Shown here: piece after piece, positions 1 to 39,262 of the stretch
Layout: the number at the start of each line of letters is the position of its first letter
How positions within the stretch are numbered: the first letter of the stretch is position 1
NCBI RefSeq assembly: GCF_004104015.1
Contig: NZ_RYFV01000029.1
Span: 1-39,262, forward strand
Reading direction: 5' to 3'
Length of the DNA stretch: 39,262 nucleotides
Origin: Actinomyces oricola
GTDB lineage: Bacteria > Actinomycetota > Actinomycetes > Actinomycetales > Actinomycetaceae
Program-made: the position numbers and the translations under genes
Notes under the pieces: generated by a model
The model's input: the letters and a program-made list of their open reading frames with translations, nothing else
The model's database searches: none
What the model was told of the DNA's origin: nothing

Positions 1-371
1 GTGGTGTGGTGCTTGCCGGAGTACAGCTCGGGGTGGTCTCTCCAGGACCAGCATGGTGCCAGGGTGCCGTCGATGATGAGTTCGGTGGTGGGCTCCAGGT
101 CCTCCACGGTGGGGACGGCGTCCTGGAGGGCCTGGGCGATCAGGGGCGTGTAGGCGCCGATGACGCGGCTGATGGTGGCTTGTGAGACGTCCATGATGGC
201 GGCGATGAGTTCCTGGGTGAGGTTGTGGGCCAGGTACAGCAAGGTGGTCTTGACGCACCCGCGCAGGCCCAGGGACCGCAGGCCCGCCGCCGGCAGGGCG
301 CCAACATGCTGTTCCAGGGTGGTGCACAGGTGGCTCACCTGACGCTGGTCCAGTCGTGTGATACCGTTCAT
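1..371 (-). mobile_element. IS5-like transposase, N-terminal part, cut by window edge
   Basis: Reading leftwards from an ATG at 371, 123 codons stay open to the window edge. The protein has a helix-turn-helix near residues 50-75 (LTQELIAAIMDVSQATISRVI region) and then LIIDGT, which fits the first catalytic Asp of a DDE transposase, followed by YSGKHHT. This layout is that of the HTH_Tnp_4 plus DDE_Tnp_4 transposases of the IS5 group. The C-terminal half lies outside the window. The element's end should lie a short way right of 371, but no inverted repeat can be confirmed with one end only. It lies directly against the broken gene at about 546-1076 and probably caused that truncation. Confidence 0.8.
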
Positions 372-545
372 GGTGGCGCCCTTGCCCGTGGCTGGTTTTT
401 GTTTAGACGCCTAAATTGTCCGCTGGTTGGGGCGCCACCCACAACCTCTCTTACGTCACCCACCTGGAGAGCCCGCCAGGCGGCGGGAACCACTCCATTC
501 CGCACCCCCGGTTACCCACCATCCTTTCCGGCCTCCTCCGACGAA
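372..545. other. IS end and junction, no gene seen
   Basis: This stretch holds the leader of the left transposase and the junction with the AT-richer island. An imperfect palindrome TTTAGACGCCTAAA lies at 402-415 and could belong to the transposase promoter or the element end. GC-rich composition persists until about 540, then drops. The plus-strand frame of the next gene is open through here from 225, but that part is antisense to the transposase and should not be read as its protein. Confidence 0.4.
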
Positions 546-1076
546 ATCCCGCAAACCCCTGTGAATAACCTTCACTATTTAGGCTGGTACCAGAGATTTC
601 TCCCGTCTCACTGGCACGAAGCTCTATTCAATGAAGACCAAATTCGTCGGTTCTGCAGAGAAATGGTCAGAATTTCCGGCGGCACTGATCCTGTTGATCA
701 TCCCTCCGATCGCTATTCCCGGTTTTCCTTAGGAGCGAGAGTTCGAAAACACGCCTCTGAAATGGGCAGATCATCCGAATCGCTAGCCGAGGCTGCATGG
801 GTAGCGGGCTATGCAACTGTAGTTGAAGAATTTAAGATTGACGTACCGGCAACATGGAATATTTTTCGAAGAGAGTGGAATCGGCTGGTTTCTACGCAGC
901 TCTTTGGAAACTCTGCGATTGAGACCTCGCTTTCGGGCAACGGGACGTCTGCTGCAGGCCTAACGGTCCCGATTTCAGACGACCCTGCCGCCCCAAGTAC
1001 CAAACCATCCGGCAATCGCGCGTTGACAGATTTCACTATCGCCAGGTTGCGGGCATGGGCAAAGGCGGACATTTAG
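546..1076 (+). pseudogene. 3' remnant of a gene upstream of rdrB-like deaminase (candidate rdrA tail)
   Basis: An open frame without a convincing start runs to a stop at 1074-1076. From about 546 its protein looks natural and its composition matches the deaminase gene. The first in-frame ATG in the AT-rich part is at 663 (137 residues) and has only a weak ribosome site. The product ends in a low-complexity Ser/Pro/Ala stretch and a basic helix (DFTIARLRAWAKADI). It overlaps the deaminase start by 22 bp in another frame, the arrangement of a translationally coupled upstream partner. In RADAR loci the ATPase gene rdrA lies immediately upstream of rdrB, so this may be the rdrA 3' end left after the IS insertion. 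No ATPase motif remains to prove it, and the fragment itself is not recognised. Confidence 0.5.
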
Positions 1077-3634
1077 GCAGCAACGTGAATACTTCGAGAC
1101 TTAATAATCACGTGAACCTTGACAGTGACTTAGCACGATGGACTATTCCCTGTTTGACGTGGACAGTTTTCAATTCGGATCGGTTTGGTAGCCCTTCTAC
1201 CTTTCCTCATAACGTTCCAGGAACAACATTTCGCGACGATCAGGTTGAGTGGTGGCTTGACACTTTGGACATAGTATCCGAAGGTAATCAAGTTAAGGTT
1301 GAAAACATTCTATTGACCCTTTTCAGACTATATAACGACCCGATTCGTCTGATCAATTGGTATGATTTGGAATTGCCTTCGCCGGACTATTCATGGAAGA
1401 GATTCTTAGCGCATCGCCTATTCGGTCCTGAGCCGACGTACTGGAAGGATGACGATCGCTCAGGAACTCAGACATGGGTTCAAGATTGCCACGTTCACTC
1501 TGGATTAGCTTATGATGTACGCACCTTGTTGAATAGTATTATTTACAGAGGTCCCAGCTTTCAAGTGGGCTCGTCATCATCTCAAGAAATGGTCGTGCTG
1601 CTAAGCAGCATTAGATGGGCGTTCTTGAGTTTGTCTGATATCGTGAGATTTAGATCGTGGGAGTTACCCGATTTCGTGCACCATAGCAATTCAGCTGGAG
1701 CTTGGAGTCTTGTCGTTAACGGCAAGTTTTGGACAATAGTTTCCGGGATCGTTTCTAAAGATAGCAACATTGGTCGCTCCGAGATCCAAACAATATTCAA
1801 TGATGTCGTATCGTTTGAGGATTTCGAACGGCTCGCTCATCTCGACACAAATGGAACGAGCCAAGATACGCCGCATCGACTACTAAAGGATGTTTTTGAA
1901 CAACGTCTCTTAAATGAGGATCAGAGCTATCATATTACTATTGATAACAATGAATTCGACTGGAGACATGTCTTTATCTTGAATCTTGTGAGAGCGTGTG
2001 TCAGGGTCTTTTCTAAAGTAGCCTCAATACCAGGTGAAGGATTCGCTGAATTTCAATCTCACTGCGACTATGCGTCACAGTTGCGGAAGTCAATTGTGGG
2101 ACCTCAACCGGGTATTTTCAATCTTCGTAAGGACTATACTAACGAAGTACTCGCTCTCAGATCGTCGATGGAGCTAGCGCTTGTGGGTTTTCCTCGCCCA
2201 TTTCGCTGCAACGGTTTTGAGTTAAGGCGGGAGATCGACCCTTGTCTTACCACGACCGAAATGGAAAGAGATATTCTTTCTGGCTTCAAGAAGCTCTGGT
2301 CGGCCTTTGATGGACTGCTGTATAATCTACCAGACGATTTTAACTTTCCGAACGGCTTCAGTTTCTCCACGCCGATCTCGTTCCAACGCCCGAGAGTAGA
2401 TTGGACTAGCTCACTATGTCCAGGAAATCATGCGACAGACTCCGATATACCCGTACATGACTTGCGCTATAGTCTGCCGTGGGAACAGGTTAGTTACGCT
2501 GCGACACTTTGCAGCTCTATTGCATCACTACATGAAAAACTTGGTTCGGAGAAGCTTCGGTGTTACGTTGGATGGTTTGATGTCAGCGGTGCTGAGGTTG
2601 ATCATGCTAGCTGGCCGTATGTTGCCGCAATGAATTGGCTGTACAAGAACGGTATCAAAGTACCTTTTGGCGCGCATGCGGGCGAATGTTTCCGGCATGG
2701 CTATCGGGGCCTACGAACAATCGGAGAATTCCTCGTTTACGGTTCAGAGAATCTCTCTCGCTTGGGTCACTGTATAGCCCTTGGAATGAACTACAGAAGG
2801 AAGGTGAGTAATCAGTATCCAATCGTATCTCCGCTAGGCTATGCCGCAGCTTTCACTGAGACGATGTTGGATCTGTGTTTCTTCCATGAGATCTTAAGAG
2901 AGTTGGAAGACACGGGTGGATCGACTCAGTGTGCGAATTATATCGAACGGCTTGCTAGACCATATTGTGGTTCAGCAATACCGGTCGATTCTTGGATAGC
3001 GGCTTTCAAGTTCTTACATTCTTACGACTTGATCGATTGGGCGATCGAGAATCTTGGACTACAGGGCGACCAATGGTGTCGAGAATCGTCGAAGTCTGCA
3101 TGGCGAGCTACGATTAAAAACTGTGTTGAATCAACCCAGCACGCTATTCAGTGCTTTGCTTGGAATGAAGTCATCTCTACCAGTACCCTCGGAAGGACAC
3201 CGGAGTTCGTATTTCGGTTTGACGCACACCTCTATGGCGAGATCGAGAAGTTCCTCATGCAGCACACTCTTAAAGTTGACGGGTTTCTACGATCAGAACT
3301 GGCTAAGAGGAAAGTTGTCGTAGAATGTTGTCCGACTTCCAATATGGCAATAGCGGGGACTCGAGAGTACAGCAGTCATCCTTTGTGGGAACTACGTCAC
3401 ACCAGAGACCTGCATTTTACGGTGAGTTCTGACGACCCACTGGTTTTCGGAGGTTTTGCGGGAAGAGAGCTTAGAACGCTATTGGACCACTGCCCTGAAG
3501 GTGCTTCTTTCTTGCAGGCCGTATTTCAGATTACGTATGCGTCATCCGACACTCATCAGAGGTGGCAACCAGCCACCGATTTACCTGCCATCAGGGCGAT
3601 GATAAAAGACCTTTCGGCATTATTAGAACGGTGA
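1055..3634 (+). CDS. RdrB-like adenosine deaminase of RADAR type
   Basis: An 859-residue protein carrying the adenosine-deaminase metal site: HxH at residues 146/148, a GxE-type motif near 505-515 (FDVSGAEV), HAGE at 541-544 with the catalytic Glu 544, LGHC with His 572, CPTSN at 759-763 and SDDP with Asp 793/794. Ordinary adenosine deaminases are about 350 residues. Here there is a 140-residue N-terminal extension, roughly 195 extra residues between HxH and HAGE, and about 165 between GHC and DD. This size and split layout fit RdrB, the deaminase of the RADAR anti-phage system, which acts on adenosine nucleotides or RNA in infected cells. All catalytic residues are present, so the enzyme could be active. 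The gene is clearly AT-richer than its neighbours, a sign of transfer. Its start overlaps the upstream remnant. No intact RdrA-like ATPase is in the window. Confidence 0.75.
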   Translation: MGKGGHLGSNVNTSRLNNHVNLDSDLARWTIPCLTWTVFNSDRFGSPSTFPHNVPGTTFRDDQVEWWLDTLDIVSEGNQVKVENILLTLFRLYNDPIRLINWYDLELPSPDYSWKRFLAHRLFGPEPTYWKDDDRSGTQTWVQDCHVHSGLAYDVRTLLNSIIYRGPSFQVGSSSSQEMVVLLSSIRWAFLSLSDIVRFRSWELPDFVHHSNSAGAWSLVVNGKFWTIVSGIVSKDSNIGRSEIQTIFNDVVSFEDFERLAHLDTNGTSQDTPHRLLKDVFEQRLLNEDQSYHITIDNNEFDWRHVFILNLVRACVRVFSKVASIPGEGFAEFQSHCDYASQLRKSIVGPQPGIFNLRKDYTNEVLALRSSMELALVGFPRPFRCNGFELRREIDPCLTTTEMERDILSGFKKLWSAFDGLLYNLPDDFNFPNGFSFSTPISFQRPRVDWTSSLCPGNHATDSDIPVHDLRYSLPWEQVSYAATLCSSIASLHEKLGSEKLRCYVGWFDVSGAEVDHASWPYVAAMNWLYKNGIKVPFGAHAGECFRHGYRGLRTIGEFLVYGSENLSRLGHCIALGMNYRRKVSNQYPIVSPLGYAAAFTETMLDLCFFHEILRELEDTGGSTQCANYIERLARPYCGSAIPVDSWIAAFKFLHSYDLIDWAIENLGLQGDQWCRESSKSAWRATIKNCVESTQHAIQCFAWNEVISTSTLGRTPEFVFRFDAHLYGEIEKFLMQHTLKVDGFLRSELAKRKVVVECCPTSNMAIAGTREYSSHPLWELRHTRDLHFTVSSDDPLVFGGFAGRELRTLLDHCPEGASFLQAVFQITYASSDTHQRWQPATDLPAIRAMIKDLSALLER

Positions 3635-4013
3635 TTTTTGTCGTGCTGAGACACGCCTCCCAGACGTTACGTGATTCTGTTCTTCCTTGATCTGATAGCA
3701 AGGAGATCTGCCTGGACTGAGAGAGTTCGATGTGTTCAATCAGAGGTTGTGGTTGAAATCGAACTGGAACGATCGGCAACATCGCTGGCCTGTTGCTTCA
3801 GAAAGGTACGCCTCCCTGTCTCGACACGCTCCGGTCGCTCATGCGCGACCTTGATTTCATCTCCTGCCCAGCTACGCCGAGAAGTGAGCAGCATCATCGT
3901 GCTTGCTGAGGACAAACGCATTCCCGGACTAACCTGGTCCGGGGCCACTTCGAACTGCTTCTCCTTCTTACTCCCGATGTATGGTCGATCCGTATCGGGC
4001 CCGTCGCGGCCCC
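3635..4013. other. Intergenic between rdrB-like gene and leuS, nothing recognised
   Basis: This 379-bp gap lies between convergent genes. Composition climbs back from AT-rich to GC-rich across it, so it contains the right border of the island. Short ORFs on both strands (for example 3671-4057 plus and 3736-3948 minus) have no recognisable product and no good ribosome site. No clear terminator hairpin, direct repeat or attachment site was found. Confidence 0.5.
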
Positions 4014-6989
4014 TTACTCGGGTACGACGCTCACGAGCTTGGGTGCGCGCACAATGACCTTGCGCACGCCCCTGCCGTCCAGCGCGCGCAGCACGCCGGG
4101 CGCCGCCAGCGCCAGCTTCTCCAGCTCGGATTCGGGGATATCCGGGGCGACCTGGAGGCGGTCGCGGACCTTGCCCTTGACTTGGACGACGCAGGTCACC
4201 GTCTCGGCCTTGAGCAGTTCGGGGTCCTCGACCCGGGGGAAGGGCTCATTGGCCAGGGAGTGCTCATTGCCCAGCCTGGACCAGATCTCCTCGCAGATGT
4301 GCGGGGCCACGGGCGCGGTCATGAGGACCAGGGCCTGGGCGGCCTCACGCGGGACCGCCTCCAGTGAGGTGAGGTGGTTGTTGAGCACAATGAGCTTGGC
4401 GATCGCCGTGTTGAGGCGCATGGCCTCGTAGTCGGCGCGCACGCCCACGATCGTGCGGGCGATGAGGCGTCGCGTCGCCTCATCGGCCGGCTCGTCGACC
4501 ACCGTGACGGCCCCGGTGGCCTCCGAGACGACGTTGCGCCACATCCGCTGCAAGAAGCGCTGGGCTCCGGCCACGGCGCGCGTGTCCCAGGGGCGGTCCT
4601 GGTCGAGCGGCCCCATGCTCATCTCGTAGACGCGGAAGGTGTCCGCCCCGTAGGCCCGGTACATCTCGTCGGGGGTGACAATGTTCTTCAGGGACTTGCC
4701 CATCTTGCCGTACTCGCGGTTCACGGCCTGCCCCTGCCAGGTGAACACGGTGGAGCCGTCCGCTGCGGTGGCCTCCTCGACTTCCTCGGCGGGCACGTAC
4801 TGGCCGCGGGAGTCGGTGTAGGCGTAGGCCTGGATGTAGCCCTGGTTGAACAGGCGGTGGTAGGGCTCTGAGGAGCTGACCACGCCCAGGTCGAAGAGGA
4901 CCTTGTGCCAGAAGCGGGAGTAGAGCAGGTGCAGGACGGCGTGCTCCACGCCGCCCACGTACAGGTCGGTGCCGCCCGAGACGTTGCCGTTCTCGGGCCG
5001 CGGCCCCATCCAGTAGGCCTCGTTGACGGGGTCAATGAGGTTGTTCTCGTCATCGGGGTCCACGTAGCGCATCTCGTACCAGCACGAGCCCGCCCAGTTG
5101 GGCATGGTGTTGGTCTCGCGGAAGTAGGTCTTGGGCCCCTCCCCCAGGTCGAGTTCAACCCTGACCCAGTCGGTGGCCCTGCCCAGAGGCGGCTCGGGGT
5201 CGGAGTCGGCGTCGTCGGGGTCGTAGGAGCGCGGGGAGTAGTCGGTGACCTCCGGCAACTCCACGGGCAGCATGGACTCGGGCAGGGCGTGGACGCGGCC
5301 CTCCTCATCCCAGACCACGGGGAAGGGCTCGCCCCAGTAGCGCTGGCGGCTGAAGAGCCAGTCGCGCAGGCGGTAGGTGACCGCCCCCCGGCCGGTGCCC
5401 TTGGACTCCAGCCAGGCGGTCATGGCCGCCTTGGCCTCGTCCTTGCCCATGCCGTTGAGATCAATCTCGTCATTGGCGGAATTGACCAGCTCGCCGTCCC
5501 CAGTCCAGGCGGCCTCCTCCAGGGAGAACCCCTCCGGCGGGGCAATGGTGGCAATGACGTCCAGGTCGTACTGGCGGGCGAAGTCCCAGTCGCGCTGGTC
5601 GCCGGAGGGCACGGCCATAATGGCGCCGGTGCCGTAGCCCATGAGCACATAGTCGGCCACGAACACCGGTACCAGTGCGCCATTGACGGGGTTGACGCCG
5701 TAGAAGCCGGTGAAGACACCGGTCTTGGCCCGGCCCTCGTCGGTGCGGTCGGCCTCGGAGGTGGCTGCGGCCCGGGCGCGGTAGGCGGCCACGGCCTGGG
5801 CGGGCGTGGCGTGGCCCCCGGTCCAGGCCCGCTTAGTGCCCTCGGGCCAGGCCGCCGGGACCGTCAGGGCGGCGGCGTCGGCGGCGATCTCCTCCGCCGA
5901 GCGCACGGAGGCCGGGGAGGCGATGCCGCCCAGGACCGGGTGCTCGGGAGAGACAACCATGAAGGTGGCGCCGAAGAGGGTGTCCGGGCGCGTGGTGTAG
6001 ACCTCCAGGGAGTCCTGGCAGGCGCCGGCCCGGCTCGCACCGGACAGGGCGAAGGTGACCTGGGCGCCCTCGGAGCGGCCGATCCAGTTGCGCTGCATGA
6101 GCTTGACCTTCTCCGGCCAGTCCACGGTGTCCAGGTCCTCGGCCAGGCGGTCCCCGTAGGCGGTGATGCGCATCATCCACTGGCGCAGATTGCGCTTGAA
6201 CACCGGGTAGTTGCCGCGCTCGGAGCGGCCCTCGGCGGTGACCTCCTCATTGGCCAGCACCGTGCCCAGGCCGGGGCACCAGTTCACCGGGGCGCTGGAG
6301 ATGTAGGCCAGGCGGTGGGAGTCGACGACGTCGGCCTGCTCGCCGGGTGTCAGCTGAGCCCAGGGCCGCCCGTCGGGGGTGGGCACCTGGCCGGAGGCCA
6401 GCTTGGAGATCAACTCACTGACCGGGCGGGCGGCGCCGGTGCCGCGACCGTCACGGCGCGGGGCGGTGGGATCGAACCAGGAGTTGAAGATCTGCAGGAA
6501 GATCCACTGCGTCCAGCGCACGTAGCCGGGGTCAATGGTGGCCAGGGAGCGGCGCGGATCATGTGACAGGCCCAGGCGGCGCAGCTGACGGCGCATGGTG
6601 GCGATGTTCGCCTCGGTGGAGGTGCGCGGGTGCTGGCCGGTGGCCACGGCGTACTGCTCGGCGGGCAGGCCGAAGGCGTCGTAGCCCATGGTGTACAGCA
6701 CGTTCTTGCCGGTCATGCGGGTGAAGCGGGCCACGACGTCGGTGGCGATGTAGCCCAGGGGGTGCCCCACGTGCAGGCCCTTGCCGCTGGGGTAGGGGAA
6801 CATGTCGAGCAGGAAGAACTTCTCCCGCGCGGCGCCCGGGCCCGCCAGCGCACCGACTGGGTTGTCGGCGTGGAAAGTGCCCTCGGACTCCCAGCGGTCC
6901 TGCCAGGAGGTCTCAATGGAGTCGGCCAACGCCGCCGTGTAGCGGTAGGGGGTGGCCTCGTCCGTGCCCTGCGGGGTGTTGTCCGTCAT
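4014..6989 (-). CDS. leuS: Leucyl-tRNA synthetase
   Basis: A 991-residue class I aminoacyl-tRNA synthetase that charges tRNA-Leu in the cytoplasm. The HIGH-type signature is HVGH in [16 protein letters not shown] near residues 67-82, and the KMSKS-type signature is KMGKSLKN near 765. The large editing domain ([35 protein letters not shown]) lies between them, and an anticodon-binding C-terminal region follows. Length and layout match actinobacterial LeuS. ATG at 6989 is used; the ribosome site is weak. The gene is divergent from nhaA and convergent with the deaminase gene. No T-box leader was seen. Confidence 0.97.
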
Positions 6990-7331
6990 TGCGGCAGTGC
7001 TCTCTTCCGTGCTTGCTGCGTGGATGCGCCGGGACGCCGCCCCATGACGGATCAGGCACGGGGCGGTCCTGCTGGGGCACAGCCTATCCCCCGCCCCTCG
7101 GCGTCCCCTGCGGCTGTCCGGCCGACGAGCGGGCGATGACGGTCACCTCCCGGTGTGAGATGGGCCGCCGACGGCGATGAGGAGCGCTTTTCCCGGTCGG
7201 ATACTCGGATACCCTGGGCGGCGGACAATCGCAGAGACAGCCCCGGCCCAGCCTGGCGGCCCAAACACCTGAGGTGGCCGTGCCGGCTGGAGGATCTACC
7301 GCCTGGGCGCGGCCCCTCGTGAAAGGAAGGC
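6990..7331. other. Divergent leuS/nhaA intergenic region
   Basis: A 342-bp region between divergent genes that must hold both promoters. Two tandem copies of TCGGATAC lie at 7197-7212, and each contains a GATAC core that could serve as an alternative -10 element for nhaA about 120 bp upstream of its ATG. No convincing -35 element, riboswitch or small gene was found. Confidence 0.4.
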
Positions 7332-8690
7332 ATGACCCGACCCGCGAGCGGCTCACCCGGCCCCGGCGAGCACCAGGGCCGGCGCCCCGCCCACCCTCGA
7401 AGCCTCAAGCAGCACCCCGCCCCCTGGGGTCACGGGCCGCGCCGGCACCGCCCGCCCCTGCGCCTGCGCGACCTGCCCGACCGCATCGCCCATTGCCTGG
7501 AGTCCGAGGTCCTCTCCGGGCTCATTATGGTGGCCGCAGCCGCGGTGGCCCTCGTGTGGGCCAACTCCCCCTGGCGGGGAACCTATACGGCCGTGTCGGA
7601 GACCGTCCTGGGGCCTGCCGGCCTCCACCTGAACCTGCCGGTGGCAACCTGGGCGGCCGACGGCCTCCTGGCCGTGTTCTTCTTCGTGGTGGGCCTGGAG
7701 CTCAAGCAGGAGTTCGTCGTCGGCGCCCTGCGCGATATGCGTGAGGCGGCCCTGCCCATGTTGGCGGCCATCTTCGGCATGGTTGGCCCCGCCCTGGTGT
7801 ACACGGTCGTCCAGGTCGCCGGCGACGGCGACATGCGGGGCTGGACGGTGCCCACGGCCACCGATATCGCCTTCGCGGTGGCGGTGCTCTCCATTTTCGG
7901 ACGGGGCCTGCCCCCTGCGGCCCGCACCTTCCTGCTGACCCTGGCGGTGGTGGACGACCTGCTGGCCATCATTGTCATCGCCGTGTTCTACTCCCACGGT
8001 TTCAACGCCCTGGCCCTCTTAGGCGCCCTGGCGGTGATCGGGGTCTTCGCGGCGTTGGTCCACCGGGGCATGACCCGCTGGTTCGTGCTCATTCCCCTGG
8101 CAGTGGCGGCCTGGGTCTTTATGCACGCCTCGGGCATTCACGCCACCATTGCCGGGGTGCTCCTGGGGGCCACCGTCCCCGCCCGGCCCACGCGCGCCGA
8201 GCCGGCGGGCATGACCGCCCGCTTCGCCCATGCGGCCCACCCCTGGAGCGCGGGGCTGGCCCTACCGGTGTTCGCGCTTTTCGCCGCGGGAGTCAATGTG
8301 GTCGATGGCGGGGGCCTGGATGAGGTTCTGAGCGACCCCGTGGCCATAGGGATTTATCTGGGCCTGCCCTTGGGCAAGATCCTGGGCATCTGGGGGTCGG
8401 TGGTGGTGTTGACCCGCCTGACCCGGCTGCGCCTGGGCCACGGTGTGGACAATGCCGATGTGCTGGCGCTCTCAGCGGTTGCCGGGATCGGTTTCACTGT
8501 TGCACTGCTCATGGCGGGCCTGGCCTTCACGGAGGGGGCCACCACCGAGCACGCCCGCGCTGCCGTCATCCTGGGCACGGCCATTAGCGCGGCCGCCGGG
8601 GCCCTACTGCTGCGCCACCGGGTGCGCCAACCGCATCGCGGCACCGGCTCGACGCGCACGCACATCGTGCACCCCGACCACCCCCACTAA
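7332..8690 (+). CDS. nhaA: Na+/H+ antiporter NhaA
   Basis: A 452-residue polytopic membrane protein that exchanges internal Na+ for external protons in pH and sodium homeostasis. Family signatures are VWANSPW after the first membrane segment, GLELKQEFVVGALRD, the PTATDIAFAVAVLSIFG stretch and the paired aspartates in LAVVDDLLAIIVIAVFY that bind the ion. The C-terminal half has GIGFTVALLMAGLAF. About 45 extra Pro/Arg-rich residues precede the first membrane segment. The ATG at 7332 has a strong site (AAAGGAAGG at 7322-7330), so this start is preferred despite the unusual N-terminal tail. It converges on the HIT gene across a repeat array. Confidence 0.95.
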   Translation: MTRPASGSPGPGEHQGRRPAHPRSLKQHPAPWGHGPRRHRPPLRLRDLPDRIAHCLESEVLSGLIMVAAAAVALVWANSPWRGTYTAVSETVLGPAGLHLNLPVATWAADGLLAVFFFVVGLELKQEFVVGALRDMREAALPMLAAIFGMVGPALVYTVVQVAGDGDMRGWTVPTATDIAFAVAVLSIFGRGLPPAARTFLLTLAVVDDLLAIIVIAVFYSHGFNALALLGALAVIGVFAALVHRGMTRWFVLIPLAVAAWVFMHASGIHATIAGVLLGATVPARPTRAEPAGMTARFAHAAHPWSAGLALPVFALFAAGVNVVDGGGLDEVLSDPVAIGIYLGLPLGKILGIWGSVVVLTRLTRLRLGHGVDNADVLALSAVAGIGFTVALLMAGLAFTEGATTEHARAAVILGTAISAAAGALLLRHRVRQPHRGTGSTRTHIVHPDHPH

Positions 8691-8716
8691 CCACGGCCGG
8701 CGCGGCCCGCCGGGGC

Positions 8717-8833
8717 GACGACGCCGTCACTGCCGGCACTGCTGTCAATGCCGGCACTGCTGTCAATGCCGGCACTGCTATCAATGCTGTCACTGCCATC
8801 TATGCTGTCACTGTTGTCACTGACGGCGCCGTC
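8717..8833. repeat. 18-bp tandem repeat array flanked by inverted arms
   Basis: Five and a half units of an 18-bp repeat with consensus CACTGCTGTCAATGCCGG run from 8728 to 8826; the first two full copies are identical and later ones diverge. The array is bracketed by a near-perfect inverted pair, 8717-8732 and 8818-8833 (14 of 16 positions complementary); the right arm contains the 12-bp palindrome GACGGCGCCGTC. It lies between the convergent nhaA and HIT genes, so it may act as a two-way transcription barrier. Confidence 0.85.
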
Positions 8834-8878
8834 GGCGATTCGGTGGGGCCGCCACGGCCGGCTGGTGCGCGGGACTGG

Positions 8879-9316
8879 TCAGTCGGCGGTCTGGGCGGGC
8901 ACGAACTCCCCCCAGCCGTCCTGAACCAGGCCCTCGCGCAGGCGCGCCATGGCGGCCTCGATCTGCTCGCCGGGGACATTGTGGCGGGCGGCGGCCGGGG
9001 AGACCTCTGCTTCGGAGCGGATGGGCAGGACGTGGATGTGCAGGTGGTCCACGCCGTAGCCAACGACCAGGATCCCGGCCCTGGGCGCCTCGAACACGCG
9101 GGTCTGGGCCTTGCCAATGCGCTTGGCGACCACCGCGAGGTGGGCGAGGGTTTCGTCGGGGGCGTCCACGTAGGAAACGATCTCCTCGCGCGGCACCACC
9201 AGCACGTGGCCATCGGTGTGCGGCTCAATGGTGGCGAAGGCGACGCACACGTCATCGGCCCACACGAAGTTGCCGGGGATCTGCCCGTTCATAATCTTGG
9301 TGAAGAGGGTGCTCAT
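8879..9316 (-). CDS. HIT family hydrolase
   Basis: A 145-residue histidine-triad protein. The catalytic signature HLHIHVLP (HxHxH) lies near residues 91-98, preceded by the family's GHVLVVPREE strand. Proteins of this Fhit/HinT-like group hydrolyse nucleoside phosphoramidates or dinucleoside polyphosphates; the exact substrate cannot be read from sequence. ATG at 9316 begins MSTLFTKIMNGQIPG, a typical HIT start. The gene is 72 bp downstream of the mntR-like gene on the same strand and could be its distal operon member. Confidence 0.92.
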   Translation of the reverse strand: MSTLFTKIMNGQIPGNFVWADDVCVAFATIEPHTDGHVLVVPREEIVSYVDAPDETLAHLAVVAKRIGKAQTRVFEAPRAGILVVGYGVDHLHIHVLPIRSEAEVSPAAARHNVPGEQIEAAMARLREGLVQDGWGEFVPAQTAD

Positions 9317-9388
9317 GGGGGCATTGTCCCCCAGCGGCGACCGATCGGGTCCCGACTCGCAGCCCGGTCGGGCCGGCCCGACCTTCGT

Positions 9389-10111
9389 TCAGGTCAGGAC
9401 CCACAGGCTTCTGGCGGGTACGACGGCGTCGGGCGCTTGGGGGGCGGGCGTCCCGGCGGCGCGCACAGCCCGCACGGTGGTGGCCCGGCGGCGCTTGTCG
9501 CGCACCCCGGAGGCGGTGCGCTCGACCACGGTGACCGGGGTGTCCAAACCGATCCCGGCGCGGGCGAGGTGACGCAGGGTCTGCGGGTTGTCCTTAATCC
9601 GGCCCACCACCCCGGTCTGGCCCACGCGCAGGGTGTCAATGGAGCGCAGTTCGGGGGTGATAATGCGGCCGTCGACGGTGGGGATGGGGTCGCCGTGCGG
9701 GTCCCGCACCGGGCGTCCCAGGGCGGCGTCAATGCGTTCCAGGAGGCGGTCGGAGACGGCGTGCTCAAGCACCTCCGCCTCCTCGTGGACCTCATCCCAC
9801 TCGAATCCCAGGACGGCGACCAGGTAGGTCTCCAGGAGCCGGTGGCGGCGCACAATGGCTTGGGCGCAGCGCCGTCCCTCCCGGCTGAGAGTCACCGCCC
9901 GGTAGGGCTCGTGGAGGAGCAGGCCGGCCTCCACCAGTCGGGTCACGTTCTCTGAGGCGGTGGAGGCCGCCACCCCCATGCGGCGGGCCAGGCCCGTAAT
10001 GGAGGCGCCGGTGCCGCCCCATTCCAAGGCGGCCCACACCGCTTTGAGGTAGTCCTGGGTGACTGGCGAATCCGTCAGCTCGGTGCGCTCGGCGCCCGTA
10101 CCGGGGGTCAT
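9389..10111 (-). CDS. DtxR/MntR-family metal-dependent repressor, manganese-type ligands
   Basis: A 240-residue regulator with an N-terminal winged helix (VTQDYLKAVW through ENVTRLVEAGLL), a dimerisation helix pair and a C-terminal FeoA/SH3-like domain. The family stretch HGDPIP is present near residue 138. Metal-site residues resemble MntR more than DtxR/IdeR: Asp 20 lies where MntR has Asp 8 and DtxR has Met 10, and the motif around 113-117 is EVLEH (Glu, Glu, His) rather than the Cys-x-x-Glu-His of DtxR. That suggests Mn(II) sensing. ATG at 10111 overlaps the VKOR stop by 4 bp (ATGA), so the longer open frame to 10522 is rejected. The two genes are co-translated. Confidence 0.88.
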   Translation of the reverse strand: MTPGTGAERTELTDSPVTQDYLKAVWAALEWGGTGASITGLARRMGVAASTASENVTRLVEAGLLLHEPYRAVTLSREGRRCAQAIVRRHRLLETYLVAVLGFEWDEVHEEAEVLEHAVSDRLLERIDAALGRPVRDPHGDPIPTVDGRIITPELRSIDTLRVGQTGVVGRIKDNPQTLRHLARAGIGLDTPVTVVERTASGVRDKRRRATTVRAVRAAGTPAPQAPDAVVPARSLWVLT

Positions 10112-10845
10112 GACACCAGCGCCATCCACTGGTCCCAGAAGGCGGTGAGGATAATCACCACGATCACGGCGTAGAGGCCAATGGCAACCCACCAGTGCCG
10201 GCGGGCCAGGCGCCGGCCACGGGCCCGACTGACCCCCAGGTGCCCGGCGGCGGCGGCCTGACCCCATGTGGCGGTCGCTATGGGGATGGTGGCCGCCCAG
10301 ATGCTCATGCACCAGGGGCACAGTTTGCCGAAGGTGAGCACCGAGACCCCCAGGAACCAGGCGACGAAGGCCAGGCCCCCCAGGCTGCCGGCGCACAGGC
10401 CCCACCAGATCCAGCGCGGCAGGCGCACTCCTGACAGCAGGAGGACACCGAATGCCAGCAGGACGGCGAAGGCCATGGCGCCCAGGAAGGCATTGGGAAC
10501 CCCCAGAAGGTTGCCCTGCCACACATTGAGGGAAGCACCGCAGGACACCAGGGGGTTAATGTCGCAGGTGAGCTGACCCATGGGTTCGCGCAGCTGCTGG
10601 AGTTCGGCGTCCATGAGCTCCCAGCTGGCGCCAATGCCCAGCGACGAGCCGGCAATAAGGGTCCAGGCGTAGGAGCGGGGGGCACCCGTGGGCGTCAGCC
10701 AGGCGGGTACGCCGCTCGTGTCCTGGGGCGGTTCGCTCTCAAGGCCCTCGTCCCCGGAGGAGCCCGCGGAGGCCCGGTTGAGGAAGGCCTCGAGCTCCTC
10801 CTCGCTCATTGCGTCAATATCGGCCTCGGTGGGCACGTGCGCCAT
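10108..10845 (-). CDS. Vitamin K epoxide reductase family protein (VKOR)
   Basis: A 245-residue integral membrane oxidoreductase with a 55-residue acidic cytoplasmic N-terminus. Conserved cysteines include the loop pair in TCDINPLVSCG and the active-site CPWC in FGKLCPWCMSIWA; at least four membrane segments follow from about residue 60 to the end. Bacterial VKOR reoxidises secreted thiol oxidases; in Actinomyces oris VKOR regenerates MdbA for disulfide formation in exported pilins, and the same role is likely here. ATG at 10845 is preferred over GTG at 10851 because AGAGG lies 6 nt upstream of it. It is the first gene of the VKOR-mntR unit. Confidence 0.93.
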   Translation of the reverse strand: MAHVPTEADIDAMSEEELEAFLNRASAGSSGDEGLESEPPQDTSGVPAWLTPTGAPRSYAWTLIAGSSLGIGASWELMDAELQQLREPMGQLTCDINPLVSCGASLNVWQGNLLGVPNAFLGAMAFAVLLAFGVLLLSGVRLPRWIWWGLCAGSLGGLAFVAWFLGVSVLTFGKLCPWCMSIWAATIPIATATWGQAAAAGHLGVSRARGRRLARRHWWVAIGLYAVIVVIILTAFWDQWMALVS

Positions 10846-10975
10846 AGGCACCTCTTTTCGGACTTTTTGGACTCGGCCGGGCGTGGACCCGGCGTCTGCG
10901 CGACCCGGGCACCCATCTGGCGGGCGCTGATCGATGTCATTGTGCCTTACCGTGCAGGTCGTGCAGGGCGGCGGT

Positions 10976-12949
10976 TCACCCGTAGGCCGGCGCTCCGGTC
11001 GATGAGGGCGTCGGGGTGGGCGGCGGGGTCGCCTCGGCGCTGGTCTGGCCGGCGGCGCTCTGTTCGGCAGTGGGCACCGGCCGCCAGGCCCCCACGGTCA
11101 CAGAGGCGTCCGTATGGAGAACCACGGTGCGCCAGGCCACCAAGAAGCCCTGGTCGTCGAAGGCGAGCACATGCAGGTAGGCGTCCTCAGTGACCGGCCC
11201 CAGGGACGTCCCGCCTTTAGCGGCCCCTGATATGAGGCTCGTCACCTCTCCGTTGGCGCCCACTGCGGTGCTCATCCCCCGCTCCTGGTGGACGTGGCCG
11301 GCCAGAAGAAGCGGAGCGCAGCCCCGCTCAACCAGGGGCCCGAAGGTGTAGGGCTGGTGGATGAGGACCACGTCGGCGCCCCCGGCGCGACAGGACTCCT
11401 CAGCCAGGCGCGCACCAACGTCCTGGGCGCTCTCGGTGCCCGCCGGCACCGTGCCGGTGGCGGTGGTGCGCTCGGGGTCGTCGTCGCCGATCACGCGCAG
11501 ACCACCGACCTCTTGAACAGTGCCGTCGGTGACAGTCCAGCCCTGGGCGCGCAGATGGTTCCCAATGGAGGGCGAGTCGTGGTTGCCCAGGGTGGCCACG
11601 CGAGCCACTCCTGCGGGCACGGCCTTGGTCAGGGCATCGACGCACACCTGCTCCGGGTCGGAGCCGGTCATGGTCAAGTCCCCGTCGTCCATGTGGATGT
11701 CCGCGCCGGCGATCTCGTCAAGGACCCCGGAGAAGGCGATGACGTCGAGGTTGCAGTGCAGGTCGGTGCTTAAGACCACCGTTGTGACCTTCTGGCCCGC
11801 CAGCGCCCAGGCGCCCCCGGCAGCGGGCCGGGTGGCGGTGGCTGTTGCAGCTGTGGCGGGCTGCCCGGTCGGGGCCGCGTCCTGGGCTCGCTGGGCGGCG
11901 GCCTTGGTCAGGCCGCGCGCCTGGCGGCCGGTCACCTCCTGGACTTGGGCGTCTATGGCAGCCTGGTCGACCTGCCCCTGGGAGGCGGTGGCATTGGCCA
12001 CACCGCCAGCCGCCTCACTGGCCGCCCAAGCCACGCGCAGATTCTCCTGGGCCTGGGAGTAGAAGGCCTCATTGTCCTCCAGGAAGGCGGTGACCTCCGT
12101 GCCGTAGGCGGCCACGACGTCGGCCACGCGACCGGACATGCGCACCCCTTCCAGGGCGGTCCCGGCCAAGGCCGCCACCGGCTGGCCGCCCCCGGCCGGT
12201 GCCCGCAGCTGGGGCGCGACCAGGGCCACCACGCAGGCCAGGCTCACCGTCCCCAGGAGCGCGGAGGCCGGTCCCCGGCCGAGCACGAGGCGCACGGTAT
12301 CGCGCAGGCGCCCACCGGAGGCCAGGCGCCCCGCCGCCACAAGGCACAGGATGATGGACTCCATGAGGACGGCGCGGCGCAGGGCGTCGTCCGCCAGGGC
12401 CCGCAGGCCACGCCCAATGGTGAGCTCGGGGTGGGAGACCACTGCCACATAGGCCTGGGCGTCACGGTTCAGGGTTTCACCCAGCGTGGTCGCGTCGACG
12501 GCGCTGACGCCCATCTGCGAGGGGATCTCGCCCAGGGTCACCTCGACCCCGAGAACTCCTGCTGGTGAATCCATGGACACCATGCCCAGCGGCCCCAGGT
12601 CCAAGGTGAGGGCGGAGTCCAAGGTGGTGGCCCAGGTCGCCTCGTGGGGGCCCCAGGGCGAGGTGGCGGTGGCCGTGGCCAGGCCGACGCTCAGGGACAG
12701 CACACTGGTGGCGATAAGCATCCCCAGGGTGCGGATGGTCCTGCGGAAGCCGACGCTGCGGTCCTCCCACCAGCGCCCGACCGTCCTGGCCCACAGGGCG
12801 CGCACAGCCCCCCGGGTGCGGCGCAGGACGGCGGCCCAGCGGTGGACGCTCCTGGCGCCCCGGCGCCGCATCCTCCCCCGCACGCCGGCCAGGGCACTGG
12901 CCCAGTGCCGTGCGGCCCGCCCGGCGGCCTCAGTGAGTTCGGTGAACAA
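10976..12949 (-). CDS. Membrane-anchored calcineurin-like metallophosphoesterase
   Basis: A 657-residue protein. An Arg-rich N-terminus is followed by membrane segments near residues 74-96, 196-210 and 228-249. The phosphoesterase domain carries the metal ligands in order: STDLHCN (Asp 396, His 398), DDGDLTMTG (421-429), GNHD (455-458), LIHQP and GHVH. Residues 350-380 and the C-terminal 30 residues are Ala/Thr/Pro-rich linkers. The predicted start is TTG at 12949, with GGAG 9 nt upstream, 6 bp after the HAD gene's stop, so the two form an operon. The active domain is probably outside the cytoplasmic membrane. Substrate unknown; several actinobacterial relatives are annotated only as metallophosphatases. 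Confidence 0.85.
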   Translation of the reverse strand: MFTELTEAAGRAARHWASALAGVRGRMRRRGARSVHRWAAVLRRTRGAVRALWARTVGRWWEDRSVGFRRTIRTLGMLIATSVLSLSVGLATATATSPWGPHEATWATTLDSALTLDLGPLGMVSMDSPAGVLGVEVTLGEIPSQMGVSAVDATTLGETLNRDAQAYVAVVSHPELTIGRGLRALADDALRRAVLMESIILCLVAAGRLASGGRLRDTVRLVLGRGPASALLGTVSLACVVALVAPQLRAPAGGGQPVAALAGTALEGVRMSGRVADVVAAYGTEVTAFLEDNEAFYSQAQENLRVAWAASEAAGGVANATASQGQVDQAAIDAQVQEVTGRQARGLTKAAAQRAQDAAPTGQPATAATATATRPAAGGAWALAGQKVTTVVLSTDLHCNLDVIAFSGVLDEIAGADIHMDDGDLTMTGSDPEQVCVDALTKAVPAGVARVATLGNHDSPSIGNHLRAQGWTVTDGTVQEVGGLRVIGDDDPERTTATGTVPAGTESAQDVGARLAEESCRAGGADVVLIHQPYTFGPLVERGCAPLLLAGHVHQERGMSTAVGANGEVTSLISGAAKGGTSLGPVTEDAYLHVLAFDDQGFLVAWRTVVLHTDASVTVGAWRPVPTAEQSAAGQTSAEATPPPTPTPSSTGAPAYG

Positions 12950-12955
12950 CAGCCG

Positions 12956-13736
12956 TCACTCCGGGCCACTGGCAATGCGGGCGGCGAGGTCGGTGACGAA
13001 GACGGCCGTGTCCTGCCAGCCGGTCACCGCCTGGCAGCGCACGCCCAGGGCCTTGACGGGGTAGTCATTGCCCTTGGGGTCGAGGCGATCCCCGACGAAG
13101 AGCATGTCGCCCAGGGGGATGCCGGTGACCTCGGCGAGCTTGCGCATGCCGTAGGCCTTGTCCACACCCTTGAGAGTGATGTCGACGCTGGTCGAGCCGC
13201 CGGAGCGGACCTCCAGCTCGGGCAGGCGGGCGGCGACGGCGTCGCGCAGGCGGCTCTTCTTCTCACCGGTGGGATCCCACGCCTTCTTAGCCTCAAGGGG
13301 AGCCTCCTGGCCCAGGGCCGAGAAGGTGATCTGGGAGCCCCGATCCTCCAGGATGGGGCCCCAGGTCTGCTCCTCCCACAATCCCAGGCGACGGGCCTCG
13401 GCCTCCACCACGGCGAAGCCCTCGGCGATCTGGGCGGGCGTGAGGTCGTTGGCGTAGACCAACCGCCAGTCTTCCGCGGCGCACGTGTAATACCGGGTGC
13501 CGCAGGTGGGCATGAGGTGAAGCCGGGAGAGTTCAGCTTCATTGGCGCCCAGGTGCGCCAGGACCTGGGCGTGGAACTGGCTGATCTGGCCCCCGGAGAT
13601 AATGCAGACCGGGACGACGTCGAGCAGGGCGCGCAGGGCCGCCGCCATGGGCTCAGGGATCTGGGACTTGGAGGGTGCCAGGGTGTCGTCAAGGTCGAAG
13701 GCCACAAGCCGTGGCAGGGGCGCGGAGCTTGTCATG
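12956..13736 (-). CDS. HAD-superfamily (IIB/Cof-like) phosphatase
   Basis: About 259 residues from ATG at 13736. Motif I is FDLDDTLA with nucleophile Asp 14 and acid/base Asp 16; motif II is the ISGG region; motif III/IV is KAYGMRKLAE and FVGDRLDPKGNDYPV. A large type IIB cap lies between motifs II and III. Such enzymes dephosphorylate sugar phosphates or related small molecules; some resemble phosphomannomutase in fold. A TTG start at 13753 is possible but less attractive than the ATG. It leads the two-gene unit with the metallophosphoesterase. Confidence 0.85.
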
Positions 13737-13864
13737 GCTGCATTGTCTCTCAACTGTCTCTCACCGCTTCCGATCCTGCCCTCACCCGCGCCGGCGTTTC
13801 GGGGGTGGGACCGCCCTCACCCCGCCCGGCGGGCCCGCTCGCGCCGCCGTGAGCCCCTGGGCCC

Positions 13865-13906
13865 ACCGCCACCCCTTCCCCGGCGGGTGCGCCGGGGAGG
13901 GGCGGT
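13865..13906. terminator. Strong GC-rich hairpin downstream of metPS
   Basis: ACCGCC, CCCC and TCCCCGGCG in the left arm pair with CGCCGGGGAGGGGCGGT in the right arm around a short GGTG-type loop, with two single-base bulges. It lies 26 bp beyond the metS stop and has no U-tract, as is usual in actinobacteria. It probably ends the metP-metS transcript. Confidence 0.7.
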
Positions 13907-13931
13907 CAGACCTCGTGTTGTTAAAGGGCGG

Positions 13932-14102
13932 TCAGGCCTCGGGTTGTTGGCGCATGTGCTCCCGGGCGGCGGCCAGGGCGGCCCTCCTGGCCTCCAGGTC
14001 CTCGCGGCGCCCGCGCACGACCAGCGCCGAAACCGAGACGGCCAGGCCTCCCCAGATAACGACAATGGCGGTGAGCATAATGAGAACAGCGGCTCCGGTC
14101 AT
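13932..14102 (-). CDS. metS: MetS-like small subunit of NSS amino-acid transporter
   Basis: A 56-residue protein, MTGAAVLIMLTAIVVIWGGL onward: one N-terminal membrane helix followed by a charged helix (RGRREDLEARRAALAAAREH). It starts 1 nt after the transporter stop codon, with a GGAGG site inside the 3' end of that gene, so it is translationally coupled. In Corynebacterium glutamicum the NSS-family carrier MetP needs the tiny membrane protein MetS, and this gene has the same size, topology and position. It is short enough for gene callers to miss. Confidence 0.85.
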   Translation of the reverse strand: MTGAAVLIMLTAIVVIWGGLAVSVSALVVRGRREDLEARRAALAAAREHMRQQPEA

Positions 14103-14103
14103 C

Positions 14104-15678
14104 TCACTTCACCTCCTCGTGCTCGTCCAGGTCGAGTGGTTTAAAGGAGTCTACGGGTGTGCGCCAGGGGATGAGCGTGAGCACTGCGGTGCCCACTGCG
14201 CATAGGAGCAGCATGCCCCAGCCGAAGACTGCCTCGAAGCTCTTGGTGTAGGCGTAACCCTCAGTGGCGTAGGACCAGAAGGTCTGAATGAACATGTAGC
14301 CGAGCAGCAGTGGAACAACACCGGCGATGAGCACCTTCCACCACAGGCCCACCATGGAGGACTCCGAGACCGCGTTGAGGTGGCGGGCCAGCAGGCCGGT
14401 GCGGCGCAGGATCCAGCCCACGGCCACGCACATGACAATGGCTGAGCCCACGACGCCAATGTTGTTAATGAAGGCGTCCACCACGTCGAGGTCGTATAGG
14501 CCCGAGCTGGTGCCGAACAGGATGAAGGACAGGGCCGCCGAGGGCAGGCCCACGGCCAGGGACGCCCGCATGGGGTCGAGGTTGAATTTCTCGCCGATGC
14601 CGGCGGCGACCACCTGGATAATGGAGATGAAGGAGGTCAGTCCCGCCATGGAGAAGGAGGCGAAGAACAGGACCCCGAACAGGGCGCCTCCGGGCATTTG
14701 CGAGATGACGGTGGGGAAAGTGACGAAGGACAGGCCCACACTGGCAATGTCGTCTAATTCGCTGACGTTCACGCCCTCCACGTGGGCCATGTAGCCCAGG
14801 GTCGCGAAAACACCAATGCCGGCGAGGATCTCAAAAGAGGAGTTCGCGAATCCGGCCACCAGGCCGGTGCCCACCAGGTTGGAGCGCTTCTTGAGGTAGG
14901 AGGAGTAGGTGAGCATAATGCCGAAGGCCACTGACAGGGAGAAGAAAATCTGCCCGAAGGCCGCCATCCACACCCGGTAGTCTCCCAGGGCGGACCACTT
15001 GGGGGTGAATAGGGCGTCAAGGCCCTCGCCGCTGCCGGGCAGCAGGAGCGCGCGCACCACCAGGGCGGCGAACATGATCACGAGCAGGGGCAGGAAGATC
15101 TTATTGGCCTTCTCCACGCCCTTGCTCACGCCCAGGCCAATGGTCACCAGGCCGAAGACCCACACAATGAGCAGGGGGATGATTACTCCGGCCACGGGGG
15201 TGGCGGAGTAGGCGGGCGCCCCGGCGGCGGAGATCTCGCCCAGGCCAATGTAGTTATTGAAGAAGCCCTTGGCGTCGTCACCCCAGGCCTTAGTGACGGA
15301 GAACACCGTGTAGCGCAGCGCCCAGGCCACGACGACGGCGTAGTAGGTCATAATGACGAAGCAGATGAGCACCTGGAACCAGCCCAGCCACTCCAGCTTC
15401 TCGGACAGGCGGCGGAAGACCGCCGGGGCGGATCCGCGGAAGCGGTGGCCCAGGGCGTAGTCGAGGAAGAGGACGGGGATGCCGGCGCACAGCAGGGCGA
15501 TGGTGTAGGGCACGATAAAGGCGCCGCCACCGTTCTCATAGGCGACGCCGGGGAAGCGCCAGATATTGCCCAGTCCAACGGCGGAGCCAATGGCCGCCAC
15601 GAGGAATCCGAGCTGGCCGCTCCACTGCTCGCGCTGTGATGTCTGCGCGGAGTCGTCGACTCCGGTCGAGGAGGTCAT
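14104..15678 (-). CDS. metP: Sodium-dependent (NSS/SNF) amino-acid transporter, MetP-like
   Basis: A 524-residue protein with about 12 membrane segments that imports an amino acid with Na+. The NSS signature is GFLVAAIGSAVGLGNIWRFP in helix 1, whose unwound centre binds substrate and sodium; helix 6 to 8 motifs such as FFSLSVAFGIMLTYSSY and FASFSMAGLTSF are also present. With metS directly behind it, methionine and possibly alanine are likely substrates, as for MetPS of C. glutamicum. ATG at 15678 has an AAAGG site. The gene is divergent from deoD. Confidence 0.92.
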   Translation of the reverse strand: MTSSTGVDDSAQTSQREQWSGQLGFLVAAIGSAVGLGNIWRFPGVAYENGGGAFIVPYTIALLCAGIPVLFLDYALGHRFRGSAPAVFRRLSEKLEWLGWFQVLICFVIMTYYAVVVAWALRYTVFSVTKAWGDDAKGFFNNYIGLGEISAAGAPAYSATPVAGVIIPLLIVWVFGLVTIGLGVSKGVEKANKIFLPLLVIMFAALVVRALLLPGSGEGLDALFTPKWSALGDYRVWMAAFGQIFFSLSVAFGIMLTYSSYLKKRSNLVGTGLVAGFANSSFEILAGIGVFATLGYMAHVEGVNVSELDDIASVGLSFVTFPTVISQMPGGALFGVLFFASFSMAGLTSFISIIQVVAAGIGEKFNLDPMRASLAVGLPSAALSFILFGTSSGLYDLDVVDAFINNIGVVGSAIVMCVAVGWILRRTGLLARHLNAVSESSMVGLWWKVLIAGVVPLLLGYMFIQTFWSYATEGYAYTKSFEAVFGWGMLLLCAVGTAVLTLIPWRTPVDSFKPLDLDEHEEVK

Positions 15679-15795
15679 GGGAGCCTTTCGAGGTGGGTGG
15701 GCGGGCGCGCGGGGAGCCGCGCCCCGCGCCTGAGGTTGGGACCACAGGCATCGGTTGCCCGAACGCTAGCCCCTGTCCAAGGAACAGCTCATGTT

Positions 15796-15812
15796 GTCCC
15801 ATTATTCGGGAC
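15796..15812. promoter_or_regulatory. Inverted repeat GTCCC-N7-GGGAC upstream of metP
   Basis: A 5-bp perfect inverted repeat around an AT-rich 7-bp centre (ATTATTC), about 120 bp upstream of the metP start in the metP/deoD divergent region. The spacing suits a dimeric repressor. It does not match the McbR box known for C. glutamicum metPS, so the regulator is unknown. Confidence 0.4.
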
Positions 15813-15954
15813 TTCGTCGCGTGTTGGTTTCTTGTGCGCTCCACCGTCGCGCGCCAACCGCGCCATTGACCGGCCCGCCCCGCCTTGTGCCACACTGAGT
15901 CGGGTTACTGGCAGGGCGGCTCAATGTGGCGCCCGCGCACCTGAAAGGACCACC

Positions 15955-16677
15955 ATGGCCACACCCCACATTAATGCTGAGCCCGGAGACTTCGCCCCCG
16001 CCGTCCTCATGCCCGGGGACCCCAGGCGCGCCCAGCGAATTGCCGAGACGCTCATGGACGATGCCCGCCTGGTCACCGACGTGCGCGGGATGCTGGGCTT
16101 CACCGGCACGGTGGACGGCAAGCCCCTGTCAGTCATGGGTTCGGGCATGGGCCAGCCCTCCTGCACCATTTACGCCACTGAGCTGTTCAGCCAGTTCGGG
16201 GTTGAGCGCATTATCCGCGTGGGGACCGCCGGGGGAATTGCCAAGCAGGTCAAGATCGGCGACATCGTGGTGGCCACTGGCGCCCACACCGACTCGGCCA
16301 TGAACCAGCTGCGCATCCCGGGAGTCAACTTCTCCGCCGTCGCCGATTTCCACCTGGTCCAGGCCGCCTACCAGGCGTCGCGGACTGCGCAGGCCGCCCC
16401 GGATGGCACCGTCCACGTCGGCACGATTATCTCGCGCGACCACTTCTACTTCACTCCCGAGCAGCAGACCGAGCGCCTGGCGCGCTACGGCGTGCTGGCC
16501 GTGGAGATGGAGGCTGCGGCCCTGTACGGCGTGGCCGCCGAGCTTGGCGGACAGGCGCTGGCAGTCCTAACAGTCTCCGACCACCTGCTGGACCATTCCG
16601 GGGACATGAGCGCGGCCGAACGCGAGACCCGCTTCCACGGCGCGCTGCGCCTGGCGGTGGCCGCCGCGCACAGCTGA
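15955..16677 (+). CDS. deoD: Purine-nucleoside phosphorylase DeoD-type
   Basis: A 240-residue enzyme that splits purine nucleosides with phosphate to free base and ribose-1-phosphate in the salvage pathway. DeoD signatures: MPGDPRRAQRIAE near the N-terminus, GSGMGQPSCTIY (phosphate site), RVGTAGGIA, and the substrate stretch AVEMEAAALYGVA, with VSDH at the C-terminal purine-binding acid. Length equals the hexameric bacterial family. ATG at 15955 with AAAGGA upstream is chosen; the longer frame from 15697 covers the divergent promoter region and is rejected. Confidence 0.95.
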   Translation: MATPHINAEPGDFAPAVLMPGDPRRAQRIAETLMDDARLVTDVRGMLGFTGTVDGKPLSVMGSGMGQPSCTIYATELFSQFGVERIIRVGTAGGIAKQVKIGDIVVATGAHTDSAMNQLRIPGVNFSAVADFHLVQAAYQASRTAQAAPDGTVHVGTIISRDHFYFTPEQQTERLARYGVLAVEMEAAALYGVAAELGGQALAVLTVSDHLLDHSGDMSAAERETRFHGALRLAVAAAHS

Positions 16678-16697
16678 ACAACACCGGGCCGGTGAGC

Positions 16698-16733
16698 CCG
16701 ACAACGCCGACAATCCCGACAACCCCGACAACG
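16698..16733 (+). repeat. 9-bp tandem repeat CCGACAACG x4
   Basis: Four consecutive copies of a 9-mer (CCGACAACG, CCGACAATC, CCGACAACC, CCGACAACG) lie 20 bp after the deoD stop. A related AACGA/GGACAAC repeat encodes the Asn/Asp/Glu tract at the start of the DUF5682-VWA gene. Confidence 0.75.
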
Positions 16734-16877
16734 CCGCCGCCTCGTCCGCCGGCCATCTGGCCGCGGAGGCGCGCGGGATCGCCGGGCGGACCATGGCGTG
16801 GAGGGGGCTCGGCGCGCGGGCGCCGGTGGCTCATGGGCCGCAGGCGTATTAGCCAAGGCGGGCCGCGCGCATGTGCT

Positions 16878-16897
16878 CCGGGGACGCGTGTCCCCGG
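16878..16897. terminator. Hairpin downstream of deoD
   Basis: CCGGGGAC-GCGT-GTCCCCGG: an 8-bp perfect stem with a 4-nt loop, about 200 bp after deoD and 165 bp before the DUF1540 gene. It has no T-run. It could end deoD transcription or isolate the downstream promoter. The rest of the 385-bp gap (16678-17062) holds a 9-bp repeat and the nested palindrome listed separately. Confidence 0.45.
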
Positions 16898-16939
16898 TAG
16901 GGCCGCGCGGCCAGGGCCCGGCACCATTAGCATTGGCAT

Positions 16940-16989
16940 CTCAACGAAAAGTGCCCCTCAATAGCAAGGCTAGCCTTGTCTTCGTTGAG
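16940..16989. promoter_or_regulatory. Nested inverted repeat with iron-box-like core
   Basis: Outer arms CTCAACGAA (16940-16948) and TTCGTTGAG (16981-16989) are perfectly complementary. Inside them is the perfect 14-bp palindrome CAAGGCTAGCCTTG (16965-16978). The core, extended rightwards, resembles DtxR/IdeR-family iron boxes (TAAGGTTAGCCTNACCT-type). It sits just upstream of a plausible -35 element for the DUF1540 gene, so it is a good operator candidate. Confidence 0.5.
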
Positions 16990-17013
16990 AGTCCCACGGG
17001 GCGGACCTACCTT
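16985..17013 (+). promoter_or_regulatory. Promoter of DUF1540 gene
   Basis: TTGAGA at 16985-16990 (5 of 6 to the -35 consensus), a 17-bp spacer, and TACCTT at 17008-17013 as a weaker -10. The start codon is 50 bp downstream at 17063. The outer arm of the nested palindrome overlaps the -35 element. Confidence 0.5.
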
Positions 17014-17062
17014 GGAATTGTCAGATGCGCGGTCACCGGTTCCTTCCGAGAGGATTCCTATT

Positions 17063-17341
17063 ATGGCTGCTGTCACCGCTGTTTCCACCTGCGCTACCAA
17101 GGCTTGCGCCTACAACCGCGAGGGCTGCACGGCCTTCGCCATCACCGTTGGAGGTGGTGAGGGCGCAGCCTCCTGCGGCACCTTCATCACCTTGGACGCC
17201 CGCGGGGGCCTACCCGTGGCGGAGGGCCACGTGGGCGCCTGCCAGCGCCTGGAGTGCGTGCACAACACGGACCTCATGTGCACCGCCGAGGCCGTCGCCA
17301 TTGGTGAGGACGCCGTCTGCCTGGCCTACGAGGCCCGCTGA
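17063..17341 (+). CDS. DUF1540-containing small Cys-rich protein
   Basis: A 92-residue protein with two Cys-rich DUF1540-like units. The first is TCATKACAYNREGCTAFAIT with SCGTF after it, and the second is CQRLECVHNTDLMCTAEAV with VCLAYE. The C-x4-C-x6-C spacing with Asn before the third Cys suggests metal binding, possibly zinc or iron. Function is unknown in the family. ATG at 17063 follows a GAGAGGA site; the longer frame from 16976 would run through the promoter. An iron-box-like palindrome upstream suggests metal-responsive expression. Confidence 0.85.
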   Translation: MAAVTAVSTCATKACAYNREGCTAFAITVGGGEGAASCGTFITLDARGGLPVAEGHVGACQRLECVHNTDLMCTAEAVAIGEDAVCLAYEAR

Positions 17342-17371
17342 GGCCCTTAAAAGAAACCGCAGCCTCTCGGC

Positions 17372-17424
17372 GGCAAGGCGCGGCTGTGGGCCCCACCACA
17401 AGGGTGGGGCCCACAGCCCTTGCC
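17372..17424. terminator. Bidirectional terminator hairpin
   Basis: GGCTGTGGGCCCCACC (17382-17397) and its exact complement at 17403-17418 form a perfect 16-bp stem with a 5-nt loop. An outer GGCAAG/CTTGCC pair (17372-17377 with 17419-17424) extends it past a bulge. It lies between the convergent DUF1540 gene and the next minus-strand gene and can serve both. Confidence 0.85.
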
Positions 17425-17437
17425 CCGACCCCGGCTG

Positions 17438-18355
17438 TCAGATGCGCGAGGGGCGCGCCGGGGCCGAGCGTTGGGCGAGGTCAACCAGAATGGCGGTGAT
17501 CTCGCGGTCTGTGGCGGGGACCCGCTCAAAGGCGACGTGGATTGTCGTGGTCTCACGCCCGCCCACATGCATGAGCGTCACGCCGTGAGGATCGACATCC
17601 ACGCACAGGATGCGTCCCCACAGGCTGGGGCAGACTCCAACGGTGGGCCGCCTGGCGCACACGACACCGGGCACACCCCCCTCGCGCACGCCGTCGCACA
17701 CGGCGCGCAGGTCGATCTCACCGACGCGGCGCACCGCCTCATGGGCACTGAGCAGCCGCAGCGGCGACCAGACCTCGAAGGGGCTCTCCTGCACGGGGGC
17801 ACCGGGGGCCCTCCCGTCCTGGGGCGAACCCTCCGGGTTGAGGATTTCACGCAGCCAATGGCTGGAAACCCCGGTGACGTCGTGGACGACGACGCGCTCG
17901 AACCTCACGCGCCCCAAGCGCCCGCCGGGGCTGGAGGCGACGGCGGCGAGGCGCTCGAAGGGGTCGCCGCCAGTGATCTCGCAGTGGCAGGTTGAGGCGC
18001 GCGCACTGCTCAGCAGGCTCTCGACGTCCTCGGCCAGCCAACTCAGCCGCCCTAGAAGGTGGGCGGTCGCGGCGGTAATACGGATCCCGGGCTCGGAGGC
18101 GTCGAGGGTGACGTCAAGACGCACGTCCACCGGCTTCTCGACGCCGACGGCAGCCAGTGCGCTGCGCCCGGGCGGGCATGCGGCCACGAGAAGCCGGCCA
18201 TCGCTGGTCAGTGCCTGGGCGACCAGCAGCGCCGGGGCGCGAGGATCGAGGTGGTAGGCGGTGACGGTGGAGCTGCCGGTTCCCGACAGGAGTCGGCGGG
18301 CGGTGCGCCTGGCGCGCACAACCGCGTCAGCCGGATGGGAGTGTGGAGTCGGCAC
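17438..18355 (-). CDS. Iron-box-associated protein, possibly HugZ/DUF2470-like
   Basis: A 305-residue soluble protein not firmly recognised. The first 110 residues (PTPHSHPADAVVRARRTARR, then LLVAACPPGRSALA and DVTLDAS) look like a split-barrel flavin/haem-binding fold as in pyridoxamine-phosphate-oxidase-like haem-use proteins. The middle part has a HCEITGGDPFERLA segment and the end a DVDPHGVTLMHVGG strand pair. No signal peptide or membrane segment is present. GTG at 18355 with GAGG 6 nt upstream is preferred: the longer start at 18403 would place coding sequence across the iron box at 18390-18408. That operator suggests expression under iron limitation, which agrees with a haem or iron role, but the assignment is tentative. 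Confidence 0.45.
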   Translation of the reverse strand: MPTPHSHPADAVVRARRTARRLLSGTGSSTVTAYHLDPRAPALLVAQALTSDGRLLVAACPPGRSALAAVGVEKPVDVRLDVTLDASEPGIRITAATAHLLGRLSWLAEDVESLLSSARASTCHCEITGGDPFERLAAVASSPGGRLGRVRFERVVVHDVTGVSSHWLREILNPEGSPQDGRAPGAPVQESPFEVWSPLRLLSAHEAVRRVGEIDLRAVCDGVREGGVPGVVCARRPTVGVCPSLWGRILCVDVDPHGVTLMHVGGRETTTIHVAFERVPATDREITAILVDLAQRSAPARPSRI

Positions 18356-18389
18356 GCGGGACCTCGGATTCACTGAGCCTCGGACGATG

Positions 18390-18408
18390 TAAGGTGAGGC
18401 CACCCTAA
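18390..18408 (-). promoter_or_regulatory. DtxR/IdeR-type iron box
   Basis: TTAGGGTGGCCTCACCTTA on the minus strand matches the 19-bp DtxR consensus TTAGGTTAGSCTAACCTAA at 15 of 19 positions and is an imperfect palindrome. It lies 35 bp upstream of the chosen GTG start, in a suitable place to block transcription. The iron regulator itself is not in this window; the MntR-like gene here has manganese-type ligands. Confidence 0.65.
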
Positions 18409-18483
18409 CACTCTCTTGCCCCTCTCCACTCCCCCGGCACCGCGACCCGGACAGGCGGCTTCCCGGGCCGGCTGCGCCTCAAG

Positions 18484-18549
18484 CACTGGTCAGCACTGAT
18501 CAGTACTGGTCAGCACCGGTTAGTTACTGGTTAATTACTGGTCAGTACT
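18484..18549. repeat. Degenerate 10-bp repeats (CACTGGTCAG)
   Basis: Four direct 10-bp units in register (CACTGGTCAG, CACTGATCAG, TACTGGTCAG, CACCGGTTAG) are followed by three looser copies of ACTGGTYA. Many units contain small palindromes such as TGATCA. The tract covers the 3' flank and last codons of the SWIM gene. Confidence 0.7.
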
Positions 18550-20224
18550 GGGATAGTGCCAGCCAGGCGGTGGCCAGTGCCCGCGGGTCGGCCTGCCAGG
18601 TCCCGTCGAAGCGGCGCTGGCCGGCATGTGAGGAAGCGGCCATCGCCCTAAGGAGTTCGCAGGCGAAGGGCGCCCCGGCGGCCTGGAGCCACCGCGCGTC
18701 CCGCTCCAGGGTGGGCGAGGACAGGACGCTGGGCCCGGCGTCGCACACCCGGGCGAGCCAGCGCCGCGCCACCTGGCGCACCGAGGGCACCGGGGCCGCC
18801 CATTGGTCGGGGTCCGAGGCGGGCTCCTGGGGGGCTGTGGGCAGTCGCCCCACCCAGTCGCGGCTCACCCGGTCCAGGCCCGGCCACCACACGCCGTTCA
18901 GGTCGTCGGGGACCTCAATGGGGGGACCCGCGGTCATGCCCATGAGCTCGGGTCCGGAGGCGGCCTGGCGCACCAGACAGGTGACCGTGGCGCCCAGGGC
19001 CTGCCCGAAGAGCTCCGTGGCCAGCCCCGCCCCCAGGGCGCGGGCGGCGGGGGTCAGCGCCACCGTGGTGTCTTCCACGCTCAGGGACGTGCGGTCTCCG
19101 CCGGTGATTTCACCGTGCAGGAGACTCCATCCGGGCGGGGCGTGCCCCCAGCCGCTCCAGGACGCGCCCGTGGCCACCCGCACCCGACTGCCGCCCCCCA
19201 GACGCCCATCAGCGCGCGCCCTGGCCCGCGTCAAGAGCAGGGTGCAGCGGGACAGGGCCCTGGGGGCGGCACTGAGTTGCCCCCAGGGCTCACCGGCCAC
19301 GTACTGGGCGGCGACCATCTCACGTCCCCCGGGACGCACGCGTGAGAGCGTCCACACCCGACCCCGGGCGTCGACGAAGGTGACCTGGACGCCGCCGAAT
19401 CCGGAGGCGGTGAGCACCGGCTCGGCGGCCACGGGGGTGAGTTTGAGGGAGCCGACGTCATGGTAGGCGCCCCGGGCCCGGCCCAGCAGGGCCGGGGTGA
19501 CCATCCCCGCGGCGTCGGCCAGCCCCAACTCGTGGAGGTTGCGCAGGAGGGTGCCCAGAGCTTCGATGCGCTCCTGCGGGGCGTCCTGCGGGGCGGGCCC
19601 CAGGCTGGAGGCGAAAGCAGTCAGGGCCCGGTCCGCCAGGACGAGTCCGTACACGCGCATGCGGTGCATGTCGCCGGCCAGGGCGGAGCGCAGCGTCGCG
19701 GGCACCCGGTGGGCGCCGATCTGGAGGACCTGGGCCAGGTGCCCTAAGGCGGCTTCACAGGTTTCGCGCTGCGCGGGGCTCAGGGTGGCGCCGTCCTTCT
19801 GCTCTGCCCCCCGCAGGCCCTCAGCGCCGTCCGGGCCCGTGGCCTCCGGGGCGCTGGCGGTGTCCGCGGGGCCGACGGCGGTCGGGGACTGTGAGGCGGA
19901 CACCGCCTGAGCGCCGGGTTCGGCGCGCGCCTCAGCGCCCTCCTGGGCGCCGTCCCCGCTGAGGACGTCCTCCTCGGCGACGGCGGGCTCTAGCGTCAGG
20001 GCCACGACGGCCCGGTGAGCACAGGCCGGGGCCAGCAGGCAATCGCACACGATCTGTCCGCCGTCGTCAATGACCTCGGCCGGCTCAATAGTGACAGTGG
20101 CCGTCCCCAGGCGCACCGTGGGACCAATCTCAATGGGCGTGGCCAAAAGGGCATCAACCCGGCGGCGCACGCGCGGGGCCAGCGCATTGACGATCTGCGC
20201 TTGGAGGGCGGGGGCGATCCTCAT
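18542..20224 (-). CDS. SWIM zinc-finger protein (YehQ-like)
   Basis: A 560-residue protein whose N-terminal part holds a SWIM zinc ligand set: Cys 60, Cys 62, Cys 68, His 70 in VCDCLLAPACAHRAVV. SWIM domains bind nucleic acid or protein. A low-complexity Ala/Glu/Gly linker at about 90-155 separates it from a larger C-terminal region without recognised motifs. It is the last gene of the five-gene operon; its ATG overlaps the stop of the DUF5682-VWA gene by 4 bp (ATGA). In E. coli the SWIM protein YehQ lies in the same kind of cluster with YehL and YehP. The stop lies inside a 10-bp repeat tract. Confidence 0.82.
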   Translation of the reverse strand: MRIAPALQAQIVNALAPRVRRRVDALLATPIEIGPTVRLGTATVTIEPAEVIDDGGQIVCDCLLAPACAHRAVVALTLEPAVAEEDVLSGDGAQEGAEARAEPGAQAVSASQSPTAVGPADTASAPEATGPDGAEGLRGAEQKDGATLSPAQRETCEAALGHLAQVLQIGAHRVPATLRSALAGDMHRMRVYGLVLADRALTAFASSLGPAPQDAPQERIEALGTLLRNLHELGLADAAGMVTPALLGRARGAYHDVGSLKLTPVAAEPVLTASGFGGVQVTFVDARGRVWTLSRVRPGGREMVAAQYVAGEPWGQLSAAPRALSRCTLLLTRARARADGRLGGGSRVRVATGASWSGWGHAPPGWSLLHGEITGGDRTSLSVEDTTVALTPAARALGAGLATELFGQALGATVTCLVRQAASGPELMGMTAGPPIEVPDDLNGVWWPGLDRVSRDWVGRLPTAPQEPASDPDQWAAPVPSVRQVARRWLARVCDAGPSVLSSPTLERDARWLQAAGAPFACELLRAMAASSHAGQRRFDGTWQADPRALATAWLALSQY

Positions 20225-23200
20225 GAGCGCACCACCCTGCCCACCCAGTGGGCCAGGTCAAGAGGGGAGAGCGCGGCGACCCTCATGCCGGCGCCCGCCA
20301 GTTGCTGGGCGATCCCCACGTTGTAGGCCCCTTCACCGGCGTCGTTGAGGGCGGCGCACCCCAGCAGGCGCACACCGCTGGCGTGCAGCGCCTCCACCTC
20401 GCCCAGGAGCGGGCCGGTGGGCCCGGCCTCCTCGAAGTCGGACACCAGTGCGCACAGGGTTCGGCCGGGCACCTTGACCCGGGAGCGCGCCACACGCATG
20501 GCCCCGGCAATGTCCGTGCCGCCACCGACCTCAACTTCCAGTAGCAGGGCCAGTGGGTCGTCCACCTGCCCGGAGAAGTCGATAACGGAGGTGGAGAAGG
20601 CCAGGAAAGTGACCTCCAGGCAGGCCACCCCCGCCAGGATTGCGGCAGTCAGGGCGGAGAAGACCACTGACTGGGACATGGATCCCGACACGTCAACGAC
20701 GACAATGAGGTGCCAGTCGGCCTGCCGGGCTGCCGGCCGGCGGAAAACCGGATGGACGGGGATCACCTGGGGGCGTCCCTCCAGGGTGGCGACATGGCCG
20801 AGGTTGGTCCGCAGGGTGCGCTCCAGGTCCAGGCGCCCGACCCGGCGCCTGGTGGGTCGGGCGCCCACCAGGCCGGTGAGGGCGGGCCTTAGGCGTATGG
20901 CCAGCTGCTCGGTTAAGGCGGCGACGAGCCGCGCCACCAGGGGGCGCAGGCGGGCCAGCCGGGACTCCGGGAGGGCCCCGGTTAAGGACAGGGCAGTGGT
21001 CAGCAGCTCCACAGAGGGGCGGACCGAGTCCGGGTCGAGCTGCTCCAGGACGTCAGTGCGGCCCTTCTCAACGGCCTGGCCAAGGATCTCCTGAACCTCG
21101 CCGGCGCCGAAAAGGGCCTCGATTTCGCCGCGCCACTGGCGCGCCCCGAGCTGGGACGGGCCCGTCCCGGCCCTGCGCTGCCCTTCGTCCAGGGCGTCGG
21201 CCGCCGGCCGCCCGTAGAGTTCGTCAAGTGCCGAGGCCAGGCGGCGCCCTTGGGGTGATAGGCACTGGCGCTCCTCGCCCAGGATCAGGCGCCAGCGCTG
21301 AGCCGGGCTGAAGGCGAGATCGGCCAGGCCCAGGGCGGCCAGGCGGCCCCGGGCCCGGGTGTCGTACTGGGCGGCGGCAACGGCCTGTTCGGGGCTGGAG
21401 ACCAGATCCCCCGCCGGGCCCAGAAGGTGGGCCAGGTCCCGCAGCATCTCCTGCCGCGTCTGCGGGTCCAGGATGTCGAAGCCGCCGCGCAGGGCCGGCA
21501 GGACGGTGACGAAGGTGTCGTCGTTGAGAGCCCCGACCTCGTCAATGAGGGCCAGGGTCGCCGGTGCGGTGTCGAAGCGGGGGCCGGCGGTCAGGAGCAG
21601 GCCGGACAGGCGCCGCCGCAGGGCCCGGCGGGACTCAATGGTGGGGGCGGCCAGCCAGGAGGCGATGCGCCCCGGGGCGCCATGCTCATCGAGCAGCAGC
21701 CCGGCGGCGGCGCCCTGCATGAGGGGCGAGCCCTGCGCGACGAGCTCGCTCAGGGCGTGGGCCAGACTCAGCTCGTGGGCGGTGGCCAAGGCCGCGAAAG
21801 CGGCCAGGGCGGCGGCATCGGCCGGGTCGTCGGAGCCGTGCAGCCCTCGCAACTCGCGCAGGGCGGCACTGGTGAGCTCTTCGCGCAGGGCGGCGGCACG
21901 CGCGCGCAGGGCCGGGTCTACGAGCGCGGCGCCGGGCAGGCGGGCCCGGGCGATGTCGGCCAGGACGGTGCTCAGGGCGACCGCCTCACGGAAGCCGGCC
22001 GTGGACGCGAGCCTTGCGGTGCCCTCCAGGGCGCGCTCCAGGGCCGGGCCGCAGGCGCAGTGCGCGGCGTCGGTCAGGAGCTGACCGAGTTGGGCGGCGT
22101 CCTGGATGGTGCGGGTCATGAGGGCGGTGGTGGCGACCTGGAGCGGGGTCAGACCCCTGGCGGCGGCCAGCTCTATGCTGGCGTCGGTGGCCGCCGACCA
22201 GTCCAGGTGCCAGGTTTCGGTCACGGTCTCGGCACCGCGCCAGGCCTGGGCCTGCTCCAGGTCGGCGTAGCGGATGGCGCCGGTGCGCAGGCGGTGCAGG
22301 AGAACGTGGCGTTCCAAGTCGTTCCCGCCGCGCAGGGGAGCCAGGGACAGGGCGGCGGACTGTCCCAGTGGCAGGTCAAGGGCCTCCAGTTCCTGGCGGA
22401 CGGTGGCGCGCAGCGCCGAGACAGGGGTGCCGGGGGCGACCGCCCCGGCCTTTTGACCGATGAGTACTTGTTCCAGGGCGCAGGCGACGATCTGGCCGCG
22501 CCCCAGCACCTCGCCTTGAGCCAGGACCGTGGTGGCGGCTTCAATGAGCTCACGTCGTGAAGGTGCGGCCAGGTGGCGCAAGGTGGCCAGGTCGCAGGCC
22601 ACGCGCACGGTCTCGGCGGCCTCCCCCGGCCCGGCCGGGTGGCCGGCGGCGCGCAGGGCCCGGGTGATTGAGGTGACAATGGCGGTGGTGGCCGCCTTCA
22701 GGCGCGCGGGGTCCAGGCCGGACTCCATGACCGCCTGCTGCCAGCCGGGGTCGCGGATTCCCGCGGGGTAACCGGAGCGGGCATCAAGCTGGGCGAAGGA
22801 GTAGCCGACCACGCAGCCGGGCACCCGGTCCCGCCCACCGGCGGTCTCCCCGTTCGCGTTCCGGTTGGGCGGTTGCGCGGGCGGGGTCCCGTCCGGCTCC
22901 CAGAGGCGCTCCTGGCGGTGAGCGGCCCGCGCCGTGCTGGGGCCGATGCCCAGCAAGGCGGGGGTGTGGAAGGCCCCCACCAGGGCGGTGACGCGTCTGC
23001 CGGCGGCGAGCTCAGTGGCAATGGTCGCGCGCATGCTGGTCTCACGCTCAGCGGTGTCCTCGTCAATGGGTCCGGTGGCGCGCCGCAGGGCCCAACCGTG
23101 AGCCAGGGCGGCCACGCGCAGCTGCTCCGGTGTCGCGCCCGGGCTCACCGCCTCGACGAGCCGGTCCCAGGTCTCGTCGGTGTCGTGGGCGCCGGCCCGG

Positions 23201-23811
23201 GCCCTGGTGGCCAGGGCCCGACTCCACAGCGACTCCGGTTCCTCCGCCTCCGCCCGCTCGGTGATCCCGTCGGGGTCCGGCCCGCCTCCAGGGCCGGAGG
23301 CGGGCCCCTTAGGGGCGTCGTCGCCGGAGTCGTTGCCCCCTGCGCCGGCACGGCCCTGCCCCATCGGCCGGTCGATGCACACCACCGGCACTCCCCGCTC
23401 GCGCGCCCAACGCAGGGCGACCAGTTCGGGGGAGAAGTCGGCGAAGGGGTAGAAGGCCAGGTCCCCGCCCTGGCTGAAGGCCAGGGCCAGGGGCGCCCTG
23501 GCCCTGGGGTGAGTCAGCCAGGGCAGCCACGTGGCCGCCTGGGCGGGCAGCTCAATGGCGAGCACCTGCGGGTCGGATTCCTGGAGCAGGGCCGGCAGTA
23601 CGGCGGCCAGCGCCGGCGAATGGTGGCGCACACCGATGAGGTAGGGCTCCCGGCTAGCGGCCAGGGCGGTCACTGACGCCCGCGGGTCGGGGACGGTCGG
23701 CCCGGCCGCCCCGGCGGCGCCAGCGTCCTCGTTGTCCCCGTTGTCCTCGTTGTCCCCGTTGTTCTCGTTGTTCTCGTTCAGGCCCGGCGGGGCCTGGGGG
23801 CTCTCCTTCAT
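20221..23811 (-). CDS. DUF5682-VWA fusion protein (YehM + YehP-like)
   Basis: A 1,196-residue protein. Residues about 15-30 are an Asn/Asp/Glu repeat tract. Residues 55 to about 700 look like DUF5682 (YLIGVRHHSPALAAVLPALL, then LAIELPAQ and VCIDRPMGQG). The C-terminal 165 residues form a von Willebrand A domain with a complete MIDAS: DVSGS (Asp 1040, Ser 1042, Ser 1044), GGTD (Thr about 1099) and SDFEE (Asp about 1125). VWA domains of this type work with MoxR ATPases to remodel targets. In E. coli the two halves are separate genes (yehM, yehP); here they are one. ATG at 23811 overlaps the ATPase stop by 4 bp, so the longer frame to 23838 is not used. Confidence 0.85.
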   Translation of the reverse strand: MKESPQAPPGLNENNENNGDNEDNGDNEDAGAAGAAGPTVPDPRASVTALAASREPYLIGVRHHSPALAAVLPALLQESDPQVLAIELPAQAATWLPWLTHPRARAPLALAFSQGGDLAFYPFADFSPELVALRWARERGVPVVCIDRPMGQGRAGAGGNDSGDDAPKGPASGPGGGPDPDGITERAEAEEPESLWSRALATRARAGAHDTDETWDRLVEAVSPGATPEQLRVAALAHGWALRRATGPIDEDTAERETSMRATIATELAAGRRVTALVGAFHTPALLGIGPSTARAAHRQERLWEPDGTPPAQPPNRNANGETAGGRDRVPGCVVGYSFAQLDARSGYPAGIRDPGWQQAVMESGLDPARLKAATTAIVTSITRALRAAGHPAGPGEAAETVRVACDLATLRHLAAPSRRELIEAATTVLAQGEVLGRGQIVACALEQVLIGQKAGAVAPGTPVSALRATVRQELEALDLPLGQSAALSLAPLRGGNDLERHVLLHRLRTGAIRYADLEQAQAWRGAETVTETWHLDWSAATDASIELAAARGLTPLQVATTALMTRTIQDAAQLGQLLTDAAHCACGPALERALEGTARLASTAGFREAVALSTVLADIARARLPGAALVDPALRARAAALREELTSAALRELRGLHGSDDPADAAALAAFAALATAHELSLAHALSELVAQGSPLMQGAAAGLLLDEHGAPGRIASWLAAPTIESRRALRRRLSGLLLTAGPRFDTAPATLALIDEVGALNDDTFVTVLPALRGGFDILDPQTRQEMLRDLAHLLGPAGDLVSSPEQAVAAAQYDTRARGRLAALGLADLAFSPAQRWRLILGEERQCLSPQGRRLASALDELYGRPAADALDEGQRRAGTGPSQLGARQWRGEIEALFGAGEVQEILGQAVEKGRTDVLEQLDPDSVRPSVELLTTALSLTGALPESRLARLRPLVARLVAALTEQLAIRLRPALTGLVGARPTRRRVGRLDLERTLRTNLGHVATLEGRPQVIPVHPVFRRPAARQADWHLIVVVDVSGSMSQSVVFSALTAAILAGVACLEVTFLAFSTSVIDFSGQVDDPLALLLEVEVGGGTDIAGAMRVARSRVKVPGRTLCALVSDFEEAGPTGPLLGEVEALHASGVRLLGCAALNDAGEGAYNVGIAQQLAGAGMRVAALSPLDLAHWVGRVVRS
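23732..23782 (-). repeat. In-frame repeat coding Asn/Asp/Glu tract
   Basis: About eight imperfect copies of a 6-bp unit (AACGAG, AACAAC, GGGGAC, GAGGAC) encode NENNENNGDNEDNGDNED near the N-terminus of the DUF5682-VWA protein. Such a tract can expand or contract by slippage; changes by 6 or 9 bp stay in frame, while others would switch the gene off. Confidence 0.7.
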
Positions 23812-24992
23812 GCGTCCAAGACGTGGCGCTGCTCCCACATCTGCACCCAGGTGTGTTGTCCCTGCTCGGCGCGCCGCTTAATCACCGAGTCCCAATAGGC
23901 CAAGAGCCGGGTGCCGTCGTCGGGGTCGTCTTTGCGCACTGCGCCCAGGAGCTGGCCGGGAATGAGGCGCACCCCGTCGCGGGCGTGCGGGAAAAAGGCG
24001 CCGGCCAGGGCAATGGATCCAGAGATGGCCACGGCCTCAGCGGTGGACAGCACCGTAGAGGGCCGCTCCACGGCCCAGCCCTCTTGGCTGACCCCGCTGC
24101 GCAGGTCCCGGAAGGCCGTTACCAGGGTCTGGACGACTACCTCATCAACACTGGCGGGCGCCCCGGCGGCCGTCAAAGCCCGCCGGGTGCGCTCGGTGAC
24201 CAGGGAGACTTCCGCATCGGCGTCGGCAATGGGCTCTACCGCCTCGAAGTTGAAGCGGCGCTTGAGAGCGGCGCTCATCTCAGACACGCCCCGGTCACGC
24301 AGGTTGGCGGTGGCGATAACGCAGAACCCGGGGCGGGCGGAGACCTGGTAGTCCCCCAGCTCGGGCACGGACAGGCGCCGTTCGGAGAGGACCGGGACCA
24401 GGGCGTCTTGAACCTCGGGCAGACAGCGGGTGATCTCTTCCACGCGCGCCACCCGGCCGGTGCTCATGGCCGCCATGACCGGGGAGGGCACCAGTGCCGA
24501 GCGGCTGGGCCCCTGGGCCAGGAGCTGGGCGTAGTTCCAGCCGTACCGCAGCTGGTCCTCGGTGGTGCCGGCACTGCCCTGGACGGTCAGGGCACTGGTG
24601 CCGCACACGGCGGCGGCCAGCAGCTCGGAGAGCATGGACTTGGCGGTGCCCGGCTCGCCCACAAGCAGCAGAGCCCGCTCCCCCGCCAGAGTGACCACGC
24701 ACCGCTCCACCAAGGAGACGTCCCCAACGAACTTGCGGGTCACGTGCAGGGACTCAGAGCCGCACACGAAGGCGACAACTCCGGCAGGGGTGAGCCGCCA
24801 GCCCGGCGGGCGCGCCCCGGGCACGGCTTCCAGGCGCGCCAGTTCCTCAGCGTAGAGGTCTTCCGGCGGGGGGACCTGCTGGAGACCTGGAGCCGCCCCC
24901 TGGTCGGGAGCCTCTTGCGGGTCGGGCCCCGGAGCTGCGCCCCGGGAGGAACCGGACGGCTTCTTCGCCGAACGTGCCGCTTGGCGTGCCAT
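23808..24992 (-). CDS. MoxR-type AAA+ ATPase (YehL-like)
   Basis: A 394-residue protein. After a Pro/Ala-rich 60-residue N-terminus comes a AAA+ core: Walker A GEPGTAKS at 112-119, a Walker-B-like RVEEI at 183-187 (Glu pair in place of the usual Asp-Glu), sensor 1 IATAN at 226-230 and an arginine-finger region KRRF at 244-247. It probably assembles as a hexamer and works with the VWA protein encoded next. ATG at 24992 overlaps the previous stop by one base (TAATG); the frame extending to 25064 is read-in from that gene. Confidence 0.88.
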   Translation of the reverse strand: MARQAARSAKKPSGSSRGAAPGPDPQEAPDQGAAPGLQQVPPPEDLYAEELARLEAVPGARPPGWRLTPAGVVAFVCGSESLHVTRKFVGDVSLVERCVVTLAGERALLLVGEPGTAKSMLSELLAAAVCGTSALTVQGSAGTTEDQLRYGWNYAQLLAQGPSRSALVPSPVMAAMSTGRVARVEEITRCLPEVQDALVPVLSERRLSVPELGDYQVSARPGFCVIATANLRDRGVSEMSAALKRRFNFEAVEPIADADAEVSLVTERTRRALTAAGAPASVDEVVVQTLVTAFRDLRSGVSQEGWAVERPSTVLSTAEAVAISGSIALAGAFFPHARDGVRLIPGQLLGAVRKDDPDDGTRLLAYWDSVIKRRAEQGQHTWVQMWEQRHVLDA

Positions 24993-27900
24993 TAGCGCCT
25001 CCTCCTGCGCTCGGTCCGCAACTCGACGTAGGCGGGGACGTCTCCACTGCGGTAGCGCTCCCAAGCCCTGGTGAACAGCGTCCCCAGGGGCTCCTGGGCC
25101 ACCACCGCGCCCAGGGGAGAGCGGACCCTAATGTAGTCCTCGAGGTGATACAGGGGGGCCTTCCACACCTCCATGGGGCGGTTGGGGATCGTCGCCTCCC
25201 GCCAGCCGCCGGGCAGGAAGACGTTGCGCCCGGACCGCTCCCGCTGAGCCTCCACCAACAGGCCCCGCTCAACTAGGGCCGCCGCGACCTCCTGGCGCCG
25301 CACGGCGCCCCAGTCGTTCCACTCCTGTATGTGCTCGTCAGTGGGGTCGGCCAGGGTGAGGATCTGGAGCCAGTAGCGGGCCTGATCCTGGTCCAGGCCC
25401 AACTCGGCGACCACCTGGTCCACAACCTCCGGGGCGCTGGCCAGCGGGTCCTGGTTGAAACCGGCGCCCGCGACCCGCAGGTCCTGCATAACGGCGTCAT
25501 AGGTGCCTGTGACGGCGTCCGCCCGAATGCGCAACTCCTGAACCGGCCCCCCGATAGCGGCAATAAGAAGCTTCTCAGCCTCCCAGTCGGTCACCGCTTG
25601 CGGGTTCCACGTGACCTCGTCATAGTAATCGGAGCCGGTCACGGTCCAGGCGCCACTGGTGTGGGTGGCCGATGCGCCCGGGGTGCGCTCGGGTAGCCCC
25701 AGAACCGAGCGGACGGGGCACTCGGTACCAATATGCATGGTGACTGCCTCGGTGCCCACCGCCCGCTTGTGGGCCTCCATCTGGTCGGCCAACCAGGTGC
25801 GGGCGGGATCGTCGCGCCGCAGGCGGGCCGCCAACCACAGCATGACCGGCACCGACGTGTCCGCCTGCCCTCCTTCACGCAGCAGGTGGTGCAACTGGCG
25901 GGCGCCCTCCCCGAACTGCCACAGGGTGTCGATCTCGGTGAAGAGTTCCTCGTCCAGGTCCGGGCCGTGCACGGCGTGCTCAGCCCAGTAGGCGATCATG
26001 GCCTCGACGTCCAAGCCCTCAGCGACCGCCTGCATGGGATCGCGGGCGCCGGCACTGATCATGGAGACGAGCAGGCCCGTATCCAACCCGCGCAGGAACT
26101 GGCGGCCGGCGTCGGCCTCGGCGACCTTGAGCCCCAAGAGGGCGCGCAACTCCTTGGGCAGGAAGTTCCTGCTCCACTCGTCAATACCGGGCCGGCATGC
26201 CATGAGCAGGGCTGCGGCCGCGTAGGACCAGCCGGTCCCCTCCGCCAGCCGTTCGGCACGCTCACGGTCCCAGGACGGTGGGCCGGCGGTCAGGAGCCGT
26301 TCAAAGGCGGCGACAACGTCGCGCGCCCCCACTCCGGAGGCGCCCCAGCCCGCAGTGGTCGGGCACGAATCAATGCTGTCGGGCACCGTCCCGGACACGG
26401 TGAGCACTGTGGTCCGGTACTCCTCCGCCTTCCAGGTCCGGTCCACAATGACCCCCGGCGCGGCGGGCGGCCCCACTACATCCCCTATGTTGTAGTGCCC
26501 GTTGAGGCTTTGGGAGAAGCTGTAGGTGCGGGTCAGGGGCGTGCACATGCCGGAGTCGACAATGGCCCCCAGGAGGCCGGCCGACCCGCACACCTCAGCC
26601 ACGGAGTGCATTGGGGCGGCGGCGCAGACCAGGAGCACCTCGGGGTGGGTGATCGCCACAAGAACGTTGTCCCCTAAGTAGCACAGCTGGTCCTGGTCAT
26701 CCTCCGCGCGGGGCTCCTGCGAGGTCGCCACGTTGAGCCTGTCCCCGTAGGCCATGAGCGCTGAACGCGACAGGTCCTGGTCCTGGTAGAAGCCCCGCCC
26801 GGTCCACGAGATCGTCTTGACGTTGGGCGCCCAGGTCCCGAAAGTGCCGATGGGTTGGCGCGACTGCGCCCGGGCGCGGGCGGCGTTGACGTCGGCGACT
26901 AGTCGCTTGACGCGGGCGGCGAGCCAGACCACGGCGTCGACCAGTGCCGGGTCGGTGGTGCCCAGGAGGCGTTCGGCCGTGCCCCTGGCCTCAGGGGTGA
27001 TGAGGTCGGTCCATTCCTCGCCGTAGGGCTCATTGGTGAAGTAGTGGCCGGTTTCCGCGTGAGGGGCCGACGGGGCGGCCTCGAGCAGCCCAGCGACGTC
27101 GGCGGGCGTCATGGCCCGCAGGCGCGCACTCACCGCTGCGTCACGTACCCGCAGCTGGTGCCAGCCGGACTGCGGCAGGTGGTGGAGCAGGTGGAGCCGG
27201 CCTCCGGCGTCGAGGGTTGGTGCCAGGTCGGAGAAGGCGCCATCGGCCTCTAATGCCAAGCCTCTCGGCGAGTCTATCCAGGTTCCTCCCCCCGGTCGCT
27301 CCAGGCGCCCGTATGCGGGGGACAGAGAGTTGCTTGTCAGGACCCGGCCGGACAGGTCAAGAAAACGTCGAGTGTCCGCGTCGTGCATGGCCACCCAGGT
27401 GTGGAGGCCCTCGGCGGCGCCCAGGAGCGAGCCCTCGGTGGTGGGAAGCGTCGGCATCCAGAAGGTCAGATCGGGGTCGAGTGCGTAGCCCTCGCGCAGG
27501 TGGGGCTCAATGAGTTCGGCCATGCGGGTGGGCAGGGAGCGGCGGCCGGGGTGGCCCGTGTCCGGGTCGACCTCCTCCAGGGTGTCCTCCGCCTCGCGCC
27601 AGAACCCCCGGCCGTCGTGGAAGAGCTGACCGGTGTCGAAGAGGGGCTGGGAGTCCCCAATGCGCTGGAGCCCCTGTTCGGTGAGCCTGCCTTCGGGCAC
27701 TGGGAAGCTCAGGGTGCGGCCCCTACCGGGATAGAACCACCCCTGATCGTGGATGGTGCCCGGGTCATTGGACCAGATCATGCTGTAACCGTCGTAGTTG
27801 GCGGTATTGAACAGGCAGCCCGTGACGCCGTTAATGAGCGTGTACTTCCAGTCCTCCGGATTGACGCCCTTGGGCGGGGCGAAGGAGGCGGTGGCGACCT

Positions 27901-29596
27901 CCTTATCCCCGTCGACCCATACAACAGTACCGGCGCAGGCGACGCCGACGGCGGGCCAGGCCTCGTGGAACGTGATCTTCGGGGCCTGGGTCTTCTCCTG
28001 TCCGCCACCTGTGCCCGCCTCGGCTTGAAGCCTGGCGGACACCGCCTCCAGGGTCGGCCACGTCAGCTCGGTGAGCAGGCCGCCGCGCAGGGCCGTCGCC
28101 AGGAGTTCGTCACCGTCACAGTGGGCGGTGAACTGGTCCAGTTCCTCGCCGAGCTCGTCAATCCCCCGTGGGGTCCACAGATCCTCCAGGCGCTCGTACT
28201 CCGCCTCAACCTCCAGGAGGGTGGAGGTGTCGGTCAAGCGACTGCGCGCCCAGGTGTGCAGCAGCGAACGGGTGCCGGCGTGCTCCAGGAGCTTGTTCAA
28301 GGAGGAGCCGATAATGTCTCCTACACCACGTGCGGCGGCCTCGGCATGCTCGGAGGCCGCTAGAACCTCCAGACCGGGCCGCGTGTCCTGCTCCGCCCAG
28401 TTGTCCATGCTCAGCGCCGAACTCCACGTTACCTCCAGGGTCACACTCATCCCGGCGCTCAGGAGGGCGTCAACGAGCTCAGGTTCAGGGCGGTGCAAGG
28501 AGATGCCGACCCCGGTCAGACCCGGAAGTTCGCGCACGAGCAGGGACAGCTTGCGGGGGTAGCCGGAATCCCAGGCCGCGCAGCGGCGGCGCACGTAGCG
28601 GGTAACCCAGTCACGTGCGTCAATCTCACCCGAGCGCAGAGCATCGGCGACGCCGGTGGCCTCCAGGACACCGACCCAGTCATCGACGGGGACGTGTTCG
28701 GGAACCATGGCGGCCAGGGCAGCCCGTGTTTCCTTGCTCTGCCTGCCCAGGGCCTTCAAGGTCCGCAGGTAGGTCTTCCAGAAGGTCATGGGTGCCTGCG
28801 CCAGGGCGGGAGCGCCGAGCAGGTCCACCAACAGCCCCGCCTCAGTGGCGGCCCGGTCGGCCCCGGCCGCCCTAATGAGGCGGCGCAGGTCGGTGGACAT
28901 GCCCGCATAGGGGGGCAGGCCACCACGGACCCGGTCCACGTTCAGGCGGATGAACAGCTCCAGGGCGTCCTGGGCGCTGACGCGCTCCAGGAGGGACTTG
29001 GACTCGTTGGTCAACTCCTTGGCGTTCAACGCCCCGGCTAGGGCGAACTCCAGGAGGACGGCGCGGTGGCGCTCTTCGTCCACTGGCAGGGCGTAGGTGC
29101 GCTCGGCCTGGCGGGCCTTGGAGAAGGACTGGGCGGCGTAGGAGGCGTTGCCCACCGCCAGGAAAACGCGGGCGGCCTCCTCCAGGAAGGTGGGCAGGAA
29201 GTGTGGGGCGCTGGCGCCCAGGCGCGCGGCGAGGTCGTCAATGAGGTCCTTGGCGGGCCTGAGCTTGACGCGAGCCAGCTTGGCGGCGCGTTTGAGCTCG
29301 GCGACAAGGTTGAGGGCGTGCCTGGCGTTGGCGGGGTCGTGGATGATCGGCCAGGCGGGGAAGCCGACGGCGCGCGGGCGGGCGTAGCCGACTGGCTCCT
29401 CCCCGGCCGGCGTCATTCCCAGGACCGCCAAGGACAGGTCCTCAACCTCCCGCAAAGGTTCGTGGACGAGCCGCACCACTGTGCGATCCTCCAGGACCGG
29501 GTGGGTGTAGGCGCGGGCGAGCAGAGGCACTGCACCCGCGACCGGTCCGGCGGCGACCCCTCCTTGGGCGACAATGGCGGCGTTGTCGTAGCTCAC
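24992..29596 (-). CDS. Very large operon protein of unknown function
   Basis: A 1,534-residue soluble protein not recognised. No signal peptide or membrane segment is evident. The first 420 residues are Leu/Ala-rich and look helical (AELKRAAKLARVKLRPAKDL, SFSKARQAERTYAL), as in a helical-repeat scaffold. The central part (about 520-1100) is richer in Trp, Gly and beta-type sequence (NTANYDGYSMIWSNDPGT, ISWTGRGFYQDQDLSRSALM), perhaps a beta-propeller-like or substrate-binding body. The C-terminal 300 residues are again helical. GTG at 29596 overlaps the previous stop by 4 bp (GTGA). Its place just before the ATPase suggests it is the scaffold, substrate or effector of the complex. Confidence 0.8.
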   Translation of the reverse strand: MSYDNAAIVAQGGVAAGPVAGAVPLLARAYTHPVLEDRTVVRLVHEPLREVEDLSLAVLGMTPAGEEPVGYARPRAVGFPAWPIIHDPANARHALNLVAELKRAAKLARVKLRPAKDLIDDLAARLGASAPHFLPTFLEEAARVFLAVGNASYAAQSFSKARQAERTYALPVDEERHRAVLLEFALAGALNAKELTNESKSLLERVSAQDALELFIRLNVDRVRGGLPPYAGMSTDLRRLIRAAGADRAATEAGLLVDLLGAPALAQAPMTFWKTYLRTLKALGRQSKETRAALAAMVPEHVPVDDWVGVLEATGVADALRSGEIDARDWVTRYVRRRCAAWDSGYPRKLSLLVRELPGLTGVGISLHRPEPELVDALLSAGMSVTLEVTWSSALSMDNWAEQDTRPGLEVLAASEHAEAAARGVGDIIGSSLNKLLEHAGTRSLLHTWARSRLTDTSTLLEVEAEYERLEDLWTPRGIDELGEELDQFTAHCDGDELLATALRGGLLTELTWPTLEAVSARLQAEAGTGGGQEKTQAPKITFHEAWPAVGVACAGTVVWVDGDKEVATASFAPPKGVNPEDWKYTLINGVTGCLFNTANYDGYSMIWSNDPGTIHDQGWFYPGRGRTLSFPVPEGRLTEQGLQRIGDSQPLFDTGQLFHDGRGFWREAEDTLEEVDPDTGHPGRRSLPTRMAELIEPHLREGYALDPDLTFWMPTLPTTEGSLLGAAEGLHTWVAMHDADTRRFLDLSGRVLTSNSLSPAYGRLERPGGGTWIDSPRGLALEADGAFSDLAPTLDAGGRLHLLHHLPQSGWHQLRVRDAAVSARLRAMTPADVAGLLEAAPSAPHAETGHYFTNEPYGEEWTDLITPEARGTAERLLGTTDPALVDAVVWLAARVKRLVADVNAARARAQSRQPIGTFGTWAPNVKTISWTGRGFYQDQDLSRSALMAYGDRLNVATSQEPRAEDDQDQLCYLGDNVLVAITHPEVLLVCAAAPMHSVAEVCGSAGLLGAIVDSGMCTPLTRTYSFSQSLNGHYNIGDVVGPPAAPGVIVDRTWKAEEYRTTVLTVSGTVPDSIDSCPTTAGWGASGVGARDVVAAFERLLTAGPPSWDRERAERLAEGTGWSYAAAALLMACRPGIDEWSRNFLPKELRALLGLKVAEADAGRQFLRGLDTGLLVSMISAGARDPMQAVAEGLDVEAMIAYWAEHAVHGPDLDEELFTEIDTLWQFGEGARQLHHLLREGGQADTSVPVMLWLAARLRRDDPARTWLADQMEAHKRAVGTEAVTMHIGTECPVRSVLGLPERTPGASATHTSGAWTVTGSDYYDEVTWNPQAVTDWEAEKLLIAAIGGPVQELRIRADAVTGTYDAVMQDLRVAGAGFNQDPLASAPEVVDQVVAELGLDQDQARYWLQILTLADPTDEHIQEWNDWGAVRRQEVAAALVERGLLVEAQRERSGRNVFLPGGWREATIPNRPMEVWKAPLYHLEDYIRVRSPLGAVVAQEPLGTLFTRAWERYRSGDVPAYVELRTERRRRR

Positions 29597-30447
29597 CGCT
29601 CCTCCTTCTCAACCTTGCGACCGGCGTAGATGCGGTTGGCCATGCGCACTCCTTCTGAGTAGGCCACAGGGCCCACCTGCTTCAAGGACAGCACCTCATT
29701 AGCTTGCACCCAGTGCAGAAGACCTGTCTCGGTGGGCTCATCGGGGTAGTCCGCGCCGATCCAGTAGCGGGCGGTCACCTCCTGGTCCCCCTCATGGATG
29801 GTGGTGGCGGCGTAGCCGCCCAAAACCCGGAAACCGGCGCCCTGGGCCCTGCCCACGGCGAAACGGAGTTGATCGAAGTGGCCGCCGGACCAGGTGTCCA
29901 ACTCACTGGCCTCCGGTTTTGGCAGCGGGTCCGGCTTGCGGTGCACTTCCCGGAAGAGCTGGTCAAAGCGCTGCTCTATGCCGAGCTCGGCGGCGAACTC
30001 GCGCAGTTCGTCAAGGTCGGCCAGGAGCACGGGGTGCGGCAGGACAATGGCGGCCGGGTTCAGGCGCTGACTCTCGCCGTTAAGATCAATGACGCCGAGC
30101 CCTGTTGCATCCGCGGCGCGAAGGAACCCGACAACCTCATCGTCCTCATCGTCGGTGGCTATGACCAGATCTGTGAGCCAGGAGCGCCAGGTTTCATCGG
30201 CCCACACCTGAGCCAGCAGGGTGGTGGGCACTGGCAGCGAGCGCAGGAGCCAGCGCTCGACCTGCTCCCCTACCTCGGCGTCGTGGTCGGCCAGGAAGAT
30301 GAGGAGATCATCAAGCTGCTCATAGGCTTCAGTCTTCTTCACCTTGGCGGGGACATTGACCAGGATCCTGCCCTTGGCGTTGCGGGCGACGATCCGGCCA
30401 TCTTGGATGGTGAGTTCGTGCCCAGTGCCGGTGGGTGTCCATCCCAT
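29593..30447 (-). CDS. DUF4132-like protein (MolR/YehI C-terminal domain)
   Basis: A 284-residue protein that starts the five-gene operon, with AAGGGAG 5 nt upstream of ATG 30447. Residues about 45-150 (VERWLLRSLPVPTTLLAQVW, GFLRAADATGLGVIDLNGES, AIVLPHPVLLADL, RFDQLFREV) follow the order seen in DUF4132: an Arg/Trp helix, a short beta-hairpin, a HP-L strand and a QL-R motif. In E. coli YehI/MolR this domain is the C-terminal part of a much longer protein; here it stands alone. Function in the family is unknown. The stop overlaps the next GTG. Confidence 0.6.
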   Translation of the reverse strand: MGWTPTGTGHELTIQDGRIVARNAKGRILVNVPAKVKKTEAYEQLDDLLIFLADHDAEVGEQVERWLLRSLPVPTTLLAQVWADETWRSWLTDLVIATDDEDDEVVGFLRAADATGLGVIDLNGESQRLNPAAIVLPHPVLLADLDELREFAAELGIEQRFDQLFREVHRKPDPLPKPEASELDTWSGGHFDQLRFAVGRAQGAGFRVLGGYAATTIHEGDQEVTARYWIGADYPDEPTETGLLHWVQANEVLSLKQVGPVAYSEGVRMANRIYAGRKVEKEER

Positions 30448-30666
30448 AGTCAGCTCCCTTGATGATGTGGGACTAACGCGCCGGGGCGGCGCTAGCGTGC
30501 AGCTGCAACCATAGTGCGCCCCAGCGACAAGTCACCCGGAGCCGCTCGGGTAGGACTCACCTTGCCCTTCGCCCCACCCCTCTTGCGGCGTCGGTTGAGC
30601 GCCTGTCCGGCGGTGGTCCGGGAGCGTTCCCAAGCGGCGTCACGGCACCAGGAACAGGTCGTGCGT

Positions 30667-31542
30667 CTAGTGCGGCGGGGCGTGCCTGGCTGCGTCCTGG
30701 GAGGTAGCTGCCAGGCTGCCCAGGAGCGCGAGCCGCTCCTGGGTGGGACTGGCCGGCTCAGCGGTGCAGGCGAACATGAACCAGTCCGGGCTGGCCGGCA
30801 GGTCCATGGCCTCGTAGGTCAGTTCCAGGTCGCCGACGTCGGGGTGGCGGATGCGTTTGACGCCAGAGCGGTGATGGCGCACGTTGTGCGCGGCCCACCG
30901 CCGCCGGAAGTCCTCGCTGCGGGTGACCAGTTCGCCAACCAGGTCGGTCAGGGCCTTGTCGTGGGGGTGCTTGCCCGCATAGCCGCGCATGGTGGCTACT
31001 ATGTCGTCCGCCCCCTGTTCCCAGTCCACGAAGAAGGCGCGTGCGGCCGGGTTGAGGAACACGAAGCGTGCGATGTTGTCCTGGTTAACCGGGTCGGACA
31101 ACAGCGGTGCGTACAGGGCCCGCCCTAGTGGGTTGGCGGCCATGAAGGTCATTCGGCGGTCGCGCACCCACAGCGGGGCGCCGGTGACGGCGTTGATGAA
31201 TCGCTGCAGGCCGGGACGCAGCGTCTGCTCGGCCGACTTGCGACGACGTCGCACCGCGCTCGGCGCGGCGGCCCGCACCAGGTCGTGGAGGTGATCAGTC
31301 TCCGCCTCGTCCAGGCGCAGGGCGCGGGCGAGGTTGTCCAGCACCTCCAGGGAGACCCCGCCGAGGTCGCCGCGCTCAATCTTGGCGTAGTAATCCACAC
31401 TCACCCCCGCCATGAGGGCGACTTCCTCGCGCCGCAGCCCCGGCACGCGGCGGCGCCCACCGCCAATGATGCCGGCCTGCTCAGGGGTGATGCGATCGCG
31501 CCTGCTGCGCAGGAACTCGCCCACCTCGCGTTGTCGGTCCAT
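30667..31542 (-). CDS. XRE-family regulator with MmyB-like ligand-binding domain
   Basis: A 291-residue regulator. Residues 1-75 form an XRE helix-turn-helix (PGLRREEVALMAGVSVDYYA, then KIERGDLGGVSLEVLDNLAR). Residues about 105-275 are the MmyB-like ligand domain (FINAVTGAPLWVRDRRMTFM, ANPLGRALY, FVFLNPAARAFFVDWE, RRWAAHNVRHHRSGVKRIRH). Such proteins usually control one divergently transcribed oxidoreductase gene. No such gene follows here; only its ribosome site and ATG seem to survive at about 31608-31621. ATG at 31542 is used. Confidence 0.92.
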   Translation of the reverse strand: MDRQREVGEFLRSRRDRITPEQAGIIGGGRRRVPGLRREEVALMAGVSVDYYAKIERGDLGGVSLEVLDNLARALRLDEAETDHLHDLVRAAAPSAVRRRRKSAEQTLRPGLQRFINAVTGAPLWVRDRRMTFMAANPLGRALYAPLLSDPVNQDNIARFVFLNPAARAFFVDWEQGADDIVATMRGYAGKHPHDKALTDLVGELVTRSEDFRRRWAAHNVRHHRSGVKRIRHPDVGDLELTYEAMDLPASPDWFMFACTAEPASPTQERLALLGSLAATSQDAARHAPPH

Positions 31543-31607
31543 GTCCGCAACGTTATTCCCATCCGGCTGGCCCTGGGGCGCACTACCAGTTCATAGGTCG
31601 CCATCAG

Positions 31608-31633
31608 CAGGAGAAGTCATGTCGCCGGTGAGC
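31608..31633 (+). pseudogene. Headless start of the regulator's former target gene
   Basis: AGGAG at about 31609-31613 is followed 5-6 nt later by ATG at 31619 and a few plausible codons, divergent from the XRE gene. After about five codons the frame runs into a palindrome and then into antisense of the glycosidase 3' end. This looks like the start of a gene whose body was lost. It is an inference from position and ribosome site only. Confidence 0.3.
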
Positions 31634-31673
31634 AGCGGATGCCCGCCTCCACGTGTGGAGGCGGGCATCCGCT
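31634..31673. terminator. Perfect hairpin downstream of the glycosidase gene
   Basis: AGCGGATGCCCGCCTCCAC and its exact complement are separated by 2 bp (19-bp arms; in RNA a few central pairs would open as a loop). It lies 52 bp beyond the glycosidase stop and probably terminates the PTS-glycosidase transcript. Confidence 0.65.
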
Positions 31674-31724
31674 CGTCGACGAGTCCGAAAGACCCGTATC
31701 GGGGGCGCGGGTGGTCCTTGCGGG

Positions 31725-33035
31725 TCAGGACGAGTCTGCCGCGCTCAGTGGCGGAGTTGCTGGATTCCGCATCCGGACGCTCAGTAGAAGGTCGCCAGTC
31801 AGGGAGACCATCCTGATGGTGCTCCGCCCTTCGGAGACACGCACCTCCGGGTGGGCTATTTGCCCGGTAGCCAGAGACACTGCACGGACGCGACATCCAG
31901 TAAGATCGCTTGAAACCGTGACATGGGTGGCAGTGGGCAAGTAGATCAGCATTTCATCCCCCGCGCTCGCGCATGCGATCGCAGGATCAGCGTTGACCAG
32001 AAGGTCGGCGCGAGGCGTCAGCGCGGCCCCCAGTAAAGGCTCGATCCGTTCGCGGAGCACACCGTAGTCCCACGCTCCCGGCAGCCCCAGGGCACGGGTT
32101 GCCGGGAGCGCCTCGTCGAACCCCTCCCCCAGTGCCGGATCAACAGTTGCGCCAAAACGGTGCCAGTTCCAGACGCCGTGCGCCCCGTAGGTCAAACCCG
32201 CGTGGGCCCCCGCTAATACAGAGGTCCATCCGGCCCGGCGAACGTCAGCACGGGAGAACCGGCCGTATGCGCGACGGCTGAAGCCCATGTGCTCATAGCA
32301 GGGCTCGGCGTTGATAATGGGTTTGCCCTCGAATCGTCTCGACAGCTCTGCGGGAATCTCATAGGCGGCTTCCTGGGCCGTGGGGTTATGCCCCGACTGG
32401 TACATGAGGAAGTCGAGTCGATCAGCCAGTGCGTCAGGGATGCCTGTATCCGCGCGCCGCATGTGGATAGTCTGAAGCAGGTGCGCGCTTCGCGCGCGTA
32501 ACACATCACTGAGTTCGACGTAGTACGCCGATGTGTCCGCATGGGCAATGTCCGTGTCGCCACCGACAACCCAGATCGGGTCATATTCAGCAAAGGTCTC
32601 GTGCAAGAACTCCCCGTAAGGGCGGACCTGGGCGAAGGGCATGACGTCGCGGTCCTGGATGCCGCTGGCCCAGGTGTTCGGCACGTAGTTCGCCCACAAT
32701 CCCACCAATGCCAGCACGAAACCGGCATCCCTTGCGGATGCGCAACGCGCCCGCGCCCGTTCCCAGTACTCGGCCCGCGGTTGTGACCACTCGTATCGAC
32801 CAGTGCTGAGGCGCCGATACGGGCTGGGTTCATGGGCGAGTATCGAGCGATCCCACTGTGGAAGCACATTGATCTGCAGGGCGGCGAACCCTTGTTCGCG
32901 CCGCAGGCGCAGAAACTCCTCCCATTCTCTATCGGTAGGATTGGTGAAGGCGCTCCACACGGTATCGGCCAGGTAGAACCAGGGCGAGCCGTCGCGCAGG
33001 AGAATTCGGCGCCGGCCGTCAACGCTGAGATTCAC
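31725..33035 (-). CDS. DUF4038/GH140-like glycoside hydrolase (apiosidase-like)
   Basis: A 436-residue protein without signal peptide, so cytoplasmic. It opens with the DUF4038 pattern: RDGSPWFYLADTVWSAFTNP and a barrel strand GFAALQINVLPQW. Later barrel motifs are WVVGGDTD and INAEPCYEHM (probable acidic catalytic region), then GVWNW. A C-terminal beta-sandwich (about 340-420) resembles the DUF5060/collagen-binding-like end domain of the family. It probably hydrolyses an imported, phosphorylated or small glycoside, since it lies 3 bp after the PTS gene in one operon. GH140 members act on apiose-containing glycans; the true substrate is not known. Confidence 0.8.
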   Translation of the reverse strand: MNLSVDGRRRILLRDGSPWFYLADTVWSAFTNPTDREWEEFLRLRREQGFAALQINVLPQWDRSILAHEPSPYRRLSTGRYEWSQPRAEYWERARARCASARDAGFVLALVGLWANYVPNTWASGIQDRDVMPFAQVRPYGEFLHETFAEYDPIWVVGGDTDIAHADTSAYYVELSDVLRARSAHLLQTIHMRRADTGIPDALADRLDFLMYQSGHNPTAQEAAYEIPAELSRRFEGKPIINAEPCYEHMGFSRRAYGRFSRADVRRAGWTSVLAGAHAGLTYGAHGVWNWHRFGATVDPALGEGFDEALPATRALGLPGAWDYGVLRERIEPLLGAALTPRADLLVNADPAIACASAGDEMLIYLPTATHVTVSSDLTGCRVRAVSLATGQIAHPEVRVSEGRSTIRMVSLTGDLLLSVRMRNPATPPLSAADSS

Positions 33036-33038
33036 GGA

Positions 33039-34895
33039 TCACTCCCGCCCTGCTGTTGCTTTTGAGGTGAAAACAATGCTCTGACCGGCGACAGCATTCG
33101 CTCCGATATCCACCGGCTCCCCCGTCGTGCTGCCCGCCACGACCATGCACGTGGTCATATCAATCCCCTGACGCAACAAGGCATCGAGATCCACGTCGAC
33201 AATGGGTGTTCCGACGCGCACGCGATCTCCCTTGGCCGCCAGAACGCTGAAGCCGTCCCCCTTGAGTTGTACCGTATCGAAACCGATGTGAACCAGGATC
33301 TCGGCGCCGGAGGCGGTGCGCACCCCAAATGCGTGCCCCGTCGGGTAGACCATGGTGACCTCGCCATCCACGGGAGAGACCACGGGGCCGGCGGTCGGCG
33401 CAATGGCGACCCCTCGTCCCAGCGAACCCTCGGCGAACGCGGGATCGGCGACGTCGCCGAGATCCACGACGCGTCCGGAGACCGGCGCCGCGAGTTCACC
33501 GGCACTCCTCGCCGACGGGTCTTCGGTTGTAGTCGCCGGCATCTCCAGCATGGAATCGCTGAAGCCGAAGAGGTAGGTCACGATGGCCGATCCGAGGAAG
33601 GCAATCGCGCAGGCAACGAGGAAGCCGACGAAACCGACCCCGATGTATGCGGGCAGTGTCAGCAGCGCCGTACCAACGAGAGCACTCGACCCGGCACCGA
33701 CTGTGGCGGTGATCGCCCCGGCGATCCCGGAGAAGGCGGCTCCAATGAAGAAGGGGCGCTTGTACTTCAGGTTGACGCCATAGATCGCGGGCTCGGTGAC
33801 TCCGGCCACGAGACCGGTGATGGAGGTCGAACCGGCGAGCTGTTTGAGTTCCTTGTTCTTCGTCTTCAAGAAAACACCGAATGCCGCCCCTGATTGGGCC
33901 ATATTGTGGGGGCCGGTGATGGTGAAGAGCGTGTCACGCCCGTGCGTCGCAAGGTTATTGAATACGATGGGGACGAACCCGTAGTGCAGGCCGAACATCA
34001 CTACCAGCGGCCAGGCCGCACCGAGGACGAAGCCGGCGATGGTGGGGTTCAACGCCACCAGGCCCGTGTAGCCCTGTGCCAGAATCGAACTGATCCACGT
34101 GGCGACAGGCCCGATGACGATCAGGGTCAGTGGCACCATCACGGTCAGAGTGATCAGGGGGACGAGGACATTCAGAATAGAGGGAATGAACCTCTTGAGC
34201 AATCTCTCGAGCTGTCCCTGGACTGCCACGGCAAGAATGATTGGGATCACCGAATTGGCGTAGGACGTGAGCACGACAGGGATACCCAGGAAATCGAGTT
34301 CGGTCCCGGCATCGAACGCCGACACCAGCGCCGGATAGACCAGCGCGGCGGCGATGCCCATGGCTACGAAGCGATCAGCGTTGAACTTCTTCGCCGAAGT
34401 TGCGGCGAGCATCAGGGGGAGGAAGTAGAAGAAGCCGTCGGCGGCGGCGTACAGGATCGTGTACGTTCCGGATTCGGTCGACAACCACCCTGCGGTCGTT
34501 GCGAGTATTAGGAGCCCCTTGAGCATCCCGGCGCCGGCCAGCGCGAAGATGATCGGGGTGAAAACGCCCGCAATAATGTCGAATACCTTCGTCAGCCCCT
34601 TCTTCCCACCTTCGTCAGCCCCGGAACTGGACTCACCGGTGACTCCGAGGCCCTGAATGGCCGCATACACCTCGGGTACATCCGTCCCGATGATGACTTG
34701 GGTCTGACCGCCGCTTCGCGTCACTCCCATCACTCCGCGCACGGCCTTGATCGCGTCCAGGTCCGCCCGGGCTTCGTCAACCAGCACGAATCTGAGCCGT
34801 GTGGCGCAGTGCATCAGAGAGCTCACATTGGCCGCTCCCCCCACGGCGCTGAGCACCTCCTCAGCGATGGTTGAGTACTTCGTCTCCTTCGACAT
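33039..34895 (-). CDS. PTS beta-glucoside-type transporter, IIBCA
   Basis: A 618-residue phosphotransferase permease. IIB lies at about 1-85 with phospho-Cys 30 in MHCATRLRF; IIC at about 105-455 with around ten membrane segments; IIA at about 480-618 with His 521 (GHAFGV) and His 536 (LVHIGFDTVQL), the latter the usual phosphorylated His. The sugar is imported and phosphorylated at once. The family serves aryl-beta-glucosides, sucrose or trehalose; the glycosidase next door suggests a glycoside. ATG at 34895 follows GAGGAG by 5 nt and is preferred to the start at 34910. No general PTS genes or antiterminator are in view. Confidence 0.93.
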   Translation of the reverse strand: MSKETKYSTIAEEVLSAVGGAANVSSLMHCATRLRFVLVDEARADLDAIKAVRGVMGVTRSGGQTQVIIGTDVPEVYAAIQGLGVTGESSSGADEGGKKGLTKVFDIIAGVFTPIIFALAGAGMLKGLLILATTAGWLSTESGTYTILYAAADGFFYFLPLMLAATSAKKFNADRFVAMGIAAALVYPALVSAFDAGTELDFLGIPVVLTSYANSVIPIILAVAVQGQLERLLKRFIPSILNVLVPLITLTVMVPLTLIVIGPVATWISSILAQGYTGLVALNPTIAGFVLGAAWPLVVMFGLHYGFVPIVFNNLATHGRDTLFTITGPHNMAQSGAAFGVFLKTKNKELKQLAGSTSITGLVAGVTEPAIYGVNLKYKRPFFIGAAFSGIAGAITATVGAGSSALVGTALLTLPAYIGVGFVGFLVACAIAFLGSAIVTYLFGFSDSMLEMPATTTEDPSARSAGELAAPVSGRVVDLGDVADPAFAEGSLGRGVAIAPTAGPVVSPVDGEVTMVYPTGHAFGVRTASGAEILVHIGFDTVQLKGDGFSVLAAKGDRVRVGTPIVDVDLDALLRQGIDMTTCMVVAGSTTGEPVDIGANAVAGQSIVFTSKATAGRE

Positions 34896-34912
34896 GATCA
34901 CTCCTCGCATGT

Positions 34913-34930
34913 TTATTCATGAACGAATAA
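34913..34930 (-). promoter_or_regulatory. Operator-like palindrome in PTS leader
   Basis: TTATTC-ATGAAC-GAATAA: 6-bp perfect arms with a 6-bp centre, 18 bp upstream of the PTS start codon and just downstream of the -10 element. Position and symmetry suit a repressor operator, such as LacI or GntR type; no regulator gene is adjacent. Confidence 0.55.
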
Positions 34931-34938
34931 CGCGTCAT

Positions 34939-34968
34939 ATGGTATCGCCGCGCCCAACGTTGTGTCAA
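34939..34968 (-). promoter_or_regulatory. Promoter of PTS-glycosidase operon
   Basis: On the minus strand, consensus TTGACA (34963-34968), an 18-bp spacer, and TACCAT (34939-34944; 4 of 6 to consensus) as the -10. The operator palindrome follows directly. The stretch 34969-35261 beyond it holds no recognisable gene. Confidence 0.65.
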
Positions 34969-35261
34969 CGACGTCGACGAGACTGGATCGCCCGCGGAGG
35001 GCGTCTTCGTGGCGCGGCGGGATCTTGGCGGTGAGGGCCGAGTCGCAGGGCGACTGGACTGGCTGCTATCGATGCAGTGTGATCGCTCACGCCCGCGGCC
35101 GGACCGAGGTGCGGTCTGATCGACGCGCCTGCAGGTGGGCGGCCACTGACGGTGAGTCCCGCTTCGCCAGGGATGCTCTCGTGAGGAGGCTCATGCCGTG
35201 CGCCTTTCGCCCTAGCCCGCGATCAAACCGAACACGACCCCGCGCCCTGAGGGAGACCCCG

Positions 35262-35558
35262 ATGACGGGGGTACCGACAGGGACTTCCTCCCCGAGGCCG
35301 ACCTCTCTACCGTTGAAGTACGTCCAGGAGGTTCTCGCCGATCTGCCTGAACGGCTGACTATGGAGGGGATGCCCGCGGGCTGCGATCCCGAGATCGCAG
35401 ACATTAGCTACAACCACGGCCACCAGGTCATCGTGCTGCACTACTCCAAGATCGGTTACTGGCCGGGTACCGCCGTGCTCGGGCACATGGACGTAGACGT
35501 GTCGATTCTCAAGAACTGGGCCGGCCCGCGCACCGCGACCATTGAACGGACAGACTGA
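35262..35558 (+). CDS. Small hypothetical protein
   Basis: A 98-residue ORF from ATG at 35262, MTGVPTGTSSPRPTSLPLKY onward, ending in GHMDVDVSILKNWAGPRTAT. The part from KYVQEVLADLPERL reads like a real soluble protein fragment (alternating helix and strand, YNHGHQVIVLHYSKIGYWPG). It is not recognised. The upstream part of the longer frame (from 34962) is Arg-rich and looks non-coding. It lies head-on to a decayed gene and may itself be the relic of a transferred or broken gene. Confidence 0.35.
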   Translation: MTGVPTGTSSPRPTSLPLKYVQEVLADLPERLTMEGMPAGCDPEIADISYNHGHQVIVLHYSKIGYWPGTAVLGHMDVDVSILKNWAGPRTATIERTD

Positions 35559-35870
35559 AATGGCCTCGGCGATCTGGCGCACTTCGGGGGCGGGCACGAA
35601 CAAGGCGTCCAGGTCGCGAGTCACTCGACTTTCGTCCTAGGCAAGCGCCATCGCGGCACCGCCCACCACGAACAGTCGGGGCGCAGTCGTCAAGGGTTTG
35701 CAGGACTCCGAACCGCCGGCGCCCGTCGAGTGCCTCACCGGCTGCCCGCAGGCGACGGCAGGCAGGGGCATTGTCAACAGCGGTGTGCAGTACGCCGAAT
35801 CGATCGCTCGGCGCGGGCCGGGGTGGTAGGCGTCGTTCGCGGACTCGCCACGCCAGCCGGGGCTCCACGC
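35541..35870 (-). pseudogene. Decayed nucleotidyltransferase (DUF6036/AbiEii-like) gene
   Basis: In one minus-strand frame, LFVVGGAAMALA is followed by an amber codon (35637-35639) and then, in the same frame, DESRVTRDLDALFVPAPEV and RQIAEAI. Together this is the start of a nucleotidyltransferase core (GG motif, then D-D ligands), as in DUF6036/AbiEii toxin-like proteins; the amber replaces the usual Tyr codon. Just upstream, EALDGRRRFGVLQTLDD continues the likely N-terminus in another frame, so a frameshift is also present. Downstream of RQIAEAI the similarity stops. Confidence 0.55.
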
Positions 35871-36167
35871 GGTGGTCGGCCGCCGCGCCTGTTCGGTGAC
35901 CTGAGTGCGGGCGTCGTCGCCGTCGTACAGGGTGACGAGCCCCATCGCGGCGGGCTGGTTAAGCACCCGGCCGGGGTGCTCCCGGTCGCGCATCGTGAGC
36001 GTCCATGCGGCGTGCTCGGCAGGGCGGAACCCGTGCAGTTCGGTCACGTCGTAGGAGTTCGGGGGGCCAAGAGCATGAAGTCGGGGCTGTGGCTGCTCTT
36101 GCAAAGTGGGGGTCGAGATGACGGAGATTAGAGGAGGGACGGCGTTCTACGCGCGATGCCGTGCCAT
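35871..36167. other. Decayed DNA, no intact gene
   Basis: The minus strand is open from 36104 and encodes SYDVTELHGFRPAEHAAWTL and onward, which looks like a fragment of a real protein but is not recognised and runs into the nucleotidyltransferase relic. No ribosome site, terminator or repeat stands out. It is probably a gene graveyard between the sugar operon and the two-component genes. Confidence 0.4.
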
Positions 36168-36860
36168 TTAGTGGCTGTTCGAGCGGATGCCCTGTTCGTA
36201 TGCGGCTATGACGAGTTGGGCGCGGTCGCGGGCGTGGAGTTTCGCTTTGAGGCTGCCGATGTGAGCCTTCACCGTGTGGATCATGACGGCCAGCGCCACG
36301 GTGATCTCGTCGTTTGAGAGTCCGCTGGCGATGAGGGCGAGGACTTCACGTTCGCGTTCGGTGAGTCCGCCGGCATTCGGCTTGGCGTAGCGCTTCACCG
36401 GATGCTGGACGTAGTGCTCGATGAGACGGTTGAGCACCTGGGGCGCGAACAAGGATTCTCCTGCGTGGACGCGGCGGATAGCGTCGGTGAGCTGTTGCGG
36501 CGTCGCGTCTTTGAGGAGGAATGCGCTGGCACCTGCGGTGAGGGCGCCATAGACGTAATCGTCCATCTCGAACATCGTCAGAACGATTACCTTCGTAGCC
36601 GCGTGCACCGGGTTCTGGGTGATCTCCTGAGTTGCGGTGATGCCGTTGCCGTCGGGCATGCGGATATCCATCAGCACAACGTCCGGGCGTAGTCGATCCA
36701 CTTGCTGGACAGCCTGCCTGCCGGTGCCGGCCTCACCGACGACATCGAGGTCGGGCTCCTGAGCAATGGCGATGCTCAGGCTCCGTCGGAGAAGCGGCTC
36801 GTCGTCGACAAGCAGGACTCGGATCGGAGCGACGGGTGCGGCCCGGTCGGTGTTGGTCAT
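36168..36860 (-). CDS. NarL/LuxR-type response regulator
   Basis: A 230-residue two-component regulator. Receiver domain at about 12-130 with acidic pair Asp 19/Asp 20 and phospho-Asp 65 in VVLMDIRMPDG; the switch and Lys are in VLTMFEM and FLLKDATP. LuxR-type helix-turn-helix at about 165-225 (LTEREREVLALIASGLSNDE, then VKAHIGSLKAKL). ATG at 36860 overlaps the kinase stop by 4 bp (ATGA), so the longer frame to 36998 is not used. The partner kinase is truncated, so signal input is probably lost or changed. Confidence 0.93.
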   Translation of the reverse strand: MTNTDRAAPVAPIRVLLVDDEPLLRRSLSIAIAQEPDLDVVGEAGTGRQAVQQVDRLRPDVVLMDIRMPDGNGITATQEITQNPVHAATKVIVLTMFEMDDYVYGALTAGASAFLLKDATPQQLTDAIRRVHAGESLFAPQVLNRLIEHYVQHPVKRYAKPNAGGLTEREREVLALIASGLSNDEITVALAVMIHTVKAHIGSLKAKLHARDRAQLVIAAYEQGIRSNSH

Positions 36861-37600
36861 GGCGTCTTGTCCTCGAACAGGTCGGCGGTGACGCGGAACC
36901 CTTTCGCATAGGGGCCGCTGGTGAGGGTTCCGTCGTGGAGTTCGACCCGTTCGCGCAGCCCCGCCAGTCCGTACCCGGCACCGGGGGTGGGACGCCAACC
37001 GGGTGAGGGGCCGTCGTCACGCACATCGACTTGGATGCCGCCGGCGTGCCGGGAGAGGATGATGCGCGCGGTAGTTGCTCCGGCGTGGCGTGCAGTGTTG
37101 GCGAGGGCTTCACGAACGATGGCGCAGATCGTCACTTGCAGGCCCGCAGGCACCTCACCCAGGTCGCCTCGTTCGACAGTTACGTCGATGCCTGCTCGTC
37201 GGGCCGTGTCGATGATGCCCGGCAGTTGCTCCAATGTGTCAGCCGGACGCATCGGAGCATTGCTGCGGGCCTCCGGGTCGCGGAGGATGGACAGCATTCG
37301 GCGCAGCTCGGCGGTGGAGGCCCTGCCGATCCGTTCGATATCGTCCAACGCCAGCAAGCGCTCGTCCTGGTCGTCGGTGAGCTTGGCGGTCGCGGCGCGG
37401 ACGGTCATCGTGCCCAGACCATGGGAGGCGAGGTCGTGCAGGTCACGGGCGATCCGTAATCGCTCCTGTTGTACTGCGCGCTCGTGCGTCCATCGTTCCA
37501 GCCGTTGTTCGTAGTGGTGGCGCTGGCGACGCGTGCGCAGGAACGCCAGGGGCTCGGCAAAGTCGTTTGTTGTGGGGCTGGCCTGGGGTGATGGCGGGTT
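36857..37600 (-). pseudogene. Histidine kinase (HisKA_3 type), N-terminus cut by insertion element
   Basis: The transmitter part is intact: dimerisation/phosphoacceptor helix RLRIARDLHDLASHGLG, N-box VREALANTARHAGATTARI and G-box DDGPSPG with GYGLAGLRERVE. NarL-type kinases have several membrane segments before this region; none is present. The frame can be opened from a GTG at 37687, but its first ~45 codons (Pro/Ser-rich, ending near 37550) come from the leader of an ISAs1-like element. The sensor half is therefore missing, and the break is somewhere about 37540-37660. If expressed from the IS, the kinase core would be cytosolic and unregulated. Confidence 0.75.
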
Positions 37601-37689
37601 CTGGGGGTGCGGGGGTTGCGGCGTGGCCTGCTTGGGAGATGATGGATAGTGCTTAAACAGTCCTGCATTCCTCGAAGGTGAGGCCACGC
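37601..37689 (+). mobile_element. Left end of ISAs1-like element, split by IS256-type insertion
   Basis: Removing the IS256-type insertion with one copy of its 8-bp duplication joins this leader to the ISAs1-like transposase start at 39148, and leaves an AAGGTGAGG ribosome site 7-8 nt before that ATG. The segment should therefore hold the outer element's inverted repeat; the exact end (about 37600-37660) cannot be fixed without the other end. Confidence 0.55.
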
Positions 37690-39135
37690 GGGCCTGTCAA
37701 GTTTTTTTGTGTAAGTGGTGTGGGTTACAGGTGGGGGTTGATGCGTTCGGGGTAGGCCAGGGCGAGTTGTTGGAGGGCTTGTTTCCAGTTGGTGGTCACG
37801 GCTCCCTCGACGAGTCGCCCCGGGGCTCGTCGCTTGTTGGCTGGTAGTCCTTTGTCCTTTTGGCGCTCTCGGGCTCGCTTGTCTTCGATGTTGCAGATCG
37901 CCAGCCACAGCAGCTTGACGGCGGCCTCGTCGGTGGGGAAGTGGCCCCGGTTCTTGGTGACCTTGCGCAACTGGTAGTTCAACGACTCAATACTGTTAGT
38001 GGTGTAGATCACCCGCCGCAGCATCGGGGGGAAGGCCAAGAAAGGCGTGAACCGCTCCCAGGCATCGGTGAAGGTCTTGACCGCCGCCGGGTAGCGCTGC
38101 CCCAGCTCACTGGCCTCGAAAGCCTCCAGGGCCTCCAAGGCCTCCTCCTCGGTGGCGGCCTGGTAGACCGGCTTCAAAGCGGCGCACACGGCCTTGCGAT
38201 CCTTGTAGGACACAAACCTGGTGGACGCCCGGATCAGATGGACCACGCAGGTCTGGACCGTGGCCTGGGGCCAGGTCGCCTCGATCGCCTCGGGCAGGCC
38301 CGTCAACCCATCGCAGCACACGATCAGCACGTCCTTGATGCCCCTATTGGCCAGCTCAGCGCACACTCCCGCCCAGAACTTGGCTCCCTCGTGGGTCTGG
38401 ACCCAGATGCCCAGGACATGCTTGATCCCATCCATGTCCACCCCGATGGCGATATAAGCGGCCTTGTTGATCACATGGGCGCCATCGCGGATCTTGACGG
38501 TGATGGCGTCCAAGTAGATCACCGGATAGAGAGCCTCCAAGGGCCGGTGCTGCCAGGCCAGGACCTCCTGGCCGATCTGATCGGTGATCTTGGAGATCGT
38601 CTCATGACTCAACTCAGTGCCGATCGTGACAGCCAGATGGTGCTGGATATCGCGCACCGTCATGCCCCCGGCATACAGACTGATGATCATCCCGTCCAGA
38701 CCATCGAGGCGCCGCTGGCCCTTGGGCACCAGCATCGGGGTGAAGGTCCCGGCACGGTCCCGAGGGATGTCCAGGTCCACATCCCCGACCTCGGTTCCGA
38801 TCGTCTTGGGACTCGTGCCGTTACGGGAGTTGGGATAGGCAGCCGCGTCCGGGTCGCCCTTGTCGTAGCCCAGATGCTCGCTCAGCTCGGTCTCCAGACC
38901 CCGTTCCAAGGCCGCCTTGACCACCCCCGACAACAGACCATCATCGCCTGTCAACGGGGTGCCAGCATCCATCTGAGCGAAGATCCCATCCAACGCCCCA
39001 GACGCCTTGAGCTCCTCTGCAACCTGACGTTGCCGCCTGCGAGCCTCAGCCCGCTCCTCATCCACGCTCACACTCACAGTCTCGTCTCCTTTCCGCTCAG
39101 ATCACACCCCCTTACACAAACCATCTGACACCCTC
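37690..39135 (-). mobile_element. IS256-family insertion sequence with 8-bp target duplication
   Basis: A 1,446-bp element. Ends share an imperfect inverted repeat: GGGCCTGTCAAG at the left and GAGGGTGTCAGA at the right (read inwards), followed in both by a TTTGTGTAAG stretch. It is flanked by the direct repeat GGCCACGC at 37682-37689 and 39136-39143, the 8-bp duplication typical of IS256. It carries one complete transposase gene. Confidence 0.85.
37725..39077 (-). CDS. IS256-family (Mutator-like) transposase
   Basis: A 450-residue DDE transposase. Catalytic residues lie in YLDAITVKIRDG (first Asp), VCCDGLTGLPEAIEATWP (second Asp, with the Mutator signature) and NSIESLN (Glu). The zinc/His region CVVHLIRASTRFVSYKDRK is typical. 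Full length for the family and no internal stop, so likely active. GTG at 39077 has a GGAG site upstream. It lies inside its own terminal repeats. Confidence 0.95.
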   Translation of the reverse strand: MSVSVDEERAEARRRQRQVAEELKASGALDGIFAQMDAGTPLTGDDGLLSGVVKAALERGLETELSEHLGYDKGDPDAAAYPNSRNGTSPKTIGTEVGDVDLDIPRDRAGTFTPMLVPKGQRRLDGLDGMIISLYAGGMTVRDIQHHLAVTIGTELSHETISKITDQIGQEVLAWQHRPLEALYPVIYLDAITVKIRDGAHVINKAAYIAIGVDMDGIKHVLGIWVQTHEGAKFWAGVCAELANRGIKDVLIVCCDGLTGLPEAIEATWPQATVQTCVVHLIRASTRFVSYKDRKAVCAALKPVYQAATEEEALEALEAFEASELGQRYPAAVKTFTDAWERFTPFLAFPPMLRRVIYTTNSIESLNYQLRKVTKNRGHFPTDEAAVKLLWLAICNIEDKRARERQKDKGLPANKRRAPGRLVEGAVTTNWKQALQQLALAYPERINPHL

Positions 39136-39147
39136 GGCCACGCCGCT

Positions 39148-39262
39148 ATGCCATCCTGCCCCATCGAGGTCCTGTCGCGCCAGAGTCTGCTCGATGTCCT
39201 GGCCAAGGTATCCGACCCCAGAGCCCGCAGGGGCGTGCGCTACCCGGTGGTGGGCGTGCTGG
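39148..39262 (+). mobile_element. ISAs1-family transposase, N-terminal part, cut by window edge
   Basis: ATG at 39148 opens a frame to the window edge: MPSCPIEVLSRQSLLDVLAK, then VSDPRARRGVRYPVVGVL. This is the DDE_Tnp_1-associated N-terminus of ISAs1-type transposases (leucine-rich helix, DPR-RRG-RYP). Its ribosome site was separated from it by the IS256 insertion, so the transposase is probably no longer expressed from its own promoter. Confidence 0.8.

Follow-up and report, generated by a model that had tools for sequence, protein, structure and literature searches.

The locus analysed here raises two questions: what is the 859-aa deaminase encoded in an AT-rich stretch of a G+C-rich Actinomyces oricola genome, and is its partner still there? 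The window, meaning the whole stretch of DNA analysed (39,262 nucleotides), is one entire contig (C20), out of the 78 that make up a 2.93-Mb genome. The original prediction had read the gene as an RdrB-like deaminase of the RADAR anti-phage system. The E. coli system pairs a heptameric ATPase, RdrA, with the dodecameric RdrB; RdrB alone converts ATP/dATP to ITP/dITP, addition of RdrA enhances this activity, and defence requires both proteins (PMC9994260). We consider it very likely that the gene represents rdrB from a divergent branch of RADAR, that its rdrA has been destroyed, and that the orphan enzyme probably deaminates while the system probably decays. The features discussed are as follows.

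1-574, minus strand: right end of an insertion sequence (IS), with the N-terminal 123 residues of its transposase (3-371) and then about 200 non-coding bases
575-1076, plus strand: 3' remnant (final ~166 codons) of an rdrA-like gene truncated by the IS, with its stop inside the called rdrB ORF (22-base overlap)
1055-3634, plus strand: rdrB-like gene for a giant enzyme of the adenosine deaminase superfamily, 859 aa, intact
1490-1498, plus strand: HVH zinc motif (H146, H148), H at both columns in 62 of 62 RdrBs
2675-2686, plus strand: HAGE motif (zinc H541, catalytic E544), with H541, G543 and E544 in 62 of 62 RdrBs
2768-2770, plus strand: H572, the fourth zinc His, followed by insertion 3, in 62 of 62 RdrBs
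3431-3436, plus strand: D793 and D794 of an SSDDP motif, in 62 and 61 of 62 RdrBs, respectively
3635-4013, no strand: AT-richer tail of the island without a supported gene (the ORF at 3671-4057 had no Pfam match)
4014-6989, minus strand: leuS, chromosomal flank of the island and synteny anchor (Pfam models for the leucyl-tRNA synthetase editing domain and for class I synthetases)

An intact deaminase gene in an AT-rich island

The frame at 1055-3634 ran uninterrupted from ATG to stop, and its product matched Pfam A_deaminase at 37.4 bits (cut-off 27), in agreement with the intact 859-residue adenosine deaminase ORF that had been predicted. Translation may in fact begin 10-15 codons past the called ATG, because a 73% identical protein (P0003) starts at about residue 15 of the window's own deaminase (P0001). 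G+C content was 46.9% for the deaminase gene and 48.5% for 575-4013, compared to 68.9% from 4014 to the end of the window; the description of an AT-rich gene in a GC-rich genome was thus accurate. We infer that the island was acquired by transfer. A promoter scan of 350-4050 gave 5 sites where 3.5 were expected, one of them on the plus strand, which is chance level.

The predicted ligands (H146/H148, HAGE at 541-544, H572, and D793/D794) were all at their positions, and their columns matched those of 62 RdrBs. The reference loci were the best 80 of 327 confirmed; 5 of the 80 RdrBs fell outside 790-1030 aa, and removal of near-copies left 62 of the other 75 (genome_contigs, alignment A5). The window protein therefore carries the Zn-His tetrad, the catalytic Glu and the Asp of the ADA superfamily. 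H146, H148, H541, E544, and H572 correspond to H152, H154, H498, E501, and H530, the ligands reported for E. coli RdrB (P0304799.3, PDB 8fnv; 8hr7 for the RdrA-RdrB complex; PMC9994260), in the same order and with similar spacing. There are 145 residues ahead of H146, 392 from H148 to H541, and 220 from H572 to D793. This layout has an N-terminal extension, an insertion that splits the core, and an insertion past the last His, as in RADAR RdrB. Large insertions had been predicted, but as two; by the convention for E. coli RdrB, which has three relative to ADA (PMC9994260), the count is three. Insertion 3 falls within a 290-column hhalign match to RdrB, whereas insertions 1 and 2 match by layout alone. 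The deaminases of the branch are 844-859 aa in length, compared to ~90 kDa for RADAR RdrB.

A broken RdrA-like gene upstream

The contig breaks inside the IS at base 1. Contigs C11, C16, and C28 carry at their ends a copy (98%) of the last 127-128 bases of the IS, and beyond base 573-575 the flanking sequences differ; therefore, the ORF at 575-1076 starts at the edge of the IS. The transposase part of the IS is 66% identical to a 246-aa transposase of a relative, and with the latter the opposite IS end was located at six contig ends (C22, C10, C6, C77 start, C77 end, and C78). An IS256-type/Mutator transposase is encoded at the far end of the window.

The remnant at 575-1076 alone had no notable match in Pfam, PADLOC, or NCBIfam, and no PDB match below E 0.9. 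The PADLOC RdrA model (PDLC02216) found nothing in the strain's own genome, but as the control gave no match either, this blank carries no weight; the other part of the gene was located by way of the IS ends. The end of C77 is AT-rich, and there residues 1-181 of a P-loop ATPase (from L055:7332) run into the IS, directly preceded by a DUF5663 gene (from L055:6867; Pfam 3.7e-11). The best NCBIfam model for this N-terminal fragment was RdrA (1.5e-7) and the best PDB match was RdrA 8fnu (9.3e-5), whereas PADLOC placed PifA (1.3e-8) ahead of RdrA (7.2e-4).

When the two fragments were joined by X residues and used as a query, four full-length homologues were found (P0006, 764 aa; P0007, 782; P0008, 775; P0009, 781), and these align end to end. 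P0006, a KAP-ATPase, matched the strain's own genome in only two places, C77:91233-91733 (98%, residues 1-167) and C20:567-1073 (99%, residues 596-764); therefore, the fragments are the two ends of one gene. Residues ~168-595 of P0006 (~430 residues), Walker B included, are absent from the assembly. All four homologues carry both Walker A and Walker B, whereas the strain's own genome keeps Walker A only; with the Walker B region absent, the strain has no complete RADAR. The partner that had been imagined elsewhere was thus partly found there, in the form of an RdrA-like N-terminal fragment at the end of C77; it is not intact, and its tail lies directly upstream of the deaminase gene.

The homologues resemble RADAR RdrA (8fnu) in an N-terminal AAA+/KAP ATPase with Walker A, then an RdrA-type motif, then Walker B. 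A profile of the four matched 8fnu at 6.4e-11; behind it ranked the 8hr7 ATPase chain at 0.16 and, at 0.18, a chain of unrelated type. Alignment to five RdrAs by hhalign gave 98.3% over 269 columns that span Walker A, the IDPTLL motif (ISPELF here), and Walker B. For each of the four, NCBIfam ranked RdrA first (1.1e-7 to 5e-12), at 30.8-45.1 bits against an equivalog cut-off of 600 (NF041743), so that they fall outside the equivalog. A local RdrA HMM (68 of 74 sequences kept, those below 750 aa dropped) scored the homologues at 58-76 bits and the strain's own N-terminal fragment at 49.2. The fetched loci supplied 1650 frames of 200+ aa, and with the RdrA frames of RADAR loci set aside the best other frame reached 5.7 bits; besides the four homologues, the frames above 5.7 bits that were not used in training were five from RADAR loci and the strain's own fragment. 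The homologues are shorter than 8fnu (764-782 versus 907 aa), no match was found for their C-terminal half, and the copy in this genome is broken, lacking everything from Walker B up to the last ~166 residues.

The deaminase gene stands in tandem just behind the RdrA-like remnant, as RADAR rdrB does behind rdrA; among the best 80 of 327 RdrB loci, 69 had a same-strand ORF of 450+ aa at most 400 bases upstream of rdrB. The branch as such may hold complete RADAR. For the deaminase P0004 and the ATPase P0008 alike, the only contig listed has 5756 bases, which points to a common operon, and thus an intact pair, in another lineage. P0003 and P0007 are listed on different contigs (5767 and 3253).

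Synteny between the two contig ends

All 31 genus genomes that were searched, including G000, have leuS. For 18 relatives, some 8 kb beyond the 3' end of leuS was compared with ten contig ends (frames of 100+ aa, tblastn E 1e-20). Chromosomal frames of the C77 end matched the leuS-side stretches in up to 14 of them; the other contig ends gave matches to transposase-type frames only (C22 in one stretch, the far end of C20 in two). In 12 of the 18 stretches, HerA (L055:4715-6733) was convergent with leuS at a distance of 60-7293 bases. The other 6 stretches gave no match to HerA, and in two of these no leuS end was found either. The HerA/leuS synteny strongly indicates that C77 and C20 lie next to each other, one on either side of the island; synteny is the basis of this join, with no read or contig spanning the IS.

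The triplets beside the IS ends pair for C22 and C16 (ATA), for the C77 start and C11 (GTT), and for C6 with C28 or C20 (ACT). Those at the C77 end and C20 differ (AAT versus ACT), so a single simple IS insertion is not what happened. Differing triplets together with ~1.3 kb lost fit the insertion of an IS and a later deletion next to it. An arrangement of two ISs enclosing the middle of RdrA was also considered and rejected, as the middle is in no contig; an unassembled piece could hold it.

A probable orphan deaminase

In the proposed history, the DUF5663 gene, rdrA, and rdrB would have stood in this order, before the break, in an AT-rich island of a high-G+C bacterium, flanked by leuS and by a gene for a HerA-like helicase. 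By analogy with E. coli RADAR, a phage cue would activate the AAA+ ring of RdrA, the ring would dock onto the RdrB shell, and RdrB would turn ATP/dATP into ITP/dITP, halting phage growth. The substrate, shell, docking, and defence of the intact branch would thus be as in E. coli. The IS and the loss of ~430 RdrA residues would then have wrecked rdrA and spared rdrB. With rdrA destroyed and rdrB whole, RdrB is an orphan without its activator. If made, it probably still deaminates ATP or other adenine nucleotides; the strain's RADAR probably no longer defends, and the system is probably decaying.

Alternatively, the orphan could have been kept because it is useful, either as a lone ATP deaminase, slow or under expression control, with some protective effect left, or as an enzyme of growth control. 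The ORF is whole although rdrA is broken, and purified E. coli RdrB alone makes ITP while over-expressed RdrB is toxic, so that neutrality of a whole orphan cannot be taken for granted. In PMC9994260, over-expressed RdrB led to ITP build-up and toxicity without infection; a passage of its methods states that the cells also had an RdrA plasmid. However, the break may be recent, the promoter scan was at chance level, and defence in E. coli needs both proteins according to the same paper. We regard a retained use as improbable, if the strongest of the alternatives to decay of a divergent RADAR.

RdrB versus other deaminases

The profile evidence for the deaminase was mixed. The closest PDB match by sequence was RdrB (1e-5), with CECR1, an ADA2, close behind (1.9e-5), and a three-row profile of the branch gave a tie (CECR1 7.6e-7, RdrB 8.9e-7). 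The top PADLOC match was RdrB (5.1e-7, 26 bits). In NCBIfam, RdrB (NF041744) scored 32.9 bits against a cut-off of 800, outside the equivalog, and three plain adenosine deaminase models scored higher (best 39.8 bits); an RdrB of the same phylum, L043, was likewise below this cut-off (142 bits). Of the profile comparison that the original prediction had proposed, PADLOC and the PDB sequence match favoured RdrB, whereas the NCBIfam ranking and the CECR1 tie did not. A local RdrB HMM (81 of 86 sequences kept, those below 780 aa dropped) scored the branch deaminases at 45-57 bits, three other same-class ADA-like frames at 37-44, and seven genus ADAs at 8-18.

Alignment by hhalign to six RdrBs gave 98.9% over 282 columns, and to an 81-row RdrB profile 99.6% over 290 columns, through insertion 3; the first ~480 residues align with RdrB near HxH alone (53 columns, 34%). 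Across the three branch deaminases and 62 RdrBs, 20 columns are invariant. A structure model from the three-row alignment (A1) was discarded (pLDDT 40.9). A second model with 62 RdrB rows added reached pLDDT 68.1 and pTM 0.79, and in Foldseek RdrB chains held ranks 1-8 (E 5.4e-11 to 1.4e-8; next 2.5e-3), with E. coli RdrB at the top. This likeness is partly circular because of the 62 RdrB rows in the alignment, so the structural comparison proposed at the outset gave the anticipated best match, but one that was partly built in.

The two proteins could instead form a separate RADAR-like system, a giant ADA and a PifA-like KAP ATPase joined independently. PADLOC puts PifA above RdrA for all four homologues, and the N-terminal halves of the deaminases are scarcely alignable. 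In an IQ-TREE tree the three branch deaminases grouped with RdrB against five ADAs, yet outside all 39 sampled RdrBs (81/77). The placement outside the 39 is weakly supported and the tree carries a long-branch warning. Its RdrBs were L043, two of five plasmid RdrBs fetched, and 36 of the 80 from genome_contigs, selected visually to cover their spread; its outgroup was five closely related genus ADAs only, because a megablast of an ADA locus against plasmids gave no match. Against an independent origin, the best single-sequence or partner-profile PDB matches of both partners are RADAR proteins, gene order and spacing are as in rdrA-rdrB, insertion 3 aligns with RdrB, and conservation among the known RADAR RdrBs is likewise confined to the C-terminal part (PMC9994260). 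We consider such a system quite unlikely.

Least probable of all, and in our view hardly tenable, is a housekeeping adenosine, adenine, or AMP deaminase or an ADA2-like enzyme with unrelated extensions: NCBIfam does rank three plain ADA models above RdrB, and ADA2/ADGF and housekeeping ADA share the catalytic barrel and ligands, but these are shorter (314-506 residues among the solved chains listed), we know of no RdrA-like partner for them, and the window gene has a tandem RdrA-like partner, lies in an AT-rich island, was not found full-length in the other 48 genus genomes, and gave a model that, among the VIA matches listed, RdrB alone spans for the most part (610-611 residues, with RdrB rows in the model).

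Cad1/CARF-ADA, a type III CRISPR effector, is also an ADA-fold enzyme, reported to convert ATP to ITP (PMC11645235). The window protein has a weak PADLOC match to CARF_ADA (3.2e-4), at the ADA end alone (residues 744-809), and P0004 had CARF_ADA (5.1e-4) ahead of RdrB (0.0082). No CARF domain was found in the window protein with Pfam or PADLOC, and its layout and partner differ from those of Cad1/CARF-ADA. Kongming KomA was considered and rejected.

The assignment to RdrB rests on the layout, the alignment, and above all the partner, because RdrB and CECR1 tie in one profile search, the N-terminal half barely aligns, the model is partly circular, and the tree is weak. The predicted actinobacterial RADAR branch, based on size and split layout, is supported by the RdrB layout, the catalytic columns of 62 RdrBs, and the RdrA-like partner.

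Distribution and novelty of the branch

A search of 5.8 billion proteins that depends on shared exact words turned up just two relatives of the window's own deaminase, P0003 (844 aa, 73%) and P0004 (856 aa, 33%), and a search with the alignment of the three returned the same two. These, like P0006-P0009, stem from metagenome contigs. The full-length protein was in 1 of 49 genus genomes, the window's own. Sixteen others gave pieces of 18-21 bits, and the seven examined were ordinary ADAs of 340-390 aa. Scans with the three-row alignment A1 confirmed none of 115 pattern-fitting stretches in genome_contigs and none of 59 in viral_contigs. At 1e-8 within the class, A1 matched five other genomes out of 394, across just ~65-100 profile columns. 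There was no tblastn match to P0001 among plasmids, nor to the L043 RdrB among phages. No report of this RADAR branch was found in the literature covered, a search that left out most subscription papers.

Against RADAR RdrB, the branch is 13-21% identical (to 62 sampled RdrBs), below the NCBIfam cut-off, barely alignable in its N-terminal half, and outside the sampled RdrBs in the tree. What is new is best read as a deep variant of RADAR, the RdrB of a divergent branch. A bolder reading is rather doubtful: a second type of RADAR, sister to every lineage known so far and seen in a handful of genomes and metagenome contigs, with an RdrB active without its ATPase and retained here as useful. If that were true, the strain would be a natural carrier of RdrB without RdrA.

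Significance

At 1e-10, the PADLOC RdrB model found 1 of 396 genomes of the phylum and missed the window's own. Since standard models barely detect the branch (PADLOC 26 bits; NCBIfam 33 versus 800), RADAR may be under-counted in the phylum. Sequences of the branch could help to separate the residues for ATP deamination from those for each system's own assembly. The locus is a natural case of RADAR decay, in which the activator was lost and a potentially toxic deaminase was retained, and it makes testable whether RdrB without RdrA is harmless, useful, or toxic.

RdrB-like loci in other genomes and on a plasmid

The RdrB encoded at L043, a protein of 809 aa, comes from a genome (G679, contig C32) of the same phylum as the Actinomyces oricola of the window. 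It scored 142 bits against the NCBIfam RdrB model, which is under the cut-off, and in the tree it was placed on a long branch grouped with RdrBs of Bacillota and Bacteroidota. At L167, on a contig titled as a Candidatus Heimdallarchaeota MAG, a 671-aa ORF lies directly 5' of the RdrB-like ORF. This may be an archaeal RADAR, or a stray contig binned with an archaeal genome. The rdrB ORF of Catenovulum agarivorans YM01 (L132) is 587 aa, and another frame also matches the RdrB profile (269 bits); the gene has apparently been split through a frameshift or a sequencing error. On Aureibacter plasmid pAT1 (L106), the annotation calls both members of an RdrA/RdrB-like pair hypothetical; the next gene encodes a SLATT domain and overlaps rdrB.

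The HerA-leuS interval

Among the stretches 3' of leuS in 18 relatives (L087 to L104), both genes were found in 12, at distances of 60 to 7293 bases. In the widest gap, that of L100, lie transposase genes of the Mutator and IS110 types as well as an AAA_21 gene. The HerA-leuS interval is an insertion hotspot. A transposase gene lies near the far end of the window's contig:

37725-39077, Mutator/IS256-family transposase

The DUF5663 gene

One further gene of the AT-rich island was identified by Pfam (3.7e-11) in L055, the stretch at the end of contig C77 of the same A. oricola genome (G000):

L055:6867-7280, DUF5663 gene, 137 aa

The RdrA-like gene (start at L055:7332) is directly downstream, and both are within one AT-rich island. 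The DUF5663 protein is possibly a third component of the RADAR-like system.
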